A stretch of DNA of 64,000 nucleotides from Candidatus Syntrophocurvum alkaliphilum (GTDB lineage: Bacteria > Bacillota > Syntrophomonadia > Syntrophomonadales > Syntrophomonadaceae). Below are positions 1 through 64,000 of this stretch, one piece after another. How positions within the stretch are numbered: the stretch's first letter is position 1; each line of letters starts with the position of its first letter. The DNA lies in assembly GCF_009734445.1 (NCBI RefSeq), contig NZ_CP046457.1, forward strand, positions 434,001 through 498,000. The letters are read 5' to 3'. The notes under the pieces were generated by a model. It ran no database searches, had not been told where the DNA came from, and saw only the letters and a program-made list of their open reading frames with translations. The translations under genes and the position numbers were made by a program.

Positions 1-896
1 AATTGTGGATTATTTTCATATTTTATTCGTCTTTCGCGCATTGGTTCAATTAATTCATCAATTCTATTAGTTAGGTTTTTCTTACAAGCTACACAGCCAA
101 TTGCACCACCACGGCAATCTTTTTCAATTTGTTCAATACCCTCATTATTGAATACTTTACTATAAGCATAAACTGTACACACATCAGGATTTCCTGGATC
201 AGTTTTTCTTATCCTACCTGGGTCTGTAACTGCTTTTCGTACTTTAGTTGAAATATCCTTGGAATGATCAGAAAGGTATATACAGTTATTTAAGCTTTTA
301 CTCATTTTTGCCTTTGCATCTAACCCCATTAGTCGTGGAACTTCACCAATTAAAGCTTCTGGTTCAATAAGTACAGGACTATAAAGATCATTAAAACGCC
401 TAACAATTTTACGGGTTAATTCAATATGAGGGATTTGATCTTCTCCTACTGGTACAAGGTTTGCTTTAAATATAGCTATATCAGCTGCTTGATTAACTGG
501 ATAACCTAAAAAACCATAAGTAATATCTTTAATTCCATGTTGTTGTGCCTCGCTTTTTATAGTGGGATTATGGCGTAGAACATTAACTGACGTATACATA
601 GAAAAATACATAGTTAGTTCATGAATTTCAGGGATTAAACTTTGTATAACTATAGTTGATATTTCTGGGTCAATCCCAGCAGCTAGATAATCAGTAGCAA
701 TGTTAAGGACATCGCTTTGCAGGTATTCTGGTCTTTCATAATGAGTAGTTAATGCTTGTACATCTGCTATTAATATATAGCTATCATAATCATATTGAAG
801 TTTTACCCTATTTGCTAGACTGCCTACATAATGACCGAGATGAAGGTTGCCTGTGGGTCTATCGCCGGTTAATATTCTTTTTTTATTTTCTGACAT
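1..896 (-). CDS. trpS: Tryptophanyl-tRNA synthetase, partial (C-terminus beyond left edge)
   Basis: Charges tRNA-Trp with tryptophan in the cytoplasm (class I aminoacyl-tRNA synthetase). The minus-strand frame opens with ATG at 894-896 and stays open to base 1. Near the N-terminus it has TGDRPTGNLHLGHYVGS, which contains the class I HIGH-type motif (HLGH). Further on is KMSKSLNN, the KMSKS loop. About 298 residues are present, so only the last part of a roughly 330-residue enzyme is missing. An upstream T-box whose specifier can be read as UGG supports the tryptophan assignment. Seen: motifs and frame. Known: family function. Confidence 0.95.
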   Translation of the reverse strand, partial: MSENKKRILTGDRPTGNLHLGHYVGSLANRVKLQYDYDSYILIADVQALTTHYERPEYLQSDVLNIATDYLAAGIDPEISTIVIQSLIPEIHELTMYFSMYTSVNVLRHNPTIKSEAQQHGIKDITYGFLGYPVNQAADIAIFKANLVPVGEDQIPHIELTRKIVRRFNDLYSPVLIEPEALIGEVPRLMGLDAKAKMSKSLNNCIYLSDHSKDISTKVRKAVTDPGRIRKTDPGNPDVCTVYAYSKVFNNEGIEQIEKDCRGGAIGCVACKKNLTNRIDELIEPMRERRIKYENNPQ

Positions 897-930
897 AGAG
901 CTTCCTCCCTTAAGTTATAATTTTCTATAA

Positions 931-1180
931 CAAAAACCTCCGCCCTAGAAGGGACGGAGGTTATATCCGCGGTACCACCCTTTTTGACCTAATAGGTCCT
1001 CTTAAAAAGAATTTTATTCCTTATCTTATAACGGAGATTAGCCGGCTTAGCTTACTTGGTTCAGCAGCGACTCTAGAGTCCATTCGGTAATAGATTAATA
1101 TCGGTTCTCAGCTTAATCCGACTCTCTGTTATTAGTTCCGCTTACCTACTATTCTCTATCATTGTCTTTTAATATTTTAT
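931..1180 (-). promoter_or_regulatory. T-box leader of trpS with terminator/antiterminator
   Basis: Read on the minus strand, the leader ends in the conserved T-box GGGTGGTACCGCG (968-981). A terminator stem follows, with AACCTCCG (956-963) pairing with CGGAGGTT (936-943), then a U run at 932-937. The 5' half has a purine-rich AGAGAG element. A GAATGGACT stretch could present UGG (plus-strand CCA at 1080-1082) as the tryptophan specifier. Uncharged tRNA-Trp would favour the antiterminator and switch trpS on. The T-box and terminator are directly visible; the specifier position is inferred. Confidence 0.93.
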
Positions 1181-1188
1181 TATAAGAA

Positions 1189-1217
1189 AGAATAGCACTA
1201 ATAAAGGGTATTTTCAA
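1189..1217 (-). promoter_or_regulatory. Probable sigma-A promoter of trpS T-box transcript
   Basis: On the minus strand TTGAAA (1212-1217) is followed after 17 nt by TATTCT (1189-1194), which is preceded by TGC, giving an extended -10. It lies just upstream of the T-box leader. Confidence 0.6.
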
Positions 1218-1258
1218 GTACAAAGTAATTTGAATAGAAGTTATTTTGACGAAGTATG

Positions 1259-1287
1259 TTTACAAAACAAATAATTTTATATATATT
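1259..1287 (+). promoter_or_regulatory. Probable promoter of the MarR-family gene
   Basis: TTTACA (1259-1264), a 17-nt spacer, then TATATT (1282-1287), about 55 nt before the MarR start. The region is very AT-rich, so chance matches are possible. Confidence 0.4.
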
Positions 1288-1340
1288 TTTATTAAGTTAA
1301 TTTTATCACAAACTAAAAATATAAAAAGGAGCAATTTTAA

Positions 1341-1763
1341 ATGAGCACTTTATTTAATTATTTATCTTTTACTATACGGGTTGCAGTTAAAAAGATTGAT
1401 AAGCAATTAAACTATAAGCTAGAAAAGCATGGAATTAGTATTCCCCAATCTTTTATTTTGTATTGTTTACAGGTAGAAGATGGTCTGACTCTAAAAGAAA
1501 TAGGTAATAGAGCATTAATTGATAGTTCTACTATGACAGTATTAATTGATAAACTTGAAAAAAGTAATTTAGTTGAAAGAAAGCTTGATTCACAGGATAG
1601 AAGAGCAATAAGAGTTTATATTACTGAAGAAGGAGAGAAATTAGCAGAAACAATATCTGATATTGCAATAGAATTTAACTCGTTATTATATGATGTTTTG
1701 GGAGAAGGTAATCAAAAAGAATTTATACATGGTATTAACAATATTATTAATAAATTAGATTAG
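1341..1763 (+). CDS. MarR-family transcriptional regulator
   Basis: A 140-residue winged-helix protein, the usual length for MarR regulators, which bind DNA as dimers and often respond to small ligands. Residues about 48-80 hold the recognition helix and wing: LTLKEIGNRALIDSSTMT, then LIDKLEKSNLVER and the wing sequence DSQDRRAIRVYIT. A good RBS (AAAAAGGAG) precedes the ATG. It stands alone between the divergent trpS T-box and the convergent membrane-protein pair. Its target genes and ligand cannot be read from the sequence. Confidence 0.88.
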   Translation: MSTLFNYLSFTIRVAVKKIDKQLNYKLEKHGISIPQSFILYCLQVEDGLTLKEIGNRALIDSSTMTVLIDKLEKSNLVERKLDSQDRRAIRVYITEEGEKLAETISDIAIEFNSLLYDVLGEGNQKEFIHGINNIINKLD

Positions 1764-1842
1764 TATAAGATTAATTGAATCATAAAAACGTATTTTTTAT
1801 CAAGTTGCTCCTTTTGTTTATATACTCAAAAATGTAGTATTA

Positions 1843-3999
1843 TCAAGTTTTGTTGCAGTGAAACCATTTTATAAACAATAAATAAAAATAAATGAACATT
1901 ATTGATGCTGTAATTATCCCAGAGTCGTTAAATATAACTGCTAATACTGAAGCTAATATGATTCCTTCAAGCCCTTTGTAAATAAAAGGGCTTGTTTTTT
2001 TTATGTTTAAAAGTGTTTGGGGTTGGTTTTTAAAGATATAAACAGTAAAAGCTAGAACTCCTAAAAATAACCATCCTAATTTGGAATAATTAATTATATC
2101 TATGTGCATAGAAAGCTTACTATTAATTATTTTCAAAAGCTCATTTACCCCATTTAATTTGATTGCATTTATGCTATTTGCTAAGTGTGATTGTAACATA
2201 GTTGGTTGACTCAAATCGATTAATGCTATTATAGCTACTATTGAACCAGTAAAAAGAAATAGTAAAAAAATCTTTAGTAGATTTATTTTTTTATTAGTGA
2301 TTCGCAGAAAATAAAACGCAAGTGCTAGTGTAGCTGTTATAGTTCCACCTACATTTATTCCCCAGAAAGGATAAGCAATAGATCCAATTACAAGTAGTAT
2401 TAATAAAGCAATAAAAGTTTTGGTGTATTTATTTAAATATTTTCTATTTAGTAATAAGGAGCATAATACAATTGTGGAACCTAATAAAAATCCTAGGTAT
2501 TCATTGCCAATACCGTAGTATCTAAACCCACTAATAACTTGATAACTAAGTAATGAGTTATTAATTAAATCTAAAGCGAAGATGAGGTCTATTATAATTA
2601 TTAAAATTGTTAATCCTAAAATTAAAATAAATGACTTTATATTAGTAATCTTTTGTATAAATATAAAGAATAAAGTTATGGTTAAATTTAAAATAAAAAT
2701 CAATATTAAGAATATTAACATTTTTATAGGAGGTAGTTTAGTTAAAATCAGAAAAGTTAAAGGTGTAGATAAAATAAAGCAAATCAAAAAGTTTATATAT
2801 GATGCTTTAAATCTTTTAATAACTAAATTAATAGTTAATATTATTAAACAAATTAATATTATAAAACCCCAAAACAGTAGAGCTTGTCTTTGGTTGTTGT
2901 AGTTAAATTCGACTTGATTTTTTATGGTAAATATTTTATCCAGTGTTTGTTCTGTAGGTTTATATAGTAATGGATCTTTTATATTTGCATCTAATGAATT
3001 AATAATTGAATTAGCTATGTTGGTAGCTAATACTATTCCGTCCCTTTGAGTAGAATAACTACCTAAAACACCAGTGAAATTTGATTTATTAACAATAATT
3101 GGTGTTAAAATAGAACCGTTTAATTGCGTATTTCTTGAGGTGCTTGTACTAATTACATATATATCAGTTTTATCATTTAAATATTGTTCTTTAATTTCTC
3201 CTATTATGGAGTCTATATGAGAAAGTAATTTAAGCCTAAGGATATTGTATTCTTCATTTGAAAACATATGAGCCACTGTATCTAATCTTGATAAATCACC
3301 AAGTTCAATTAACAAAACATTATTCTCAATATTAGATTTAACAGCATTAACTAAATAATTCTGATTAGTTTTAAATAAATTATTCTTTTGTAAGATCTTT
3401 TTGGATATAGCACCATCATCTACTATTCCCATTGAACTCATTAAAATTAATACACCATTCCTAGACGAGTAGCCTGGCAGATCTGAGTTGCCAACAACAG
3501 CAGTAGTAAAATCTCTTGCTTGAATTGAATCTCCTAAATAACCTGGCATACTTAAATTTCGAGTATGGTTGTTTCTATTAATTACCTCAATGCTTGAAAC
3601 CACTAAATTTTGATCATCAGGTCTAATACCAGTATTTCTAAAAAATAGATTTCCTGCTTTTTCACCATTATATATTTCAGTTGATTCGAAATTTAAGTGT
3701 GCAAAAGTGCTAGCAACTGCTAGACCACTAGCAGAAATTGTAGCACATATATTTTTAACAGTTCTATCTGATGCAGTTTTGGTATTCAATAGTCCCAAAC
3801 TACTGTTTTGTGAAAGATTATATAGGTTAGGGGTAGTTTGGTAGTTTAAGTCTTCTAAATCAAACTTATCTATTAAAAAAACAACAACTTGGTTATTGTA
3901 TTTATTATCATCATTATTAAAAATAGTTTCAGCATTTACGTAGCTGGGAAGAAAAAAAACAAAACAAATTACCAAGAAAGAGAAAAAAATTTTCTTCAT
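1843..3999 (-). CDS. Membrane protein with degenerate alkaline-phosphatase-like ectodomain (paralogue 2)
   Basis: Not assignable to a characterised protein. About 718 residues: a signal peptide (MKKIFFSFLVICFVFF), an extracellular part to about residue 360 that resembles the alkaline phosphatase/phosphopentomutase fold (VVVFLIDKFD strand, GDLSRLDTVAH, STQRDGIVLATN), then about ten hydrophobic segments. The membrane half has RYYGIGNEYLG, INVGG and FNDSGII, all shared with the gene just upstream. The canonical DH metal-binding pair of the superfamily is not evident. I place the start at ATG 3999 behind AGGTGA; a longer GTG start at 4008 would overlap the upstream gene by 4 nt. The last codons resemble a repeat end. 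Transport, lipid-linked transfer or sensing are all possible. Confidence 0.75.
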   Translation of the reverse strand: MKKIFFSFLVICFVFFLPSYVNAETIFNNDDNKYNNQVVVFLIDKFDLEDLNYQTTPNLYNLSQNSSLGLLNTKTASDRTVKNICATISASGLAVASTFAHLNFESTEIYNGEKAGNLFFRNTGIRPDDQNLVVSSIEVINRNNHTRNLSMPGYLGDSIQARDFTTAVVGNSDLPGYSSRNGVLILMSSMGIVDDGAISKKILQKNNLFKTNQNYLVNAVKSNIENNVLLIELGDLSRLDTVAHMFSNEEYNILRLKLLSHIDSIIGEIKEQYLNDKTDIYVISTSTSRNTQLNGSILTPIIVNKSNFTGVLGSYSTQRDGIVLATNIANSIINSLDANIKDPLLYKPTEQTLDKIFTIKNQVEFNYNNQRQALLFWGFIILICLIILTINLVIKRFKASYINFLICFILSTPLTFLILTKLPPIKMLIFLILIFILNLTITLFFIFIQKITNIKSFILILGLTILIIIIDLIFALDLINNSLLSYQVISGFRYYGIGNEYLGFLLGSTIVLCSLLLNRKYLNKYTKTFIALLILLVIGSIAYPFWGINVGGTITATLALAFYFLRITNKKINLLKIFLLFLFTGSIVAIIALIDLSQPTMLQSHLANSINAIKLNGVNELLKIINSKLSMHIDIINYSKLGWLFLGVLAFTVYIFKNQPQTLLNIKKTSPFIYKGLEGIILASVLAVIFNDSGIITASIMFIYFYLLFIKWFHCNKT

Positions 4000-4004
4000 A
4001 CATA

Positions 4005-6230
4005 TCACCTATACTCATACTCAGTTAAAAATAATGCAAGCCACAAACATGAAATTAGATATAACATTATAAGTGCTGAAGCAATAACGCCGGTATCGTT
4101 AACAATAAAAACAGTTATTGCTGCAGCCATTAAAATCTTAATAGTTTGATATATAGCTGGTTGTTCAATACTTAATGTAAAAAACTTATTTTTAGAGCTT
4201 ATTCCAGATACAATAAGTATTACTATTATTAGTAATAGCACCAAACTCCAGTTAGAGTTGATAACTGTGTTAAATAAGATTCCAACTTTGGTTTGAATAA
4301 TGTCAACAAATACTGTAAAGCCACCTTCAAATAAATTATTTATTGCTTTACCGGCATGAGATGGATTAGCACTATATAGTGAATCTAATCTTGCTATTGT
4401 TATAACAGCGACTATTGCAGCAATACTGAGGGTTATTAATTTTTTAATATTTAATTTTTTTCCTAGAATAATTATTATTGCTATTCCAATGGTTATGAGA
4501 AAGCTTATTAAGCCCCCTACATTTGCTCCGAAACGTGGGTGACCTGCTGCCATACCAGCAATAAATAAAAGTAGAACAATTATAAAAATTTTAAAGTAAG
4601 GTTTAAAGCTTATTTTATTGGATAGTAAAGTAGAAAATATTATAGTTGATGCTAAAATTACTCCCATATAATCGTTTCCTACACCATAAAACCGTCCCCC
4701 TGCTATTGCATCAGAGCCTAAAGGTGATAACAACATCATAGGTGACCCATTAAAAGCATCAATAATTAATATAAATGATGTAATTCCTGCAATAAACATA
4801 AGTCTTTTAATAGGATCAGAGAAAACATAATTAAGTATTACTCCTAAAGTTATAGACATTGTAAGTAATATTAATAAGGTTATAATAAGTGATTGATACT
4901 GGGTATAAGCTAAAACTAAAAATACTATTGGAATAGTTATAGTTGCATTAATAATAATACTTAATAAATTTGGAGCTAAGGTTTTAAAATTCTTTATATG
5001 ATATAAAAATCCCCACAATGTTATTAAGAGTGCAAAGGTAATAAAAGTGTTATGTAATGCGTTTCTATTTTCTCTCAAATTAATGTAGAGGTTTACCTGT
5101 TTATCTAAGTACTCTATAGAGTTATAACTATTTGGAATGATTGAAATTCCTTCACCGTTTGTTGAGGATTTGGTCTCAAAAAAATTAATTATAGAAGGTA
5201 GTAAATTATGATTACTTACTAATCCTGTTCTTCTTGTAGTATCCGATGTAACAAATCCTTGGTGGGAAGAGGGTTCATAAAAGATAAATGGAGTTAGTCC
5301 AAAATTACCTTTTGCAACCATTTCACGATAAGGATTAGGTGTAACTATTGTAATTAATGTATTGTTCAAATCTAATTGGGACAACAACATACCGACTAAC
5401 AAATCATTTCGTTCTATTGCATTTATTCTATGAATATTTGCTAATTTATCTGAAACATTTCTCCTGCTATTTTCAACTCTTGTAGTATCACCTAAGTCCA
5501 AAATTAAAATATCACATGTTTTTAATAGGGAATTAAATGATTCTTTAAAAACTGAATGGTTAGTTTTTACTCCGCCTAGAGCATATGGATCAAGCTCTAG
5601 TAAAGATTTTCCAACATCTCCATATGAAATCATACCAGTTTTATCCATGCCTAATAGAGCTACATTTCTATTGATAGTATTATAGGAGTCTGCATTTCCT
5701 AATACTCCAATAGCTAAACCATTTTCTAAAGCTTTAGTTGCTAAATTTCCTGGAGTGTAGGAGGGGCTTATACTAGAAGCATGTCTATTAATAGCAGATA
5801 TATATAAGTTAACAACTCCGTTATCAGGAGCTTTATTTCCTGTAAAGGTGGTAAATAAATCATTAGCTTTGAAATTTGAATTATTTGTTTTAAAGATAGA
5901 AGGTAATTCAGTAACTATTTCATTAGAATTAAAAGAATATTCTGAATTAGTTGGAGCTGAAACCCTTTTACCTGTTGCAATAGATATATACGAGCTAGAA
6001 TGATAACGATTTCTAGCTCGTATATTCATTAATCCAGTTCCACCTTTTTCTGTTAATTTATCTATATTAGGTGTAGATGCTTCAATTAAATCTGAAGTAT
6101 TAACATAATCCATAACAATAAGAACTGCTTTTTTTTCAATATTATCACCAGCAATCACAGTTGAGTTGCCACATAATGTAAAGCCAATCAAAGCTAAAAA
6201 ACATATAACACAAATTTTAAAATGTTTCAT
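4005..6230 (-). CDS. Membrane protein with degenerate alkaline-phosphatase-like ectodomain (paralogue 1)
   Basis: About 741 residues and first gene of a two-gene minus-strand operon. The N-terminal signal peptide is followed by an ectodomain beginning AVLIVMDYVNTSDL, where the Asp matches the first metal ligand of the phosphatase superfamily. SSSYISIATG lies near the nucleophile position, and TTRRTGLVSNHNLLPS resembles the C-terminal strand of that fold. The expected DxxxH and DH ligands appear as DTTRV and TPNP, so hydrolysis is doubtful. From about residue 390 there are roughly ten membrane segments with RFYGVGNDYMG, ANVGG and VNDTGVIAS. RBS AGGAGA precedes the ATG. Family membership is inferred from pattern; function unknown. 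Confidence 0.78.
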   Translation of the reverse strand: MKHFKICVICFLALIGFTLCGNSTVIAGDNIEKKAVLIVMDYVNTSDLIEASTPNIDKLTEKGGTGLMNIRARNRYHSSSYISIATGKRVSAPTNSEYSFNSNEIVTELPSIFKTNNSNFKANDLFTTFTGNKAPDNGVVNLYISAINRHASSISPSYTPGNLATKALENGLAIGVLGNADSYNTINRNVALLGMDKTGMISYGDVGKSLLELDPYALGGVKTNHSVFKESFNSLLKTCDILILDLGDTTRVENSRRNVSDKLANIHRINAIERNDLLVGMLLSQLDLNNTLITIVTPNPYREMVAKGNFGLTPFIFYEPSSHQGFVTSDTTRRTGLVSNHNLLPSIINFFETKSSTNGEGISIIPNSYNSIEYLDKQVNLYINLRENRNALHNTFITFALLITLWGFLYHIKNFKTLAPNLLSIIINATITIPIVFLVLAYTQYQSLIITLLILLTMSITLGVILNYVFSDPIKRLMFIAGITSFILIIDAFNGSPMMLLSPLGSDAIAGGRFYGVGNDYMGVILASTIIFSTLLSNKISFKPYFKIFIIVLLLFIAGMAAGHPRFGANVGGLISFLITIGIAIIIILGKKLNIKKLITLSIAAIVAVITIARLDSLYSANPSHAGKAINNLFEGGFTVFVDIIQTKVGILFNTVINSNWSLVLLLIIVILIVSGISSKNKFFTLSIEQPAIYQTIKILMAAAITVFIVNDTGVIASALIMLYLISCLWLALFLTEYEYR

Positions 6231-6276
6231 AACAGTCTCCTATGTAAATTAGAGGATTTAAAAATATTTCTGCATA

Positions 6277-6306
6277 ATTATAATTGATTATACTCTTAAT
6301 TTACAA
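6277..6306 (-). promoter_or_regulatory. Probable promoter of the tandem membrane-protein operon
   Basis: Minus strand: TTGTAA (6301-6306), an 18-nt spacer, then TATAAT (6277-6282), about 50 nt before the ATG at 6230. Confidence 0.5.
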
Positions 6307-6389
6307 TAAAACTCCATCGGATTTTGTGGTATATAGAACGAATTTTTTGTTACGATTAAAAAATAACTTTTGCAGTGAACCCAAATTTT

Positions 6390-6604
6390 GGTTTTGCTAC
6401 AAAAAGTACTACAAAAAACTTAAGGCTGAGCAAACATGTTTATCTAAATAGCAAGGCGTGGTGCATAGATCACGGTAAAATATAAATTAAATTTCATTTT
6501 AAATAATAAGTACTAAGCCAAAATAGAGATAAAGATCGATGAGCGGCGTGATAAACATGTTGGCTAAGCCAATTTCATAGTCTAAGTTTAGCTTAGCGAA
6601 ACCA
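6390..6604. repeat. MITE-like repeat, full-length copy A
   Basis: About 215 bp in the noncoding gap between the membrane-protein operon and speD. The ends are inverted: GGTTTTGCTA at the left and TAGCGAAACC-like at the right. An inner pair, GGCTGAGC plus AAACATGTTTATC (about 6424-6444), recurs inverted at about 6550-6570. A related element with the same left-end core (CTTAAGGCTGAGC) and right-end core (TTTCATAGTCTAAG) lies at 40962-41091. No ORF is present inside, so it would be a non-autonomous element. The rest of the 6231-6876 gap shows only the two promoters. Confidence 0.75.
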
Positions 6605-6771
6605 ACTTTTAAATTTAATGTAGAATCAAAAAAGAAAAATGCATAACATATAGCAGAGTTTAATTGAGTGTATATATGCTATAAGTTTGTAACAGTAATA
6701 AATGACGATTAATATAACTATATCCTAAACAAGGGAAAATAAAATTCTTACTCAAAAAACAATACTATTTA

Positions 6772-6799
6772 TTGACAGTGATTACAAGTGTGCTAAAAT
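6772..6799 (+). promoter_or_regulatory. Promoter of speD
   Basis: Consensus TTGACA (6772-6777), a 16-nt spacer, then TAAAAT (6794-6799) with an extended TG at 6791-6792. This leaves a leader of about 70 nt before speD. Confidence 0.75.
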
Positions 6800-6876
6800 T
6801 CTACATGTATCTTTTTTTATACAAAAAAGGAGGTTTGGGATTATACCAAATAAAAAACTAAAGGGAGGCGACATTA

Positions 6877-7257
6877 TTGCAGACTTTAGGGCGACACATT
6901 TTGGCTGAGGTGTATGGATGTAATTTTGACGTGTTAAATGATATCAAAAAGGTAGAGGATATCATGGTTAATTCGGCTTTAGAGGCTGGAGCAGAAGTGA
7001 GGGAGTTTGTCTTTCACAAATTTAGTCCTCAAGGAGTAAGTGGAGTTGTTGTTATATCAGAATCTCACCTGGCGATTCATACCTGGCCTGAATTAGGATA
7101 TGCAGCAGTTGATGTATTTACATGCGGAGATAAAGTTAATCCTTGGGATGCATGTAATTATCTAGCAGAATTATTTGGTGCTGATTATATTAATGCATCA
7201 GAAGTTCCAAGAGGGATCTTTCAAGATCAGGAAGAATCCAAGGTGGTAAATATTTAG
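6877..7257 (+). CDS. speD: S-adenosylmethionine decarboxylase proenzyme (SpeD)
   Basis: Decarboxylates SAM to the aminopropyl donor for spermidine. The 126-residue length fits the short bacterial class. The proenzyme cleaves itself before the Ser in ISESHLAIHTWPE to form a pyruvoyl group; this motif, the downstream DVFTCG with its catalytic Cys, and the N-terminal GRHILAEVYGC are all visible. It starts at TTG behind GGGAGG. No spermidine synthase gene follows, so the aminopropyl transfer partner must lie elsewhere. The methylthioadenosine it indirectly generates could be recycled by the mtnP-mtnA-aldolase set at 59-61.5 kb. Confidence 0.95.
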   Translation: MQTLGRHILAEVYGCNFDVLNDIKKVEDIMVNSALEAGAEVREFVFHKFSPQGVSGVVVISESHLAIHTWPELGYAAVDVFTCGDKVNPWDACNYLAELFGADYINASEVPRGIFQDQEESKVVNI

Positions 7258-7322
7258 GAGGGATACTATTTTAGTAGACCGATGTAGCTTAGATAAAATT
7301 ATTAATGGCGATTATATTTAAG

Positions 7323-7366
7323 AGACCTTACTTGTTGATAAAGAGGCAGGTAAGGTCTAATTTTTT
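7323..7366 (+). terminator. Rho-independent terminator after speD
   Basis: AGACCTTACTTG (7323-7334) pairs with CAGGTAAGGTCT (7347-7358) with one G-U, followed by TTTTTT at 7361-7366. It closes the speD transcript about 65 nt after its stop. Confidence 0.88.
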
Positions 7367-7384
7367 GGAGTGATAAATACATTT

Positions 7385-7434
7385 GCTCAGCGAGTGTGTA
7401 GACTAATTAAATTTTTTATAGTGCAATCAAAAAA
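7385..7434. repeat. Decayed right end of the MITE-like repeat
   Basis: CTCAGC, TAGACTAA and AGTGCAATCAAAA match, in order and with similar spacing, the right end of the copy at 40962-41091 (CTCAGCC, TAGTCTAAG, AGTGAAATCAAAA). No left end is recognisable. The rest of the gap to 7618 is AT-rich with no clear feature other than the RBS of the next gene. Confidence 0.5.
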
Positions 7435-7618
7435 TACTATAACATTGGAATAAATTTATATCGGATATATATTAATTTTTTATTATAATGATATATGATG
7501 AAAAACAACAAACTATTATTAACGAAAAAAAGAATAAGAGCAGGAACTAAAGAGATTCTGTAGAATGATAGTTAATGTGAAACAAGATTTGACAAATTAG
7601 TTCTTTGAAGGAGGATTT

Positions 7619-8371
7619 ATGTCGATGAAATTATTATTAACAAATGAAGTCAATTCGGATTTAATTAAAGTAGACAGGCTATTTCAGTATCATCTTAAAC
7701 CTTGGTGGGCTGATATTTCTAAATATATAAGTGAATTTGAAAAGGATAATACTTGGATGAATCTTCCTTCAATAGTTCTTGTGGCCTATAAATATTTAAA
7801 CCTCGATAAAGATTTAACATTATCAATGACCAACATGTTTAAGACTGCTTATTTAGCTAATAGAATACATTCCTTGATTAAAGACGAAGAAGAAGGACAA
7901 CAGTATAATCAAGAACTACAATTTAATATTTTAATCGGAGATTATATATGTGGAAAAGTATTAAAGCTTTTATTAGATGCCAAGGCAGATCATTTTTTGC
8001 AAGATTTTTCGGTTATGATGTGTGAGTTAAGTGAAGGTATGGTGATTGAGCATAAATTAATGGGTGAAGAGATAGATGTTTTGAAAAAAACAAAAGCCGT
8101 TTTTTACTCTACAGCTTTTTTTACTGCTGCTAACTTTGCAGAGCTAAATAATCATGAACAAGAAATCTTCAGCAAAATTGGTTTGAATATAGGGTTTTGC
8201 TTAGAATTATTAAACAGAAAATCGGCTTCAGAAGCAATTTTCTATGCGCATGAAGCACATAAATTGTTAAAATACTTTGAACAACGTGTCCAGTCAAAGA
8301 GCTCTTTGCTTGAAAAAACTTTAAATGATATGACCAAACATGTTGAAGTTGCAAACAAAGCTGTTGTGTAG
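7619..8371 (+). CDS. HepS-like non-catalytic subunit of polyprenyl diphosphate synthase
   Basis: 250 residues, matching the length of Bacillus HepS (heptaprenyl diphosphate synthase component I). The all-helical pattern follows the prenyl synthase fold: VAYKYL, IHSLIKDEEEG where a catalytic subunit has HDDxxD, FNILIGDYICGKVLKLLL (compare the AGDY helix), and CELSEGMVIEHKL. No Asp-rich motif remains, so it should not be catalytic. An intact synthase with both DDxxD motifs sits four genes downstream, so the two probably form the heterodimer that makes the menaquinone side chain. ATG follows AAGGAGG. The assignment is by pattern and context. Confidence 0.65.
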   Translation: MSMKLLLTNEVNSDLIKVDRLFQYHLKPWWADISKYISEFEKDNTWMNLPSIVLVAYKYLNLDKDLTLSMTNMFKTAYLANRIHSLIKDEEEGQQYNQELQFNILIGDYICGKVLKLLLDAKADHFLQDFSVMMCELSEGMVIEHKLMGEEIDVLKKTKAVFYSTAFFTAANFAELNNHEQEIFSKIGLNIGFCLELLNRKSASEAIFYAHEAHKLLKYFEQRVQSKSSLLEKTLNDMTKHVEVANKAVV

Positions 8372-8399
8372 TGGATATGTTTAATAAGGAGGAACTAAA

Positions 8400-9848
8400 T
8401 TGGCGTTTAAAGATTTGCGAGAGTTTGTTGAGTTTCTAGAAAAAAGAGGAGAACTTATAAGGGTAACAGAAGAAGTTGACCCAGAATTAGAGATAACTGA
8501 AATAACTGATAGGGTAAGTAAGGCTTATGGTCCTGCCCTGTTATTCGAAAATGTAAAAGGATCAAATTTTCCCCTTTTAATTAATGGTTTTGGTAGTGAA
8601 GAGAGGATGGCACTAAGTTTAAGAGTCGATAGTCTTGATGATATAGCACAAGAAATAATAGATCTTTTAGATATAGCTGATAATGTGCCAAGCTCTATGC
8701 TTGATAAAGTAAAAATACTTCCTAAACTAGCGCAATTAGCTTCTTATATACCAAAAACTATTAAAACTGGTCCTTGCCAGGAAGTAGTTGATTATGAGCC
8801 AGCCTTATCTAAGTTTCCTATTCTTAAATGTTGGCCTGAAGATGCAGGAAAATTTATAACATTACCACATATATATACAAAAAATCCTACTAATGGTAAA
8901 AGAAATGCAGGTATGTATCGTTTACAAGTTTTTGATGATAAAACAACAGGTATGCACTGGCATACCCATCATGATGGTGCTGAAAACTATAGAATGCATT
9001 GTGAAATGGGTAAACCAACTGAAGTTGCAGTTGTTTTAGGAGGAGATCCTGCCATTACCTATGCTGCTACTGCCCCACTTCCTAAGGATATAGATGAATT
9101 AATGTTTGCTGGATTTTTGCGCAAAAAACCGGTAGAGTTAGTTAAATGTAAGACTATTGATATGGAAGTTCCTGCTGATGCAGAAATAGTTATAGAAGGT
9201 TATGTTGATCCAGAAGAGAGGAGGATTGAAGGACCTTTTGGTGATCATACAGGTTATTATTCATTAGCTGGAGAATATCCGGTATTTCATGTAACCTGTA
9301 TTACACACCGAAAAGAACCTATTTATCCAACAACAATAGTAGGTCAACCTCCTCAAGAAGATTGCTATATGGCCTTAGCTACAGAAAGGATATTTTTGCC
9401 ATTATTAAAATTTCAGTTTCCTGAAATAATTGATATGCACTTACCCATGGAAGGAGTATTTCATAATTGTGTTTTTGTATCAATTAAGAAAACATTCCCG
9501 GGACATGCACGCAAAATTATGTCCTCCCTTTGGGGTATGGGTCAAATGATGTTTGCAAAATTTATTATTGTTGTTGATGAAGATGTTAATGTTCACAACA
9601 CATCAGAAGTCTTATGGAAGGTATTTAATAATGTAGATCCTAGAAGAGACACTATGATTATTGATGGTCCGTTAGATGTACTTGACCATTCAGCACCTAG
9701 GGCACTTTTAGGTTCTAAAATGGGAATTGACGCTACGAAAAAATGGAAAAGTGAAGGACATGATAGAGAGTGGCCAAAGGATATTGTAATGTCTGATGAT
9801 ATCAAAAATTTAGTAGACCAAAAGTGGAGCAAATATGGTATTGACTAA
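8400..9848 (+). CDS. ubiD: UbiD-family prenylated-FMN-dependent decarboxylase
   Basis: 482 residues, the normal UbiD length. The signature region includes RRIEGPFGDHTGYYS and HWHTHHDGAEN. UbiD enzymes use prenylated FMN made by UbiX and decarboxylate an aromatic acid in quinone synthesis. With a UbiA prenyltransferase, UbiX and a polyprenyl synthase adjacent, the likely substrate is a menaquinone precursor, possibly 6-carboxy-naphthoate-type acids of the futalosine route; this is inferred, since no mqnA-E gene is in the window. The TTG start lies 9 nt after GGAGG. Its 3' end overlaps the next gene by 14 nt, suggesting translational coupling. Confidence 0.93.
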   Translation: MAFKDLREFVEFLEKRGELIRVTEEVDPELEITEITDRVSKAYGPALLFENVKGSNFPLLINGFGSEERMALSLRVDSLDDIAQEIIDLLDIADNVPSSMLDKVKILPKLAQLASYIPKTIKTGPCQEVVDYEPALSKFPILKCWPEDAGKFITLPHIYTKNPTNGKRNAGMYRLQVFDDKTTGMHWHTHHDGAENYRMHCEMGKPTEVAVVLGGDPAITYAATAPLPKDIDELMFAGFLRKKPVELVKCKTIDMEVPADAEIVIEGYVDPEERRIEGPFGDHTGYYSLAGEYPVFHVTCITHRKEPIYPTTIVGQPPQEDCYMALATERIFLPLLKFQFPEIIDMHLPMEGVFHNCVFVSIKKTFPGHARKIMSSLWGMGQMMFAKFIIVVDEDVNVHNTSEVLWKVFNNVDPRRDTMIIDGPLDVLDHSAPRALLGSKMGIDATKKWKSEGHDREWPKDIVMSDDIKNLVDQKWSKYGID

Positions 9849-10686
9849 AATTAATAAGTTTGTGCAAATGATAGATTTAGGACATACTTTATTTGGACTT
9901 CCTTTTGCTTATTTAGGTGCATTTTTGGCAATTCAAGGAATGCCAACAGCACATCAATTGATATGGATTACAGTTGCTATGGTAAGTGCTAGAACAGCTG
10001 CTTTATGTTTAAATAGACTGATTGATCGGAGAATAGATAGACTCAATCCTAGAACTTCAAATTGGGTATTAGCAAAAGAAGAACTCAATCCCCAAATTAT
10101 TTGGGGATTGGTCTTCGTGTTTTTTGCTATACTACTTTATTCGGCATGGCAATTAAATATGCTATGTGTAAAACTAGCACCATTAGCTGTTATAGTACTA
10201 TGGGTATATTCTTATACTAAGAGATTTACATGGTGGTGCCACTTATTTTTAGGTATAGCAATTGGAATTGGTCCTGCAGGTGCATGGATAGCAGTTACAG
10301 GCACATTAGATTGGCAACCTTTTATTTTATCTTTAGCTGTTGCTTGTTGGATAGCAGGTTTTGATACAATGTATGCTTGTCAAGATATAGAATTTGACCG
10401 CAAACATAATTTGCATTCCATTCCAGCTCGTTTTGGTGAAAAGGGTGCACTTATATTTTCATCTGTATTTCATGTATTTACGGTAATATTTTTAGTTTTA
10501 ACAGGACTTGTATTAAACTTGGGATTTACTTATTATTTAGGTGTTGCTTTTGCCACAGTTATATTACTTTATCAACATATTATTGTTACTCCAGGTAATT
10601 TGGATAGGGTGAATTTTGCATCCTTTAAAGTTAATAGATATGTAGGTTTAATAATATTTATTCTAACTATAATAGATATTTTTTAA
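9835..10686 (+). CDS. ubiA: UbiA-family polyprenyltransferase (quinone biosynthesis)
   Basis: 283 residues, an integral membrane protein with eight or nine hydrophobic segments. Both Asp-rich motifs of the UbiA family are present: NRLIDRRIDRLNPRT near residue 60-75 and YACQDIEFDRKHN near 180. It would attach the polyprenyl chain to an aromatic head group. The ATG lies inside the end of ubiD, behind GTGGAG. By context it is the menaquinone prenyltransferase (MqnP-like) rather than protoheme farnesyltransferase, since no cytochrome oxidase genes are near. Confidence 0.92.
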   Translation: MVLTKINKFVQMIDLGHTLFGLPFAYLGAFLAIQGMPTAHQLIWITVAMVSARTAALCLNRLIDRRIDRLNPRTSNWVLAKEELNPQIIWGLVFVFFAILLYSAWQLNMLCVKLAPLAVIVLWVYSYTKRFTWWCHLFLGIAIGIGPAGAWIAVTGTLDWQPFILSLAVACWIAGFDTMYACQDIEFDRKHNLHSIPARFGEKGALIFSSVFHVFTVIFLVLTGLVLNLGFTYYLGVAFATVILLYQHIIVTPGNLDRVNFASFKVNRYVGLIIFILTIIDIF

Positions 10687-10732
10687 AGTATTATGGCAAA
10701 ATAAATAATAATGAATTATGATTACATAGGAG

Positions 10733-10797
10733 AGTCAAAGGGGACGGTTCCTTTTGACTCAACTGATTGAGTCAAAAAGAACCGTCCCCTTTGACTT
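10733..10797. repeat. Long perfect-type hairpin (REP-like GGGGACGGTTC element)
   Basis: GAGTCAAAGGGGACGGTTC on the left is answered by GAACCGTCCCCTTTGACTT on the right. About 30 bp pair with one mismatch around a loop of about 4 nt. Each arm is itself an imperfect palindrome (AGTCAAA...TTTTGACT). It sits between ubiA and ubiX and is much more GC-rich than its surroundings. The core resembles dispersed REP-type palindromes seen in many Firmicutes. It lacks a T-run, so it is not a standard terminator. Confidence 0.85.
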
Positions 10798-10825
10798 ACA
10801 TTCATCCTTCAAGGAGGATTTATTA

Positions 10826-11413
10826 GTGTCTAAATATATTGTAGCAATAACAGGCGCAAGTGGAGTTATTTATGGAATAAATCTAGTGAAAGAGCTTCTT
10901 GATAAAGAACATGAAATTCATTTTGTTGCAAGTGAGCCAGCTATTTTAGTAATACAACACGAATTAAATTGGGATTTTGAAGAATCTATAGAAAAAACCT
11001 TTAACAGTTTTTTTTCTAGTGATAATTTTTACTTATATAAAAATAGTGACATTTCAGCTAAAATAGCTAGTGGTTCATTTATTACAGATGGTATGATCAT
11101 AATACCTAGTAGTATGTCTACTATATCTTCAGTAGCTATGGGAATGTCTAATAACCTCATAGAACGAGCAGCAGATGTTATGTTAAAAGAAAAACGTGAT
11201 TTAATAGTGGTTCCTAGAGAGACTCCATTTAGTGCTATTCATTTAAAAAACTTATTAGCTTTATCAGAACTGGGTGTTCAGATAATACCGGCTATGCCGG
11301 CGTTTTATAATCAACCTACTAGCATTGAAGATATGGTAAACTTCATAGTAGGTAAAGTACTAGATGTATTAAAAGAACCAAATGATATATTTGCTAGATA
11401 TGAAGGTATATAA
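10826..11413 (+). CDS. ubiX: UbiX flavin prenyltransferase
   Basis: Makes prenylated FMN, the cofactor of the UbiD decarboxylase two genes upstream. I choose GTG 10826 because AAGGAGG lies 8 nt before it and the protein then begins SKYIVAITGASGVIYG, the standard UbiX N-terminus, giving 195 residues. A longer frame from 10754 would start inside the palindromic repeat and is unlikely. Other motifs: PSSMSTISSVAMG, LIERAADVMLKEKR and VVPRETPFSAIHLKNL, all typical of the family. It is soluble and dodecameric in known members. Confidence 0.95.
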   Translation: MSKYIVAITGASGVIYGINLVKELLDKEHEIHFVASEPAILVIQHELNWDFEESIEKTFNSFFSSDNFYLYKNSDISAKIASGSFITDGMIIIPSSMSTISSVAMGMSNNLIERAADVMLKEKRDLIVVPRETPFSAIHLKNLLALSELGVQIIPAMPAFYNQPTSIEDMVNFIVGKVLDVLKEPNDIFARYEGI

Positions 11414-11431
11414 TTTTCAAGGAGTAGTATT

Positions 11432-12400
11432 ATGGTAGAATTTGATTTTTTTTATCCAATAAGTCGGGAATTAGATATTATTGAGGAGGATTTATCAAAA
11501 CATATAGATACTAATGTTTCGTTATTAATGAATGCTTCTACACATTTAGTTAAGGCGGGTGGCAAAAGACTAAGACCAGCATTTACCTTACTTACCGCCA
11601 AGCTATACTCGAATGATTTAGAAGATGTTATTCCTATGGCAGTCGCATTAGAACTTATACATATGGCTACATTAGTACACGATGATGTAATAGATAACTC
11701 AGATACTCGACGTGGGGCAGATACGGTAAAAAAGAACTGGGGAAACAGGCTTTCACTTTATTCCGGTAACTTTGTTTTTGCTAGGTCATTATCTTTAATT
11801 GCTTCTTATAACCGAAGTGATTTAGTTGATGTCTTAGCTGATGCTAGTATGCGTATTTGTGAAGGTGAAATATACCAGATGTTAAGCAGTTATAACACTG
11901 AACAAAGCCTTAAAGATTATTTAAGAAGAATTGAAAGAAAAACTGCATTACTTATATCTGTAAGTTGTCAGTTAGGGGCAATGATTAAAAATGCTAAAAA
12001 AGAAGAGGTTCTTGCTATTCAAAGGTATGGATATTACTTAGGTATGGCATTTCAAATAACTGATGACATATTAGATTTTATAGCTGATGAACAAACTCTT
12101 GGTAAACCGACAGGTAGTGATATAAGACAGGGTGTTATAACTTTACCTGCACTTTTTGCTCTAAAACATGATAGTAGAAAAAAAGAGTTAAAATACTTGC
12201 TTACATCTCCTGAGTTATGTCAAAGGCAGGCTGATAGAATTATAGATATTGTTACAAATTCACATGGTATAGACTATGCATATAACGTAACGAATAAATA
12301 CTCAATTAAAGCCAAAGAACAACTAAGGCTCTTACCTAATTGTGAGTTAAAAGATACTTTGGCTAGCTTAACAGATTTTATTTCAGCAAGAGATTTTTAG
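11432..12400 (+). CDS. Polyprenyl diphosphate synthase, catalytic subunit (HepT/IspB type)
   Basis: 322 residues. It builds the all-trans polyprenyl chain of menaquinone from isopentenyl diphosphate. GGKRLRP, the first Asp-rich motif HDDVIDNSDTRRG, KTALLISVSC and the second motif ITDDILDFIADE are all intact. The chain length cannot be read reliably. It lies 18 nt after ubiX in the same operon as the HepS-like protein (7619-8371), with which it probably pairs. Confidence 0.92.
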   Translation: MVEFDFFYPISRELDIIEEDLSKHIDTNVSLLMNASTHLVKAGGKRLRPAFTLLTAKLYSNDLEDVIPMAVALELIHMATLVHDDVIDNSDTRRGADTVKKNWGNRLSLYSGNFVFARSLSLIASYNRSDLVDVLADASMRICEGEIYQMLSSYNTEQSLKDYLRRIERKTALLISVSCQLGAMIKNAKKEEVLAIQRYGYYLGMAFQITDDILDFIADEQTLGKPTGSDIRQGVITLPALFALKHDSRKKELKYLLTSPELCQRQADRIIDIVTNSHGIDYAYNVTNKYSIKAKEQLRLLPNCELKDTLASLTDFISARDF

Positions 12401-12418
12401 ATAGGAGGATCACTCGCT

Positions 12419-13219
12419 GTGGGTTTTATGGATTTAAGTGCAGGAGAAAAACAGACAATTATACAGCATCTTGAAGAGCTTAGAAACTCACTTCTTATTT
12501 CTGTAGTTGCAATAATAATAGGAGCAGTAGCATCTTTCGCATATAGTGAGCAGATATTAGCTTTCTTAATCAAGCCTCTTATGCTTTTGAATGAAACTCC
12601 AATTGCAACTGGAGTAACTGAAGCATTTTTTGTAAAACTTAAAATTTCTTTTATTTCTGGTTTTATTTTAGCTTTTCCAATAGTTGTTTGGGCAGTTTGG
12701 CGTTTTTTTAGGCCAGCTTTGTATCCTACTGAAAGAAAATATTTTTACATATTATTTCCTATAAGCATTATACTTTTTTCTTCAGGAATTTTGTTTTCAT
12801 ATTTTGTTGTTTTAAGAGTTATTTTAGAATTCTTTATATTAATAGCAGGACAAAACATTGAAACAATGTTTAAAATCGACCAATATATATCATTCATACT
12901 TACATTCACCATACCATTTGGACTGATATTTCAATTACCCGTGGTAGTCTTCTTTTTAACTAAAATTGGTGTTATAAAATATCAAATGCTAGCTAAAAAT
13001 CGTAAATATGCATTGCTGATTATAGTTGTTTTAGCAGCGGCTATAACTCCAGCTGATCCATTATCAAATTTATTAATGAGTGTTCCCACTTTCTTCCTTT
13101 ATGAAGTTAGTATATGGGTTTCGAAGTGGTCTAGTCCTAATAAAGAAAGAAAAGAAAAGGGCAGTAAATTTTTTGGTAAAAAGAAAGAAAAAGAAGATGA
13201 AGCTGATGAAGAAAAATAA
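12419..13219 (+). CDS. tatC: Twin-arginine translocase subunit TatC
   Basis: 266 residues with six membrane segments. The N-terminal cytoplasmic HLEELRNSLL motif binds the twin-arginine signal, and FRPALYPTERKY is the conserved loop. TatC exports folded, often cofactor-containing proteins. The GTG start lies 8 nt after AGGAGGAT. The C-terminal tail is strongly charged (a Lys/Glu-rich run over the last 30 residues), longer than in many homologues. It is grouped with tatA downstream and with quinone genes upstream, as in other anaerobes where Tat substrates are redox enzymes. Confidence 0.96.
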   Translation: MGFMDLSAGEKQTIIQHLEELRNSLLISVVAIIIGAVASFAYSEQILAFLIKPLMLLNETPIATGVTEAFFVKLKISFISGFILAFPIVVWAVWRFFRPALYPTERKYFYILFPISIILFSSGILFSYFVVLRVILEFFILIAGQNIETMFKIDQYISFILTFTIPFGLIFQLPVVVFFLTKIGVIKYQMLAKNRKYALLIIVVLAAAITPADPLSNLLMSVPTFFLYEVSIWVSKWSSPNKERKEKGSKFFGKKKEKEDEADEEK

Positions 13220-13404
13220 TCTATGCGGAAGATGAATTTAGCTTATTGGACAAATAAAAACTAAAAATTTGAGCTATGAGCATATACTTTACAAAATACA
13301 AGCTTTTTGTCATAATGACATTGGTAATGGGCGTGAGAAGAATCTTTAAAATTAAATAACACTAGTAAACATCTATTTTAAAGTTCTATTAAGGAGGAGA
13401 GTTT

Positions 13405-13590
13405 ATGTTTGGTTTTATTGGGAATTTAGGTCCTTGGGAATTAATATTAGTTTTAGCAATAGTACTAATAATAATTGGACCAGGAAAGCTACCTCAGATA
13501 GGTGAATCAATGGGGAAAGCTATACAAAACTTTAGAAGTGCCAAAATAGAAGAATATGATGATTTAGAAGAAAAAAGCCAGAAAGACTAG
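13405..13590 (+). CDS. tatA: Twin-arginine translocase subunit TatA
   Basis: 61 residues. One N-terminal membrane helix (LILVLAIVLIIIGPGKLP) is followed by an amphipathic helix (GESMGKAIQNFRSA) and an acidic tail, the standard TatA plan. The IGPGKLP hinge has the family's conserved Gly-Pro. It lies 185 nt after tatC with a strong AAGGAGGAG site; the gap between them shows no gene. A single TatA plus TatC is a minimal system of the Gram-positive type. Confidence 0.94.
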   Translation: MFGFIGNLGPWELILVLAIVLIIIGPGKLPQIGESMGKAIQNFRSAKIEEYDDLEEKSQKD

Positions 13591-13613
13591 GTCTGAATTC
13601 AGACCTTTTTTTT
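13589..13613 (+). terminator. Rho-independent terminator after tatA
   Basis: Perfect palindrome AGGTCTGAATTCAGACCT (13589-13606), overlapping the tatA stop, followed by a run of T to 13613. It separates the quinone/Tat cluster from the heme operon. Confidence 0.9.
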
Positions 13614-13637
13614 CATATTTTATTATGTGAATAAAAT

Positions 13638-13671
13638 GCAGTCTAAGTTAAGTCTTTGCTGTGAAACCAAA
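13638..13671. repeat. Partial MITE-like repeat (right end)
   Basis: CAGTCTAAG, then TTTGCTGTGAAACCAAA, matches the right end of the 40962-41091 copy (TAGTCTAAG, TTTGCAGTGAAATCAAA) in order and spacing. No matching left end is visible. Confidence 0.55.
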
Positions 13672-13732
13672 TTGACTATATACTTACTTACAGCAAACAA
13701 TTTTTACAAGTGTGGAAAGATAAGGAGAAATT

Positions 13733-14374
13733 ATGGGTCATTTATTTCCGATTTTTTTAGATCTTACTAATAAAAAATGTGTAATTATTGGCGGGGGAAA
13801 AGTTGCCGAAAGAAAAGTTAATAACTTGTTAGCTTATGGTGCTAAAATAACAATTGTAAGTCCAGAAATAGAACACGGAATAAAAGAGAAAGTTGATATA
13901 GGATTACTAACTTGGCACAAAAGACAGTTTAAAGATAAAGATATTAAACAAGCTTATATGGTCTACTCCGCAACAAATGATCCAGTTATAAATAAAAGAG
14001 TTGCTGATTTATGTCTTGCAGCTGGAATACTAGTAAATGCAGTTGATGACCCACCTAATTGTAATTTTTATGTTCCCTCTATTGTAAGAAGAAATTCATT
14101 GGTGGTAGCTATATCTACTGAAGGAAAAAGTCCACTATTAGCTAAAAAACTAAGAGAGGAATTTGAACAAATAATTACTGCAGAACATGGAGAGTTTGTA
14201 GATATATTAGGAAATTTAAGAGAAATTATTAAAAAAGAGGTAAAAGACATTGAAGAACGAAAGAAGTTATTTGAGAGTCTTGTAAATTCAGATATTTTAG
14301 AACTTCTCCAAAAAGGTGAAAAAGAAAAGGTGAGGGAGAGAGTTGAACAATGTATATCCTCCTTGCAGGACTAA
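13733..14374 (+). CDS. Precorrin-2 dehydrogenase / siroheme synthase N-domain (Met8/SirC-like)
   Basis: 213 residues. The NAD-binding motif IIGGGKVAERKVNNLL is at residues 18-33, and DDPPNCNFYVPSIVRR is the family's conserved central region. It oxidises precorrin-2 to sirohydrochlorin and may insert iron to give siroheme. First gene of the heme operon; its 3' end overlaps hemA by 25 nt. In the siroheme-dependent heme route this step supplies the substrate of AhbAB encoded downstream. Whether it has ferrochelatase activity or only dehydrogenase activity cannot be decided here. Confidence 0.9.
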   Translation: MGHLFPIFLDLTNKKCVIIGGGKVAERKVNNLLAYGAKITIVSPEIEHGIKEKVDIGLLTWHKRQFKDKDIKQAYMVYSATNDPVINKRVADLCLAAGILVNAVDDPPNCNFYVPSIVRRNSLVVAISTEGKSPLLAKKLREEFEQIITAEHGEFVDILGNLREIIKKEVKDIEERKKLFESLVNSDILELLQKGEKEKVRERVEQCISSLQD

Positions 14375-15663
14375 ACCATAAAACCGCTCCTATTGAAATA
14401 CGAGAAACTTTAGCTTTAAATGGAGTAAAGCTTGATAATGCATATGAATATTTAACTAATTATAATGAGCTTGAGGGAGTAGTTATTCTTACAACCTGTA
14501 ACCGAACTGAAATTTATGCAACAACACGAGATATTGAAAAGGGTGTAGCAGTTTTACAGGATTTTTTACGTAATTATTCTGGATTGTCGGTTGATGATAT
14601 TGAAAAACATACTTATCAGCCCACCTGTTATGATGCAATAAGTCATATTTTCAGAGTTTCAAGTGGATTAGATTCGATGGTTTTAGGTGAAACCCAAATA
14701 CTAGGACAGGTTAAAGAAGCTCATTTTAAAGCTATGGAACTTGATGCTTCTGATGGAGTATTAAATACTCTTTTTCAAAAAGCAGTTCATGTGGGTAAAA
14801 AAGTTAGAAATGAAACAGAAATTGATAAACATCCAGTGTCTGTAAGTTATACAGCTGTTGAGCTAGCGAAAAACATATTAGGTACACTTACAGATAAAAC
14901 AGTTTTAGTAGTAGGTGCTGGAGAAATGAGTGAACTTACTACCCAGTATTTACTTTCTAATGGGGTTAGTTCAGTTATAGTTTCAAACAGATCTTATGAA
15001 AAAGCTGTAGAAATGGCTTCGAAATTTAATGGCAAAGCAATATACTTTGATGCATTAGAGAAAGAACTGCCAAATGCTGATATAGTAATAAGCTGTACTT
15101 CTGCGAATCATTATGTAATCAAGGGTGGTAGTTGTAGTAAAGCTTTAGTTGCAAGAAAAGGCAAAAAAATATTAATGATTGATATAGCAGTACCTAGAGA
15201 TATTGATCCGTCTTTACAAGAAATAGATGGGGTTTATATATATGATATTGACGATTTACAAAATGTAATAGATAAAAACTATTTTCAAAGGCAGAAGGCT
15301 GGACAGTTAGCAGAAACAATAATTTATGATGAATTAGAAAAATTTAATGAATGGCTAAGTATGCTTTATGTAATACCAGTTATTAGTGCCCTAAAAAAGC
15401 AGGGTGAAACCATAAAACAAGAAGAATTAAAAAGAGCCTTTAATCGTTTAGGAAAAGTAAGTGATAGAGAGCAAAAGGTAATTGTATCAATGGCTAATGC
15501 TATTGTTAATCAATTGCTTCGTAATCCAGTTATTAAATTAAAAGAGATGGCTCTTAGTAATTCAGGACATCTTTATGCAGAGGTTTTAAAAACATTATTC
15601 GAACTTCAAGTAGATGAGGAGCATGGACAAGATGTACAAATTAAGGGTAGGAACAAGGGGTAG
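14350..15663 (+). CDS. hemA: Glutamyl-tRNA reductase
   Basis: 437 residues. It reduces the glutamate of Glu-tRNA to glutamate-1-semialdehyde, the first step of C5-pathway tetrapyrrole synthesis. The catalytic Cys lies in ILTTCNRTEIYA (residues about 46-57). SSGLDSMVLGETQILGQVK and the NADPH motif VVGAGEMSELT follow, and a helical dimerisation domain ends the protein. It overlaps both neighbours, indicating tight coupling in the operon. Confidence 0.97.
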   Translation: MYILLAGLNHKTAPIEIRETLALNGVKLDNAYEYLTNYNELEGVVILTTCNRTEIYATTRDIEKGVAVLQDFLRNYSGLSVDDIEKHTYQPTCYDAISHIFRVSSGLDSMVLGETQILGQVKEAHFKAMELDASDGVLNTLFQKAVHVGKKVRNETEIDKHPVSVSYTAVELAKNILGTLTDKTVLVVGAGEMSELTTQYLLSNGVSSVIVSNRSYEKAVEMASKFNGKAIYFDALEKELPNADIVISCTSANHYVIKGGSCSKALVARKGKKILMIDIAVPRDIDPSLQEIDGVYIYDIDDLQNVIDKNYFQRQKAGQLAETIIYDELEKFNEWLSMLYVIPVISALKKQGETIKQEELKRAFNRLGKVSDREQKVIVSMANAIVNQLLRNPVIKLKEMALSNSGHLYAEVLKTLFELQVDEEHGQDVQIKGRNKG

Positions 15664-16564
15664 TAAGTTAGCCCTATGGCAAGCACAATATGTTGCTGAA
15701 AAACTAAATGAGGCAATACCTGAATTAAAAGTAGAAGTTAAAGTAATAAGCACTAAAGGAGACAAAATTTTAGATGTGGCCTTATCTAAAATAGGTGATA
15801 AGGGATTATTTACAAAAGAAATAGAAAACGAATTATTAAATAATGAAATAGACATTGCAGTACATAGCATGAAAGATTTACCTACAACATTATCTCCTGG
15901 ATTATGTATAGGAGCTGTTCTTGAGCGGGAAAAACCTAATGATGTACTAATTTCTCATAAAGGGTACACGTTTAAAGAACTTCCACTAAATGCAATACTT
16001 GGCACCTCAAGCCTTAGAAGAATTGCCCAAATAAAAGCAAAACGACCAGATGTAATATGTAGGGAAATAAGAGGTAATGTTGATACAAGAATAAGAAAAA
16101 TGAAAGAACAAAATTTAGATGGGATAGTGCTTGCGTATGCAGGAGTAAAAAGGTTAGGTCTTGAAGATATTATAAGCGATTTTCTAGCAGAAGATATAAT
16201 TATGCCTGCTGTTGGTCAGGGTGCTGTAGCAATAGAAATCAGAGAAAATGATGAAGCAACTAAAAATGTCATTGAGTGTATTTCAGATACTAAAACAGTT
16301 GTTGAAACTCAAGCAGAACGAGCCTTGCTAAAAGAATTAGAGGGAGGTTGCCAAATACCTATTGCAGCATATGCCAAAGTGATTAATGAAAAATTAATAC
16401 TTAGAGGCAAAGTTTTATCTCTTGATGGAGAACATTTTTTTGACAAAGAGATTAATGGAAATATTGAAAATTCAGAAGAAATAGGTAGAACATTAGCTCA
16501 AAAGCTTGTTAATGATGGTGCGGACAAAATATTAACAGAAATAAAAAAGCAGCTAGGAGATTAA
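15632..16564 (+). CDS. hemC: Porphobilinogen deaminase (hydroxymethylbilane synthase)
   Basis: About 310 residues. It polymerises four porphobilinogens on a dipyrromethane cofactor. The N-terminus is KLRVGTRGSKLALWQ; the cofactor-bearing Cys is in LEGGCQIPIAAYA; REIRGNVDTRI and MPAVGQGAVAIE are conserved substrate motifs. I prefer ATG 15632, 11 nt after GAGGA, though ATG 15623 and 15614 are also in frame. The start lies inside the end of hemA, overlapping by about 32 nt. Confidence 0.96.
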   Translation: MYKLRVGTRGSKLALWQAQYVAEKLNEAIPELKVEVKVISTKGDKILDVALSKIGDKGLFTKEIENELLNNEIDIAVHSMKDLPTTLSPGLCIGAVLEREKPNDVLISHKGYTFKELPLNAILGTSSLRRIAQIKAKRPDVICREIRGNVDTRIRKMKEQNLDGIVLAYAGVKRLGLEDIISDFLAEDIIMPAVGQGAVAIEIRENDEATKNVIECISDTKTVVETQAERALLKELEGGCQIPIAAYAKVINEKLILRGKVLSLDGEHFFDKEINGNIENSEEIGRTLAQKLVNDGADKILTEIKKQLGD

Positions 16565-16568
16565 AGAT

Positions 16569-18089
16569 ATGAATAAGAAAGGATATGTATATCTTGTTGG
16601 AGCAGGGCCTGGTGACCCTGGTTTATTTACTCTTAAAGGTAAATCCTTACTTAGTAAAGCAGAGGTAGTAGTTTATGACAGACTTGTAAGTAAAACTATC
16701 CTATCATATATAAATCCAGATGCAGAAGTATATTATGTTGGAAAAGCTTCAGGCAATCATGCTTTATCTCAAGACGAGATAAATGAACTGTTACTTAGTA
16801 AAGCCCAGCAAGGTAAAATGGTAGTACGTTTAAAGGGTGGAGATCCTTATTTATTTGGCCGTGGTGGTGAAGAAGCCCTATATTTAAAAGATCATGGAAT
16901 TAATTCTGAAGTAGTGCCCGGTATAACTTCAGCTATAGCTGTACCAGCTTATGCTGGAATTCCTGTTACTCATAGAGAATTAACCTCAAGTTTTGCTGTT
17001 ATTACCGGACATGAGAAACCTGGTAAAACCGAAAGCTCTATTCAGTGGGAAAAAATATCAACTGGAATAGGCACCTTAGTATTTTTAATGGGTATTGAAA
17101 ACCTATCTTTTATAGTAAAGAACTTATTAGAAAATGGGCGTGAGAAAACAACACCGGTAGCTTTAATAAGATGGGGAACTAACCCTGAACAAGAAGTTAT
17201 TATATCTACTCTTGAAAAAGTAGAAAAGGATGTTTATGAAACAAATTTTAAATCTCCAGCAATAATTGTTGTTGGAGAAGTTGTAAATCTTAGAGATAAA
17301 TTAAAATGGATAGAGGATAAACCATTATGGGGAACAAAAATTGTAGTTACTAGAGCCAGGGCACAGGCTAGTCTTTTAACCGAAAAAATACAAATGCTTG
17401 GTGGTCAGCCAATAGAATTTCCTTCTATTGAAATAAAGAAAGAAGAAAACTTATATCCTTTATATAATGCATTTCAAACAATGGAAAATTATGATTGGCT
17501 TATTTTCACTAGTGTAAATGCTGTTAAAATTTTCTTTGAAGAATTAATGGAGCAAAACTATGATATTCGTTCCTTAAATAATATAAATATTTGTGCAATA
17601 GGACCTGTGACAAGAGATAGCTTAAGAGACAAAGGCTTAAAAGTAGATGTAGTGCCTGATGAATACAAAGCAGAAGGAATTATTGAAGAACTTCGCACAA
17701 AAATTAAGCCAGGACAGTCAGTACTATTACCTAGAGCAAGAGGTGCTAGAAGTATACTTCCAGAAACAATACGTGAATGGGATGTTTATGTAAACGAAGT
17801 TTATCTTTATGAAGCTGTTACCACTTCTAATATTTCTGAAGAACAGATTAAAGATATTTTAGAAGGCAATGTTGATTATATTACTTTTACTAGCTCTTCT
17901 ACAGTAACTAACTTTGTTAATATTATCGGTAAAGACAATATTGATAAAATCAATTCTAGTATAAAAATAGCTTGTATAGGACCTATTACTGCAGGGACAG
18001 CAAAGGAGAACAATTTCTCTGTTGATACTGTAGCTGATAGATATACTATTGATGGTTTAATTGAGGCAATTTTAATAGATCGCGGTTAA
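16569..18089 (+). CDS. cobA-hemD: Fused uroporphyrinogen-III C-methyltransferase / uroporphyrinogen-III synthase
   Basis: 506 residues with two enzymes in one chain. Residues 1 to about 245 are CobA, a SAM-dependent methyltransferase (VGAGPGDPGLFTLKG, RLKGGDPYLFGRGGEE, VPGITSAIAVPAYAGIP), which makes precorrin-2. Residues about 255-506 are HemD (TKIVVTRARAQAS, LIFTSVNAVKIFFE, YITFTSSSTVTNFVN), which cyclises hydroxymethylbilane to uroporphyrinogen III. The fusion places the two consecutive steps together and pushes the pathway toward siroheme, as expected when heme is made by the Ahb route. Such fusions are common in Clostridia. Confidence 0.96.
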   Translation: MNKKGYVYLVGAGPGDPGLFTLKGKSLLSKAEVVVYDRLVSKTILSYINPDAEVYYVGKASGNHALSQDEINELLLSKAQQGKMVVRLKGGDPYLFGRGGEEALYLKDHGINSEVVPGITSAIAVPAYAGIPVTHRELTSSFAVITGHEKPGKTESSIQWEKISTGIGTLVFLMGIENLSFIVKNLLENGREKTTPVALIRWGTNPEQEVIISTLEKVEKDVYETNFKSPAIIVVGEVVNLRDKLKWIEDKPLWGTKIVVTRARAQASLLTEKIQMLGGQPIEFPSIEIKKEENLYPLYNAFQTMENYDWLIFTSVNAVKIFFEELMEQNYDIRSLNNINICAIGPVTRDSLRDKGLKVDVVPDEYKAEGIIEELRTKIKPGQSVLLPRARGARSILPETIREWDVYVNEVYLYEAVTTSNISEEQIKDILEGNVDYITFTSSSTVTNFVNIIGKDNIDKINSSIKIACIGPITAGTAKENNFSVDTVADRYTIDGLIEAILIDRG

Positions 18090-18105
18090 AAGGGGAGGTA
18101 ACAAC

Positions 18106-19281
18106 ATGATAGGATGTACAAAGCTTTTATGTGGTACGGCTACAGTTTCAGACGTTATTAAACATAATGCTCAAGGAGGAACAAGGGCTGAGTTGCTCCA
18201 GTTTTCTTCATCTAATAGACCTTTAGTAGTTTGGAATATGACTAACAGGTGTAATTTGCAATGCAAACACTGTTATATAGATGCCTATGATCGATCATAT
18301 GATAATGAGTTTACAACTGATGAAGCTAAGCATTTTATAGATGATTTAGCAGCAATGCAAGTGCCTGTTTTACTTTTTTCAGGTGGAGAGCCACTTATTA
18401 GGACAGATATCTTTGAATTAGGAAAATATGCTGCAAATAAAGGTCTTAGACCAGTAATATCTTCTAATGGTACTTTGATTGATGATGAAGTTGCTTTAAA
18501 AATTAAAGAAAGTGGATTTCAATATGTAGGAATAAGCATAGATGGAGCTCCTGCAACTCATGATGAATTTCGCAACCAAAAAGGTGCTTTTGAAAAGGCT
18601 TTAAAAGGTGCTCGGGCTTGTCTTAATAATGATGTTAAAACAGGAGTAAGATTTACGGTAAATAAATTAAATCAAAATGATTTAGCAGAAATATTAGATA
18701 TTGTGGAACTTGAGAAAATTCCGCGTTTTTGCATGTATCATCTCGTTTATGCAGGAAGAGGGCAAAGTATGATTGAAATGGATACTACTACTGATGAAAA
18801 ACGTTCAATCTTAGAATATATATCTCAAAGAACAATAGAGCTTCACAACAAGGGGGTAGAAGTTGAAATCCTAACTACCGATAATCATGCTGATGGTATT
18901 TATTTATATAATAAAATATCAACAGAAGATCCTTCACGTGCAGAAGAAATTAAACAGCTTTTAACAATGCATGGTGGATGTTCTGCTGGAACCAAATTTG
19001 CCAATGTGGATTCCAAAGGCAATGTGCATCCATGCCAATTTTGGCAAGACTATACAATTGGCAATGTGAGAGAAACTCCTTTTAGTGAATTATGGAATTC
19101 AGATGAAGAACTATTAGTAAAACTAAGAGAAAAACATCTTTATTTAAAAGGTAAGTGTGCAAAATGTGATTATAAAACCTTATGTGCAGGATGTCGTATA
19201 AGAGCAAAAGCTGTTAGTGGTGATTTATGGGATGAAGATCCTGCATGTTATTTAAACGAAGAAGAAATAAAGAGCAGGTGA
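18106..19281 (+). CDS. ahbC: Radical SAM heme biosynthesis protein AhbC / NirJ1
   Basis: 391 residues. The N-terminal extension IGCTKLLCGTATVSD is typical of NirJ1/AhbC. The radical SAM cluster motif CNLQCKHC is near residue 44, LLFSGGEPL follows, and a C-terminal Cys-rich SPASM-like region (GKCAKCDYKTLCAGCR) would bind a second cluster. AhbC removes acetate side chains of 12,18-didecarboxysiroheme to give iron-coproporphyrin III. It lies between cobA-hemD and hemB in the operon. Separation from AhbD rests on the N-terminus and length. Confidence 0.88.
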   Translation: MIGCTKLLCGTATVSDVIKHNAQGGTRAELLQFSSSNRPLVVWNMTNRCNLQCKHCYIDAYDRSYDNEFTTDEAKHFIDDLAAMQVPVLLFSGGEPLIRTDIFELGKYAANKGLRPVISSNGTLIDDEVALKIKESGFQYVGISIDGAPATHDEFRNQKGAFEKALKGARACLNNDVKTGVRFTVNKLNQNDLAEILDIVELEKIPRFCMYHLVYAGRGQSMIEMDTTTDEKRSILEYISQRTIELHNKGVEVEILTTDNHADGIYLYNKISTEDPSRAEEIKQLLTMHGGCSAGTKFANVDSKGNVHPCQFWQDYTIGNVRETPFSELWNSDEELLVKLREKHLYLKGKCAKCDYKTLCAGCRIRAKAVSGDLWDEDPACYLNEEEIKSR

Positions 19282-19289
19282 TATAAAAA

Positions 19290-20261
19290 ATGGCTTTTCC
19301 GACTCAAAGAATGAGAAGATTACGAGTAAATCCTACCATGCGAAATATGGTAAGAGAAACCTCCTTATCTGTAAATAATTTAGTTTATCCTCTATTCATT
19401 ACCTATGGTAAGGACAAAAAAATACCAGTAAACTCCATGCCGGGTGTATATCAATACTCAGTGGATAAAGTAAAGGAAGAGATTCATGAGTTGGGTGCTT
19501 TAGAAATACCAGCTGTATTATTATTTGGTATACCAGAGTATAAAGATAATATGGGAACATCGGGTTGTCAGGAAAATGGTGTTGTTCAAGAAGCAATAAA
19601 GACAATTAAAGACATTAATCCCAATATACTTGTAATAACCGATGTGTGTTTATGTGAGTATACAGATCATGGACACTGTGGCATTGTTGAACAAGACGGG
19701 ACAATTAATAATGATAAGACATTAGAACTATTAGCACAACAAGCAGCATCTCATGCAAAAGCAGGAAGTGATATAATTGCACCTTCTGACATGATGGATG
19801 GTAGGGTAGGATATATTAGAAATATATTAGATAAAGATGGTTATTCTGATATTTCAATAATGTCTTATGCTGCAAAATACTCATCTGCTTTTTATGGGCC
19901 ATTTAGAGAAGCCGCAGAATCAGCACCTCAATTTGGTGATCGAAAAACCTATCAAATGGATAGTGCGAATATTAAAGAGGCCCTTAGAGAGGTGAAACTA
20001 GATATAGCAGAAGGGGCAGATATTGTAATGGTAAAACCCGCCCTTTCTTATTTAGATGTTATAAAAGCAGTAAAGGATAAATTCGAATATCCAACAGCAG
20101 CTTATAATGTTAGTGGTGAATATTCTATGATTAAAGCTGCAGCTGAAAAAGGATGGCTTGATGGGGAGTCTGTAATGTATGAAGTTTTAACAAGCATCAA
20201 AAGAGCAGGAGCTGATATTATAATTAGTTATGCTGCAAAAGATGTAGCCAAGGTACTGTAA
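19290..20261 (+). CDS. hemB: Delta-aminolevulinic acid dehydratase (porphobilinogen synthase)
   Basis: 323 residues. It condenses two 5-aminolevulinates to porphobilinogen. DVCLCEYTDHGHCG carries Cys ligands for catalytic zinc, so this is the zinc-type enzyme. APSDMMDGRVGYIR and MVKPALSYLDVIK contain the two Schiff-base lysine regions. It follows ahbC by 8 nt; the RBS is weak, consistent with coupled translation. Confidence 0.97.
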   Translation: MAFPTQRMRRLRVNPTMRNMVRETSLSVNNLVYPLFITYGKDKKIPVNSMPGVYQYSVDKVKEEIHELGALEIPAVLLFGIPEYKDNMGTSGCQENGVVQEAIKTIKDINPNILVITDVCLCEYTDHGHCGIVEQDGTINNDKTLELLAQQAASHAKAGSDIIAPSDMMDGRVGYIRNILDKDGYSDISIMSYAAKYSSAFYGPFREAAESAPQFGDRKTYQMDSANIKEALREVKLDIAEGADIVMVKPALSYLDVIKAVKDKFEYPTAAYNVSGEYSMIKAAAEKGWLDGESVMYEVLTSIKRAGADIIISYAAKDVAKVL

Positions 20262-20283
20262 TAAAATTGGGGAGGAGCTTATA

Positions 20284-21291
20284 ATGCTTGTATCATGGAA
20301 TACAACCAACCAGTGTAACATGTATTGTGACCACTGTTATAGAGATGCTGGAGATAGACTTTCAGAAGAATTATCTACTGATGAAGCAAAAAAGTTAATA
20401 CTAGAAATAAAAAAAGCGGGTTTTAAACTATTAATATTTAGTGGTGGAGAATCACTAATGAGACCTGATATTTATGAATTAGCTTCGTTTGCAACTCAAA
20501 ATGGACTAAGAGTTGTTTTAGGTACTAATGGGACTCTTATCACATATGAAGTTGCAACAAAGATGAAAGCAGCTGGTTTCATGGCAGTTGGAGTTAGCTT
20601 AGATAGTTTGGACGCCAAACAAAATGATGAGTTTCGCAAATTAGATAATGCCTTTAATCTAACAGTTCAAGGATTAAAAAATCTCAAGGATGTAGGTATA
20701 CCTTTTCAACTACACACAACAGTTATGGATTGGAATGTGGATGAGTTAGAAAAAATAACAGATTATGCCATTGAGATGGGGGCTATGGCTCATCATTTCT
20801 TTTTTTTGGTACCTACAGGTAGAGGGAAAAATATTGAAGAAGAAGCATTAAGAGTTAAAACCTATGAAAAAACTATAAATAGACTTATGAATAAACAAAA
20901 ACAAATTGAAATAGAGATTAAACCTACTTGTGCTCCACAGTTTATACGAATTGCGGATAAAAAAGGTTTGCCTCACCGATTTACTAAAGGATGCTTAGCG
21001 GGAATAAGCTATTGCATAATTAGTCCAAAAGGTGATGTACAACCATGTGCATATCTTGATATTCCTCTTGGCAATGTAAAAGAAAAAGCTTTTGATGAAA
21101 TATGGAATAATAATAAAGTTTTAAAAGAGTTAAGAACAATGCAGTATAAGGGTAAATGTGGTTATTGTGACTATAAAGAAAAATGCGGTGGCTGCAGAGC
21201 GCGTGCATATTATTATAGTGAAGGTGATTACTTAGCAGAAGATACATGGTGCTTATATAAACCAATTGAGGCGATTAAAAATGAAAGATAA
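20284..21291 (+). CDS. ahbD: Radical SAM heme synthase AhbD / NirJ2
   Basis: 335 residues. It begins directly with LVSWNTTNQCNMYCDHCYRD, whose CNMYCDHC is the radical SAM cluster motif. IFSGGESLMRPDIYE follows, and a C-terminal Cys-rich region (GKCGYCDYKEKCGGCR) resembles a SPASM domain. AhbD oxidatively decarboxylates two propionates of iron-coproporphyrin III to the vinyls of heme b. It is shorter at the N-terminus than its neighbour AhbC, which is the basis for telling them apart. Its 3' end overlaps ahbA by 11 nt. Confidence 0.87.
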   Translation: MLVSWNTTNQCNMYCDHCYRDAGDRLSEELSTDEAKKLILEIKKAGFKLLIFSGGESLMRPDIYELASFATQNGLRVVLGTNGTLITYEVATKMKAAGFMAVGVSLDSLDAKQNDEFRKLDNAFNLTVQGLKNLKDVGIPFQLHTTVMDWNVDELEKITDYAIEMGAMAHHFFFLVPTGRGKNIEEEALRVKTYEKTINRLMNKQKQIEIEIKPTCAPQFIRIADKKGLPHRFTKGCLAGISYCIISPKGDVQPCAYLDIPLGNVKEKAFDEIWNNNKVLKELRTMQYKGKCGYCDYKEKCGGCRARAYYYSEGDYLAEDTWCLYKPIEAIKNER

Positions 21292-21748
21292 AATAGATAT
21301 TAAGATTTTAAATCTACTGCAAAATGAATTTGAAATTAGTCTAAATCCATATAAAGATATGGCAGATAAACTTAAAATATCAGAAGAAGAATTATTGCAA
21401 AGAGTTAATAACCTAAAGGAAAAAGGAATAATTAGAAGAATTGGAGCTGTTTTTGATTCAAAAAGTCTGGGATATTACTCTACATTATGTGCAGTTAAAG
21501 TTCCTGATGCTAAAATAGATGAAGCTGCTTCCTTGATAAATTCAGAACGAGGTGTTACACACAATTATATTAGAGATCATGAATATAATATCTGGTTTAC
21601 ATTAACAGCACCTTCTATTGAAAAAGCAATGCATATACTAACAATTATTGAGGAAAAATTAGGATTAAAAATAGTTAATATGCCTTCTAAAAAGGTATAT
21701 AAAATAAGAGTCTCATTTGATTTGGAGGAAGAGGATGAACTATTATAA
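21281..21748 (+). CDS. ahbA: Siroheme decarboxylase subunit AhbA
   Basis: 155 residues from ATG 21281, which lies 9 nt after GAGG; an in-frame TTG at 21266 is less likely. It is an Lrp/AsnC-like protein: winged-helix N-terminus (MADKLKISEEELLQRVNNLK, GIIRRIGAVFDSKS) and a C-terminal ligand domain with YNIWFTLTAPS. AhbA and AhbB together decarboxylate siroheme to 12,18-didecarboxysiroheme. The winged helix could also bind DNA and sense heme, as shown for some AhbA-type proteins. Paralogous to the next gene, with which it overlaps by 14 nt. Confidence 0.9.
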   Translation: MKDKIDIKILNLLQNEFEISLNPYKDMADKLKISEEELLQRVNNLKEKGIIRRIGAVFDSKSLGYYSTLCAVKVPDAKIDEAASLINSERGVTHNYIRDHEYNIWFTLTAPSIEKAMHILTIIEEKLGLKIVNMPSKKVYKIRVSFDLEEEDELL

Positions 21749-22214
21749 TATTAGTGATAATATAGATAGTGTAATAATTAATATGATACAAGGGGATATT
21801 CCATTAGAATCGAGACCTTTTAAAAATTTAGCAGATTCATTACAGATTACAGAACAAGAAGTTATTGATCGTATAAAAAAAATGCAACATGAAGGAACAA
21901 TTCGTAGATTTGGAGCAGTTTTAAGACATCAAAAAGCTGGATTTAATGTGAACGCTATGGTAGTTTGGAATGTTGAAGAATCAAAAACGGATGAAGTTGG
22001 GAATAATATGGCTAAATTTAAACATGTAAGTCATTGTTATCTAAGAGATGTAGAAAAAGATTTTGGATATAATATTTTTACAATGATTCATGCAAAAACT
22101 GAGAGTGAATTAGATAAAATAATTAAAGATATATCAAAAGTTACAGGAATAGTTGATTTTAAAATAATTAGAAGCCTTAAAGAACTAAAAAAAGTTAGCA
22201 TGACATATATATAA
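21735..22214 (+). CDS. ahbB: Siroheme decarboxylase subunit AhbB
   Basis: 159 residues from ATG 21735, 6 nt after GGAGG; a TTG at 21717 gives a longer, less likely start. It has the same Lrp-like plan as AhbA: HTH around LADSLQITEQEVIDRIKKM, EGTIRRFGAVLRHQKAG, and the C-terminal HCYLRDVEKDFGYNIFTMIH. The conserved His and Tyr/Arg positions match the AhbAB catalytic region. It is the partner subunit of the heterodimeric siroheme decarboxylase. Confidence 0.9.
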   Translation: MNYYNISDNIDSVIINMIQGDIPLESRPFKNLADSLQITEQEVIDRIKKMQHEGTIRRFGAVLRHQKAGFNVNAMVVWNVEESKTDEVGNNMAKFKHVSHCYLRDVEKDFGYNIFTMIHAKTESELDKIIKDISKVTGIVDFKIIRSLKELKKVSMTYI

Positions 22215-22263
22215 CAATAATATTTTAAGGCTATTATGAATATAATTTGGGAGGGAGTAAACT

Positions 22264-23553
22264 TTGCTAAAAAAAACCAAATCTAAAGAACTGTATGAAA
22301 TAGCCCAGCAATATATACCTGGTGGTGTTAATAGTCCAGTAAGAGCGTTTAAAGCAGTAGGTACAGATCCACTATTTATAAATAGGGCTAAGGGGGCAAA
22401 AGTTTACGACATTGATGGTAATGAATATATAGACTATGTTTGTTCATGGGGACCATTAATTTTAGGTCATAGTGATGATGATGTAGTAAAAGCAATTTGT
22501 GATACTGCAGTAAACGGTACTAGTTATGGAGCACCATGTGAAGCAGAACTAGAACTAGCAAAATTAATATGTGATGCATTCCCATCAATGGATAAGGTAC
22601 GCATGGTTAATTCAGGAACCGAAGCAACTATGAGTGCTGTACGAGTAGCTAGAGCTTATACAGGCAGAAATAAAATTGTTAAATTTGAAGGTTGTTTTCA
22701 TGGACATGCAGATACCTTCCTAATAAAGGCTGGGTCAGGGCTTCTTACAGCAGGGAAACCAACAAGCCCTGGTGTTCCTGATGTATTTGCGGAGCATACT
22801 CTAAATGCTAAATATAATGATTTGGAATCAGTTAAAGATATTTTTAAACAATGGGGTAATGAAATAGCAGCAGTTATAGTTGAGCCAGTAGCAGGAAATA
22901 TGGGACTAGTTTTACCAGATGCTGAATTTTTAAAAGGATTACGCAATATTACTGAGCTTAATGGTAGTATGTTAATTTTTGATGAAGTTATAACTGGGTT
23001 TAGGACATGTTATGGAGGATTTCAGAATATAGTAGAAATTGAGCCCGATTTAACAACCTTAGGAAAAATAATAGGTGGTGGTTTACCTGTTGGTGCATAT
23101 GGAGGTAGGAAAGAGCTTATGGATATGGTAGCACCAGTAGGAGATGTTTACCAAGCAGGAACATTATCTGGCAACCCGTTAGCAATGGTAGCTGGAGCAA
23201 CTACACTTAAAAAACTAAAAAATAATGATTATTATGATAGAATAGAAGTATTAGGCTACTTATTAACTGGAAAATTAAAAACTATATTTGAGGAGCATGA
23301 CTTATATTGTACTATTAATAGGTTAGGCTCAATGTTTTCAGTTTTCTTTACAGAACAAGAAGTTAACAACTATGAAGCTGTACAAACTTGTGATACAGAT
23401 AAATATGCAAAGTTTCATAGGGAATTAATAAATAAAGGTATTTATTTTCCTCCAGCACAGTTTGAAGTATGTTTTATTTCCTGTGCTCATGAAGTTGAAG
23501 ATATTGAAAAAACAGCTGAAGCTATTAATGATGTACTAAATACAATTAAATAG
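22264..23553 (+). CDS. hemL: Glutamate-1-semialdehyde 2,1-aminomutase
   Basis: 429 residues. A PLP enzyme that converts glutamate-1-semialdehyde to 5-aminolevulinate. N-terminus YIPGGVNSPVRAFKAVG is highly typical; LIFDEVITGFR holds the PLP-binding Asp and TTLGKIIGGGLPVGAYGG the PLP lysine. It starts at TTG, 7 nt after GGGAGGG. It completes the set of enzymes needed from glutamyl-tRNA to heme b in this operon. Confidence 0.97.
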   Translation: MLKKTKSKELYEIAQQYIPGGVNSPVRAFKAVGTDPLFINRAKGAKVYDIDGNEYIDYVCSWGPLILGHSDDDVVKAICDTAVNGTSYGAPCEAELELAKLICDAFPSMDKVRMVNSGTEATMSAVRVARAYTGRNKIVKFEGCFHGHADTFLIKAGSGLLTAGKPTSPGVPDVFAEHTLNAKYNDLESVKDIFKQWGNEIAAVIVEPVAGNMGLVLPDAEFLKGLRNITELNGSMLIFDEVITGFRTCYGGFQNIVEIEPDLTTLGKIIGGGLPVGAYGGRKELMDMVAPVGDVYQAGTLSGNPLAMVAGATTLKKLKNNDYYDRIEVLGYLLTGKLKTIFEEHDLYCTINRLGSMFSVFFTEQEVNNYEAVQTCDTDKYAKFHRELINKGIYFPPAQFEVCFISCAHEVEDIEKTAEAINDVLNTIK

Positions 23554-23576
23554 AATAGAACAGGGGAGGAACAAAG

Positions 23577-24356
23577 TTGGCAACCTCTTATGGGTGGGAG
23601 TGGTTTATAGAGAATTTTGAGGCTATAAGTCAAATTAATTTAACATCTTATAAAAGACCTCAAATGGAGCGACGTATAAATAGTTTTATGCGTTCAGTTA
23701 ATTCTTCTAATTATAAAGACTTTTTAGATATTTTATCTAAAGATAAGATTCTCTATAAAAAGTTTATTGAGCACTTAACGATTAATGTTTCAGAATTTTT
23801 TAGAAATCCAGCACATTGGGAAGTGTTAGAAAAAAAGATTATTCCTATGTTGCTTGAGAACAAAAAAAAGCTTAAAGTATGGAGTGCTGGATGTTCAACA
23901 GGAGAAGAACCATATTCTCTAGCGATGTTATTTAAAGAAAAATTTCCTGATACTGTAGATGAAATTTATGCTACAGACCTTGATATAGAAGTATTAGATA
24001 AAGCACAAATTGGAATATATTCAGAAAAAGCAATACAATCTTTAGAATATAATTATCAAAAAAAATATTTTATTCAGAATAAAAATTTCTTTAAGATTAA
24101 AGAAGATATAAAAAGCATGGTGAAATTTCAACGTCAAGATTTACTAAAAGAAGCATTTACAAAAAATAATGATTTAATTTTATGTCGAAATGTTGTAATA
24201 TACTTTACCGAAGAAACTAAACAAAAACTATATAAAAAATTTACAAACTCACTAAATGCAAATGGAGTATTATTTATTGGCAGTACAGAACAAATTTTTC
24301 AAGCAAAAGATTTAGGCTTAAAACCAATAGCAACATTTTTTTATCAAAAAGCATAG
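23577..24356 (+). CDS. cheR: CheR-type chemoreceptor glutamate methyltransferase
   Basis: 259 residues. It methylates receptor glutamates with SAM for chemotaxis adaptation. The N-terminal helical domain (YKRPQMERRINSFM) is followed by the SAM site VWSAGCSTGEEPYSLAM and ATDLDIEVLDKA; NDLILCRNVVIYF is the conserved core. It starts at TTG 8 nt after GGGGAGG. It sits 23 nt after hemL, so it is probably cotranscribed with the heme genes, although a functional link is not evident. A chemoreceptor-like protein is encoded at 31922-32779; no other che gene is near. Confidence 0.92.
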   Translation: MATSYGWEWFIENFEAISQINLTSYKRPQMERRINSFMRSVNSSNYKDFLDILSKDKILYKKFIEHLTINVSEFFRNPAHWEVLEKKIIPMLLENKKKLKVWSAGCSTGEEPYSLAMLFKEKFPDTVDEIYATDLDIEVLDKAQIGIYSEKAIQSLEYNYQKKYFIQNKNFFKIKEDIKSMVKFQRQDLLKEAFTKNNDLILCRNVVIYFTEETKQKLYKKFTNSLNANGVLFIGSTEQIFQAKDLGLKPIATFFYQKA

Positions 24357-24372
24357 GAAAATTTCTATTGTG

Positions 24373-24406
24373 ACAATTTATATTGTAAAACAATTTATAT
24401 TGTAAA
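24373..24406. promoter_or_regulatory. Tandem palindromic 17-bp repeats, possible operator of the etf cluster
   Basis: ACAATTTATATTGTAAA occurs twice head to tail (24373-24389 and 24390-24406). Each unit contains the inverted pair ACAAT/ATTGT. A further TATTGTGACAAT just upstream resembles another half. The arrangement suggests a dimeric regulator binding two adjacent sites about 230 bp before etfB. No regulator gene is adjacent. Confidence 0.5.
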
Positions 24407-24483
24407 AAAATTTATTGATTGATATGAAAAAGAAGGATATTAGAAAGAACTATAGAAATTATTAACTTGTATATTTTTTTGTT

Positions 24484-24567
24484 GCTGTAGACCTAGCGGT
24501 AATTATGCCGTAGGCAGTAGTATATAAAAAACCTGTAAAGGTGGTGGTTAATACTAAGTACCTTTAC
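24484..24567 (+). promoter_or_regulatory. Structured leader region before etfB
   Basis: Two stem-loops: CCTAGCGG (24492-24499) with CCGTAGG (24508-24514) having one bulge, and GTAAAGGT (24535-24542) with ACCTTTAC (24560-24567). The second has no following T-run, so it does not look like a terminator. It may be a structured 5' leader of etfBA. It matches no riboswitch class I recognise. Confidence 0.4.
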
Positions 24568-24619
24568 TGCTTTAATTAGTGTAAAGTTTTAAAAATGAAA
24601 ATGTAAAGGAGGAATGAAC

Positions 24620-25375
24620 TTGAAGGTTCTAGTATGTGTTAAGCAAACATTTGACACAGAAGCCAAAATTGACTTGAAAGATGGCAAAATAGTAGATGCG
24701 GGTATCAATTTAATTATCAATCCTTATGATGAAGTTGCTGTAGAAGGTGCAATTCAACTAAAAGAAAAAAAGATAGCTAGTGAAGTAGTTATAGTTTCCG
24801 CAGGAGCAGACAAAGCTATGGATGCCATCCGTACAGCGTTAGCTATGGGTGCTGACAGAGGAATATTAGTAAAACAAGATACTTCTGCTGATGAATATGC
24901 AAGAGCAGTTGCATTAGCAGCAGCTATTAAAGAAGAGAATCCAGATTTAGTATTAGCGGGTCACGTTGCTGCTGATGATGGGTCATCTCAGGTTCCAACT
25001 CGTATGGCTGAAATTTTAGGCTTACCACATGTTAATGTTATTACTGATGTAGAAATAGCAGATGGAAAAGCTGTATGTACTAGTGAAGCTGATGGTGGAA
25101 CACAGGTAACTGAAGTAGCAATTCCAGCAGTTATTTCAAGTCAGGTAAGTTGGAATGAGCCACGCTACCCATCTATGAAAGGTATAATGCAGGCTAAGAA
25201 AAAGCCAGTTGCTACAGTAGATGCTGTAGAAACTGAAAATAAAACTACAATAGTTGAGTATAGCATGCCACCTGAAAAAGCTGCAGGTGTTAAGATAGAA
25301 GAAGAGCCAGAAGTAGCTGCTCAACAATTAGCAGATTGGATGTTAAATACTGCTAAAGTAGAAATTAAAAAATAA
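24620..25375 (+). CDS. etfB: Electron transfer flavoprotein, beta subunit
   Basis: About 251 residues. With EtfA it carries electrons from acyl-CoA dehydrogenases via FAD. I choose TTG 24620 because AAGGAGG ends 7 nt before it and the protein then reads KVLVCVKQTFDTEAKI, the usual EtfB start; ATG 24614 would leave only 1 nt after the RBS. Conserved ADDGSSQVPTRMAEILGLP and NEPRYPSMKGIMQAKKK (family signature) are present. Its partner EtfA lies 31 nt downstream, followed by the ETF oxidoreductase. Confidence 0.95.
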   Translation: MKVLVCVKQTFDTEAKIDLKDGKIVDAGINLIINPYDEVAVEGAIQLKEKKIASEVVIVSAGADKAMDAIRTALAMGADRGILVKQDTSADEYARAVALAAAIKEENPDLVLAGHVAADDGSSQVPTRMAEILGLPHVNVITDVEIADGKAVCTSEADGGTQVTEVAIPAVISSQVSWNEPRYPSMKGIMQAKKKPVATVDAVETENKTTIVEYSMPPEKAAGVKIEEEPEVAAQQLADWMLNTAKVEIKK

Positions 25376-25406
25376 ATATTTTATAAAATATAAAGGAGGG
25401 TAATTA

Positions 25407-26360
25407 ATGGCAGGAACATGGGTATTTGTTGAACAAAGAGACGGAAATATCCGTAAAGTTACCTTTGAAATGCTCTCAGAAGCCAAAAAATTTGGTGATG
25501 AAGTAAGTGCTGTTGTTTTTGGAAAAGGCGTAGAAGGATTAGCTCCTGAGTTTGCTAAATATGGAGCGGACAAGGTATATGTTGCGGATGATGACATTTT
25601 TGCTAACTATAACACAGGTGCATATGTTGCACAGTTAGTTGCAATGATAAATGAAAATAATCCAAATGCTATATTATTTGCTCATACATTTAATGGCAGA
25701 GATTTAGCATCTAGATTAGCTCAAAAGTTAGAAATAGGACTTGCAACTGATGTTGTCGGTGTAGAATTAAGTGCTGGAAAAGGTTTATTTACCAGACCAA
25801 TCTATGCTGGTAAAGCATTATCAAAAGTAGAAATTACAACTGGTCCAATATTAGGAACAATTCGTCCTGGTGTATTTGATGTTGCTGAAGCTGCTGGAGC
25901 TGGTGAAGTTGTAAAACCTGCTGTAGCTGCATCAGATGCTGATGTATATCAGACTGTTAAAGAATTTGTGCCAACTGTATCAGCTAGACCTGAACTTACA
26001 GAAGCTGAAGCTGTTGTATCAGGTGGACGTGGTCTAAAAGGTCCAGATGGTGTTAAGCTTATTGAAGACTTAGCTGACCTTCTAGATGCTGCAATAGGTG
26101 GTTCACGTGCATCAATCGACTCTGGTTGGTTAGGACATGAATTACAAGTAGGACAAACAGGTAAGGTAGTTAATCCCAATATTTATGTAGCTGCGGGAAT
26201 TTCAGGTGCTATTCAGCATCTAGCCGGTATGTCCTCTTCTAAAAACATTGTTTCAATTAACACAGATCCAGAAGCTCCAATATTCAACATTACAGATTTT
26301 GGAGTAGTAGGTGATCTATTCAAGGTAATACCACCATTATTAGATGAGCTTAAGAAGTAG
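25407..26360 (+). CDS. etfA: Electron transfer flavoprotein, alpha subunit
   Basis: 317 residues. The C-terminal FAD-binding domain has SGGRGLKGPDGVKL, ASIDSGWLGHELQVGQTGK, YVAAGISGAIQHLAGM and INTDPEAPIFNITDFG, all standard for EtfA. The N-terminal domain pairs with EtfB. Located between etfB and the membrane Fe-S oxidoreductase, so it most likely delivers electrons to the quinone pool rather than acting in electron bifurcation, although sequence alone does not exclude bifurcation. Confidence 0.96.
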   Translation: MAGTWVFVEQRDGNIRKVTFEMLSEAKKFGDEVSAVVFGKGVEGLAPEFAKYGADKVYVADDDIFANYNTGAYVAQLVAMINENNPNAILFAHTFNGRDLASRLAQKLEIGLATDVVGVELSAGKGLFTRPIYAGKALSKVEITTGPILGTIRPGVFDVAEAAGAGEVVKPAVAASDADVYQTVKEFVPTVSARPELTEAEAVVSGGRGLKGPDGVKLIEDLADLLDAAIGGSRASIDSGWLGHELQVGQTGKVVNPNIYVAAGISGAIQHLAGMSSSKNIVSINTDPEAPIFNITDFGVVGDLFKVIPPLLDELKK

Positions 26361-26449
26361 CTTGCCGGGGATGTGGCAAATACTGGATATGCATTAGAGT
26401 GCATGTCCAGTGTTTAGTCATGTTTAAGTTTAAAGGGAGGGTAATTTGA

Positions 26450-28591
26450 ATGATAGAATTTCTCAGTAAATACACAGAATTTCAAGTTTATGATATCCCT
26501 CAGCGTGTTGTTGGAGCCAATATTCCTTTTGAAAAGCTTATCTATGTAATTATGCTTATTCCTTTGGCTGTTTTAGCATTTGGTATTTATCGTTGGGTTA
26601 GTGTATGGATGATAGCTAAAGGAGAAATAAACAGATTTGATAATATTGGTCAACGTGTTGTATCGCTTGTAGCAAATGCCGCAGGTCAATTGAGGGTAAT
26701 TAAAAATCCTGTAGCTGGAGCCATGCACTTTATACTATTCTGGGGCTTTATTATATTATTTTTAGCTGCAGGTCTTGATGCACAACATTATTGGCTTGGA
26801 TGGCCTCCATTATATGACAATATTTATATTGGATTCCAAGCTATTGTTGATATAGCAGGGTTATTAGCTATTATAGGTATAATAGGTTTAGCAATTGTTA
26901 GATATGTAATTAAACCTGATAGATTAAATGATACTAATCCACTAGATGGTATATTACTAGCATTATTATTAGTTATACTTGCATCTGGTTATCTAATTGA
27001 AGGACTAAGAGTAGCTGCTCAAATTCAATTAGCTACACAAATTGAGTATATTGCTTATGAACAACTTGCTTCTCCTGTTGGATGGTATGTTGCACTATTA
27101 TTTACTGGATTAACACAAGAAACATTATTATTATGGCATCGTATTATTTGGTGGGCTCATATGATACTTGCATTTGGTGTAGTATGTATGATTCCATTTA
27201 CTAAGTTAAGACACATGGGAGTAGCACTTGTACAATATTTCGCACGTAATATGGAAGCTTCAGAAATTCGTATGTTGCATAATATCGAAGAAGCAGAAAC
27301 ATTTGGTGTAGAAAATATTGAAGAGTTCACATGGAAAGACTTAGTTGATTTAGATGCTTGTATTCGTTGTGGTAGATGTCAAGAAAACTGTCCAGCATAT
27401 AATACAGGAAAAGCATTAAATCCAAAACTAACTCTAATACAAAAAATGAGAGAGCATATGCACGAAAAAGCTCCATATGTAATAGCGAATCAAGGTCATG
27501 AAGAAGATGTTGAAATGATGGCTATGACAGATGAGGCAGAAGAAGCAGTTAGCCCAATGGAACAGAGCTTACTATATGATGTAGTAACAACTGATGTGAT
27601 ATGGGATTGTACTAACTGTCGTGCATGTATGGAACATTGCCCAATGTTTATTGAGCATATTCCAAAGATTGTTGAAATGCGCAGAAACCTTGTTATGTGG
27701 CAAGGAGATATGCCTAATGAAGCACAAATGGCCTTTACAAATATGGAACGTAACTATAACCCATGGGGTGTAGGTTGGGCAAACCGTGCTGATTGGTTGA
27801 ATGAAAGAGAAGTAAGAGATTTAGTTAATCTTGTACCTGAAGATGGTAAAGAATTTGAATATCTTCTTTATGCTGGTTGTGCAGTTTCATTCGACGACAG
27901 ATTCAAGAAGGTTGGAGAATCATTAGTAAGACTACTTGATCAAGCTGGAGTATCCTTTGGATATTTAGGAACTGAAGAATATTGCTGTGGAGACTCAGCT
28001 AGAAGACTTGGTAATGAATATCTATACCAAATCTTAGCACAACAAAATATTGATTCCTTTAATAATTATGGTGTTAAAAAGATAATAGTTGTTTGTCCAC
28101 ATGGATATACTACTCTTAAGAATGAATATCCTCAAATGGATGGAAACTATGAAGTATATCATTACACTGAAATACTTGCTCAATTAGTTGCAGAAGGCAA
28201 ACTAAGTGGAGGAAAATCATTAGGAATTAACCTAACCTATCATGATTCATGTTTCTTAGGCAGACACAATAACATTTATGATGCTCCAAGAAATGTGCTT
28301 AAAGCTGCAGGCGGTAATGTAATAGAAATAGATCAAGGTAAAGATTTAGGCTTCTGCTGTGGAGCCGGTGGAGGACGCATGTGGATGGAAGAAGATGCAG
28401 TTGAAGGATTTAAGCGTATCAATGATACTAGAACTGATCAACTTCTAAAACCTGCCCCTGAAATGATAGTTACCAACTGTCCGTTCTGCTTAACAATGAT
28501 AGATGATGGTGTAAAAGGTGCAGAAGAAGAAGCACAAACTAAGGTACTTGACGTTGCTGAAGTGCTTTGGGATTCAATGAAAAAAGAATAA
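26450..28591 (+). CDS. Membrane-bound ETF:menaquinone oxidoreductase (Fe-S/CCG, cytochrome-b-like)
   Basis: 713 residues. The N-terminal 270 residues have about five or six membrane helices with His residues in NPVAGAMHFILFWGF and LLLWHRIIWWAHMI that may ligate heme b, as in NarI-like domains. Then come two 4Fe-4S motifs (CIRCGRCQENCPAYN, CTNCRACMEHCP) and two CCG domains (EYCCGDSARR, GFCCGAGGGRMW). Such proteins beside etfBA are known as EMO, which passes electrons from reduced ETF to menaquinone; in Syntrophomonas-type organisms this supports acyl-CoA oxidation. A terminator follows. The family assignment is strong; the direction of electron flow is inferred. Confidence 0.92.
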   Translation: MIEFLSKYTEFQVYDIPQRVVGANIPFEKLIYVIMLIPLAVLAFGIYRWVSVWMIAKGEINRFDNIGQRVVSLVANAAGQLRVIKNPVAGAMHFILFWGFIILFLAAGLDAQHYWLGWPPLYDNIYIGFQAIVDIAGLLAIIGIIGLAIVRYVIKPDRLNDTNPLDGILLALLLVILASGYLIEGLRVAAQIQLATQIEYIAYEQLASPVGWYVALLFTGLTQETLLLWHRIIWWAHMILAFGVVCMIPFTKLRHMGVALVQYFARNMEASEIRMLHNIEEAETFGVENIEEFTWKDLVDLDACIRCGRCQENCPAYNTGKALNPKLTLIQKMREHMHEKAPYVIANQGHEEDVEMMAMTDEAEEAVSPMEQSLLYDVVTTDVIWDCTNCRACMEHCPMFIEHIPKIVEMRRNLVMWQGDMPNEAQMAFTNMERNYNPWGVGWANRADWLNEREVRDLVNLVPEDGKEFEYLLYAGCAVSFDDRFKKVGESLVRLLDQAGVSFGYLGTEEYCCGDSARRLGNEYLYQILAQQNIDSFNNYGVKKIIVVCPHGYTTLKNEYPQMDGNYEVYHYTEILAQLVAEGKLSGGKSLGINLTYHDSCFLGRHNNIYDAPRNVLKAAGGNVIEIDQGKDLGFCCGAGGGRMWMEEDAVEGFKRINDTRTDQLLKPAPEMIVTNCPFCLTMIDDGVKGAEEEAQTKVLDVAEVLWDSMKKE

Positions 28592-28599
28592 TTTAAGTT

Positions 28600-28637
28600 A
28601 AAAAAAGACCCACTTTACAGTGGGTCTTTTTTTTTGT
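28600..28637 (+). terminator. Rho-independent terminator after the ETF oxidoreductase
   Basis: AAAAAAGACCCACT and AGTGGGTCTTTTTT form a stem with a TTAC loop, followed by a T-run to 28636. The next genes therefore have their own promoter. Confidence 0.93.
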
Positions 28638-28704
28638 GTCTAAAAAATCAATAATAAGAAATATATGTAAAAAAGAAGGAATTTTATAACAAATAAAGAA
28701 TAGA

Positions 28705-28733
28705 TTGTAATATAATTAAATTACGCTTATAGT
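28705..28733 (+). promoter_or_regulatory. Probable promoter of the thiolase/acyl-CoA dehydrogenase pair
   Basis: TTGTAA (28705-28710), 17-nt spacer, TATAGT (28728-28733). It lies downstream of a strong terminator and about 125 nt before the thiolase start. Confidence 0.5.
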
Positions 28734-28744
28734 GAACGAATTTT

Positions 28745-28776
28745 GTCAGAACTTATTATAAATGTGATGTTCTGAC
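28745..28776. promoter_or_regulatory. Inverted repeat, possible operator before the thiolase gene
   Basis: GTCAGAAC (28745-28752) and GTTCTGAC (28769-28776) are perfect 8-bp inverted arms 16 nt apart, placed just after the probable promoter. A repressor site or an RNA hairpin are both possible. Confidence 0.45.
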
Positions 28777-28855
28777 TACGGGAGGTGGATAAACGTTAAT
28801 AACGAGAGTTAATATTGAATAATTAATATAAAAATATATTAGGGGGTTAATTTAA

Positions 28856-30037
28856 ATGACTAAAGAAGTAGTTTTGGTTGGTGCATGTAGAACACCTGTA
28901 GGATCATTTGGTGGCACATTAAAAGACGTAAGTGCTGTAGAACTAGGAAAAGTAGTAATGGAAGACAGTTTAAAACGAGTTGGATTAAAACCAGATCAAT
29001 TAGATGAAGTAATATTCGGATGTGTATTACAAGCTGGTCAAGGTCAGAACGTGGCTCGTCAAGCCTCTATTCATGCTGGTATACCGGAAACCGTTCCAGC
29101 ATATACAATCAATAAAGTTTGTGGTTCAGGACTAAAGTCAATTAGTATAGCTGCACAAGCTATAAAAGCAGGTGATGCAGATGTTATTCTTGCAGGTGGA
29201 ACTGAGAATATGTCACTTGCTCCTTATGCACTAGAAAAGGCACGTTATGGATATAGAATGGGACCTGGAAAAATAGAAGACTTAATGATAAAAGATGGTT
29301 TATGGGAAGCTTTTAATAATTATCATATGGGAATAACTGCAGAAAATATAGTAGACGAGTGGAATATATCTCGTGAAGAACAAGATGCTTTTGCTTTTAG
29401 AAGTCAAGATCTTGCTGCTAAAGCGATAGAGGAAGATAAATTTAAAGATGAAATAGTACCAGTGGTAATTAAGACTAGAAAAGGTGAAACAGTTTTTGAC
29501 AAAGATGAACATCCTAACTTAGCACCACAGGAGAAGTTAGCCAAAATGAGACCAGCCTTTAAAAAAGATGGTTCTGTTACAGCTGGAAATGCCTCTGGAA
29601 TAAACGATGGTGCAGCAGCAGTAATAGTTATGTCTAAAGAAAAAGCAGACGAACTTGGCTTAGAGCCTTTAGCTACAATTTCAAGTTATGCATCAGGTGG
29701 TATTGATCCTAAGATTATGGGTATTGGACCTGTTCCTGCTACTAAAAAGGCTTTAGATAAAGCAGGATTAAATATAGAAGATATAGATCTTATAGAAGCT
29801 AACGAAGCATTTGCAGCACAGTCTTTAGGAGTATCAAAAGAACTTGGTTTAGAAAAGGTTATGGATAGAGTAAACGTAAATGGTGGAGCAATAGCAATTG
29901 GACATCCAATCGGAGCATCAGGAACCAGAATATTAGTTTCACTTCTTTACGAAATGCAAAAGCGTGATTCAAAAACAGGTTTAGCTACTCTCTGTATTGG
30001 TGGAGGACAGGGTATAGCTATGGTAGTTTCAAGATAA
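28856..30037 (+). CDS. Acetyl-CoA acetyltransferase (thiolase)
   Basis: 393 residues. It condenses two acetyl-CoA or cleaves 3-ketoacyl-CoA. The nucleophilic Cys is in [37 protein letters not shown] and [10 protein letters not shown] are the other active-site regions. Length and motifs fit the biosynthetic/short-chain type. It lies 24 nt before an acyl-CoA dehydrogenase and next to the ETF cluster, so it probably serves butyryl-level beta-oxidation or its reverse. Genes for hydroxyacyl-CoA dehydrogenase and crotonase are not in the window. Confidence 0.95.
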
Positions 30038-30061
30038 ACATAAAATGAGGAGGATTTATAA

Positions 30062-31204
30062 ATGAATTTTAGATTATCAGAAGAACATGAAATGTTTAGA
30101 AAAACATTTAGAGATTTTGCAGAAGGAGAAATAGAACCATCAGCTGCTGAACGTGATGAAGAAGAAAGATTTGATATGGATCTATTCCGCAAAATGGCTG
30201 ATTTAGGCATGTGTGGATTACCGTGGGGAGAAGAGTACGGAGGAGTAGGATCTGACTTTCTAACTTATGTATTAGCGGTAGAAGAGCTTTCAAGAGTTTG
30301 CGGTTCTATGGGTGTTACTTTATCAGCTCACGTATCACTAGCTTCATGGCCAATTTGGAAATTTGGTACAGAAGAACAGAAACAAAAATATCTAGTGCCA
30401 TTAGCTGAAGGGACTAAAATGGGGGCATTTGCAATTACTGAACCAACGGCTGGTAGTGATGCAGGTGGAACAAAAACAACTGCAGTACTAGATGGTGATG
30501 AATATGTCTTAAATGGAACCAAAGTATTTATAACAAATGCTTATTATGCTGAAACTTATGTTGTAATAGCTAGGACAGGACCTAAGGATCTTGGACATAA
30601 GAGTATAAGTGCATTTATAGTTGAAAAAGATACTCCTGGCTTTAGCTTTGGTAAAAAAGAGGATAAGCTAGGTATAAGATCATCAGCTACCTATGAGTTA
30701 GTATTCGAAAACTGCCGCATTCCAAAGGAAAACCTTCTTGGTAAAGAAGGAGATGGATTTAAAATTGGTATGATGATCCTAGATGGTGGAAGAAACGGAA
30801 TTGCTGCTCAAGCAGTTGGAATAGCTCAAGGAGCATATGAATTTGCACTTAACTATTCAAAAGATAGAGTTCAATTTGGAAAACCAATATCTAAACAACA
30901 GGCTATCCAATTCAAATTAGCTGATATGGCAACACAAATAGAAGCTGCAAGATTATTAACCTATCAAGCGGCTTGGTTAGAAAGTCAAGGATTGCCATAT
31001 GGTAAAGAAAGTGCAATGGCAAAACTGTACGCGGGTGATGCTGCAATGGCAGTAACAACAGAAGCAGTACAGGTATTAGGAGGATATGGTTATTCTAGAG
31101 AATATCCAGTTGAAAGAATGATGAGAGATGCTAAGATTACACAAATTTATGAAGGTACAAATGAAATTCAACGTGTAGTTATAGCAAGCAATATTTTAAA
31201 GTAA
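30062..31204 (+). CDS. Short-chain acyl-CoA dehydrogenase (butyryl-CoA dehydrogenase type)
   Basis: 380 residues. An FAD enzyme that passes electrons to ETF. Substrate/FAD motifs [15 protein letters not shown] and [12 protein letters not shown], then [20 protein letters not shown] and [14 protein letters not shown], which carries the catalytic Glu. Downstream of a thiolase and close to etfBA and the ETF:quinone oxidoreductase, suggesting crotonyl/butyryl-CoA chemistry. The exact chain-length preference is not readable. Confidence 0.95.
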
Positions 31205-31266
31205 ACATTACTTTAAATTAAACTAATAAAAAAAAGGTAATATTATCTTTTCATATAGCTGAAAAT

Positions 31267-31295
31267 AAAAACACAGAAGAATATTCTGTGTTTTT
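31267..31295 (+). terminator. Rho-independent terminator after the acyl-CoA dehydrogenase
   Basis: AAAACACAGAA pairs with TTCTGTGTTTT around a short AT-rich loop, ending in TTTTT (31291-31295) and more T. Confidence 0.9.
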
Positions 31296-31405
31296 ATTTT
31301 TATTTAAAAAATAATTAAATTGCAGGATAAAACAAAGTTTGAGTAGAATTTTTTTATATTTGATATTGTAATAGATTTAATAAAACCAAAGGGGCGGATG
31401 TAATA

Positions 31406-31891
31406 ATGAAAGTAGCAGTGTATCCAGGAAGCTTTGATCCTATAACAAATGGGCATATTGATATTCTTAATAAAACTAGTAAGCTATTTGATAAAATAAT
31501 TGTTTCAGTTGTACATAATGTTACAAAAAATGCCCTGTTTTCTCTTGAAGAACGGGTTGAAATGATCAAAGAAAGTACAAATCATATGGATAATATTGAA
31601 GTAGATTCATTCAATGGATTATTGTCTAATTATTTACAAGAGAAACAAGCTATAGCTATAATTAGAGGTTTGAGAACGGTTAGTGATTTTGAATATGAAA
31701 TGCATATGTCGATGATGAATAAAATGTTAATTCCTGAGGTAGATACGATATTTATTATGTCTGATAGTAAAAACATTTATGTTAGTTCTAGTGGTATAAA
31801 AGAGGCTGCACTACTTGGTGGGGATATTAGTTCATTAGTACCGAAAGCAGTTAATATGAGGCTAGGAGAAAAAATAAAAAAAAATGATTAA
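31406..31891 (+). CDS. coaD: Phosphopantetheine adenylyltransferase
   Basis: 161 residues. It adenylates 4'-phosphopantetheine in coenzyme A synthesis. YPGSFDPITNGHIDIL holds the nucleotidyltransferase T/HxGH motif; AIIRGLRTVSDFEYE and YVSSSGIKEAALLGGDIS are family signatures. In many Firmicutes coaD follows rsmD, but here it stands apart from rsmD (42401) and is followed by a chemoreceptor-like fusion. Confidence 0.97.
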   Translation: MKVAVYPGSFDPITNGHIDILNKTSKLFDKIIVSVVHNVTKNALFSLEERVEMIKESTNHMDNIEVDSFNGLLSNYLQEKQAIAIIRGLRTVSDFEYEMHMSMMNKMLIPEVDTIFIMSDSKNIYVSSSGIKEAALLGGDISSLVPKAVNMRLGEKIKKND

Positions 31892-31921
31892 TATAACATT
31901 GTTAGGATAGGGGGGGATAGG

Positions 31922-32779
31922 GTGAAAAGAATAGTTATTGTAGGTGCAGGTCAAGGAGGAACATCCATACTTAAATCATGCTTAGGAATAGAAAGTATAA
32001 AAATCGAAGGGATCTGTGATGCAAATTATGATGCACCTGGAATGGTAATAGCAAGAGAGAATAATGTGAAAACATTTTCAGATGTAGTGCAAGCAATTTC
32101 CTTACCTGGGATTAATGTAATTATAGAGGCAACAGGTAATGCTAAAGTAGAAGAAATTATAAATGAAAATAAAAGGGATGAAATTGCAGTAATTGATTCT
32201 CATGGTGCTGATGTAATGATGACAGTAGTTGAATCTAGAGAAGCAATGATAGAAACGTTACATAATGAATCAGAGAAGTTAGCTAATATTTCAATTGAAC
32301 TTGCAGATACTATGGAAAATGTAACTAATAGGATTGAAGAGGTTAATAATTCGGCTAAATTAATGGCATCAAGAGGAAATAATTTAATAGATTCTGCTAA
32401 TGATGCTACAGAACATCTTAATGAAACAGGGGAAGTTTTAGATTTTATAAATACTATTGCAAAACAAACTAAACTTTTAGGACTAAATGCAGCTATTGAG
32501 GCTGCTAGGAGTGGGGAGCACGGAAAAGGTTTTGCTGTTGTAGCGGAGGAAGTACGGAAACTAGCCGAAAACAGCACATTATCAGTTGAAAGAATTTCAC
32601 AAATACTTAATAATATAGAAGAGTCAGTAAAAGTTATTACAACAGGTGTGAATGAAGCGGCATCAATAGTGGAAAATCAAGCGGAATTGACACAGACAGT
32701 TTCAACTAATGTTCAAGAGCTAGAAGCAATGTCTGAAGAATTGTCTTCATTAGCTCAGCATCTTGCCAGCTTAAGCTAA
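31922..32779 (+). CDS. Soluble fusion of a Rossmann NAD-binding domain with a chemoreceptor signalling domain
   Basis: 285 residues with no membrane segment. Residues 1-110 look like a dinucleotide-binding domain: [14 protein letters not shown] (GxGxxG), acidic ICDANYD after strand 2, and [14 protein letters not shown]. No catalytic domain follows; instead a helical linker leads into the methyl-accepting signalling tip, [19 protein letters not shown] and [15 protein letters not shown] (residues 185-218). This would be a cytoplasmic receptor that couples CheA/CheW to an intracellular ligand, perhaps NAD(H). GTG start behind a G-rich site. It is probably cotranscribed with coaD. I know no characterised member of this architecture. 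Confidence 0.8.
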
Positions 32780-32838
32780 AAAAAACCCATATTTATTTGT
32801 TTGCTTAGCCGTATCTTTACATATAAATAAAGGAGTAT

Positions 32839-32869
32839 CGGAATTATGGAGGGAGTATCCATAATTCCG
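32839..32869. other. Hairpin between convergent genes
   Basis: CGGAATTATGGA (32839-32850) pairs perfectly with TCCATAATTCCG (32858-32869). No strong T-run follows on either strand, so a terminator role is uncertain. It lies between the chemoreceptor-like gene and the converging 3D-domain gene. Confidence 0.55.
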
Positions 32870-32900
32870 TGTAAATAAAATTTTAGTTTACTGTGTTTTT

Positions 32901-33749
32901 TTATTTATTAATTTTATCTAATATAGTAACTTCAATATTTTGTATTCCCCAGCGTAGAGCTTCTTCATGAGTTTCAAAACATAGGTCTATTTTATTACCA
33001 TTAATAGCTCCACCTGTATCAGCTGCTACGCCATATCCGTAACCTTCAACATATAATCTTGTTCCTAATGGGATAACATTTGGATCTACTGCAATAATAC
33101 CTTTACCTAGTGGTAATCCAATATAGGATGGATAGCCTCCCCAAGGATAATTACATTGGTCACAAGGACAATAAGCAGTTGCAACCATAGTTCTTGTATT
33201 TGAGTTTTGAGTAATTTTATTTAAGCCTAAAGATGTCTTAGTTTTATGATCTACTACACCATCAACTGTAAGTTGTGCATCTTTTTGAAACTCCACTACA
33301 GCATTATATGTTCTTTCATCAAATACTCCATCAACAGTTCCTACTGCATATCCTTTACTATTTAATATCTGTTGCAGATCACGTACTTCTTGTCCACTTG
33401 AACCCCATTGTAATGGAGTAAAAGAATTATTTTTACTGTCCTCATTACTAGTAGCTACTAACCCTAGAGCTTGTCTTGTTTGGGGCCCTACAATTCCATC
33501 TACATTTATATTGGTATCTCTTTGAAAACTAACTACTGCATTAAAAGTAAGAGCACCAAAAATTCCGTCTACAGGTCCACATGAATATCCCTTTTCATTT
33601 AAAGTTTTTTGCACTAAACTTACTTCTGAACCAGTTGATCCCCATCTTAAGGTTTGTTGGTCTGCATAAATATTATCAACACTTAGTGTTAATAAACCTA
33701 TTACAAAGAAACACAAAACAAAAAACGATAAGATATTATTTTTTACCAT
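32901..33749 (-). CDS. Secreted cell-wall protein: two peptidoglycan-binding domains and a 3D domain
   Basis: About 282 residues. I choose ATG 33749, with GGAAGGAG upstream, giving a clean signal peptide (NNILSFFVLCFFVIGLLTL, cleavage near IYA-DQ). Two PG_binding_1 repeats follow (LRWGSTGSEVSLVQKTLNE and LQWGSSGQEVRDLQQILNS), then the 3D domain with TMVATAYCPCDQCN, VIPLGTRLYVEGYG, VAADTGGAINGNKIDLCF carrying the conserved Asp residues. The 3D fold resembles lytic transglycosylases (MltA, YabE/YocH). It probably remodels peptidoglycan during growth, sporulation or germination. Confidence 0.88.
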   Translation of the reverse strand: MVKNNILSFFVLCFFVIGLLTLSVDNIYADQQTLRWGSTGSEVSLVQKTLNEKGYSCGPVDGIFGALTFNAVVSFQRDTNINVDGIVGPQTRQALGLVATSNEDSKNNSFTPLQWGSSGQEVRDLQQILNSKGYAVGTVDGVFDERTYNAVVEFQKDAQLTVDGVVDHKTKTSLGLNKITQNSNTRTMVATAYCPCDQCNYPWGGYPSYIGLPLGKGIIAVDPNVIPLGTRLYVEGYGYGVAADTGGAINGNKIDLCFETHEEALRWGIQNIEVTILDKINK

Positions 33750-34007
33750 AAATAAAACTCCTTCCCAACAACTAATTACTGCATAGTAATACATTTAAAT
33801 ATAATGTATAGTGTATTCTTCTAACAAATAAAATTCAAACATCATAATGTAGTTTCTATGAGGAGATACTTGTTGGCAAAAAGTTAAGGAATCAAATTCA
33901 AAATCAATTATATATTTGATTAATTTTTCATTACCTTGGTATCTACCACCAAAGTTGGATAAATAATAAGAGGCTTATGAAACCATATTTAAGATTTAAG
34001 CAATAAG

Positions 34008-34538
34008 TTACTCCTTAATTAGCTTCAATTCGGTTTGGCAACATGCTGCGAGGTCGTGATAAATATTTACAGCTGCTTTATTATGTATAGCCATGTTATC
34101 TGTAACTTCCTTTACAACCTGAGCAGGATTACCCATAGCAAGCTTTTTTTCAGGAATTATCTTTCCTGGAGCTAAAAGGCTACCAGCTGCTAGCATACTA
34201 CCAAATTCTAATGTACATCCATTACAGATAATAGCTCCCATACCAATAGCTGCCTCATCATTTATTGTACATGGACCATGTACAATTGCTGCATGACCTA
34301 TTACTACATTATTTCCTATTAAAGCAGAAGTTGTGGGCTCAGTGTGTATTATACTACCTTCTTGTACATTAGTTTTGTTACCGATAACAATATTTCCATA
34401 ATCGCCTCTTAAAATGCTATAAGCACCAATATAACAGTTATCACCTATCTTAACATCCCCAATAATTACTGCTTGGGGGTGAATAAATGATGATTTTGCT
34501 ATAATTGGTCTATTGCCTTTGTATTCATAAATTGGCAT
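34008..34538 (-). CDS. Gamma-carbonic-anhydrase-family hexapeptide-repeat protein
   Basis: 176 residues forming a left-handed beta-helix of hexapeptide repeats (for example IGDVKIGDNCYIGAYSILRG). His residues in IHTEPTTSALIGNNVVIGHAAIVHG match the metal-binding positions of gamma carbonic anhydrases such as YrdA/CaiE-type proteins. The RBS AAGGAGG precedes the ATG. Many relatives lack measurable activity, so carbonic anhydrase function is possible but not shown. The flanking gaps (33795-34007, 34539-34819) hold no gene I can support. Confidence 0.85.
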   Translation of the reverse strand: MPIYEYKGNRPIIAKSSFIHPQAVIIGDVKIGDNCYIGAYSILRGDYGNIVIGNKTNVQEGSIIHTEPTTSALIGNNVVIGHAAIVHGPCTINDEAAIGMGAIICNGCTLEFGSMLAAGSLLAPGKIIPEKKLAMGNPAQVVKEVTDNMAIHNKAAVNIYHDLAACCQTELKLIKE

Positions 34539-34819
34539 TATAAGATCCTCCTTAAGTTTTTTGTAGTTATTTTTTGCAGCAAAATCTTAATGATATTTTA
34601 ATTATAAGATAATAAAAATAAGGGTAACTTATTTGTCAGTGAAACTAAGATTTATTATAGTTTAATGGATTATTTGTATGAAAAAAATATTTATATGACT
34701 TATATTTATAAAATTATAAATATGGAAACAATTATATAAATGAAATAATTGCTAATGCACCTACAATTATTATATATTGAATGCTAAAATATTAAAAAAT
34801 ATTGAAAGGATTATTAACT

Positions 34820-35698
34820 TTGAAAGATTATTTATTATTAGCAACTGACAAAGCAAAGCAAGTAAGGGTATTTATAGCAAAAACAACTAATTTAGTAGAT
34901 AAAGCTACTAAAAGACATAAAACATCAGCTACTGCATCAGCAGCGCTAGGTAGAGTTATAACAGCTGCTGCTATTATGGGCATTAGTGATCTAAAAAGTG
35001 AGAATAGTCGTCTAACTATTAGAGTTAATGGTAATGGCATTGCTGGTGCGGTTTTGGCAACAGCTGACAATAATGGTAATGTTCGTGGTTTAATATCAAA
35101 CCCTAGTGCAGATTTACCATCTATTTCTCCAGGAAAGTTAAATGTTGGTGGAATTATTGGTAAAGATGGTAAATTAGAGGTAATTAAAGATCTTGGAATG
35201 CAACAGCCTTTTGTTGGAAGTGTTGCTCTTGTTAATGGCGAAATAGGTGAAGATTTAGCTCATTATTACTTAATGTCTGAACAACTACCTTCTTTAGTAT
35301 CCCTTGGTGTACTTGTTGCCCCAGAATTAAGCATACAAGCTGCAGGTGGGTTAATTATACAAGCAATGCCTAATGCAGATGATGAATTATTGCGCACTAT
35401 TGAAGGCAATGTTCTTAAGATGGGGACTATTAGCAAATTTATAAATGAAAAAGAAGACTTAAAAAGTATACTTGATATAGTACTAGATGGTATTGAATAT
35501 GAAATAATTATTAAAGATAAACCACTTGCTTTTAGATGTGAGTGCAATAGAGAAAGATTACTATCAATTGTTGCAAGTATGCCTGAAAATGAAATAGAGG
35601 AAACATTTGAAGAGCAGGGTAAGCTAGAGATAAGTTGCAATTTTTGTAATGAAACTTACTTATTTACAAAGGATATTATCGAGGAGGCTAAAAAATAA
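34820..35698 (+). CDS. hslO: Redox-regulated chaperone Hsp33
   Basis: About 292 residues. A holdase activated by oxidation of a zinc-bound Cys cluster. I choose TTG 34820, 9 nt after AAAGGA, so the protein begins KDYLLLATDKAKQVRVF, the typical Hsp33 start; TTG 34802 has no site. The C-terminal CEC and CNFC motifs are the zinc/redox switch. Its presence indicates the anaerobe meets oxidative stress. Confidence 0.95.
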   Translation: MKDYLLLATDKAKQVRVFIAKTTNLVDKATKRHKTSATASAALGRVITAAAIMGISDLKSENSRLTIRVNGNGIAGAVLATADNNGNVRGLISNPSADLPSISPGKLNVGGIIGKDGKLEVIKDLGMQQPFVGSVALVNGEIGEDLAHYYLMSEQLPSLVSLGVLVAPELSIQAAGGLIIQAMPNADDELLRTIEGNVLKMGTISKFINEKEDLKSILDIVLDGIEYEIIIKDKPLAFRCECNRERLLSIVASMPENEIEETFEEQGKLEISCNFCNETYLFTKDIIEEAKK

Positions 35699-35728
35699 AG
35701 AGCCTTAGCATTTTACTACTAAGGCTCT
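35699..35728. terminator. Bidirectional terminator between hslO and rpmB
   Basis: AGAGCCTTAG and CTAAGGCTCT form a perfect 10-bp stem. On the minus strand the stem is followed by TTATTTTTT, a good tail for rpmB; on the plus strand the T content is weaker. Confidence 0.85.
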
Positions 35729-35734
35729 AGCATT

Positions 35735-35923
35735 TTATATAGCTCTTTGGACTTTGCCTGAACGTAGACAACGTGTGCAAACATAAATTTTCTTAGGTGT
35801 TTGTCCAACAACAACTTTGACCCGTTGTATATTTGGTTTCCATTGTCTGTTAGTTCTTATATGCGAATGGCTGTATTGTTTGCCAAATGATACACCTTTT
35901 TCACAAATTTCGCATTTTGCCAT
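35735..35923 (-). CDS. rpmB: 50S ribosomal protein L28
   Basis: 62 residues: AKCEICEKGVSFGKQYSHSH and YVCTRCLRSGKVQR. The two CxxC pairs make this the zinc-binding (C+) form of L28. It is monocistronic on the minus strand, next to asp23 and fakA on the plus strand, a very common Firmicute arrangement. An AGAGAGGGGG site precedes the ATG. Confidence 0.97.
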   Translation of the reverse strand: MAKCEICEKGVSFGKQYSHSHIRTNRQWKPNIQRVKVVVGQTPKKIYVCTRCLRSGKVQRAI

Positions 35924-35959
35924 GGCTTATGCCCCCTCTCTATTACAGTTGACTTTTAT

Positions 35960-35988
35960 ATTTTAGCAAATAGGGTATAAAAGGGCAA
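35960..35988 (-). promoter_or_regulatory. Promoter of rpmB
   Basis: Minus strand TTGCCC (35983-35988), 17-nt spacer, TAAAAT (35960-35965) with an upstream TGC, an extended -10. Confidence 0.65.
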
Positions 35989-36047
35989 GAAGAAGGAATA
36001 AATACTCTTTGAATAGAATTAAATTATATTAGCAAGGAGGAAATATA

Positions 36048-36413
36048 ATGTTTATAATTAAAAATAATGACCTAGGGGAAATCACTGTAGCTAAAGATGT
36101 TATAGAAACTATTGCTGGTTTAGCGACTATTGATTGTTATGGTCTTGTAGGTATGGTATCTCAAAACATTCAGACTGAATTAACGAGTATTTTAGGATTA
36201 GAATCTATTCGTAAGGGTGTTTCTGTACGTGATTCAGAGGATGGCTTAATAGTCGATGTATATGTTGTAGTCGGTTATGGTATTAAGATATCAGAAGTAG
36301 CCCATAACGTTATGCAAAAAGTAACATATGTACTCGAGAATAATGCAGGAGTATCAGTAGCTTCAGTAAATGTCAATGTTAAAGGGATAAGAGTAATAAA
36401 AGAAAATAAGTAG
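36048..36413 (+). CDS. Asp23/YloU-family alkaline shock protein
   Basis: 121 residues. Motifs ETIAGLATIDCYGLVGM and VDVYVVVGYGIKISEVAHNVM match the Asp23/YloU family, small cytoplasmic proteins often associated with the membrane and cell-envelope stress. AAGGAGG precedes the ATG. It lies 12 nt before fakA, as in Bacillus yloU-yloV. Molecular role poorly defined in any organism. Confidence 0.93.
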   Translation: MFIIKNNDLGEITVAKDVIETIAGLATIDCYGLVGMVSQNIQTELTSILGLESIRKGVSVRDSEDGLIVDVYVVVGYGIKISEVAHNVMQKVTYVLENNAGVSVASVNVNVKGIRVIKENK

Positions 36414-36425
36414 GAGGCAAAAAAC

Positions 36426-38057
36426 TTGAGTTTACAAAATATAACTGGCAACGATCTGGTGAGATTTGTCAAAGCCGGTTGCATAAGGTTAGAACACAAT
36501 AGAGATGAAATTGATTTACTTAATGTTTTTCCGGTACCAGATGGAGATACAGGTACGAATATGTATTTAACTCTATTGGCAGCTGTAAAAGAAGGTGAAA
36601 AGAATAGCACAGCTCCTCTAGGGAAGGTAGCAAAATCCATATCAATGGGTTCACTTATGGGAGCAAGAGGAAACTCAGGAGTTATATTATCTCAAGTATT
36701 TCGAGGAATAGTTAAAGTTTTAGAAGGGAAAGAAAAAGCTAATGCTCAAGATTTGGCAAACGCTCTTAAGGTGGGTTCTGAAACAGCCTATAAATCAGTA
36801 ATGAAGCCAGTAGAAGGGACTATTTTAACTGTAGTTAGGGAAGTTGCTCATGCTTGTGAAAGTTATGCGCGTACAGAATCAGATATAGTAGCTGTTCTTA
36901 TTAAGGGAGTAGAAGTTGGTTATAAAACTTTGGAAAAAACTCCTCAAATGTTACCGATTTTAAAAGAGGCTGGAGTTGTAGATGCTGGAGGACAAGGATT
37001 TTTATACTTTTTAGAGGGTGCAATTGAAGGATTAGCACAAGAAAAAGATATAAAGTTAGATACATATAAAGAAGTTAAAACTGAAGCAAAAGGAGATAAT
37101 AGCCTAAAAGAAATCGATATTGAATTTCAATACTGTACTGAACTTTTACTTAAAGGAAAAAAATTAAATACAGATGATATAAAAGATCATTTAAATCCCT
37201 TAGGTGATTCAATGATGGTTGTTGGCATGGAAGATATAGCTAAGGTTCATATTCATACTAATCATCCAGGTAAAGTTTTAGAAACATGCTTACAATGGGG
37301 ACAATTAAGTGATATAAAGATAAATAATATGATAGAGGAAGCCCATGAACATTTAAATAATGTAGAATCACAACAACCTGAACCACAACCTATTAATGAG
37401 AAGGAAATAGGTATAGTCGCAGTTGGGATAGGTGAGGGTATAGTTCAAATTTTAGAAAGCCTTGGTGTAGATAAAGTTGTACAAGGTGGTCAAACTATGA
37501 ATCCTAGTACAGAGGATTTACTCAATGCATGCGAACAAATTGAATCTAATAAAATCATAATTCTTCCTAATAACAGTAATATTATATTAGCAGCTGAGCA
37601 AGTAAAATACTTAACTGATAAAGAAATTGAAATTATACCTACAAAATCAATAATGCAGGCAATTACAGCTTTAATTGCTTATAACCCAGATGGAAGTATA
37701 GATGAAGTTGCGGAAAACATGAAAAAAGAAATTGAAGTTGTAAAATTTGCTGAAATAACTTATGCAGTTCGTGATACAACAATTAATAATCTAGATATAG
37801 TAGAAGGAGACATTATTGGCATTATAAATGGTGAAATATCAACAAAGGGTAGCGATATATCACAAACAATAAGTGATGTATTAGCAAAGATTGTAGATGA
37901 TGAAATCGAACTAATTACTATTATATATGGAGATAGTATAACGGAAGAAGAAGCAATAAAGGAAAAACAACAAATAGAAAGCACATATTCTGATTATGAA
38001 ATAGAAATGCATTATGGTGGGCAACCTCATTATCCTTTTTTATTAGCAGTAGAATAA
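36426..38057 (+). CDS. fakA: Fatty acid kinase subunit A (DAK-domain, YloV-like)
   Basis: 543 residues. The N-terminal DAK phosphatase-type kinase domain has VFPVPDGDTGTNMYLTL and GARGNSGVILSQVFRG, whose Asp residues bind Mg-ATP. The C-terminal half resembles the EDD/DegV-like region. FakA phosphorylates fatty acids presented by FakB (DegV proteins) so they can enter phospholipid via PlsX/PlsY; plsX is in this window at 50181. It starts at TTG 7 nt after TAGGAGG. No fakB is adjacent. Confidence 0.93.
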   Translation: MSLQNITGNDLVRFVKAGCIRLEHNRDEIDLLNVFPVPDGDTGTNMYLTLLAAVKEGEKNSTAPLGKVAKSISMGSLMGARGNSGVILSQVFRGIVKVLEGKEKANAQDLANALKVGSETAYKSVMKPVEGTILTVVREVAHACESYARTESDIVAVLIKGVEVGYKTLEKTPQMLPILKEAGVVDAGGQGFLYFLEGAIEGLAQEKDIKLDTYKEVKTEAKGDNSLKEIDIEFQYCTELLLKGKKLNTDDIKDHLNPLGDSMMVVGMEDIAKVHIHTNHPGKVLETCLQWGQLSDIKINNMIEEAHEHLNNVESQQPEPQPINEKEIGIVAVGIGEGIVQILESLGVDKVVQGGQTMNPSTEDLLNACEQIESNKIIILPNNSNIILAAEQVKYLTDKEIEIIPTKSIMQAITALIAYNPDGSIDEVAENMKKEIEVVKFAEITYAVRDTTINNLDIVEGDIIGIINGEISTKGSDISQTISDVLAKIVDDEIELITIIYGDSITEEEAIKEKQQIESTYSDYEIEMHYGGQPHYPFLLAVE

Positions 38058-38072
38058 TTATATCAAGTTTAA

Positions 38073-38099
38073 AAAAAGCGGGGTTATCCCGCTTTTTAT
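38073..38099 (+). terminator. Rho-independent terminator between fakA and recG
   Basis: AAAAAGCGGG pairs with CCCGCTTTTT around GTTAT. It ends just before the recG RBS, so it may be a partial terminator attenuating recG. Confidence 0.8.
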
Positions 38100-38119
38100 T
38101 GTATAAAGGGGAGAAAACA

Positions 38120-40156
38120 ATGGATAGGTTGTTTAGTGATATTCAATTTGTAAAGGGTGTTGGACCGAAGAAAAGTAAAGCATTACATAAATTAAATATA
38201 AAAACAGTTTTTGATATATTGTGGTACATGCCAAGGGATTATTTTAATCGCAGTAATGTGGAAAAAATAGTTGAAATTAATAATTATGATAATGTAAACA
38301 TAAAAGGTTTTGTCAAAAATACAAGCAGTACACGTACTTCACGTGGATTGAGTATTTTCAAAGCAATGATAACCGATAATTCAGGTTCAATTAATGCTAT
38401 TTGGTTTAATCAGGCACATCTTAGTAAAAAAATTAAATCAGGTGATGAATTATTTCTTAGTGGTAAAATTAAACATACTTATGGAGGTAAAGAGTTATTT
38501 GTAAATGAATACGAAATTATTTCAGATAGTGATATGGAAAATAAAATTTTACCTATTTACTCTTTAACAGAAGGGATATATCAAAATTTTTTAAGAAAAA
38601 TAATATTGCAAGTTCTTAATAATGAATTAAAAAATTATATTGATATATTTGATGAAAATACAAAGAATAAATATAAGCTTTGTGATATTCAATATGCATT
38701 TAAAAATATACATTATCCCGAAAGTAGAGAAGCATATATTAAAGCAAGAAGAAGACTAGCGTTTGAAGAATTATTCTTATATCAAGTAGGAATACATTCT
38801 TTAAATAAAAAGGCAAAGGTTGAAAATAATTATGTTGTACATAATGAAAAAACTAATTTAGTTAGTAAAGTATTAAATGAGTTGCCTTTTAACCTAACTA
38901 ATGGTCAAAAAAAGGTTTTAGATCAGATATTTTTAGATATGGAATCTCCCAAAGCAATGAATCGGTTATTACAAGGGGATGTTGGTTCAGGAAAAACTGT
39001 TGTAGCTGCTTTAGCCTTAACAAAAGCAGTTGCAAGCGGCTATCAAACAGCAATTATGGCACCTACTGAAATACTTGCAGAACAACACTATAAATCAATA
39101 TCAATGTTTTTAAGTTCAGATGTAGTAGTTGCATTGCTCACTGGCTCGACTCCTAATAATGAGAAAAAAATGATTTTAGAAGCATTGGATAAAGGTGATA
39201 TCGATGTATTAATAGGTACACATGCATTAATACAAAATAACGTAAATTTTAAAAATCTTGGATTAGTCATTATAGATGAACAACATAGATTTGGTGTTAA
39301 ACAAAGAGGGGCTTTGACTAAGAAAGGACAAACTTTAGATGTATTAATTATGACTGCTACACCAATTCCAAGAACTTTGGCATTAACTGTTTATGGGGAT
39401 TTAGAGGTTTCGATAATTGATGAACTACCACCTGGTCGCAAGCCTATAAAAACCATATATATTAAACGTGAATTTAGGAATCGAGCTTATAACTTTTTAA
39501 AAGAACAATTAAAAAAAGGATCTCAGGCATATGTAGTATGTCCACTTGTAGAAGAATCAGAATTACAAGAGTTAAAGGCAGTAACTACTTTATATGAAGA
39601 ATTAAAAGAAAAATTTAGTGAATATAAAATCGGTTTAATTCACGGAAGAATGCCTAGTAAGGAAAAAGAACTATTTATGAATCAATTTAAAAATGGCAGT
39701 TTTAAAATTTTAGTAGCAACAACTGTAATAGAAGTAGGTGTAGATATTCCTAATGCCTCAATAATGCTAATAGAACATGCTGAAAGATTTGGTTTATCAC
39801 AATTACATCAATTGCGAGGCAGAGTCGGTAGAGGGTCTAAACAATCGTTCTGTATACTGATTGGTGATCCTAAAAATGATGAAGCTTTAAAACGATTAAA
39901 AACCATGGAAAAAACTAGCAATGGGTTTGTATTAGCTCAAGAAGATTTGAGCTTAAGAGGTCCAGGTGATTTTCTAGGAGTTAGACAACATGGGTTAAAT
40001 GACTTAAAAGTTGCTAATCTAATATCAGATACTAAGATAATAGAAATAACTCGCAAACTAGTTAAGGAAAACCTTCAAACATATCAAAATTCAGAGATAA
40101 TATTAAAAATTATTAAACATAAATTTAAATTTTATGGAGATATAGTAAAAAACTAA
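38120..40156 (+). CDS. recG: ATP-dependent DNA helicase RecG
   Basis: 678 residues from ATG 38120, 7 nt after GGGGAG; an earlier in-frame start at 38099 lies in the terminator. The N-terminal wedge/OB domain (FVKGVGPKKSKAL) is followed by Walker A RLLQGDVGSGKTVVAALAL, DEQHRFG (DExH) and ATPIPRTLALTVYGD, then the second RecA fold ending LRGRVGRG. It remodels stalled replication forks. Confidence 0.97.
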   Translation: MDRLFSDIQFVKGVGPKKSKALHKLNIKTVFDILWYMPRDYFNRSNVEKIVEINNYDNVNIKGFVKNTSSTRTSRGLSIFKAMITDNSGSINAIWFNQAHLSKKIKSGDELFLSGKIKHTYGGKELFVNEYEIISDSDMENKILPIYSLTEGIYQNFLRKIILQVLNNELKNYIDIFDENTKNKYKLCDIQYAFKNIHYPESREAYIKARRRLAFEELFLYQVGIHSLNKKAKVENNYVVHNEKTNLVSKVLNELPFNLTNGQKKVLDQIFLDMESPKAMNRLLQGDVGSGKTVVAALALTKAVASGYQTAIMAPTEILAEQHYKSISMFLSSDVVVALLTGSTPNNEKKMILEALDKGDIDVLIGTHALIQNNVNFKNLGLVIIDEQHRFGVKQRGALTKKGQTLDVLIMTATPIPRTLALTVYGDLEVSIIDELPPGRKPIKTIYIKREFRNRAYNFLKEQLKKGSQAYVVCPLVEESELQELKAVTTLYEELKEKFSEYKIGLIHGRMPSKEKELFMNQFKNGSFKILVATTVIEVGVDIPNASIMLIEHAERFGLSQLHQLRGRVGRGSKQSFCILIGDPKNDEALKRLKTMEKTSNGFVLAQEDLSLRGPGDFLGVRQHGLNDLKVANLISDTKIIEITRKLVKENLQTYQNSEIILKIIKHKFKFYGDIVKN

Positions 40157-40252
40157 AAATTTATATGTTTACATGCCATAAAAGCATCAACTTGTCATAA
40201 TAAAAAACGCTAAAGAAAGCATCCTAATATTATGAAAGGAGGTGCACTTTTT

Positions 40253-40357
40253 ATGGCTAAAAAACAAAAACAAAATAAAAAGAAAAATCAAGATAATAAT
40301 ATAGAAAACAAACAAAACAATAAAAATAATAATAAAGATAAAAATGAATTGAAATAA
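40253..40357 (+). CDS. Small Lys/Asn/Gln-rich protein, 34 residues
   Basis: ATG 40253 lies 7 nt after a near-perfect GAAAGGAGGTG site; the frame runs 34 codons and stops just before a strong terminator. The product is almost wholly Lys, Asn, Gln, Asp and Glu (begins AKKQKQNKKKNQDNN), very hydrophilic and basic. With its own RBS and terminator, 150 nt before a spore protein gene, it could be a minor spore-core protein. No family recognised; low complexity makes homology hard to judge. Confidence 0.6.
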   Translation: MAKKQKQNKKKNQDNNIENKQNNKNNNKDKNELK

Positions 40358-40374
40358 TTAAAGTAATTATAAAT

Positions 40375-40405
40375 AAAGAACTGCAGGAGTTCCTGCAGTT
40401 CTTTT
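40375..40405 (+). terminator. Rho-independent terminator after the small basic protein
   Basis: AAAGAACTGCAGGA pairs perfectly with TCCTGCAGTTCTTT around two bases, ending in TTTTT. Confidence 0.92.
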
Positions 40406-40509
40406 TATAGATGTACTTAGAAAGAACTTAAAACTATTGAAAATACTTCTAGGATATTAGTTTAATATCAGGTAAAAATAAGACTACACAAAAAAAGGAG
40501 GTGAAAAAA

Positions 40510-40794
40510 ATGGCTCAACAACAAAACCAAATTTTAGTACCTCAAGCAAAAGCAGCAATGGATCAATTTAAGTATGAAGCAGCTCAAGAAGTTGGAGTAA
40601 ACCTAAAGCAAGGTTACAATGGTGACTTAACTTCTCGCCAAGCTGGTAGTATTGGTGGACAAATGGTTAAGAAAATGGTTTATGCATATCAGCAAAACCA
40701 AGTTGGTGGTCAAGGACAACAAATGCAACAAGATGTAAATCAAATAAAGCAACAAAATCAACAATCTCAACAACAACAAGGCCAAATGCAATAA
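40510..40794 (+). CDS. Alpha/beta-type small acid-soluble spore protein with Gln-rich tail
   Basis: 94 residues from ATG 40510, 7 nt after AGGAGGTG. It coats and protects DNA in spores. The core has KYEAAQEVGV, the Gpr cleavage region, and LTSRQAGSIGGQMVKKM, the DNA-binding region. Most relatives have Ile or Phe after the Glu at the cleavage site, where this has Ala. After about residue 65 the tail is nearly all Gln, Asn and Gly, longer than in usual SASPs of 60-75 residues. The protease gene gpr follows on the opposite strand. Confidence 0.93.
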   Translation: MAQQQNQILVPQAKAAMDQFKYEAAQEVGVNLKQGYNGDLTSRQAGSIGGQMVKKMVYAYQQNQVGGQGQQMQQDVNQIKQQNQQSQQQQGQMQ

Positions 40795-40830
40795 TTCTTA
40801 AAAAGTAACATCTAATCATTCTATTAGAGG

Positions 40831-40860
40831 ACAAGCGGATGGGCAACGATATCCGCTTGT
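40831..40860 (+). terminator. Hairpin after the SASP gene (weak terminator)
   Basis: ACAAGCGGAT and ATCCGCTTGT form a 10-bp stem 37 nt after the stop. Only a short T content follows, so termination may be weak. Confidence 0.5.
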
Positions 40861-40961
40861 TGTCACGTCAACTATAATTTATATTCACCAAATAAGTTAG
40901 ATTATTAACTTACCATTAATCAGTCACTCACAATCTCTTTTTCACATTTTCAAGAAAAAAA

Positions 40962-41091
40962 TTGATCTGCTGCAAAAAGTAACTAAAACTTAAGGCTGAG
41001 CTAACTTGTTTATTTAAGTCCTTAAGTAGCCAGGCATGGTGCATACTCAGCCGATTTCATAGTCTAAGATTAGCTTTTTGCAGTGAAATCA
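40962..41091. repeat. MITE-like repeat, short copy B
   Basis: About 130 bp. The ends are inverted: TTGATCTGCTGCAAAAAG at the left and CTTTTTGCAGTGAAATCAA at the right. It shares with copy A (6390-6604) the blocks CTTAAGGCTGAGC, TTGTTTAT, GGTGCATA and TTTCATAGTCTAAG, in the same order, but lacks the middle part. It contains no ORF. It fills most of the gap between the SASP gene and gpr. Confidence 0.75.
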
Positions 41092-41108
41092 AAATTTTAT
41101 TAAAATTA

Positions 41109-42065
41109 TTAAATTGCATATAATTCTAGTTGTTCAGTTGAAATACCAGGGAAAAGGAAATGTCCTACCCCCATTGCCATAATTCTAGAGGTGTTTTCTA
41201 CAATATCATCAATTTCTTTTGGAGTAACGGATAAACTACCGCCAAAATGAGAAAGTGTAGTTTTTATTGCTTCTGTAGATTGGTTTTCATTATACATTGC
41301 TCCTGAATCTAAGCAAAAGTTTTTTATAGCTTGATTTGCTATTACAGCTGCATTTACTATTGTTGGACAACCAATTGCAATAACAGGTACCCCTAAGCCT
41401 TCTTGATTTAAAGCATGTCTATTATTACCAATACCGGCTCCAGGTTGAATACCTGTATTTGACATTTGTATCGTAGTTCCAATACGGTCAACATTTTGGG
41501 CAGCTAGCGCATCAACTACAACTATCATTGCAGGATTTACTTTTTCTACTATGCCTTTAATAACTTCGAATGTTTCTAACCCCGTAACTCCTAATACACC
41601 TGGTGCAATACCACAACTTGGACGCATTCCTTCAACTAAAGCTTGGGGAGCGTATTGATGGTAATGTCTAGTTATAGGGCTATATTCAATAAATTTTGGA
41701 CCGAGTGCATCAGGAGTTGCATGCCAGTTCCCTAAACCAACTAATAGTATGGTACTATCTGGAGCAATATTTGGTACCATGTTAGTTAGACTTTTACTCA
41801 TAGCCGTAATAATTTCTTCCTTAACATAAGGATTATTAATTTTTAATGGTGGTGATTCTATTGTTACATAAGTACCCATAGGTTTACCCATAACACTTGC
41901 AGCTTCTTCATTCATTATTGTTATAGTAGTTATATCTATATTTTCCAAATTTTCTACTTCTTCTTCTACTCCAGATACTTCTATATTACTTTTACCGCGC
42001 ACTATATCCCTAGCTTCAACTGCTAAGTCAACATTTAAACTAAAATAATTCAAAAAATCATTCAT
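41109..42065 (-). CDS. gpr: Germination protease (spore protease)
   Basis: 318 residues. It degrades SASPs during spore germination after self-processing. Conserved regions VGLGNWHATPDALGPK, GIAPGVLGVTGLETFEV and VVDALAAQNVDRIGTTIQ are clear. N-terminal LAVEARDI is near the self-cleavage region. An AAGGGAGGAAA site precedes the ATG. It faces the SASP gene at 40510, its likely substrate; the two are convergent with copy B of the repeat between them. Confidence 0.96.
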   Translation of the reverse strand: MNDFLNYFSLNVDLAVEARDIVRGKSNIEVSGVEEEVENLENIDITTITIMNEEAASVMGKPMGTYVTIESPPLKINNPYVKEEIITAMSKSLTNMVPNIAPDSTILLVGLGNWHATPDALGPKFIEYSPITRHYHQYAPQALVEGMRPSCGIAPGVLGVTGLETFEVIKGIVEKVNPAMIVVVDALAAQNVDRIGTTIQMSNTGIQPGAGIGNNRHALNQEGLGVPVIAIGCPTIVNAAVIANQAIKNFCLDSGAMYNENQSTEAIKTTLSHFGGSLSVTPKEIDDIVENTSRIMAMGVGHFLFPGISTEQLELYAI

Positions 42066-42190
42066 CTTTATTTCCTCCCTTTTTTATTAGTTTATTGTTA
42101 AAGGTAACATCCTTTTACAAATTGATCAGCATTTGGATATATTATTAGATTTAGATTAGGATAATATACGCTATATTTTTTAATAAAATT

Positions 42191-42279
42191 AAAATGGCGA
42201 CCGAAGTCGCCATTTTGGGGAGAGGAGAATTTTGTAAAGTTGTTGGGGAGGGTTTGTTTACCAGATTTTTATCTGGTAA
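42191..42279. other. Two hairpins in the gpr-rsmD gap
   Basis: AAAATGGCGAC/GTCGCCATTTT around CGAA (42191-42216) and TTACCAGA/TCTGGTAA (42258-42279), separated by a G-rich stretch with GGGGAGAGGAG and GGGGAGGG. No ORF is present. They may be part of a small RNA or leader of rsmD. The rest of the 335-bp gap (42066-42400) is AT-rich; a TATAAT at 42337-42342 may be the -10 of rsmD. Confidence 0.45.
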
Positions 42280-42400
42280 TTATATCATTGCCTGTAGACA
42301 AAATTTATATACATTTTTTTAAAAATTTTTTTTTGTTATAATTATATTCAATAAAAGGTAAAAAGATATAATTATAGAAATTTTAAAGGAGAATATAAGC

Positions 42401-42961
42401 TTGAGAGTTATTGCAGGAAATGCTAAAGGTAGAAAACTAAAATCACCTCCATGTTTTAATACGCGTCCAATTACAGATAGAATAAAGGAAGCATTGTTTA
42501 ATACATTATCAAACTCGGTTAAAGATGCTTTTTTCCTAGATTTGTTTGCTGGTAGTGGGAGTGTAGGTATAGAAGCTTTAAGTAGAGGTGCAAGTAAAGT
42601 TGTGTTTATTGACAATGATATAAATTCTATAAAGATAATTAATAAGAACTTAATTAATTGCAATTTTGTTGATGGATTCGAAGTTTATAGACAAGATGTT
42701 TTAAAAGCTATAAAGATTTTATGTAAACGCAATTTACTCTTTGATATTATTTATATTGATCCTCCTTTTACAAATGAAAAAATATTTTCACAAGTAATGA
42801 ATGAAATTTCGAAATATAATCTACTTAATAAGAATGGTCAAATAATTATTAGAATACCTAAAAGTCTAGTTTTAAGCAGTGAATTTTATAATCTTAAATT
42901 ATATAGAGAAAAAAACTATGGGGAGTCTACCTTGAAATATTATGAATTAAGTGAAAGTTAG
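42401..42961 (+). CDS. rsmD: 16S rRNA guanine-N2 methyltransferase RsmD
   Basis: 186 residues. It methylates G966 of 16S rRNA. RVIAGNAKGRKLKSPP starts the protein; TRPITDRIKEALFN, FLDLFAGSGSVGIEALSRGA (SAM site) and the catalytic IIYIDPPF follow. TTG start about 10 nt after AAAGGAG. The usual partner coaD does not follow it here. Confidence 0.95.
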   Translation: MRVIAGNAKGRKLKSPPCFNTRPITDRIKEALFNTLSNSVKDAFFLDLFAGSGSVGIEALSRGASKVVFIDNDINSIKIINKNLINCNFVDGFEVYRQDVLKAIKILCKRNLLFDIIYIDPPFTNEKIFSQVMNEISKYNLLNKNGQIIIRIPKSLVLSSEFYNLKLYREKNYGESTLKYYELSES

Positions 42962-42972
42962 GGAGGAAAAAT

Positions 42973-43440
42973 ATGATGGAAATATATAGTATACTTGATG
43001 AATTAGAGCATATTATCAAAGAAAGCAAAAAAGTGCCATTTTCTAATTCATTTGTTGTAATTGACAGTAATAATTTTTTAGACAGACTAGATAAAATTAG
43101 AGCAGTATTGCCTGAGGAATTAGAAATTGCCAAAAACATTATAACTGAAAAGGATAAAATAGTCGAAGAAGCTTGTGCAGAGGCAGAAACATTTATTGAG
43201 GAACATAAGGATAAAGCAGCAAAATTAATAGATAATAATGAGATAACACATAACGCAATGGTAGTTGCTGAAGATGTAGTCAATAAAGCAGAGATAACGG
43301 CTACAGAAATCAGAAGAGAGGCTAATGAGTATGCAGACGATGTATTAAAACATATTGAAATAGTTTTACAAAAAGGGTTAGATACAGTAAGTGAAGGTAG
43401 AAATGAATTGAAAAATGCTATTGATAATAATGATGTTTAG
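42973..43440 (+). CDS. Coiled-coil protein of unknown function (DivIVA/ATPase-subunit-like)
   Basis: 155 residues, highly helical and acidic. A long charged helix occupies about residues 45-150, with Ala/Glu/Lys-rich heptads (for example VEEACAEAETFIEEHKDK and VVNKAEITATEIRREA). No signal peptide or membrane segment. Proteins of this look occur in Clostridia between rsmD/coaD and ylbJ and are often labelled ATPase by resemblance to ATP synthase b subunits. A structural role near the division or spore membrane is possible. It converges with ylbJ by a 4-nt overlap. Confidence 0.7.
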   Translation: MMEIYSILDELEHIIKESKKVPFSNSFVVIDSNNFLDRLDKIRAVLPEELEIAKNIITEKDKIVEEACAEAETFIEEHKDKAAKLIDNNEITHNAMVVAEDVVNKAEITATEIRREANEYADDVLKHIEIVLQKGLDTVSEGRNELKNAIDNNDV

Positions 43441-44606
43441 CGATTTTTTAGTAAGCTAATAAATAAAAGAAGCAAAATAAGAGTAAATCCAATAACAAGA
43501 CAATATATTGAAAAAGTCCAAGCATCAAATCCATACAAAATTTTATATGTTGGGATAGTAACTGTTGGTACAGGATGAGATGTTAAAAAGAACATATGAT
43601 ATCCAACAAAGGTTATTAAAGCAGAAAAAAACATTTGAAGAATTCGCGAAGTTAAATAAAAAGATAATCTAATAGGGGTGCCATAAAGTATACTCATAAT
43701 TTGGGTTATAATAGATAAACCACTAAATGCTAATATAATACTAACAATAATTAATTGTGTTAATAAGTCACTAGGGGCTGATACAACTGTTTTAGCCCCT
43801 AAAGTAATTTCGAAAAAGCCAATACATATTCCATAAGCAACATTATAAGAAACATTAATTAGCTTAGTTATGAAAATTGCCAATTTATCTAGTATTCCCC
43901 AAACAGTTAACATACGTGTTATAACAGAAAAAACCACGATAAATCCTGCTATGGCTAATATATTATTTATACTGTTTTTAATAGCATCACTTAGTGCCTT
44001 ACCAATACTAATTGTGTCTTTATTATCTGCATATGATAATGTACTTAAAGCTTCTTGTATTAAAAGTTTCGACGAAGTACTCCTCAAACTTTGTTGTTTT
44101 ACTGCTTTAAACCTCCAAACTATACCCACCATAATATTTGATAGGTAATGAGAGGCTGCTAACAAATAACCAACACTTGAAATACCAAACATACCTATAC
44201 TTACAGCTCCTAAAATAAACAAAGGACTAGAATTATTAGTGAAAGATACGAGCCTTTCTGCTTCCTCGGCTGTTAGCATTTTCTCTTCATATAACTTCTT
44301 AGTTAAAAGAGCTCCAACAGGAAAACCAGATGTAAATCCCATAGTTACAACGAGCGAGCTACATCCTGGTAGTCGAAATAGTGGTCTCATTATAGGTTCT
44401 AAAATAACTCCTAAAAAGTGAACAAATCTTAGACTAACAAGTAACTCAGCTACAATAAAAAATGGAAAAAGAGCAGGAAGAATTATGATGTACCATATTT
44501 GAAAGCCATTTGATGCTGCTTTCACTGTTTCCTGAGGATTTATAACCATAAATACGGTTATAATCATAGTTATAACAACGAAAAAAAACTTAGAATAATA
44601 AGCCAA
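43437..44606 (-). CDS. ylbJ: Sporulation integral membrane protein YlbJ
   Basis: About 389 residues, with eight or more hydrophobic segments and nucleoside-transporter-like gate regions. Conserved: FQIWYIIILPALFPFFIVAE, PLFRLPGCSSLVVTMGFTSG and SGFPVGALLTKKLYEE, FTNNSSPLFILGAVSIGMF. YlbJ is needed for spore cortex formation in Bacillus. I prefer TTG 44606, 6 nt after AGAGGTG; the GTG at 44615 is part of that site. It is in the sporulation group with gpr and the SASP. Confidence 0.9.
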   Translation of the reverse strand: MAYYSKFFFVVITMIITVFMVINPQETVKAASNGFQIWYIIILPALFPFFIVAELLVSLRFVHFLGVILEPIMRPLFRLPGCSSLVVTMGFTSGFPVGALLTKKLYEEKMLTAEEAERLVSFTNNSSPLFILGAVSIGMFGISSVGYLLAASHYLSNIMVGIVWRFKAVKQQSLRSTSSKLLIQEALSTLSYADNKDTISIGKALSDAIKNSINNILAIAGFIVVFSVITRMLTVWGILDKLAIFITKLINVSYNVAYGICIGFFEITLGAKTVVSAPSDLLTQLIIVSIILAFSGLSIITQIMSILYGTPIRLSFYLTSRILQMFFSALITFVGYHMFFLTSHPVPTVTIPTYKILYGFDAWTFSIYCLVIGFTLILLLLFISLLKNR

Positions 44607-44839
44607 AAAATACACCTCTATATTTAGACTCTTTTATATATATGTTAAATTATTAAAATAAAGAAGGCTATTTACAGTACTTATTTATACTACAAAACTG
44701 ACTGAGCTAGTTTTATTGTTTTCATCGGTTGTTAGTTCATATTTAGGCATAGAATTAATCAACTAAAAGGAATAATTTGAGTAAAAGTTGATTAGAGATT
44801 ACCATTTTTTTTTAAATAGTTTTACGGTGGAGGTGAAAA

Positions 44840-45616
44840 ATGAGCATGAAAGATAAAAAAGTAGCACTTGTCTTAGGTGCAGGTAGTGCTAAAGGTATAG
44901 CACATATTGGTGTAATGCAGGTTTTACAAAAACATAATATTAACTATGATTTAATAGTAGGTACTAGTATGGGGGCTATGGTTGGTGGGTTGTATGCTGC
45001 TGGTGCAGATTTAAATATAATGGGAAAAATGGCTTCAACAATGAATACTAATATCCTATATGATGTAAAGGTGCCTCGCCTAGGTTTTATTGCTGGAAAG
45101 AAAATTACTGATTTTTTAAACCTCTTAACCAAGAATAAAGATTTTAGTGAGTTGAACTTGCCTTTGTATGTTGTTGCAACTGATCTTTTATCTGGAGAAA
45201 AAATTATAATTGATGATGGATCTGTTGCAGAAGCAATTAGAGCTAGTATTTCAATACCAGGTATATTTTATCCTGTAAAAAAAGATGGCATGATATTAGT
45301 TGATGGAGCAGTAACAAGTAGGTTGCCTGTAGAGGTTGCTAGAGAAAAAGGTGCAGATTTAGTAATAGCTGTTGATGTTACCTTTGGTCAACCTAAAAAG
45401 CCAGAAATAACAAATGCTGTAGATGTAATAATGGCATCACTAGATATTTTACAAAAGCAAATTTTTAATGAAGTAAGTAGTCAAGCAGATATATTAATAC
45501 AACCATCTGTATCCCACTTATCAATTAGAGACTTTGATAAAGCTTCTGAATTTATAAATTTTGGTAAAGTTGCAGCAGAAGAAAAAATTGAAGAAATAAA
45601 GGAGAAGCTTATGTAA
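44840..45616 (+). CDS. Patatin-like phospholipase (RssA type)
   Basis: 258 residues. Catalytic dyad: nucleophile Ser in VGTSMGAMVGG (GxSxG) and Asp in VDGAVTSRLPV (DGA/G). The oxyanion loop LGAGSAKGIAHIG is near the start. A predicted soluble serine acyl hydrolase; substrate unknown, probably membrane lipid. RBS GGAGGTG precedes the ATG. It converges with tmcAL by 8 nt. A 9-bp inverted repeat (TAATCAACT, 44756-44764; AGTTGATTA, 44786-44794) lies upstream. Confidence 0.9.
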   Translation: MSMKDKKVALVLGAGSAKGIAHIGVMQVLQKHNINYDLIVGTSMGAMVGGLYAAGADLNIMGKMASTMNTNILYDVKVPRLGFIAGKKITDFLNLLTKNKDFSELNLPLYVVATDLLSGEKIIIDDGSVAEAIRASISIPGIFYPVKKDGMILVDGAVTSRLPVEVAREKGADLVIAVDVTFGQPKKPEITNAVDVIMASLDILQKQIFNEVSSQADILIQPSVSHLSIRDFDKASEFINFGKVAAEEKIEEIKEKLM

Positions 45617-46859
45617 CTATAATGGGAGAGGTAGTAAAATCACCTCTTCCTTTTCTTTGTGTTGAATTAGGATAAAAGATAGAATAAATGTCTGTAGCTA
45701 AGATATCAAGTGCAATCATTTTACCTTTAATTGTAGTATTTTCTTTTTCATATATATTTTTCACATCACTGGCACGATTTAGAATACTTACTTCAGAATT
45801 ATTTTTTATTTCTTGAAGGATTTTGCGACCTTTTGACGAAAAACCTAAAATATGTAAGTATAATGGACCGGATTTATCAAATTCTTCAATTTGTAATTTA
45901 GTAAGGTTAAAAAAGGTATATAAAAGCATACGATTAATTTTAGTTAAATTATATCTTTTAGTTTTAATATTTGTTCTTAGTTCTTGAAGTGTTTTGCTAA
46001 TATATGCGGCTTGTTGAATTCTATATTCTAAGCCTTCTGTTACTTCATATATTGAATTCAATTCTCTAACTGATAAAGAACGCAGTTTTACTAATAATGA
46101 TTGCTCAAAAGATTCTGGGAGTACTGGAGCTAAACCTAGTTTATAATCTCTTTTTAGTAAAGATAAACAACTTTCAGGTAAGCTATGACTAATTGTTTTA
46201 AAATCGTTATTTTTGGTTAAACTATTTCGGATAGCTGTTGCACTAGCATAATTAGAAAGTTGATTACTATGATACCCTGAACCAACCCGGTTAATAGTTA
46301 TCGGATTAATTAGGCTATTTTCTTCAAGGATAGCCCGTAAGTATTCAATACCTAAAATATTATTAGGCTTATTAAGGAGAGTGATTAGCTCTGAGTCTTC
46401 AATTCCTAAAAAATTTTCGAGTGCTTTTGCTCTAGCTGAAGGAAAACTTAATCCTTGAGAAAGATATTCCTGTAAATAAAATTTATATTCTTGGGGTTCT
46501 TCGGATATTAATTCGGCTAGTTTCTTTAGCATACTTAGATTACCACTTTCGCTACCAAAAGCTATGTGAGTAGTTACACCGGTACGATTAAGAAGTTGTA
46601 CTCCTCCTTTAGCAAAGAAATAAGCACTTCTAGTGGCGAAAGAAAAAGGAAGTTCGATGACTAAATCAACACCATTATGTAATGCCATTTCGGCACGAGT
46701 CCATTTATTACAAAAAGCAGGTTCACCGCGTTGGAGAAAGTTACCGCTCATTACACAAATTACAGCATCAAATTTATCATATTTTTTGGCTTCTTCAAGC
46801 ATATGTAAGTGTCCATTATGAAAAGGATTGTATTCAGCTATTATTCCAAGTATTTTCAC
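45609..46859 (-). CDS. tmcAL: tRNA-Met cytidine acetate ligase (TmcAL/YlbM)
   Basis: About 416 residues. It makes N4-acetylcytidine at the wobble base of elongator tRNA-Met, using acetate and ATP. The start GTG 46859 follows AAAAAGGAG and gives KILGIIAEYNPFHNGHLHM, the nucleotidyltransferase HxGH motif; a longer frame from 46916 is unlikely. AVICVMSGNFLQRGEPAF and VIELPFSFATRSAYFFAKG are family blocks. Its use of acetate fits the pta-ackA genes next door, though this link is only suggestive. Confidence 0.92.
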   Translation of the reverse strand: MKILGIIAEYNPFHNGHLHMLEEAKKYDKFDAVICVMSGNFLQRGEPAFCNKWTRAEMALHNGVDLVIELPFSFATRSAYFFAKGGVQLLNRTGVTTHIAFGSESGNLSMLKKLAELISEEPQEYKFYLQEYLSQGLSFPSARAKALENFLGIEDSELITLLNKPNNILGIEYLRAILEENSLINPITINRVGSGYHSNQLSNYASATAIRNSLTKNNDFKTISHSLPESCLSLLKRDYKLGLAPVLPESFEQSLLVKLRSLSVRELNSIYEVTEGLEYRIQQAAYISKTLQELRTNIKTKRYNLTKINRMLLYTFFNLTKLQIEEFDKSGPLYLHILGFSSKGRKILQEIKNNSEVSILNRASDVKNIYEKENTTIKGKMIALDILATDIYSIFYPNSTQRKGRGDFTTSPIIVT

Positions 46860-46996
46860 TAAAAAACTCCTTTTTGTTAATTTTAAATATAATAACATAA
46901 ATTTTCCCACTACCAAATTATTTGTGCTAGAATATATGCAGTTAGAGGACTATCGGTTAAGATAGCTCAATATAAAAAAAAATGGGAGGTTGAAGA

Positions 46997-47989
46997 ATGA
47001 GTCTAATAGCTCAAATCAAAGAAAAAGCGGCCCAAAATCAAAAGAGAATTGTTCTTCCTGAAGGTACAGAGGAAAGAACTCTTCAAGCTGTGAAAGACAT
47101 TGCTCAAAGCAAAATAGCTGTTCCAGTTTTGATAGGTAATGAAAGCGAAATTAAAGGACAAGCTAGTAAGATTGGTGCAGATTTAACAGGAGCCGAAATA
47201 GTCGATCCAGCAAATTCTGATATGCTAGATGATTTTGTACAGGATTTTTATGAAATGAGAAAAAACAAGGGGATTGATCTAGATAAGGCTAAAACTAGTA
47301 TGTTAAATCCACTTTACTTTGCTTCGATGATGGTTAAAAATGGTAAAGCAGATGGTAAAGTAGCTGGAGCTGAAAATACAACTGGTGATGTACTAAGACC
47401 TGCGTTGCAAATAATTAAAACTGAACCAGGCATATCTGCAGTTTCAGGTGCATTTATTATGATAGTACCTAATAGTGAATTCGGGGATAATGGCATATTT
47501 GTATTTGCTGATTGCGCGGTAACTCCGAATCCAACTGCAGAACAAATGGCTGAATTTGCTAAAGCCTCTGTCGGTACTGGTGTAGACCTATGTGGAATGA
47601 AAGAGCCTAAAATTGGAATGCTATCCTTTTCAACTAAAGGAAGTGCTAGCAATGAATTAGTTGATAAAGTTTCTAAAGCAACTGAGCTAGCTAAAGAAAG
47701 ATTCCCTGAAATACAAGTTGATGGAGAATTTCAAGCAGATGCTGCAATAGTTCCAAAAGTAGGAGCATCAAAAGCACCTGGAAGTGAAGTTGCTGGACAG
47801 TGTAACATTTTAATTTTCCCAGATCTTCAATCAGGAAATATCGGATATAAATTAGTACAAAGATTAGCTAAAGCTGAAGCAATTGGTCCTATACTACAAG
47901 GTATTGCAAAACCAGTTAATGATTTATCAAGAGGATGTAGTGTAGAAGACATTATTAACGTTGTTGCAATGACAGCAGTAAGAGCATAG
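46997..47989 (+). CDS. pta: Phosphate acetyltransferase
   Basis: 330 residues. It interconverts acetyl-CoA and acetyl phosphate. Conserved RIVLPEGTEERTLQAVKDI at the start, VAGAENTTGDVLRPALQII and VSGAFIMIVPN, DGEFQADAAIVPKV. Short single-domain type. With ackA 63 nt downstream it makes ATP from acetyl-CoA, the typical energy step of a fatty-acid-using anaerobe. RBS GGGAGG. Confidence 0.97.
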   Translation: MSLIAQIKEKAAQNQKRIVLPEGTEERTLQAVKDIAQSKIAVPVLIGNESEIKGQASKIGADLTGAEIVDPANSDMLDDFVQDFYEMRKNKGIDLDKAKTSMLNPLYFASMMVKNGKADGKVAGAENTTGDVLRPALQIIKTEPGISAVSGAFIMIVPNSEFGDNGIFVFADCAVTPNPTAEQMAEFAKASVGTGVDLCGMKEPKIGMLSFSTKGSASNELVDKVSKATELAKERFPEIQVDGEFQADAAIVPKVGASKAPGSEVAGQCNILIFPDLQSGNIGYKLVQRLAKAEAIGPILQGIAKPVNDLSRGCSVEDIINVVAMTAVRA

Positions 47990-48052
47990 TTAGTGAAAAG
48001 AGATAACTCTTTTCAAATAAATTTAATATAAACTAAGGGAGGTATATTTTAA

Positions 48053-49246
48053 ATGAAAATTCTCGTGGTTAACGCTGGTAGTTCATCAATCAAGTATCAA
48101 GTTGTTGACATGACTGATGAATCACTTTTAGCAAAAGGTTTAGTAGATCGTGTAGGGATTCCAGGAACAACATTAGAGCATGAGCCTGTAGGCAAGGATG
48201 AGGTTGTAATCAAAAAAGATTTACCTGATCATACAGAGGGAATGAAATTAGTTTTAGAGGTTTTAACTAATGAAGAATATGGTGTTGTAAAGAGCATGGA
48301 TGAAATCGGTGCTGTAGGACATCGTGTTGTACATGGTGGAGAAGATTTTTCTGAGTCAGTAATAATTGATGATAATGTAGTAAAGGCAATCAGAGATTGT
48401 TTTGATATTGCTCCTTTACATAATCCTCCAAATTTAATGGGAATAGAAGCATGTCAAAACTTAATGCCTAATGTAAACCATGTGGCTGTTTTTGATACAG
48501 CTTTCCATCAAACTATGGAACCTGAAAATTATATGTATGCACTACCTTATGAAGCATATGAAAAATTTAAAGTTAGAAGATATGGTTTCCATGGAACTTC
48601 TCATAAATATGTAGCAGACAGAGCTGCTTCAATGCTAGGTAAACCATATGAAGATTGTAAGGTTATAACATTACACTTAGGAAATGGTGCTAGCATGGCT
48701 GCGATAGATGGTGGCAATGTGGTTGATACAAGTATGGGCTTTACACCATTACAAGGTCTAGTAATGGGAACTAGATCTGGAGATATAGATCCAGCTATAG
48801 TATTTTTCTTAATGGAAAAACTAGGCTTAGATTTTTCAGAAGCAAACAATTATTTCAATAAAAAATCAGGAATGTTAGGAGTATCAGGTGTATCTAATGA
48901 CCTAAGAGATATCCTTGAAGCAGCTTCATCTGGTAATGAAAGAGCTCAATTAGCATTAGATATTTACTATAACCGAGTAAAATCATACATTGGTTCATAT
49001 ATGGCAAAATTAAATGGATGTGATTGCTTAGTATTTACAGCTGGTGTAGGTGAAAATGGTTATGATATCAGAGAAAATATATGTAAAGATTTAGAGTTCT
49101 TAGGAATTAAGATGGATACAGAGAAGAACAAAGTTAGAGGGAAAGAAGTAGATGTAGCAACTGAAGATTCAAAGGTAAGAATTCTAGTCATACCAACTAA
49201 CGAAGAATTAGTAATTGCAAGAGATACTTATAATTTGTCTAAGTAA
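48053..49246 (+). CDS. ackA: Acetate kinase
   Basis: 397 residues. It forms ATP and acetate from acetyl phosphate. Start KILVVNAGSSSIKYQ is the first phosphate-binding motif; AVFDTAFHQTMEPENY, RRYGFHGTSHKYV, TLHLGNGASMAAIDGG and MGTRSGDIDPAIVF are all conserved. Terminator directly downstream, so pta-ackA is a two-gene operon. Confidence 0.98.
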   Translation: MKILVVNAGSSSIKYQVVDMTDESLLAKGLVDRVGIPGTTLEHEPVGKDEVVIKKDLPDHTEGMKLVLEVLTNEEYGVVKSMDEIGAVGHRVVHGGEDFSESVIIDDNVVKAIRDCFDIAPLHNPPNLMGIEACQNLMPNVNHVAVFDTAFHQTMEPENYMYALPYEAYEKFKVRRYGFHGTSHKYVADRAASMLGKPYEDCKVITLHLGNGASMAAIDGGNVVDTSMGFTPLQGLVMGTRSGDIDPAIVFFLMEKLGLDFSEANNYFNKKSGMLGVSGVSNDLRDILEAASSGNERAQLALDIYYNRVKSYIGSYMAKLNGCDCLVFTAGVGENGYDIRENICKDLEFLGIKMDTEKNKVRGKEVDVATEDSKVRILVIPTNEELVIARDTYNLSK

Positions 49247-49269
49247 TCTTAGTAATCTAAATTAATTAA

Positions 49270-49305
49270 AAAAAAGGCGAGTTTTTGATACTCGCCTTTT
49301 TTTAT
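49270..49305 (+). terminator. Rho-independent terminator after ackA
   Basis: AAAAAGGCGAG pairs with CTCGCCTTTTT around an AT-rich loop, then TT. Located 24 nt after the ackA stop. Confidence 0.93.
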
Positions 49306-49326
49306 TAATACTAAAATGTTCATTTA

Positions 49327-49356
49327 TTGACAATAATATAATGATAAGATTATAAT
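49327..49356 (+). promoter_or_regulatory. Promoter of the yceD-rpmF group
   Basis: Consensus TTGACA (49327-49332), 18-nt spacer, consensus TATAAT (49351-49356), about 31 nt before the yceD start. Confidence 0.75.
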
Positions 49357-49387
49357 AAAATCGGTATAATTATGGGAAGTGTTTGTA

Positions 49388-49894
49388 ATGAAGATAAATT
49401 TAAGGAATCTAAGTTTACAACCAAGGACTAGTGAAAAATTTACTTTTGAAGAAGAAGGCGACTCAAACTTGATAAAAGATATGGGAGCTAAGTTCGTAGA
49501 GACTTTAAAAGTAGAGTTTATAGTTGAAAACACAGGTAGAAGCTATATTGGAAAAGGTAATATAGAAACAAATTTAGAGTTACTTTGTGCACGTTGTTTA
49601 GAAAATATAATTTTTTCGGTAGAGTCTGAGTTTTATGTTACAATAGTTGAAGTTGCATATAAAGATAGATTTTTTAGTGAAGAGGAAGATATTGTTTTTA
49701 TTAATGACTATGATATAGATATCACACCTTTTGTTAATGAAGTTTTATTAATTAGTATTCCCATTAACCTAATATGTAAAGAAGATTGTAAAGGATTATG
49801 TTCAAAGTGTGGTATCAACAAAAATAATAGCTATTGTGAATGTGAAGAAAAAGATATTGATCCTAGGTTAGAAAAATTGAAAAAACTGAAATAG
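49388..49894 (+). CDS. yceD: YceD/DUF177-family protein
   Basis: About 168 residues from ATG 49388; an in-frame GTG at 49379 is possible. Cys pairs in LLCARCLENI and CKGLCSKCGINKN are typical. Members are always next to rpmF and are linked to 23S rRNA accumulation or ribosome assembly (YceD in bacteria, DUF177 in plants). It is 17 nt before rpmF. Confidence 0.92.
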   Translation: MKINLRNLSLQPRTSEKFTFEEEGDSNLIKDMGAKFVETLKVEFIVENTGRSYIGKGNIETNLELLCARCLENIIFSVESEFYVTIVEVAYKDRFFSEEEDIVFINDYDIDITPFVNEVLLISIPINLICKEDCKGLCSKCGINKNNSYCECEEKDIDPRLEKLKKLK

Positions 49895-49911
49895 GGAGGA
49901 GGTTTATATAA

Positions 49912-50082
49912 ATGGCAGTACCCAAAAGAAGACAATCACATTCCCGTAAAAATAAACGTCGTTCTGAGTGGAGAAAGATCGACAAACCTGGACTTGTTGA
50001 ATGTCCACAATGTCATGAATTAAAAAAGTCTCATAGAGCTTGCTTAAACTGTGGTCATTATAAAGGTAAGAATGTGATGTAA
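49912..50082 (+). CDS. rpmF: 50S ribosomal protein L32
   Basis: 56 residues: [19 protein letters not shown] at the start, then CPQC and CLNC zinc-binding pairs (the C+ form of L32). AGGGAGGAGG site 8 nt upstream. Coordinates were derived by direct translation. Confidence 0.97.
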
Positions 50083-50096
50083 TTAATAAAATTATC

Positions 50097-50147
50097 AAAA
50101 AGTAAGGAAGGAGTTCAAATTAGCTCTAGACTTACTTTTTGTTTTTT
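50097..50147 (+). terminator. Rho-independent terminator after rpmF
   Basis: AAAAAGTAAG-type left arm (50097-50106) pairs with CTTACTTTTT (50131-50140), then GTTTTTT. The inner part can also pair partly (GAGTT/AGCTC). It separates rpmF from plsX. Confidence 0.82.
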
Positions 50148-50180
50148 GTATCTATATATATTTGAACTGGAGGTTTAAAA

Positions 50181-51137
50181 ATGAAGATTGCAGTAGATGT
50201 AATGGGTGGAGACCATGCACCACACGAGATTATTTTAGGTGCTATAAAAAAGGCAAAACAAACTGATTCAGAACTTATTTTAGTTGGAGATGAATCGACA
50301 ATTCAAAAAGAATTAGAAAGATATGTAGTTAGATTAAATAATATATCAATAGTCCATTCAAATGAAGTAGTAGAAATGCAAGAATCTGCTACTGTAGCTT
50401 TGAGAAAGAAAAAAGATTCATCCATAGTCGTAGCAAATCAGCTAGTAAAAGAAGGGAAAGCAGATGCTGTTGTATCCTGTGGAAATACAGGTGCACAAAT
50501 GGCTGCTGCTATATTTATTTTAGGAAGATTAAAAGATATTGATAGACCACCTATAATTGCTTCAGTTCCGACAATAAATGGAGAGGATTCTTTTCTTATA
50601 GATGTTGGTGCTAACGTAGATTGTAAGCCTAAACAACTTTTACAGTTTGCTCTATTAGGGCAAGTGTATTCATCTTTAATTAAGGGAAAAAGTGACCCTA
50701 CTATAGCATTATTAAATAACGGAGAAGAAGAAGGCAAAGGTAATAACCAGCTTATAGAAACATATGAACTGTTTAAAAAGCAAAAAGACTTAAACTTTAT
50801 AGGTAATATTGAAGGTCGAAATATATTTAATGGAAAAAGTAATGTTATAGTGTGTGATGGGTTTATTGGTAATGTGTTATTAAAAACTATAGAAGAAATG
50901 GCGATAATGATGACTGATTTGTTCAAGCAAGAAAATAATAAACTTCCAGAGTTTTTAGAGAGATTAGATTATACAAAAGTGGGGGGAGCACCGCTTTTAG
51001 GAATAGATGGGATAAGTATTGTTGGTCATGGTAGTTCAAAACGTGAGGCTGTTTTTAATGCAATTGGAATTGCAGAGGACTGTATTAAAAAAGAAGTAGT
51101 AAAAATACAGAACCTAGCATTAGATAATAGTATATAA
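50181..51137 (+). CDS. plsX: Phosphate acyltransferase PlsX
   Basis: 318 residues. It converts acyl-ACP to acyl phosphate for phospholipid synthesis. KIAVDVMGGDHAPHEIILGA, VVSCGNTGAQMAAAIFILGR, LLNNGEEEGKGNQ-type block and VCDGFIGNVLLKTIEE are conserved. In many Firmicutes fabHDG genes lie between plsX and acpP; here acpP follows directly. FakA at 36426 makes the same product from free fatty acids. Confidence 0.96.
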   Translation: MKIAVDVMGGDHAPHEIILGAIKKAKQTDSELILVGDESTIQKELERYVVRLNNISIVHSNEVVEMQESATVALRKKKDSSIVVANQLVKEGKADAVVSCGNTGAQMAAAIFILGRLKDIDRPPIIASVPTINGEDSFLIDVGANVDCKPKQLLQFALLGQVYSSLIKGKSDPTIALLNNGEEEGKGNNQLIETYELFKKQKDLNFIGNIEGRNIFNGKSNVIVCDGFIGNVLLKTIEEMAIMMTDLFKQENNKLPEFLERLDYTKVGGAPLLGIDGISIVGHGSSKREAVFNAIGIAEDCIKKEVVKIQNLALDNSI

Positions 51138-51170
51138 TGTAATGAAACCTTAATGTTAGGAGGCTTAACT

Positions 51171-51419
51171 ATGCAAGAACTTTTTGAATTAGGGGCCAAG
51201 ATCTTATCTGAACAATTAAATATAGAAGTAGATAATATCACAATGGAAACAGCATTTGAAGATATAAATGCTGATTCTATTGATGTTGTCGAAATGATTA
51301 TGGCTATAGAAGATGTATATGATGTGGAGTTTCCTGAAAGTGATTTAGAAGACTATCCAACAATGGGTTCATTAATAGAAGCTTTATATACTTTTTTGAA
51401 GAGAGAGAAAAATGAGTAG
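51171..51419 (+). CDS. acpP: Acyl carrier protein
   Basis: 82 residues from ATG 51171, 8 nt after AGGAGG; the upstream TTG/ATG at 51153 is unlikely. Phosphopantetheine attaches at Ser in DINADSIDVVEMIM, where DSID replaces the common DSLD; a following acidic helix II (EDVYDVEFPE) is normal. It overlaps rnc by 8 nt. Confidence 0.95.
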   Translation: MQELFELGAKILSEQLNIEVDNITMETAFEDINADSIDVVEMIMAIEDVYDVEFPESDLEDYPTMGSLIEALYTFLKREKNE

Positions 51420-52113
51420 TCAATCAATAATAAAGGAATTTATGCAAAAAAACAATTTAGATTTTGTAGATATTAATGTAATAAAAACTGCCTTAACTCA
51501 TCCATCATATACACAAGAATACAATAATAATAACAATCAAAGGTTAGAATTTTTGGGGGATGCTGTTCTAAACTTTATAGTAGCTGAATATCTTTATACG
51601 CGCTTTTCTGATAAGCCGGAGGGGGATTTAACGAAGATAAGAGCTCGAGTAGTAAGTGAAAAAGCTCTAAATAATTTTGCTAAACAAATAAATATTGGTG
51701 CTTACTTACTTCTTGGCAAGGGTGAAGAAATGTCAGGTGGACGAAAAAGAAAATCTATTTTGGCTGATGCAGTTGAAGCAGTAATTGGTGGTATATATTT
51801 AGATCAAGGCATGGAAAAAACAAGAAAATTTATTATAGATAATATTGAACATTTTATAATAGAAACTGCAAATGGAAACTACCAAGATTATAAATCTAAG
51901 TTACAAGAATTAGTTCAAAGCAAGGGTCAAGATAATGTTAATTATAAAATAATAAAAGAAACTGGACCAGCTCATGCAAAAAGCTTTGTAGCAGGAGTCT
52001 ATTATCAAAATCGTTTACTAGCCTATGGAGATGGGAAAAGTAAGAAGGAAGCAGAGCAAAATGCAGCTGAAAATCTTTTGAAAAACAACGAACTTCTTGA
52101 GGAGATAGGTTAG
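51412..52113 (+). CDS. rnc: Ribonuclease III
   Basis: 233 residues. It cuts double-stranded RNA in rRNA processing. Catalytic signature QRLEFLGDAVLNFIVAEYL, ADAVEAVIGGIYLDQG, then a double-stranded RNA-binding domain ending KSKKEAEQNAAENLL. It overlaps acpP upstream and lies 7 nt before the radical SAM gene. Confidence 0.97.
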   Translation: MSSQSIIKEFMQKNNLDFVDINVIKTALTHPSYTQEYNNNNNQRLEFLGDAVLNFIVAEYLYTRFSDKPEGDLTKIRARVVSEKALNNFAKQINIGAYLLLGKGEEMSGGRKRKSILADAVEAVIGGIYLDQGMEKTRKFIIDNIEHFIIETANGNYQDYKSKLQELVQSKGQDNVNYKIIKETGPAHAKSFVAGVYYQNRLLAYGDGKSKKEAEQNAAENLLKNNELLEEIG

Positions 52114-52120
52114 AGGAAAA

Positions 52121-53200
52121 ATGCGTCACTATAATATACCAATATTTATACCTCATTTAGGTTGTCCGTTTGATTGTATTTTTTGCGATCAAAAAAAAAT
52201 ATCTTCTACACTAGAAATACCTAATGTAGAGAATATAAAGACGATAATTGAAAATCATTTAAAAACCATACCATACAAGGACAGTTATGTTGAGCTAGCT
52301 TTTTTTGGAGGAAGTTTTACTGCTATTGATGAAAATTTGCAAAATGATTATTTATTAGCTGTACAAGAGTATTTAGAACAAAAAAAAATAAAAGGTATAA
52401 GAATATCAACTAGACCTGATTTTATAGATGAAAGTATATTAAAAAGATTAAAATCTTATGGGGTTATAACTATAGAATTAGGTGTTCAATCATTAGTTGA
52501 TGATGTTTTGGAAAATTCTGGTCGTGATTATAATAGTGATACTGTTAAAAGAGCTTGTAATATTATAAAAGAATATGGCTTTACATTAGGTGTTCAACTA
52601 ATGATTGGGTTACCTGGTGATAGTAAAGATTTATCGATTAAAACTGCCAAAGAAGCAGTAACATTAAATCCTGATATGGTCAGATTATATCCTACCATTG
52701 TTATTGCCAATACAACCTTAGACGAGATGTTTAAAGAAAAAAAATACAATCCACTAACTGTAAATGAATCAGTAGAAATATGTAAGAAAATGCTGTTGAT
52801 ATTTGAAGTTAATAAAATAAAGGTTATACGCCTAGGACTATATCCAGGAGAGGACCTTAGAACAGAAGGCGTAATATCAGCAGGGCCGTTTCATCCTAGC
52901 TTTGGGGAAATAGTAGAACAAGAAATTTACAAAGATCAGCTAGCAATGTTAATTGATATGTTTTTTACAAAATATCACAAATCAAAAATTATTAAAATAC
53001 ATGTAAACCCTAGAAATATTTCTAAATTGGTAGGCAAAAAACGAAGAAATATAACCATATTAATGGAGAGATACAAACTAAAAAATATACTTATTAATCA
53101 AAATGAAGATATAGATAATAATACTATAGGAATAGGTTTTCAAGACAAATCAGAACCTTTAATGCAATTAAGTAGGAATGAATTTGTTAATCTTGCTTAG
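52121..53200 (+). CDS. Elp3-like radical SAM protein
   Basis: 359 residues. Cluster motif CPFDCIFCDQKKIS near residue 15-30 has the CxxxCxxC pattern. FFGGSFTAI, ISTRPDFIDE and VTIELGVQSLVDDVLE follow the Elp3-type radical SAM fold; no acetyltransferase domain is present. Conserved in Firmicutes between rnc and smc; function unknown, with tRNA modification suggested by its resemblance to Elp3. It would release 5'-deoxyadenosine, recyclable by the mtn genes downstream. Confidence 0.85.
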   Translation: MRHYNIPIFIPHLGCPFDCIFCDQKKISSTLEIPNVENIKTIIENHLKTIPYKDSYVELAFFGGSFTAIDENLQNDYLLAVQEYLEQKKIKGIRISTRPDFIDESILKRLKSYGVITIELGVQSLVDDVLENSGRDYNSDTVKRACNIIKEYGFTLGVQLMIGLPGDSKDLSIKTAKEAVTLNPDMVRLYPTIVIANTTLDEMFKEKKYNPLTVNESVEICKKMLLIFEVNKIKVIRLGLYPGEDLRTEGVISAGPFHPSFGEIVEQEIYKDQLAMLIDMFFTKYHKSKIIKIHVNPRNISKLVGKKRRNITILMERYKLKNILINQNEDIDNNTIGIGFQDKSEPLMQLSRNEFVNLA

Positions 53201-53244
53201 TTTATTAGTTTTCTATTTAGTAATTATTATTTTAAATTAGAAAT

Positions 53245-53281
53245 AAAAGGGTGGAGAAAAAAAGGACTTCACCCTTTTTAT
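53245..53281 (+). terminator. Rho-independent terminator before birA
   Basis: AAAAGGGTG and CACCCTTTT form a stem around a long loop, ending in TTTTTA. It ends the rnc/radical SAM transcript. Confidence 0.75.
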
Positions 53282-53339
53282 GTATAATAAATATTTGTAA
53301 ATAAATACCACGAAAGGATATAAAAAGAAAGAGAAAATA

Positions 53340-54305
53340 ATGCGTAATAATATATTAAATTACTTTCTAAAGTATTCTAATGAATATATTTCAGGTAGTT
53401 ACCTTGCAAAACAATTAGGGATTAGTAGAGTAGCAGTATGGAAGCATATTGAAGCTTTAAAAGACGAGGGATATGATATAACTGGTATTAGTGGGAAAGG
53501 GTACAAGTTAGCAAACCCCTATAATGTTATATCAGCTGATTACATAATGAAAAATGTGCAAACAAAGCTTTTTGCCAAAAAAACTATGTATTTAAAGATA
53601 GTAGATTCTACTAACAATAAAGCAAAAAGATTATTCGAAGAAAAAGTTTTGGAAGAGGGTACTGCAATAATAGCTAAAGAACAAACTAATGGTAAAGGTA
53701 GAGTAGGGAGAAAATGGGAGTCACCTAGTGGTGGATTGTGGTTTTCTATAGTACTAATACCTAATTTAACTATACAAGAAATAGCCTTGCTTTCTCTAGT
53801 GTTTTCACATGCAGTTTCTAACGCCCTTAACAGTTACTTACCAACCAAATGTAATATTAAGTGGCCAAACGATATTTATTATAATAATAAAAAAATAGCA
53901 GGTATATTGCTAGAAATGTCGGGAGAAATAGATGAAATAAACTATTTGATTTGCGGAATTGGTATTAATGTTAATAATAAATCAGAATTACTAAGTGATA
54001 ATATAAACCGTATTTCAACATCTATTATTGAAGCAACTGATATTCATATAAATTTAAATAATATTTTCCTAGATGTGATTTATTATTTAGAGAAAAATTA
54101 TTATTTATTTTTAAATTATGGTTTTGAAAGCATAAAAAAAGGATACATTAAAAATTGTTTGCATATAGGGCATGAAATAATAATTGAACAAAAAGGAAGA
54201 ACAATAAAAGGGAGAAACATTGATATAGATAATATGGGTAACTTAATAATAGATACTGGTAAAAGATTAGAACGAGTAAATACTGGAGATGTTGTACTGT
54301 TATAA
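53340..54305 (+). CDS. birA: Bifunctional biotin ligase / repressor BirA
   Basis: 321 residues. The N-terminal winged helix (YLAKQLGISRVAVWKHIEAL) marks the bifunctional type that also represses biotin genes. The ligase domain has KEQTNGKGRVGRKWESPSGG, the biotinyl-AMP site, and IKWPNDIYYNNKKIAGILLE with the catalytic Lys. It biotinylates carboxylases. No biotin operator is evident in the window. Confidence 0.94.
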   Translation: MRNNILNYFLKYSNEYISGSYLAKQLGISRVAVWKHIEALKDEGYDITGISGKGYKLANPYNVISADYIMKNVQTKLFAKKTMYLKIVDSTNNKAKRLFEEKVLEEGTAIIAKEQTNGKGRVGRKWESPSGGLWFSIVLIPNLTIQEIALLSLVFSHAVSNALNSYLPTKCNIKWPNDIYYNNKKIAGILLEMSGEIDEINYLICGIGINVNNKSELLSDNINRISTSIIEATDIHINLNNIFLDVIYYLEKNYYLFLNYGFESIKKGYIKNCLHIGHEIIIEQKGRTIKGRNIDIDNMGNLIIDTGKRLERVNTGDVVLL

Positions 54306-54319
54306 TAGGAGGAAATTCA

Positions 54320-57300
54320 ATGTTATTAAAAAGGCTTGAAATAAAAGGTTTTAAAACTTTTGCTGATACTACTGAGATAAGCCTTAAGCCTGGCATTAAT
54401 GTAATAGTCGGTCCTAATGGGTGTGGTAAAAGTAATATTGTTGATGCTATTCGTTGGGTTTTAGGAGAATCAAACATAAGAAATTTAAGAGGAGAAAAAA
54501 ACGAAGATGTAATATTTAATGGTAGTGATAAAAAAAGACCGTTGAGTATGGCTACAGTTCAACTTACCATAGATAATGCTGAAAACTCCCTTCCTATAGA
54601 CTATACAGAAGTTACAATGGGGAGAAAAGTTTTTCGTTCTGGAGAGAGTGAATTTGCTATAAATAAATCGAAAGTTCGTTTGAAAGATATGAGCAATCTT
54701 TTTGCTGGCACAGGATTAGGTAAAAAAGGATATTCTATTATAAGTCAAGGGGAATTAGAGCAGGTTTTAAATGGACAAGGGTTTGATAGAAGACTAATTT
54801 TAGAAGAAGCTTCGGGAATTATCAAATATCGTTATCAAAGAGATGAAGCCCAAAAGAGAATTATGTCTACTCAAAATGATATAATAAGGGTTTCTGATAT
54901 CCTACAAGAGCTGGAAGCAAGAAAGGAAGACTTAGGTCAAAAGGCTGAAAAAGCTAAAACATATATAGAGTTATCTGAAAAACACCAACAATTAGAAAAA
55001 AAATTTCTAAGTCACCAGATTAAAAATTCTAAAGAAACATTAAAAGAGAAAAAAGAGTCTTTATTAGTGATAGAAAATACTATAAAAAGTAAATACGATA
55101 TTTTGCAAGAGCATCAAGAAATGTTGTTAAATATGGAAAAAGATTTAGAAGAGAAACGTAAATCTTTTAATAAAGCTAAGGAAAAAAAGCATGAATTAGA
55201 AAACATGATTAATAATTGTAAAGCAGATATTAATTTGAGTAATGAAAGACTTAACAATTCTTGCGAAAGGCAAAATAATGCAGAAGAAGAAAAAACCAAA
55301 TATTCTGTATTAATTGAAAAAGTAGCTTTGGATTTAGAATCAGCTGAAAATGATTATAGTACTGAGGAACAAAAATATTTTAATTTAAAAAGTAAATTAG
55401 ATAACCTAACTGAAGAGATAAAGGATTTAGAAATTAAAATAAATAACAAAAATGATAAGTTTGAATACGAAAAAAATCAGGTTTTTGACATCCTTAATAA
55501 AGAGACAGAAATAAAAAATAAAATTACTAAAAGTGAGGAAGAAGCTAAAAGACTAAATGATAAAAAACAGAGATTAAAAAAGAATATATATGATTTAGAG
55601 GAAAAGCAAAAAAACTTGCTTGAAAGTCAAGAGAATATAAAATCTAAGATAAAAGTAGAAGATCAAAAAAGAGAAAAGGTTAATCAAAACATTATTAAAT
55701 TGAAATCTTCTAGAGATGAAATAGTTGCTGAATTAAATATTGTAAAAGATACAGAACAAGATTTAAACTCTCAAAATAATAGATTAAATACAAAGCTATT
55801 AACATTACAGGATATGGATAAAAATTTTGTTGGGTACTCTGAAGGGGTAAAAGCTATAATAAAAGCTAAAAACAAAAAAGAAATTATAGGATTAATAGAT
55901 GTAATAGGGAATTTAATTGATGTTCCTAATGGTCTTGAATTAGCTGTTGAAACAGTAGCGGGAAGAAGCTTAGAAAATGTAGTTGCTCAAGATAGTAATG
56001 CAGCAAAACAAGCTATAAAGTTTTTAAAAGCAAACAATTCAGGAAGAGTTACGTTTTTACCTTTAGACAACCTAAGAGTACGCCCACTACCTAATGAAGC
56101 AATAAAAAAATTAATGAGTTATCCAAAAGTAATAGGCTTAGGTTCTACTCTCATAAAGCATAAAGCTAGCTATGCAAAAGCTATACAATACTTATTTGGT
56201 CGTGTTCTTTTTGTTGAAGATATAAACACTGGTATGGATATTTTTAAAAACACAAATTATGCAGTTAAAATCGTTAGCAAGGAAGGTGACTTGATTACTG
56301 TAAGTGGAGCTTTAACGGGTGGTAATCATAAAAAGAGTAAAGTTAGTCCTTTTCAACGTAAAAAAGAGCAAAAAGAAATAAATGAATTAATGACTAAATG
56401 TAAAGCTCAAATAGAAACAAATAATTCAAAAAAGCAAGAACTGTTAAGCAGATTAAGTGAAATAGATGAAGAGCTAACAAATACAAAAAATAGTATTAAT
56501 GAAATAGATTTTTTACTAGAAATAAAAAACAATGAAAAACTAAAGTTAAAACAAGATATAAACAATATAGTACAAGATAAACAGGTTAAACTACAAGAAC
56601 TAAAATCTACACAAAATAATATAAATCATATTACAAAAATTATTGATGAACTTAAAGATGAATATAAGATCAGAATTAATGAAAGCCAAGGACTAACTGA
56701 ACATATAGAGGAGTTAAAACAAGAAATAAATGATTATAAAAGCAATTATGAAATAATAAAAGAACGGAAGTTATCCTTAGCTGAACAGATAGAGATGAAA
56801 AGTAAAGAATTATCTATTCTGCAAAAGAATATTACTCAATACAAAGAACTGAAAAGCTCATATAAACAGTCTATAGAAAAAGCAAATGAAACATATACAA
56901 AAAGTACAGATGAAATTAATAAACAAATGGTAAAAATAAATAAACATAATAAAGAATTAAAAGAATATCATGAACACTTAAAACAATATACAGCTTACAT
57001 AGAAAAACAAGAACAAAACATAAAAAATATTTATAAAACTGTAAATGATAAAAAAGAAGAAATAGATCCATTAAATAAAGAAATTAAATATTACGAAAAT
57101 CAAAAACAAAATATTAAAATTAAGGTTGCTAAATTAGAAAATGAACTAGAGTATTTAACAAACAACTGGGAAAATAAATTTAAAAATGATATTCCTATAC
57201 AAGATGGATTAAACGCAAAAGAGATAAAGGAATATAGTTTATTATTAAAAAATTTAGAAATAGAATTAGAAAATCTAGGTTTAGTAGATGTGGCAGCTAT

Positions 57301-57889
57301 AGATGAGTATAAAGAGTTAATAGAACGTTATGATTTTCTTATTAAACAATATAATGATTTAAATAATGCTAAGGATTCACTCAAAAATCTACTCAAAGAA
57401 AATGAAAAATTAATGAATAACTCATTTAAACATTTTTTAAAACAAGCTAATGAAAGTTTTAGGCAAACTTTTATAGAAATTTTTAATGGTGGTGATGCCA
57501 GTTTAAATATTGATTTAAATGAAAATCTTTTGGAAGCTGGTATTGATATAGTTGTAAAAATGCCAGGTAAAAGAAACCAACCATTAAACTTACTGTCTGG
57601 TGGTGAAAGAGCATTAACTTGTATAGCATTTATATTTTCTTTGCTAAGATTAAAACCAGCCCCTTTCTGTTTATTAGATGAGATAGATTCTGCATTAGAT
57701 GAGACAAACTTATTAAGATTTTCTAATTTTTTGCAGAAAATGTCTACAACAATTCAATTTATTGTTATTACTCATAGACAGGCAACAATAGAAGCAGGAA
57801 AAATGATCTATGGTATAACAATGCCTGAAGAGGGGGTATCATCTGTTTATTCTTTAGACATATCTTCTGCACAAGATATTGCAGGATAG
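54320..57889 (+). CDS. smc: Chromosome partition protein SMC
   Basis: 1189 residues. Condensin core. Walker A GPNGCGKSNIVDAIRWVLG at residues 31-49, Q-loop SQGELEQVL, long coiled coils at about 170-500 and 670-1000, a hinge near 510-660 (GVKAIIKAKN, GRSLENVVAQD, GALTGGN), and the signature motif LLSGGERALTCIAFIFS with Walker B FCLLDEIDSALDETN. Full length. RBS AGGAGG; 14 nt after birA and 30 nt before ftsY. Confidence 0.98.
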   Translation: MLLKRLEIKGFKTFADTTEISLKPGINVIVGPNGCGKSNIVDAIRWVLGESNIRNLRGEKNEDVIFNGSDKKRPLSMATVQLTIDNAENSLPIDYTEVTMGRKVFRSGESEFAINKSKVRLKDMSNLFAGTGLGKKGYSIISQGELEQVLNGQGFDRRLILEEASGIIKYRYQRDEAQKRIMSTQNDIIRVSDILQELEARKEDLGQKAEKAKTYIELSEKHQQLEKKFLSHQIKNSKETLKEKKESLLVIENTIKSKYDILQEHQEMLLNMEKDLEEKRKSFNKAKEKKHELENMINNCKADINLSNERLNNSCERQNNAEEEKTKYSVLIEKVALDLESAENDYSTEEQKYFNLKSKLDNLTEEIKDLEIKINNKNDKFEYEKNQVFDILNKETEIKNKITKSEEEAKRLNDKKQRLKKNIYDLEEKQKNLLESQENIKSKIKVEDQKREKVNQNIIKLKSSRDEIVAELNIVKDTEQDLNSQNNRLNTKLLTLQDMDKNFVGYSEGVKAIIKAKNKKEIIGLIDVIGNLIDVPNGLELAVETVAGRSLENVVAQDSNAAKQAIKFLKANNSGRVTFLPLDNLRVRPLPNEAIKKLMSYPKVIGLGSTLIKHKASYAKAIQYLFGRVLFVEDINTGMDIFKNTNYAVKIVSKEGDLITVSGALTGGNHKKSKVSPFQRKKEQKEINELMTKCKAQIETNNSKKQELLSRLSEIDEELTNTKNSINEIDFLLEIKNNEKLKLKQDINNIVQDKQVKLQELKSTQNNINHITKIIDELKDEYKIRINESQGLTEHIEELKQEINDYKSNYEIIKERKLSLAEQIEMKSKELSILQKNITQYKELKSSYKQSIEKANETYTKSTDEINKQMVKINKHNKELKEYHEHLKQYTAYIEKQEQNIKNIYKTVNDKKEEIDPLNKEIKYYENQKQNIKIKVAKLENELEYLTNNWENKFKNDIPIQDGLNAKEIKEYSLLLKNLEIELENLGLVDVAAIDEYKELIERYDFLIKQYNDLNNAKDSLKNLLKENEKLMNNSFKHFLKQANESFRQTFIEIFNGGDASLNIDLNENLLEAGIDIVVKMPGKRNQPLNLLSGGERALTCIAFIFSLLRLKPAPFCLLDEIDSALDETNLLRFSNFLQKMSTTIQFIVITHRQATIEAGKMIYGITMPEEGVSSVYSLDISSAQDIAG

Positions 57890-57919
57890 ATAATCAAAAA
57901 TGTTGGGATGTGAATATTA

Positions 57920-58993
57920 GTGTCTTTTTTAGATAGATTTAAAGGCAAAAAGAAAGATAATAGTCAAAACAATGAAAATATGAGTTCTAAACAAACACTA
58001 GAGGAAGAATCACTTTCTGGGGCTCCATTGCAAGAACAAGGCATAGAAAACAAAAATGAAGAAAAAGTAGGTTTTTTTGAAAAATTTAAAAAAGGTTTGA
58101 GTAAAACAAGAAAAAATTTAGGTGGAAAAATTGATGAGTTAATTAAAAGCAATAAAAAGCTTGATGAAAATTTTTATGAAGAATTAGAAGAAATACTGAT
58201 TCAAGCAGATATTGGTGTTAATACGTCATTAGAGCTAGTAGAAAATATAAGAAAAAATGCTAAGAAAAGAAAATTAAGTGATTCAAGTCAAGTATATGAA
58301 TTAATTAAAGAAGAAATAACAAACATTTTAAATAATAATAATGAAGGTATAGATCATATAACTGAAACTAAACCTGAAATTATTTTAGTGGTGGGTGTTA
58401 ATGGTGCTGGTAAAACTACTTCTATAGCTAAGTTAGCTTATATGTTAAAGAATGAGAATAATAAAGTATTATTAGCAGCAGGTGATACTTTTAGAGCAGC
58501 TGCTATAGATCAACTTCAGACTTGGGCAGATAGGATAGGAGTTGAATTAATAAAGCATCAAGAAGGTTCTGACCCCGGTGCAGTTGTTTATGATGCTATT
58601 AATGCAGCAAAATCAAGAAAAGCTGATTATTTAATCGTAGATACTGCAGGTAGGCTGCAAAATAAAACTAATTTGATGAAAGAATTAAGCAAAATTAGAA
58701 AAGTTATAGAAAGGGAGACACCTGAAGGTGTACAGGATGTATTATTGGTTTTAGATGCTACAACAGGGCAAAATGCAATTAGTCAAGCGAAAATTTTTGA
58801 AGAAGCGACTGGAGTGAGTGGAATAATACTTACTAAGCTTGATGGAACTGCCAAGGGTGGAATTGTAATTGCAATAGCCAAAGAATTAAATATACCAGTA
58901 AAACTGGTTGGTATTGGTGAAGGACTAGAAGACTTAAAAGAATTTTCAGCATCAATATTTGCTGAAGCACTTTTTGAAAATAAGGAGGAGTAA
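57920..58993 (+). CDS. ftsY: Signal recognition particle receptor FtsY
   Basis: 357 residues. SRP GTPase receptor at the membrane. An acidic, charged N-terminal region of about 60 residues precedes the NG domain: VVGVNGAGKTTSIAKLA (G1), AAGDTFRAAAIDQL, LIVDTAGRLQNKTNLM, LTKLDGTAKGG. The start is GTG 57920 with a weak site, consistent with coupling to smc. Confidence 0.97.
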   Translation: MSFLDRFKGKKKDNSQNNENMSSKQTLEEESLSGAPLQEQGIENKNEEKVGFFEKFKKGLSKTRKNLGGKIDELIKSNKKLDENFYEELEEILIQADIGVNTSLELVENIRKNAKKRKLSDSSQVYELIKEEITNILNNNNEGIDHITETKPEIILVVGVNGAGKTTSIAKLAYMLKNENNKVLLAAGDTFRAAAIDQLQTWADRIGVELIKHQEGSDPGAVVYDAINAAKSRKADYLIVDTAGRLQNKTNLMKELSKIRKVIERETPEGVQDVLLVLDATTGQNAISQAKIFEEATGVSGIILTKLDGTAKGGIVIAIAKELNIPVKLVGIGEGLEDLKEFSASIFAEALFENKEE

Positions 58994-58995
58994 TA

Positions 58996-59787
58996 ATGCC
59001 CAAAATAGCTATTATTGGTGGAACAGGAATATATAATCCCAAACTTCTAGATAATGTGAAAGAAGTTGAACAAAAAACGAAGTATGGAGATGTAAAAGTA
59101 TTAATAGGTGATTATAAAGGAATAGAAATTGCTTTTATTCCTAGACATGGTTCCAAACATAGTGTGCCACCTCATCTTATTAATTACCGTGCTAATATAA
59201 TGGCTTTACATCACTTGGGAGTTAAAAACATTTTAGCTACAGCAGCAGTTGGGTCGTTAAATTATGAATTTAAACCAGGGCAATTTGTATTAGCTGATCA
59301 GTTTATTGATTTTACTAAATCTAGGCAAAATACATTTTTTGAAGGTGGTGATGAAGGAGTAATACATTGTGATATGACAGTACCTTATTGTCCAGATTTA
59401 AGGAAAGCAATAAAGCAAGCTGCACATAATAAAAATATAGATATTCAAGATAATGGTGTTTATGTTTGTACAGAAGGCCCACGTTTTGAAACTGCAGCCG
59501 AAATTCAAATGTTTAAAATGATGGGTGGTCATTTAATTGGCATGACTAGTGTGCCTGAAGTTTGTTTATCGCGAGAACTGGGTATGTGTTATGCTAATAT
59601 ATCAATTATTACTAATTTTGCAGCCGGTATTTCAACTCAAGCATTGACCCATGCGGAAGTCGTCGATATGATGAGGAGCCGTGTAGCAGACGTAAGACAG
59701 TTGGTAATGGAAACTCTTTTATATGTTTTTAATGATAAAAATTGTGATTGTACTAAAATTTTAGATGAAATTGGTGTTAACAAATGA
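58996..59787 (+). CDS. mtnP: 5'-methylthioadenosine phosphorylase (may also act on 5'-deoxyadenosine)
   Basis: 263 residues. It phosphorolyses MTA to adenine and methylthioribose-1-phosphate. Conserved IIGGTGIYNP, IPRHGSKHSVPPHLINYR (phosphate site), YVCTEGPRFETAAEIQ and GMTSVPEVCLSRELGMCY. It starts just 2 nt after ftsY and overlaps mtnA by 4 nt. Many such enzymes accept 5'-deoxyadenosine as well, which fits the radical SAM load of this genome. Confidence 0.93.
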   Translation: MPKIAIIGGTGIYNPKLLDNVKEVEQKTKYGDVKVLIGDYKGIEIAFIPRHGSKHSVPPHLINYRANIMALHHLGVKNILATAAVGSLNYEFKPGQFVLADQFIDFTKSRQNTFFEGGDEGVIHCDMTVPYCPDLRKAIKQAAHNKNIDIQDNGVYVCTEGPRFETAAEIQMFKMMGGHLIGMTSVPEVCLSRELGMCYANISIITNFAAGISTQALTHAEVVDMMRSRVADVRQLVMETLLYVFNDKNCDCTKILDEIGVNK

Positions 59788-60818
59788 TAAAAACCGTTTC
59801 CTATGAAAATGGTATTTTAACTATTCTTGATCAAAGCAAATTGCCTGAAAAAGTTGAATATCTTAGATGCCATACTCCAGAAGAAGTTGCTGATGCGATA
59901 CTTGACCTAAAAGTTAGAGGTGCTCCATTAATTGGAGTAACAGCAGCTTATGCACTTGCATTAGGTATGGTCAATTATCACGGAAATAATAAAATAGAAT
60001 ACTTTGAAAAGATATATAATTTACTAGCTTCAACCAGACCTACTGCAGTAAATTTATTTTGGGCAATAAACCGGATAAAAAAAATCTTTTTAGAAAACAG
60101 TTCTTTAGATAATACAAAACTTGCAAATATATTAATTAATGAAGTAAATAAAATGTTTAAAGAAGATATAAATACTAATAAGTTAATAGGGGAACATGGC
60201 GAAAAACTATTAAATTTAAATTCTAAAGTTCTTACTATATGTAACGCAGGTGCATTAGCTACATGTGGATATGGTACAGCACTAGGTGTTATTAGGACGG
60301 GATTTAGAGAAAATAAAATTAAGAATGTATGGGCATGTGAGACTAGACCTGTACTTCAGGGCTCAAGGCTAACAGTATGGGAACTTTTAGAAGACAATAT
60401 ACCAGTTACACTTATTACTGACAGTATGGCTGCTTATATAATGAGTTTAGAAAAGGTCGATGCTGTAATAGTAGGGGCAGATAGAATAGCAGCAAATGGT
60501 GATACAGCAAATAAAATTGGTACTTATTCATTAGCTATTGCTGCACATTATCATTCTATACCTTTTTATGTGGCAGCACCAACCTCCACAATAGATTTAA
60601 CTTTAACCTCTGGTACTTTGATTCCAATAGAACAACGAAATGCAGATGAAATAAGACAACTAGCTAACTATCCAATTACCCACCAGGATGTAGAAGTTTT
60701 TAATCCATCTTTTGATGTTACTCCGAATGAATTTATCACGGCTATAATTTGTGAAAAAGGTATAATTAAAAAGCCCTTTAAACAAGAGATAATTAATTTT
60801 ATGGGAGAGGAAGAATAA
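59784..60818 (+). CDS. mtnA: Methylthioribose-1-phosphate isomerase
   Basis: 344 residues. It converts methylthioribose-1-P to methylthioribulose-1-P. KVRGAPLIGVTAAYALALG, LTICNAGALATCGYGTAL with the catalytic Cys, and VIVGADRIAANGDTANKIGT with the catalytic Asp are conserved. It also isomerises 5-deoxyribose-1-P in the DHAP shunt. ATG overlaps the mtnP stop (ATGA). Confidence 0.96.
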   Translation: MIKTVSYENGILTILDQSKLPEKVEYLRCHTPEEVADAILDLKVRGAPLIGVTAAYALALGMVNYHGNNKIEYFEKIYNLLASTRPTAVNLFWAINRIKKIFLENSSLDNTKLANILINEVNKMFKEDINTNKLIGEHGEKLLNLNSKVLTICNAGALATCGYGTALGVIRTGFRENKIKNVWACETRPVLQGSRLTVWELLEDNIPVTLITDSMAAYIMSLEKVDAVIVGADRIAANGDTANKIGTYSLAIAAHYHSIPFYVAAPTSTIDLTLTSGTLIPIEQRNADEIRQLANYPITHQDVEVFNPSFDVTPNEFITAIICEKGIIKKPFKQEIINFMGEEE

Positions 60819-60821
60819 TTA

Positions 60822-61469
60822 ATGCAACATCAAAAAGAGCGTGAAAAACTACTGAAAATTGCGCTGGAAATATATGAGAGCAAAATGGTTACTGGTACCT
60901 GGGGTAATGTAAGTGTAAGGGTAAATAAAAATAATATGTTGATTACTCCAAGTGGGATGGATTACAGATTACTAAAACCTGATGATATGATTTTATTAGA
61001 TTTTAACTTAGAAATTATTGAAGGCAATTATAAGCCTTCTATTGAGAGTCCAATGCATAGAGATGTTTATTTAAAACGTGAAGATGTGAATGCGGTTGTT
61101 CACGTTCATAGTAATTATGCTTGTGTTTTTGCAGTTGCAGGGGAAAGTATCCCTGTTGTTTTAGAAGAAACAGCACAAATAATAGGTCACCCTATTGAGG
61201 TTGCACCATATGCACATTGTGGTTCTAAAGAGCTTGCTAGTAATGTTGCTGACCATATTGCTGATAATAATGCAGTTCTTTTAGCTAATCATGGGTTAGT
61301 TGGTGTAGGTAAATCATTAAATCAAGCATTAAAAGTTTGTTATATTGCAGAAAAAACTGCAATGGTGGCATTACATGCGCAACAAATTGGAAAAGTAACT
61401 TCATTATCACCAGAACAAATAGATATTTTACGTAAAGATTTACATAAATATGGACAGAGTAAAAACTAA
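60822..61469 (+). CDS. Class II (zinc) aldolase, probable 5-(methylthio)ribulose-1-phosphate aldolase
   Basis: 215 residues. Fuculose-aldolase family: zinc ligands in VVHVHSNYACVF (HxH) and LLANHGLVGVG, with the catalytic Glu of ESPMHRDVY. GTWGNVSVR and ITPSGMDYRLLKPDD are the phosphate/substrate region. With mtnP and mtnA 3 nt away it makes the DHAP shunt, cleaving the sugar phosphate to dihydroxyacetone phosphate and an aldehyde. MtnB (dehydratase) is a relative, but no later mtn genes follow, favouring aldolase. Confidence 0.82.
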   Translation: MQHQKEREKLLKIALEIYESKMVTGTWGNVSVRVNKNNMLITPSGMDYRLLKPDDMILLDFNLEIIEGNYKPSIESPMHRDVYLKREDVNAVVHVHSNYACVFAVAGESIPVVLEETAQIIGHPIEVAPYAHCGSKELASNVADHIADNNAVLLANHGLVGVGKSLNQALKVCYIAEKTAMVALHAQQIGKVTSLSPEQIDILRKDLHKYGQSKN

Positions 61470-61550
61470 AAACAGGTGTCACTGGCAAAAAAAACTTAGA
61501 CTACCTACAAACATAAATATGTGTATATCTTTGATTATAGGAGGATTAAA

Positions 61551-62846
61551 ATGAGTATACTTATAAAGAATGTAAGTATAGTTCCATTAACAGAAAACAA
61601 TAAGATAATAGAAAAAGGTTACATAATAATAGAAAATAATATGATTAAGCAAATAGGGGAGGGGAGTGCACCTGATGATAATTATGTTGAAGTAATAGAT
61701 GGTACTAATAATATTGCTTTACCTGGATTTATTAATACCCATACTCATGCTGCTATGACTTTATTAAGAGGATATGCAGATGACTTACCATTGATGGAGT
61801 GGTTAGAAACTAAAATATGGCCTTTAGAAGCAAAACTAACAGCTGAAGATATATATTGGGGTACAAAGCTTGCTATTGTAGAAATGATAAAATCAGGTAC
61901 TACAACATTTACAGATATGTATTTTCACATGGATAAAGTAGCAGAAGCTGTTAAAGATTCTGGTATAAGAGCAGTTCTATCTAGAGGTATGATAGGCATA
62001 GGACCTGAGAGTGATACTGCTATTGAGCAAACTAGAACTTTAGTTAAGAATTGGCATAACCAAGCTAATGGGAGGATAAAATTTGCTCTTGGACCTCATG
62101 CGCCTTATACATGTCCACCAGACTATCTTAAAAAAATTACTTCACTTGCTAATGAATTAAATGTAAGTATAAATATTCACTTAGCTGAAACTAAAGGTGA
62201 ATTTGAAGATATTAAAAAACAATATGATAAAACTCCAATTGCTCTTATGGAGCAAATAGGACTATTTAATCATCATGTGATAGCAGCCCATTGTGTACAT
62301 ATAACAGAAGAAGATATAGATATTTTAAAAAAATATAATGTTGGTGTGGCACATAATCCAGAAAGTAATATGAAACTAGCTAGTGGTATAGCCCCAGTAT
62401 CAGAGTTGCTTTCAAAACAAATTGCAGTTGGCTTAGGAACCGATGGGGCTTCTAGTAACAATAACTTAGATATGCTTGAAGAAATGAGATCAGCAGCCTT
62501 ATTACATAAAGTAAATACAATGAACCCAACAGTTATTCCAGCCTATCAAGCTTTAGAAATGGCTACAATAAACGGGGCCTTAGTTTTAGGTTTAGATGGT
62601 GAAATTGGTCAGCTAAGAGAAGGCTTAAAGGCTGATATCATAATGGTTGAAGCAGATAAAGCGCACATGATACCAAGATATGATTTAATTGCAAATTTAG
62701 TTTATTCAGCTCAAGGATCAGATGTAAACACAGTCATAATAGATGGGCAAGTGATAATGAAAGATGGTAATATTGTTGTTTTTGATGAACAAGAAGTTCT
62801 TAATAAATGTAAAGATGTAGCAGAACGCTTAATGAAGGAGTTTTAA
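61551..62846 (+). CDS. 5'-deoxyadenosine / MTA / SAH deaminase (amidohydrolase)
   Basis: 431 residues from ATG 61551, 6 nt after AGGAGG; an earlier in-frame start at 61521 has no site. Metal-dependent amidohydrolase fold: NTHTHAAMTLLRGYADDLPL (HxH), FALGPHAPYTCP, NIHLAETKGEFEDI, VIAAHCVHITEED and LGTDGASSNNNLDML carry the metal ligands and active-site residues of the MtaD/DadD type. It deaminates adenosyl by-products of SAM chemistry to inosine analogues. It lies in the SAM by-product salvage group with mtnP, mtnA and the aldolase. Confidence 0.92.
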   Translation: MSILIKNVSIVPLTENNKIIEKGYIIIENNMIKQIGEGSAPDDNYVEVIDGTNNIALPGFINTHTHAAMTLLRGYADDLPLMEWLETKIWPLEAKLTAEDIYWGTKLAIVEMIKSGTTTFTDMYFHMDKVAEAVKDSGIRAVLSRGMIGIGPESDTAIEQTRTLVKNWHNQANGRIKFALGPHAPYTCPPDYLKKITSLANELNVSINIHLAETKGEFEDIKKQYDKTPIALMEQIGLFNHHVIAAHCVHITEEDIDILKKYNVGVAHNPESNMKLASGIAPVSELLSKQIAVGLGTDGASSNNNLDMLEEMRSAALLHKVNTMNPTVIPAYQALEMATINGALVLGLDGEIGQLREGLKADIIMVEADKAHMIPRYDLIANLVYSAQGSDVNTVIIDGQVIMKDGNIVVFDEQEVLNKCKDVAERLMKEF

Positions 62847-62853
62847 GTGTTTT

Positions 62854-63339
62854 ATGAAAATAATATCATTTGTAGGAAGACATAATTGCGGAAAAACAAC
62901 ATTATTAACTAAAATAATACCTCTTTTAAAAAAAGAAGGTATTAATGTAGCAGTAGTTAAGCATTCTGCAAAGGAAATTCATGAACTGCCGTCTGATAAG
63001 GACTCTGATAGACTATTTAACTCAGGCTCTGATGTTGTCTATTTTGTCTCTCCAAAGTTATCTGTGTATTACTCTAAGGATAAAAAGGAAAAATCATTAA
63101 ATGATGTATTAAACAGTATACCCAATAATATAGATTTAGTCATAATAGAAGGTTACAAAAAAGAAGACTATCCTAAAATTGAAGTTATAAGAAAAGATAT
63201 AGATGCATTACCTATAAAAGGGCTTACTAACGTTATAGCTAAAGTAACTGACTGTACAATTGACAGCCAGTTACCTGTTTTTAGCTTTAATGATGAGGAT
63301 TTAATTACTAGGTTTATCATTAAGTGGTTAAGTAAATAA
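62854..63339 (+). CDS. mobB: Molybdopterin-guanine dinucleotide biosynthesis adapter MobB
   Basis: 161 residues. P-loop FVGRHNCGKTTLLTKI at residues 6-21, VAVVKHSAKEIHELPSDKDS and VDLVIIEGYKKEDYPKIEV are typical of MobB, a GTPase that aids molybdenum cofactor guanylylation. It lies 7 nt after the deaminase gene. No molybdoenzyme or mobA is in the window. Confidence 0.92.
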   Translation: MKIISFVGRHNCGKTTLLTKIIPLLKKEGINVAVVKHSAKEIHELPSDKDSDRLFNSGSDVVYFVSPKLSVYYSKDKKEKSLNDVLNSIPNNIDLVIIEGYKKEDYPKIEVIRKDIDALPIKGLTNVIAKVTDCTIDSQLPVFSFNDEDLITRFIIKWLSK

Positions 63340-63404
63340 ATAGTATTCATATCTAGAGATGCATTAATTAAACACAGTTAGCTCAATCGAGTCTATTGTT
63401 TTTA

Positions 63405-64000
63405 TTATATATAGTCTGGTAAATATGAACGGTAACCCCCACTAATATTCTTACAATTATATCCGTTTTGTAATAAAATGCGATTAGCTATATAACTTCT
63501 TAGTCCTTGTTGACAGTATACTAATATCTCTTTGTCTGAAGGTAATTCTTTAATTCTATCTCTTAAGCTATCCAGTGGTATATTATAAGATTTTTCTACT
63601 GTTCCTGCCTCTACTTCTGAGGTGGTACGCACATCTAAGAGAATTGCTCCTTGAGCTAACTTTTCAGCTACTTCATCCCAATAAACAATTTTAATATTAT
63701 TTTTAATTATATTAGATGCTACATAACCTAACATATTTACTGGATCTTTTGCTGAAGAAAATGGAGGTGCATAAGAAAGTTCTAGTTCCTGTAAATCAGA
63801 AACTGTCATGTTGGCCCTAATAGCTGTTGCAAGAACATCTATACGCTTATCAACTCCATCATAGCCAACTATTTGTGCACCTAGTATTTTACCTTTATCA
63901 GGAGTAAATAACAATTTTAAGCTCATATCTGTTGCTCCAGGGTAATAAGTGGCACGCGAGCTAGGATGAGTATGGCATGCTATGAAATCTATTCCTAATT
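63405..64000 (-). CDS. CoA-disulfide reductase / NADH oxidase with C-terminal rhodanese domain, partial (N-terminus beyond right edge)
   Basis: The minus frame is open to the right edge: the upstream part reads HTHPSSRATYYPGATDM, which continues into SLKLLFTPDKGKILGAQIVG, the dimerisation domain of the flavin-disulfide reductase family. A spacer follows, then a rhodanese domain with active-site Cys in ILVYCQQGLRSY and GGYRSY at the end. This is the CoADR-RHD arrangement: an FAD/NADH domain (outside) fused to a sulfurtransferase, used for CoA-disulfide or per/polysulfide reduction. The ATG at 63924-63926 is internal. Confidence 0.88.
   Translation of the reverse strand, partial: LGIDFIACHTHPSSRATYYPGATDMSLKLLFTPDKGKILGAQIVGYDGVDKRIDVLATAIRANMTVSDLQELELSYAPPFSSAKDPVNMLGYVASNIIKNNIKIVYWDEVAEKLAQGAILLDVRTTSEVEAGTVEKSYNIPLDSLRDRIKELPSDKEILVYCQQGLRSYIANRILLQNGYNCKNISGGYRSYLPDYI

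What the first reader, a model, noticed from the sequence alone, without database searches (positions are those of the whole stretch)
31922..32779. Cytoplasmic chemoreceptor that may read a nucleotide cofactor
A GxGxxG Rossmann domain is joined directly to a methyl-accepting signalling hairpin with no membrane helix and no catalytic domain. This would allow CheA control by intracellular NAD(H) or a metabolite bound in the Rossmann pocket. It is probably cotranscribed with coaD (CoA synthesis), which hints at metabolic sensing.
Basis: partly seen in the sequence, partly recalled or inferred. Interest (0 to 1): 0.6.

Follow-up and report, generated by a model that had tools for sequence, protein, structure and literature searches.

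The report
Soluble chemoreceptor with Rossmann sensor domain
A bacterium from a family of fermenters that live with partner microbes encodes a membrane-free chemotaxis receptor whose sensing part looks like an NAD-binding domain, and the same sensing part also sits on gene activators next to acyl-CoA, propionate and branched-chain amino-acid operons, so one internal metabolic signal may steer both swimming and gene expression.

Summary
Window 31922-32776 encodes 285 residues: a compact Rossmann-type domain (about residues 1-92, GAGQGG, Asp33, EATG) that runs directly into a two-helix MCP signalling hairpin, with no membrane helix and no catalytic domain. The AlphaFold2 model has mean pLDDT 90; the hairpin matches B. 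subtilis YfmS and the N-domain matches the NAD-binding domain of acylating acetaldehyde dehydrogenase. The coaD neighbour is real but found beside none of 20 relatives, so it is no clue. The larger result is that the N-domain is a reused input module, with no dedicated family in Pfam or NCBIfam. It was found in 92 of 299 sampled genomes of the phylum, on short MCPs, Cache-type soluble MCPs, sigma-54 activators, PAS-HTH proteins and a hybrid kinase. Of 30 sigma-54 loci examined, 25 sit beside propionate/C4-acid, branched-chain keto-acid (BkdR position) or 2-oxoacid:ferredoxin oxidoreductase operons. Gly8, Gly13, Asp33 and Thr71 are kept in at least 107 of 109 members across output types. Best explanation: a cytosolic receptor that reads NAD(H), hence intracellular redox, and tunes CheA. 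The anatomy is well supported; the ligand is inferred and unproven. A new variant of a known kind.

The parts
31922..32197 (+). N-terminal Rossmann-type input domain, residues 1-92
   Evidence: AlphaFold2 secondary structure, pLDDT about 90; Foldseek to acylating acetaldehyde dehydrogenase 1nvm and 7z3s; profile E 3e-6 to 7z3s
31943..31960 (+). GAGQGG glycine motif, residues 8-13
   Evidence: G8, G10, G13 kept in 108, 107, 107 of 109 members
32018..32020 (+). Asp33 at the end of strand 2, the position that usually holds the adenosine ribose in NAD-specific folds
   Evidence: D in 108 of 109 members across MCP and sigma-54 forms; strand 26-32 ends just before it
32126..32137 (+). EATG motif, residues 69-72, end of the third strand
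   Evidence: T71 108 of 109, G72 103 of 109, E69 94 of 109
32198..32353 (+). helix leaving the Rossmann domain and continuing into the coiled coil (residues 93-144), with the conserved start A-x-x-MM
   Evidence: continuous helix 93-196; A96 kept in 91 of 109
32354..32767 (+). MCP signalling hairpin, residues 145-282
   Evidence: PF00015 E 3.4e-27; 0.8 A over 167 columns to YfmS 9a72
32483..32509 (+). hairpin tip core LNAAIEAAR, residues 188-196, the region expected to contact CheA/CheW
   Evidence: near-invariant in alignment A1; turn between helices 93-196 and 198-284
31406..31891 (+). coaD, pantetheine-phosphate adenylyltransferase, probably cotranscribed here; association not conserved
   Evidence: TIGR01510 E 5e-57; 30-bp gap; absent next to 20 relatives
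31262..31300 (+). perfect 17-nt inverted repeat ending in a T-rich arm, likely terminator of the upstream acyl-CoA gene set
32839..32869 (.). perfect 12-nt inverted repeat between this gene and the convergent downstream gene, possible terminator

Best explanation
The gene encodes a cytosolic chemoreceptor. Two subunits form the usual four-helix MCP bundle, and each carries at its free end a Rossmann domain that most likely binds NAD+ or NADH: glycine motif for the pyrophosphate, Asp33 for the adenosine ribose, EATG near the nicotinamide side. A change of bound form or occupancy would shift the helix that starts right after the last strand (residue 93), and the hairpin tip would pass this to CheA/CheW, so swimming follows the cell's redox or acyl-CoA oxidation state. 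Shown by computation: anatomy, absence of a membrane helix, conservation, reuse of the domain on other outputs, company of the related regulators. Inferred: ligand, direction of the response, control of CheA.
For: Fold and direct fusion. Nearest solved structures of the N-part are NAD-binding domains: acylating acetaldehyde dehydrogenases, Gfo/Idh/MocA enzymes. G8, G10, G13, D33, T71 almost invariant in 109 members with different outputs, which points to a conserved pocket rather than decay of an enzyme. Module on MCPs, sigma-54 activators, PAS-HTH proteins and a hybrid kinase, as expected of an input domain. 25 of 30 sigma-54 relatives stand beside propionate/C4-acid, branched-chain keto-acid or VorAB operons, all redox-linked acyl-CoA or organic-acid metabolism. 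The own genome has 9 MCPs and 7 CheW domains. In the window's family strong hits occur in 22 of 42 genomes with CheW and 1 of 12 without, Fisher p 0.008, not corrected for kinship.
Against: No ligand has been shown. Pfam gives no hit over its cut-off for the window's N-domain (GFO_IDH_MocA E 0.0086, below cut-off). Rossmann domains can bind CoA, SAM or nothing. The operon company fits an acyl-CoA or keto-acid ligand as well as NADH. The window gene itself is not inside such an operon: an inverted repeat separates it from the acyl-CoA gene set upstream. No strict methylation site was found. Classification of many members rests on short profiles built here.
Confidence: 0.5

Rival explanations
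1. The Rossmann domain senses CoA or an acyl-CoA (or a related organic acid) rather than NAD(H), and the receptor reports substrate supply.
For: Related activators sit at bkd, sucCD-methylmalonyl-CoA mutase and fumarase/SDH operons; the nearest enzyme family, acylating acetaldehyde dehydrogenase, also uses CoA (own knowledge; structural match); coaD is adjacent in this genome.
Against: No hit to a CoA-binding family in Pfam. An acidic residue at the end of strand 2 is the NAD pattern. In the acetaldehyde dehydrogenase the CoA site involves parts outside this domain (own knowledge). coaD is not conserved beside relatives.
Confidence: 0.2
2. The domain is a ligand-free Rossmann scaffold that docks a metabolic enzyme, so the receptor reads protein contact.
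For: Rossmann domains can lose ligands; proteins acting as mediators between enzymes and receptors are known for other chemotaxis systems (own knowledge).
Against: The conserved residues are those of the dinucleotide groove, the key ones kept in at least 107 of 109 members.
Confidence: 0.12
3. It is an ordinary orphan MCP in which the N-domain is a remnant enzyme without a sensing role.
For: Weak family scores; short hairpin unlike most other MCPs of the cell (98 against 166-167 residues from tip to end in seven of them).
Against: Present in a third of sampled genomes with strict conservation and on several unrelated outputs; absent or rare where CheW is absent.
Confidence: 0.08

Closest known systems
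Bacillus subtilis YfmS (soluble chemoreceptor, 286 aa; PDB 9a72 model with CheW)
   Same: Soluble, same length, superposable signalling hairpin (0.8 A over 167 columns, 32% identity).
   Different: The match stops at the hairpin. YfmS aligns over 273 columns to the Cache-type long relative L021 instead (low-confidence model), so its input domain seems not to be Rossmann.
BkdR, sigma-54 activator of the bkd operon in Bacillaceae
   Same: Proteins in the bkdR position upstream of ptb-bcd-buk-lpdV-bkdAA-bkdAB carry the same N-domain.
   Different: Output is two PAS domains, AAA+ and HTH, not an MCP. The paper on B. thuringiensis EBPs lists only PAS/PAC in BkdR (PMC4428206). The B. subtilis BkdR sequence itself was not examined.
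Regulator beside the mmc (methylmalonyl-CoA) cluster of propionate oxidisers
   Same: Ross-PAS-AAA-HTH proteins beside fumarase, SDH, malic enzyme, sucCD and methylmalonyl-CoA mutase, the kind of gene set described as mmc cluster in PMC11206085.
   Different: Identity with a named mmc regulator is from memory, not tested.
Rex, NADH/NAD+-sensing repressor
   Same: A Rossmann domain used as an intracellular redox sensor; weak profile similarity (NCBIfam E 7.6e-4; PDB E 0.013).
   Different: No winged helix, different output, not a homologue at the level of membership.
Acylating acetaldehyde dehydrogenase (DmpF/PheF) NAD-binding domain
   Same: Best fold and profile match of the N-domain (1nvm, 7z3s).
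   Different: No catalytic domain here; Asp33 is not shared at the aligned position (alignment).
Aer/Aer-2 and HemAT type energy and oxygen receptors
   Same: Cytosolic sensing of internal or redox state wired to CheA (own knowledge).
   Different: They use FAD or haem in PAS or globin domains, not a Rossmann domain.

Membership tests
Cytoplasmic chemoreceptor (MCP) | MCPsignal hairpin with conserved tip | tested here: met
   PF00015 E 3.4e-27, [23 protein letters not shown]
Cytoplasmic chemoreceptor (MCP) | no membrane helix | tested here: met
   hydropathy maximum 1.22 over 19 residues, in the Rossmann domain
Cytoplasmic chemoreceptor (MCP) | chemotaxis partners in the same genome | tested here: met
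   7 CheW-domain places, one in a 689-aa frame of CheA size; CheA domains and flagella not searched
Cytoplasmic chemoreceptor (MCP) | controls CheA activity | not testable with these tools
   needs biochemistry
Cytoplasmic chemoreceptor (MCP) | methylation sites | tested here: inconclusive
   no strict consensus, two relaxed motifs at 262 and 269; 42 of 60 short relatives have a relaxed motif
NAD-binding Rossmann domain | alternating strand-helix fold with glycine loop after strand 1 | tested here: met
NAD-binding Rossmann domain | acidic residue at the end of strand 2 | tested here: met
   D33, 108 of 109
NAD-binding Rossmann domain | binds NAD(H) | not testable with these tools
   no binding assay possible
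Gfo/Idh/MocA oxidoreductase (PF01408) | score over the curated cut-off | tested here: not met
   17.2 bits for the whole protein, 20.0 for the N-domain alone, against 24; some relatives pass, L021 36.2
Gfo/Idh/MocA oxidoreductase (PF01408) | catalytic C-terminal domain | tested here: not met
   hairpin follows directly
YfmS-like receptor | same signalling hairpin | tested here: met
   0.8 A over 167 columns
YfmS-like receptor | same input domain | tested here: inconclusive
Rex repressor | winged-helix DNA-binding domain joined to a Rossmann domain | tested here: not met
   no such domain

The most novel reading that the evidence does not exclude
A so far undescribed portable redox-sensing domain, binding NAD(H), lets many anaerobic and some aerobic bacteria read one internal signal with two outputs: swimming through soluble chemoreceptors and transcription of acyl-CoA and C4-acid pathways through sigma-54 activators such as BkdR. 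In syntrophic bacteria, whose NADH level depends on a hydrogen-consuming partner, this would be a direct link between partner activity and motility.
Probability: 0.4. Interest if true: 0.78.

Novelty: new variant of a known kind. Interest (0 to 1): 0.6.

Why it matters
Known cytosolic energy receptors sense through FAD, haem or PAS domains. A receptor that reads a dinucleotide through a Rossmann domain would be a new sensory principle in chemotaxis. The same domain at the head of BkdR-type and propionate/C4-operon activators gives a testable candidate signal for regulators whose N-terminal part has been passed over, and it makes the question of how syntrophs sense their partners directly testable.

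Tried and rejected
coaD as a functional clue: adjacent here, but found near none of 20 relatives. YfmS identity: hairpin only; the two papers read do not describe its N-domain. A first genome-contig scan with the single protein found no relative, and the diverse N-domain alignment had no stretch conserved enough to search; a closer alignment worked. The rows of that scan from L064 on, except L072, look like homoserine-dehydrogenase-like enzymes, nearly all from Proteobacteria, judged from the three that were read (L064, L065, L089); those three were left out of the conservation and tree sets, as was the weak match L189. Literature searches for a Rossmann chemoreceptor or a sigma-54 regulator with such a domain found nothing; only open-access PMC text was searched. 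The tree of the N-domain has too few columns for deep forks; output type clusters strongly, with 8 changes where 3 is the minimum and shuffles give 45, so swaps of output were few. The fold of the long Cache-type receptor is of low confidence (pLDDT 68), so its Cache assignment is tentative.

Full report
Observation. The open reading frame lies exactly where stated (31922-32779, GTG start, G-rich ribosome-binding site just upstream). It has 285 residues. PF00015 (MCPsignal) covers residues 145-282 at E 3.4e-27. AlphaFold2 on an alignment of 19 relatives gives mean pLDDT 90 and the order strand, helix, strand, helix, helix, strand, helix, strand, then helices 93-196 and 198-284. The first part is a four-stranded Rossmann-type unit and the second the antiparallel hairpin of a chemoreceptor; the long helix starts right after the last strand, so there is no catalytic domain. 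Hydropathy shows no membrane helix.

What the N-domain resembles. Pfam gives only a sub-threshold GFO_IDH_MocA match. Structure search puts the N-part next to the NAD-binding domain of acylating acetaldehyde dehydrogenases (1nvm, 7z3s) and Gfo/Idh/MocA enzymes. A profile of 17 N-domains finds the same dehydrogenases at E 3e-6 to 5e-5, and Rex at 0.013. A profile comparison with a proteobacterial oxidoreductase (L065) gives 97% probability over the shared GAGK...ADLNP...IEATGNP pattern.

A portable module. The N-domain alone matches 92 of 299 genomes of the phylum at E <= 0.001, 83 of 267 among good assemblies. I collected 117 sequences and sorted them with small profiles built from this set: 60 short Ross-MCPs like the window's, 15 long MCPs of about 490 residues, 28 sigma-54 activators (18 of the one-PAS size class, 10 with two PAS), and 14 others. 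Two caveats within the 18: L189 is a doubtful match and L059 has no PAS. Among the 14 others are 5 Ross-PAS-HTH proteins without AAA+ (read from sequence) and L072, a Ross-GAF-PAS-kinase-receiver-GGDEF protein; L186 looks like a sensor kinase, and 3 are plain enzymes. Pfam scans confirmed the architectures on examples. Hits outside the phylum carry the titles Nitrospira and Saprospiraceae, both metagenome bins.

Conservation. In 109 aligned N-domains G8, G10, G13, D33, T71 and G72 are kept in 108, 107, 107, 108, 108 and 103, irrespective of output. The window protein has all of them. This is the glycine loop, the acidic residue after strand 2 and the loop after strand 3, which is the dinucleotide groove. 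From established knowledge of the fold, an acidic residue there favours NAD(H) over NADP(H). This step is inference.

Company of the module. Of 30 sigma-54-type loci examined, 12 stand beside fumarase, succinate dehydrogenase, malic enzyme, succinyl-CoA ligase or methylmalonyl-CoA mutase, 12 beside genes of the bkd operon (most with the full ptb-bcd-buk-lpdV-bkdAA-bkdAB order), and 1 beside VorAB with a leucine-dehydrogenase-like gene. Five have other neighbours (several names by NCBIfam). The two-PAS proteins of Bacillaceae in this position are BkdR by synteny. A paper on B. thuringiensis describes BkdR as having two PAS/PAC domains and no other input (PMC4428206), and a survey of Clostridiales activators lists no Rossmann input domain in the passages I found (PMC6615313).

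The window gene itself. coaD lies 30 bp upstream (TIGR01510), and inverted repeats flank the pair, so the two are probably cotranscribed here. In 20 relatives coaD is not near. Upstream of coaD, beyond an inverted repeat, is a gene set for acyl-CoA oxidation: EtfA, a large iron-sulfur oxidoreductase, a thiolase and an acyl-CoA dehydrogenase; EtfB is named from its place and sequence only. This company is suggestive but is one case.

Chemotaxis side. The genome has 9 MCPs over the cut-off and 7 CheW-domain places. The window receptor measures 98 residues from tip to C-end, against 166-167 in seven others, so it is a short soluble type; the hairpin superposes on YfmS at 0.8 A. In the window's taxonomic family strong module hits, of MCP size by open frame, occur in 22 of 42 genomes with CheW and 1 of 12 without (p 0.008, kinship not corrected).

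Evolution. On the N-domain tree the long MCPs form one group, and the window protein sits with short MCPs of its family, including a Syntrophomonas isolate. Changes of output are few (8 in all, least possible 3, shuffled mean 45). Output swaps happened, but rarely; deep forks are unresolved.

Mechanism. Shown: anatomy, solubility, conservation, reuse, neighbours. Inferred: NAD(H) as ligand (about 0.5), transmission through the helix at residue 93, control of CheA, and a role in redox-guided swimming. Rivals: acyl-CoA or organic acid ligand (0.2), protein docking (0.12), no sensing role (0.08).

Verdict. The finding is best seen as one member of an overlooked input-domain family that links soluble chemoreceptors with regulators of acyl-CoA, propionate and branched-chain acid metabolism: a new variant of a known kind.

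Noticed in passing
L048, L051, L055, L056, L058, L060, L061, L063, L126, L127: BkdR-position sigma-54 activators, most of them in named Bacillaceae, carry the same N-terminal Rossmann module upstream of the bkd operon, an input domain not listed for BkdR in the paper read.
   Followed up: yes
L110-L112, L114-L116, L118, L121-L125: Ross-PAS-sigma-54 activators stand beside fumarase/SDH/malic enzyme or sucCD-methylmalonyl-CoA mutase operons, probably the regulator of the mmc propionate pathway.
   Followed up: partly
L182, L184, L185, L187, L188: Ross-PAS-HTH proteins of about 300 aa that keep the N- and C-ends of the activator but lack the AAA+ domain entirely; how they act is unclear.
   Followed up: no
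L021, L022, L036, L038, L044 and 10 more: Long soluble receptors with a Rossmann domain, a Cache-like middle part and an MCP hairpin, up to four copies per genome (G147, G287).
   Followed up: partly
L072 10001-13297: Ross-GAF-PAS-histidine kinase-receiver-GGDEF protein: the module heads a c-di-GMP type output.
   Followed up: no
L113, L120, L129: Three Ross-sigma-54 activators lie beside sodium-symporter-like genes, two of them also beside dihydrodipicolinate-synthase-like genes; a further regulon type, perhaps amino-acid use.
   Followed up: no
window 24614-31204: Acyl-CoA oxidation gene set (EtfBA, large iron-sulfur oxidoreductase, thiolase, acyl-CoA dehydrogenase) directly upstream of coaD and the receptor, separated by an inverted repeat.
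   Followed up: partly
G061:C27:184244-184598: A split copy of the module in two pieces, apparently a broken gene.
   Followed up: no
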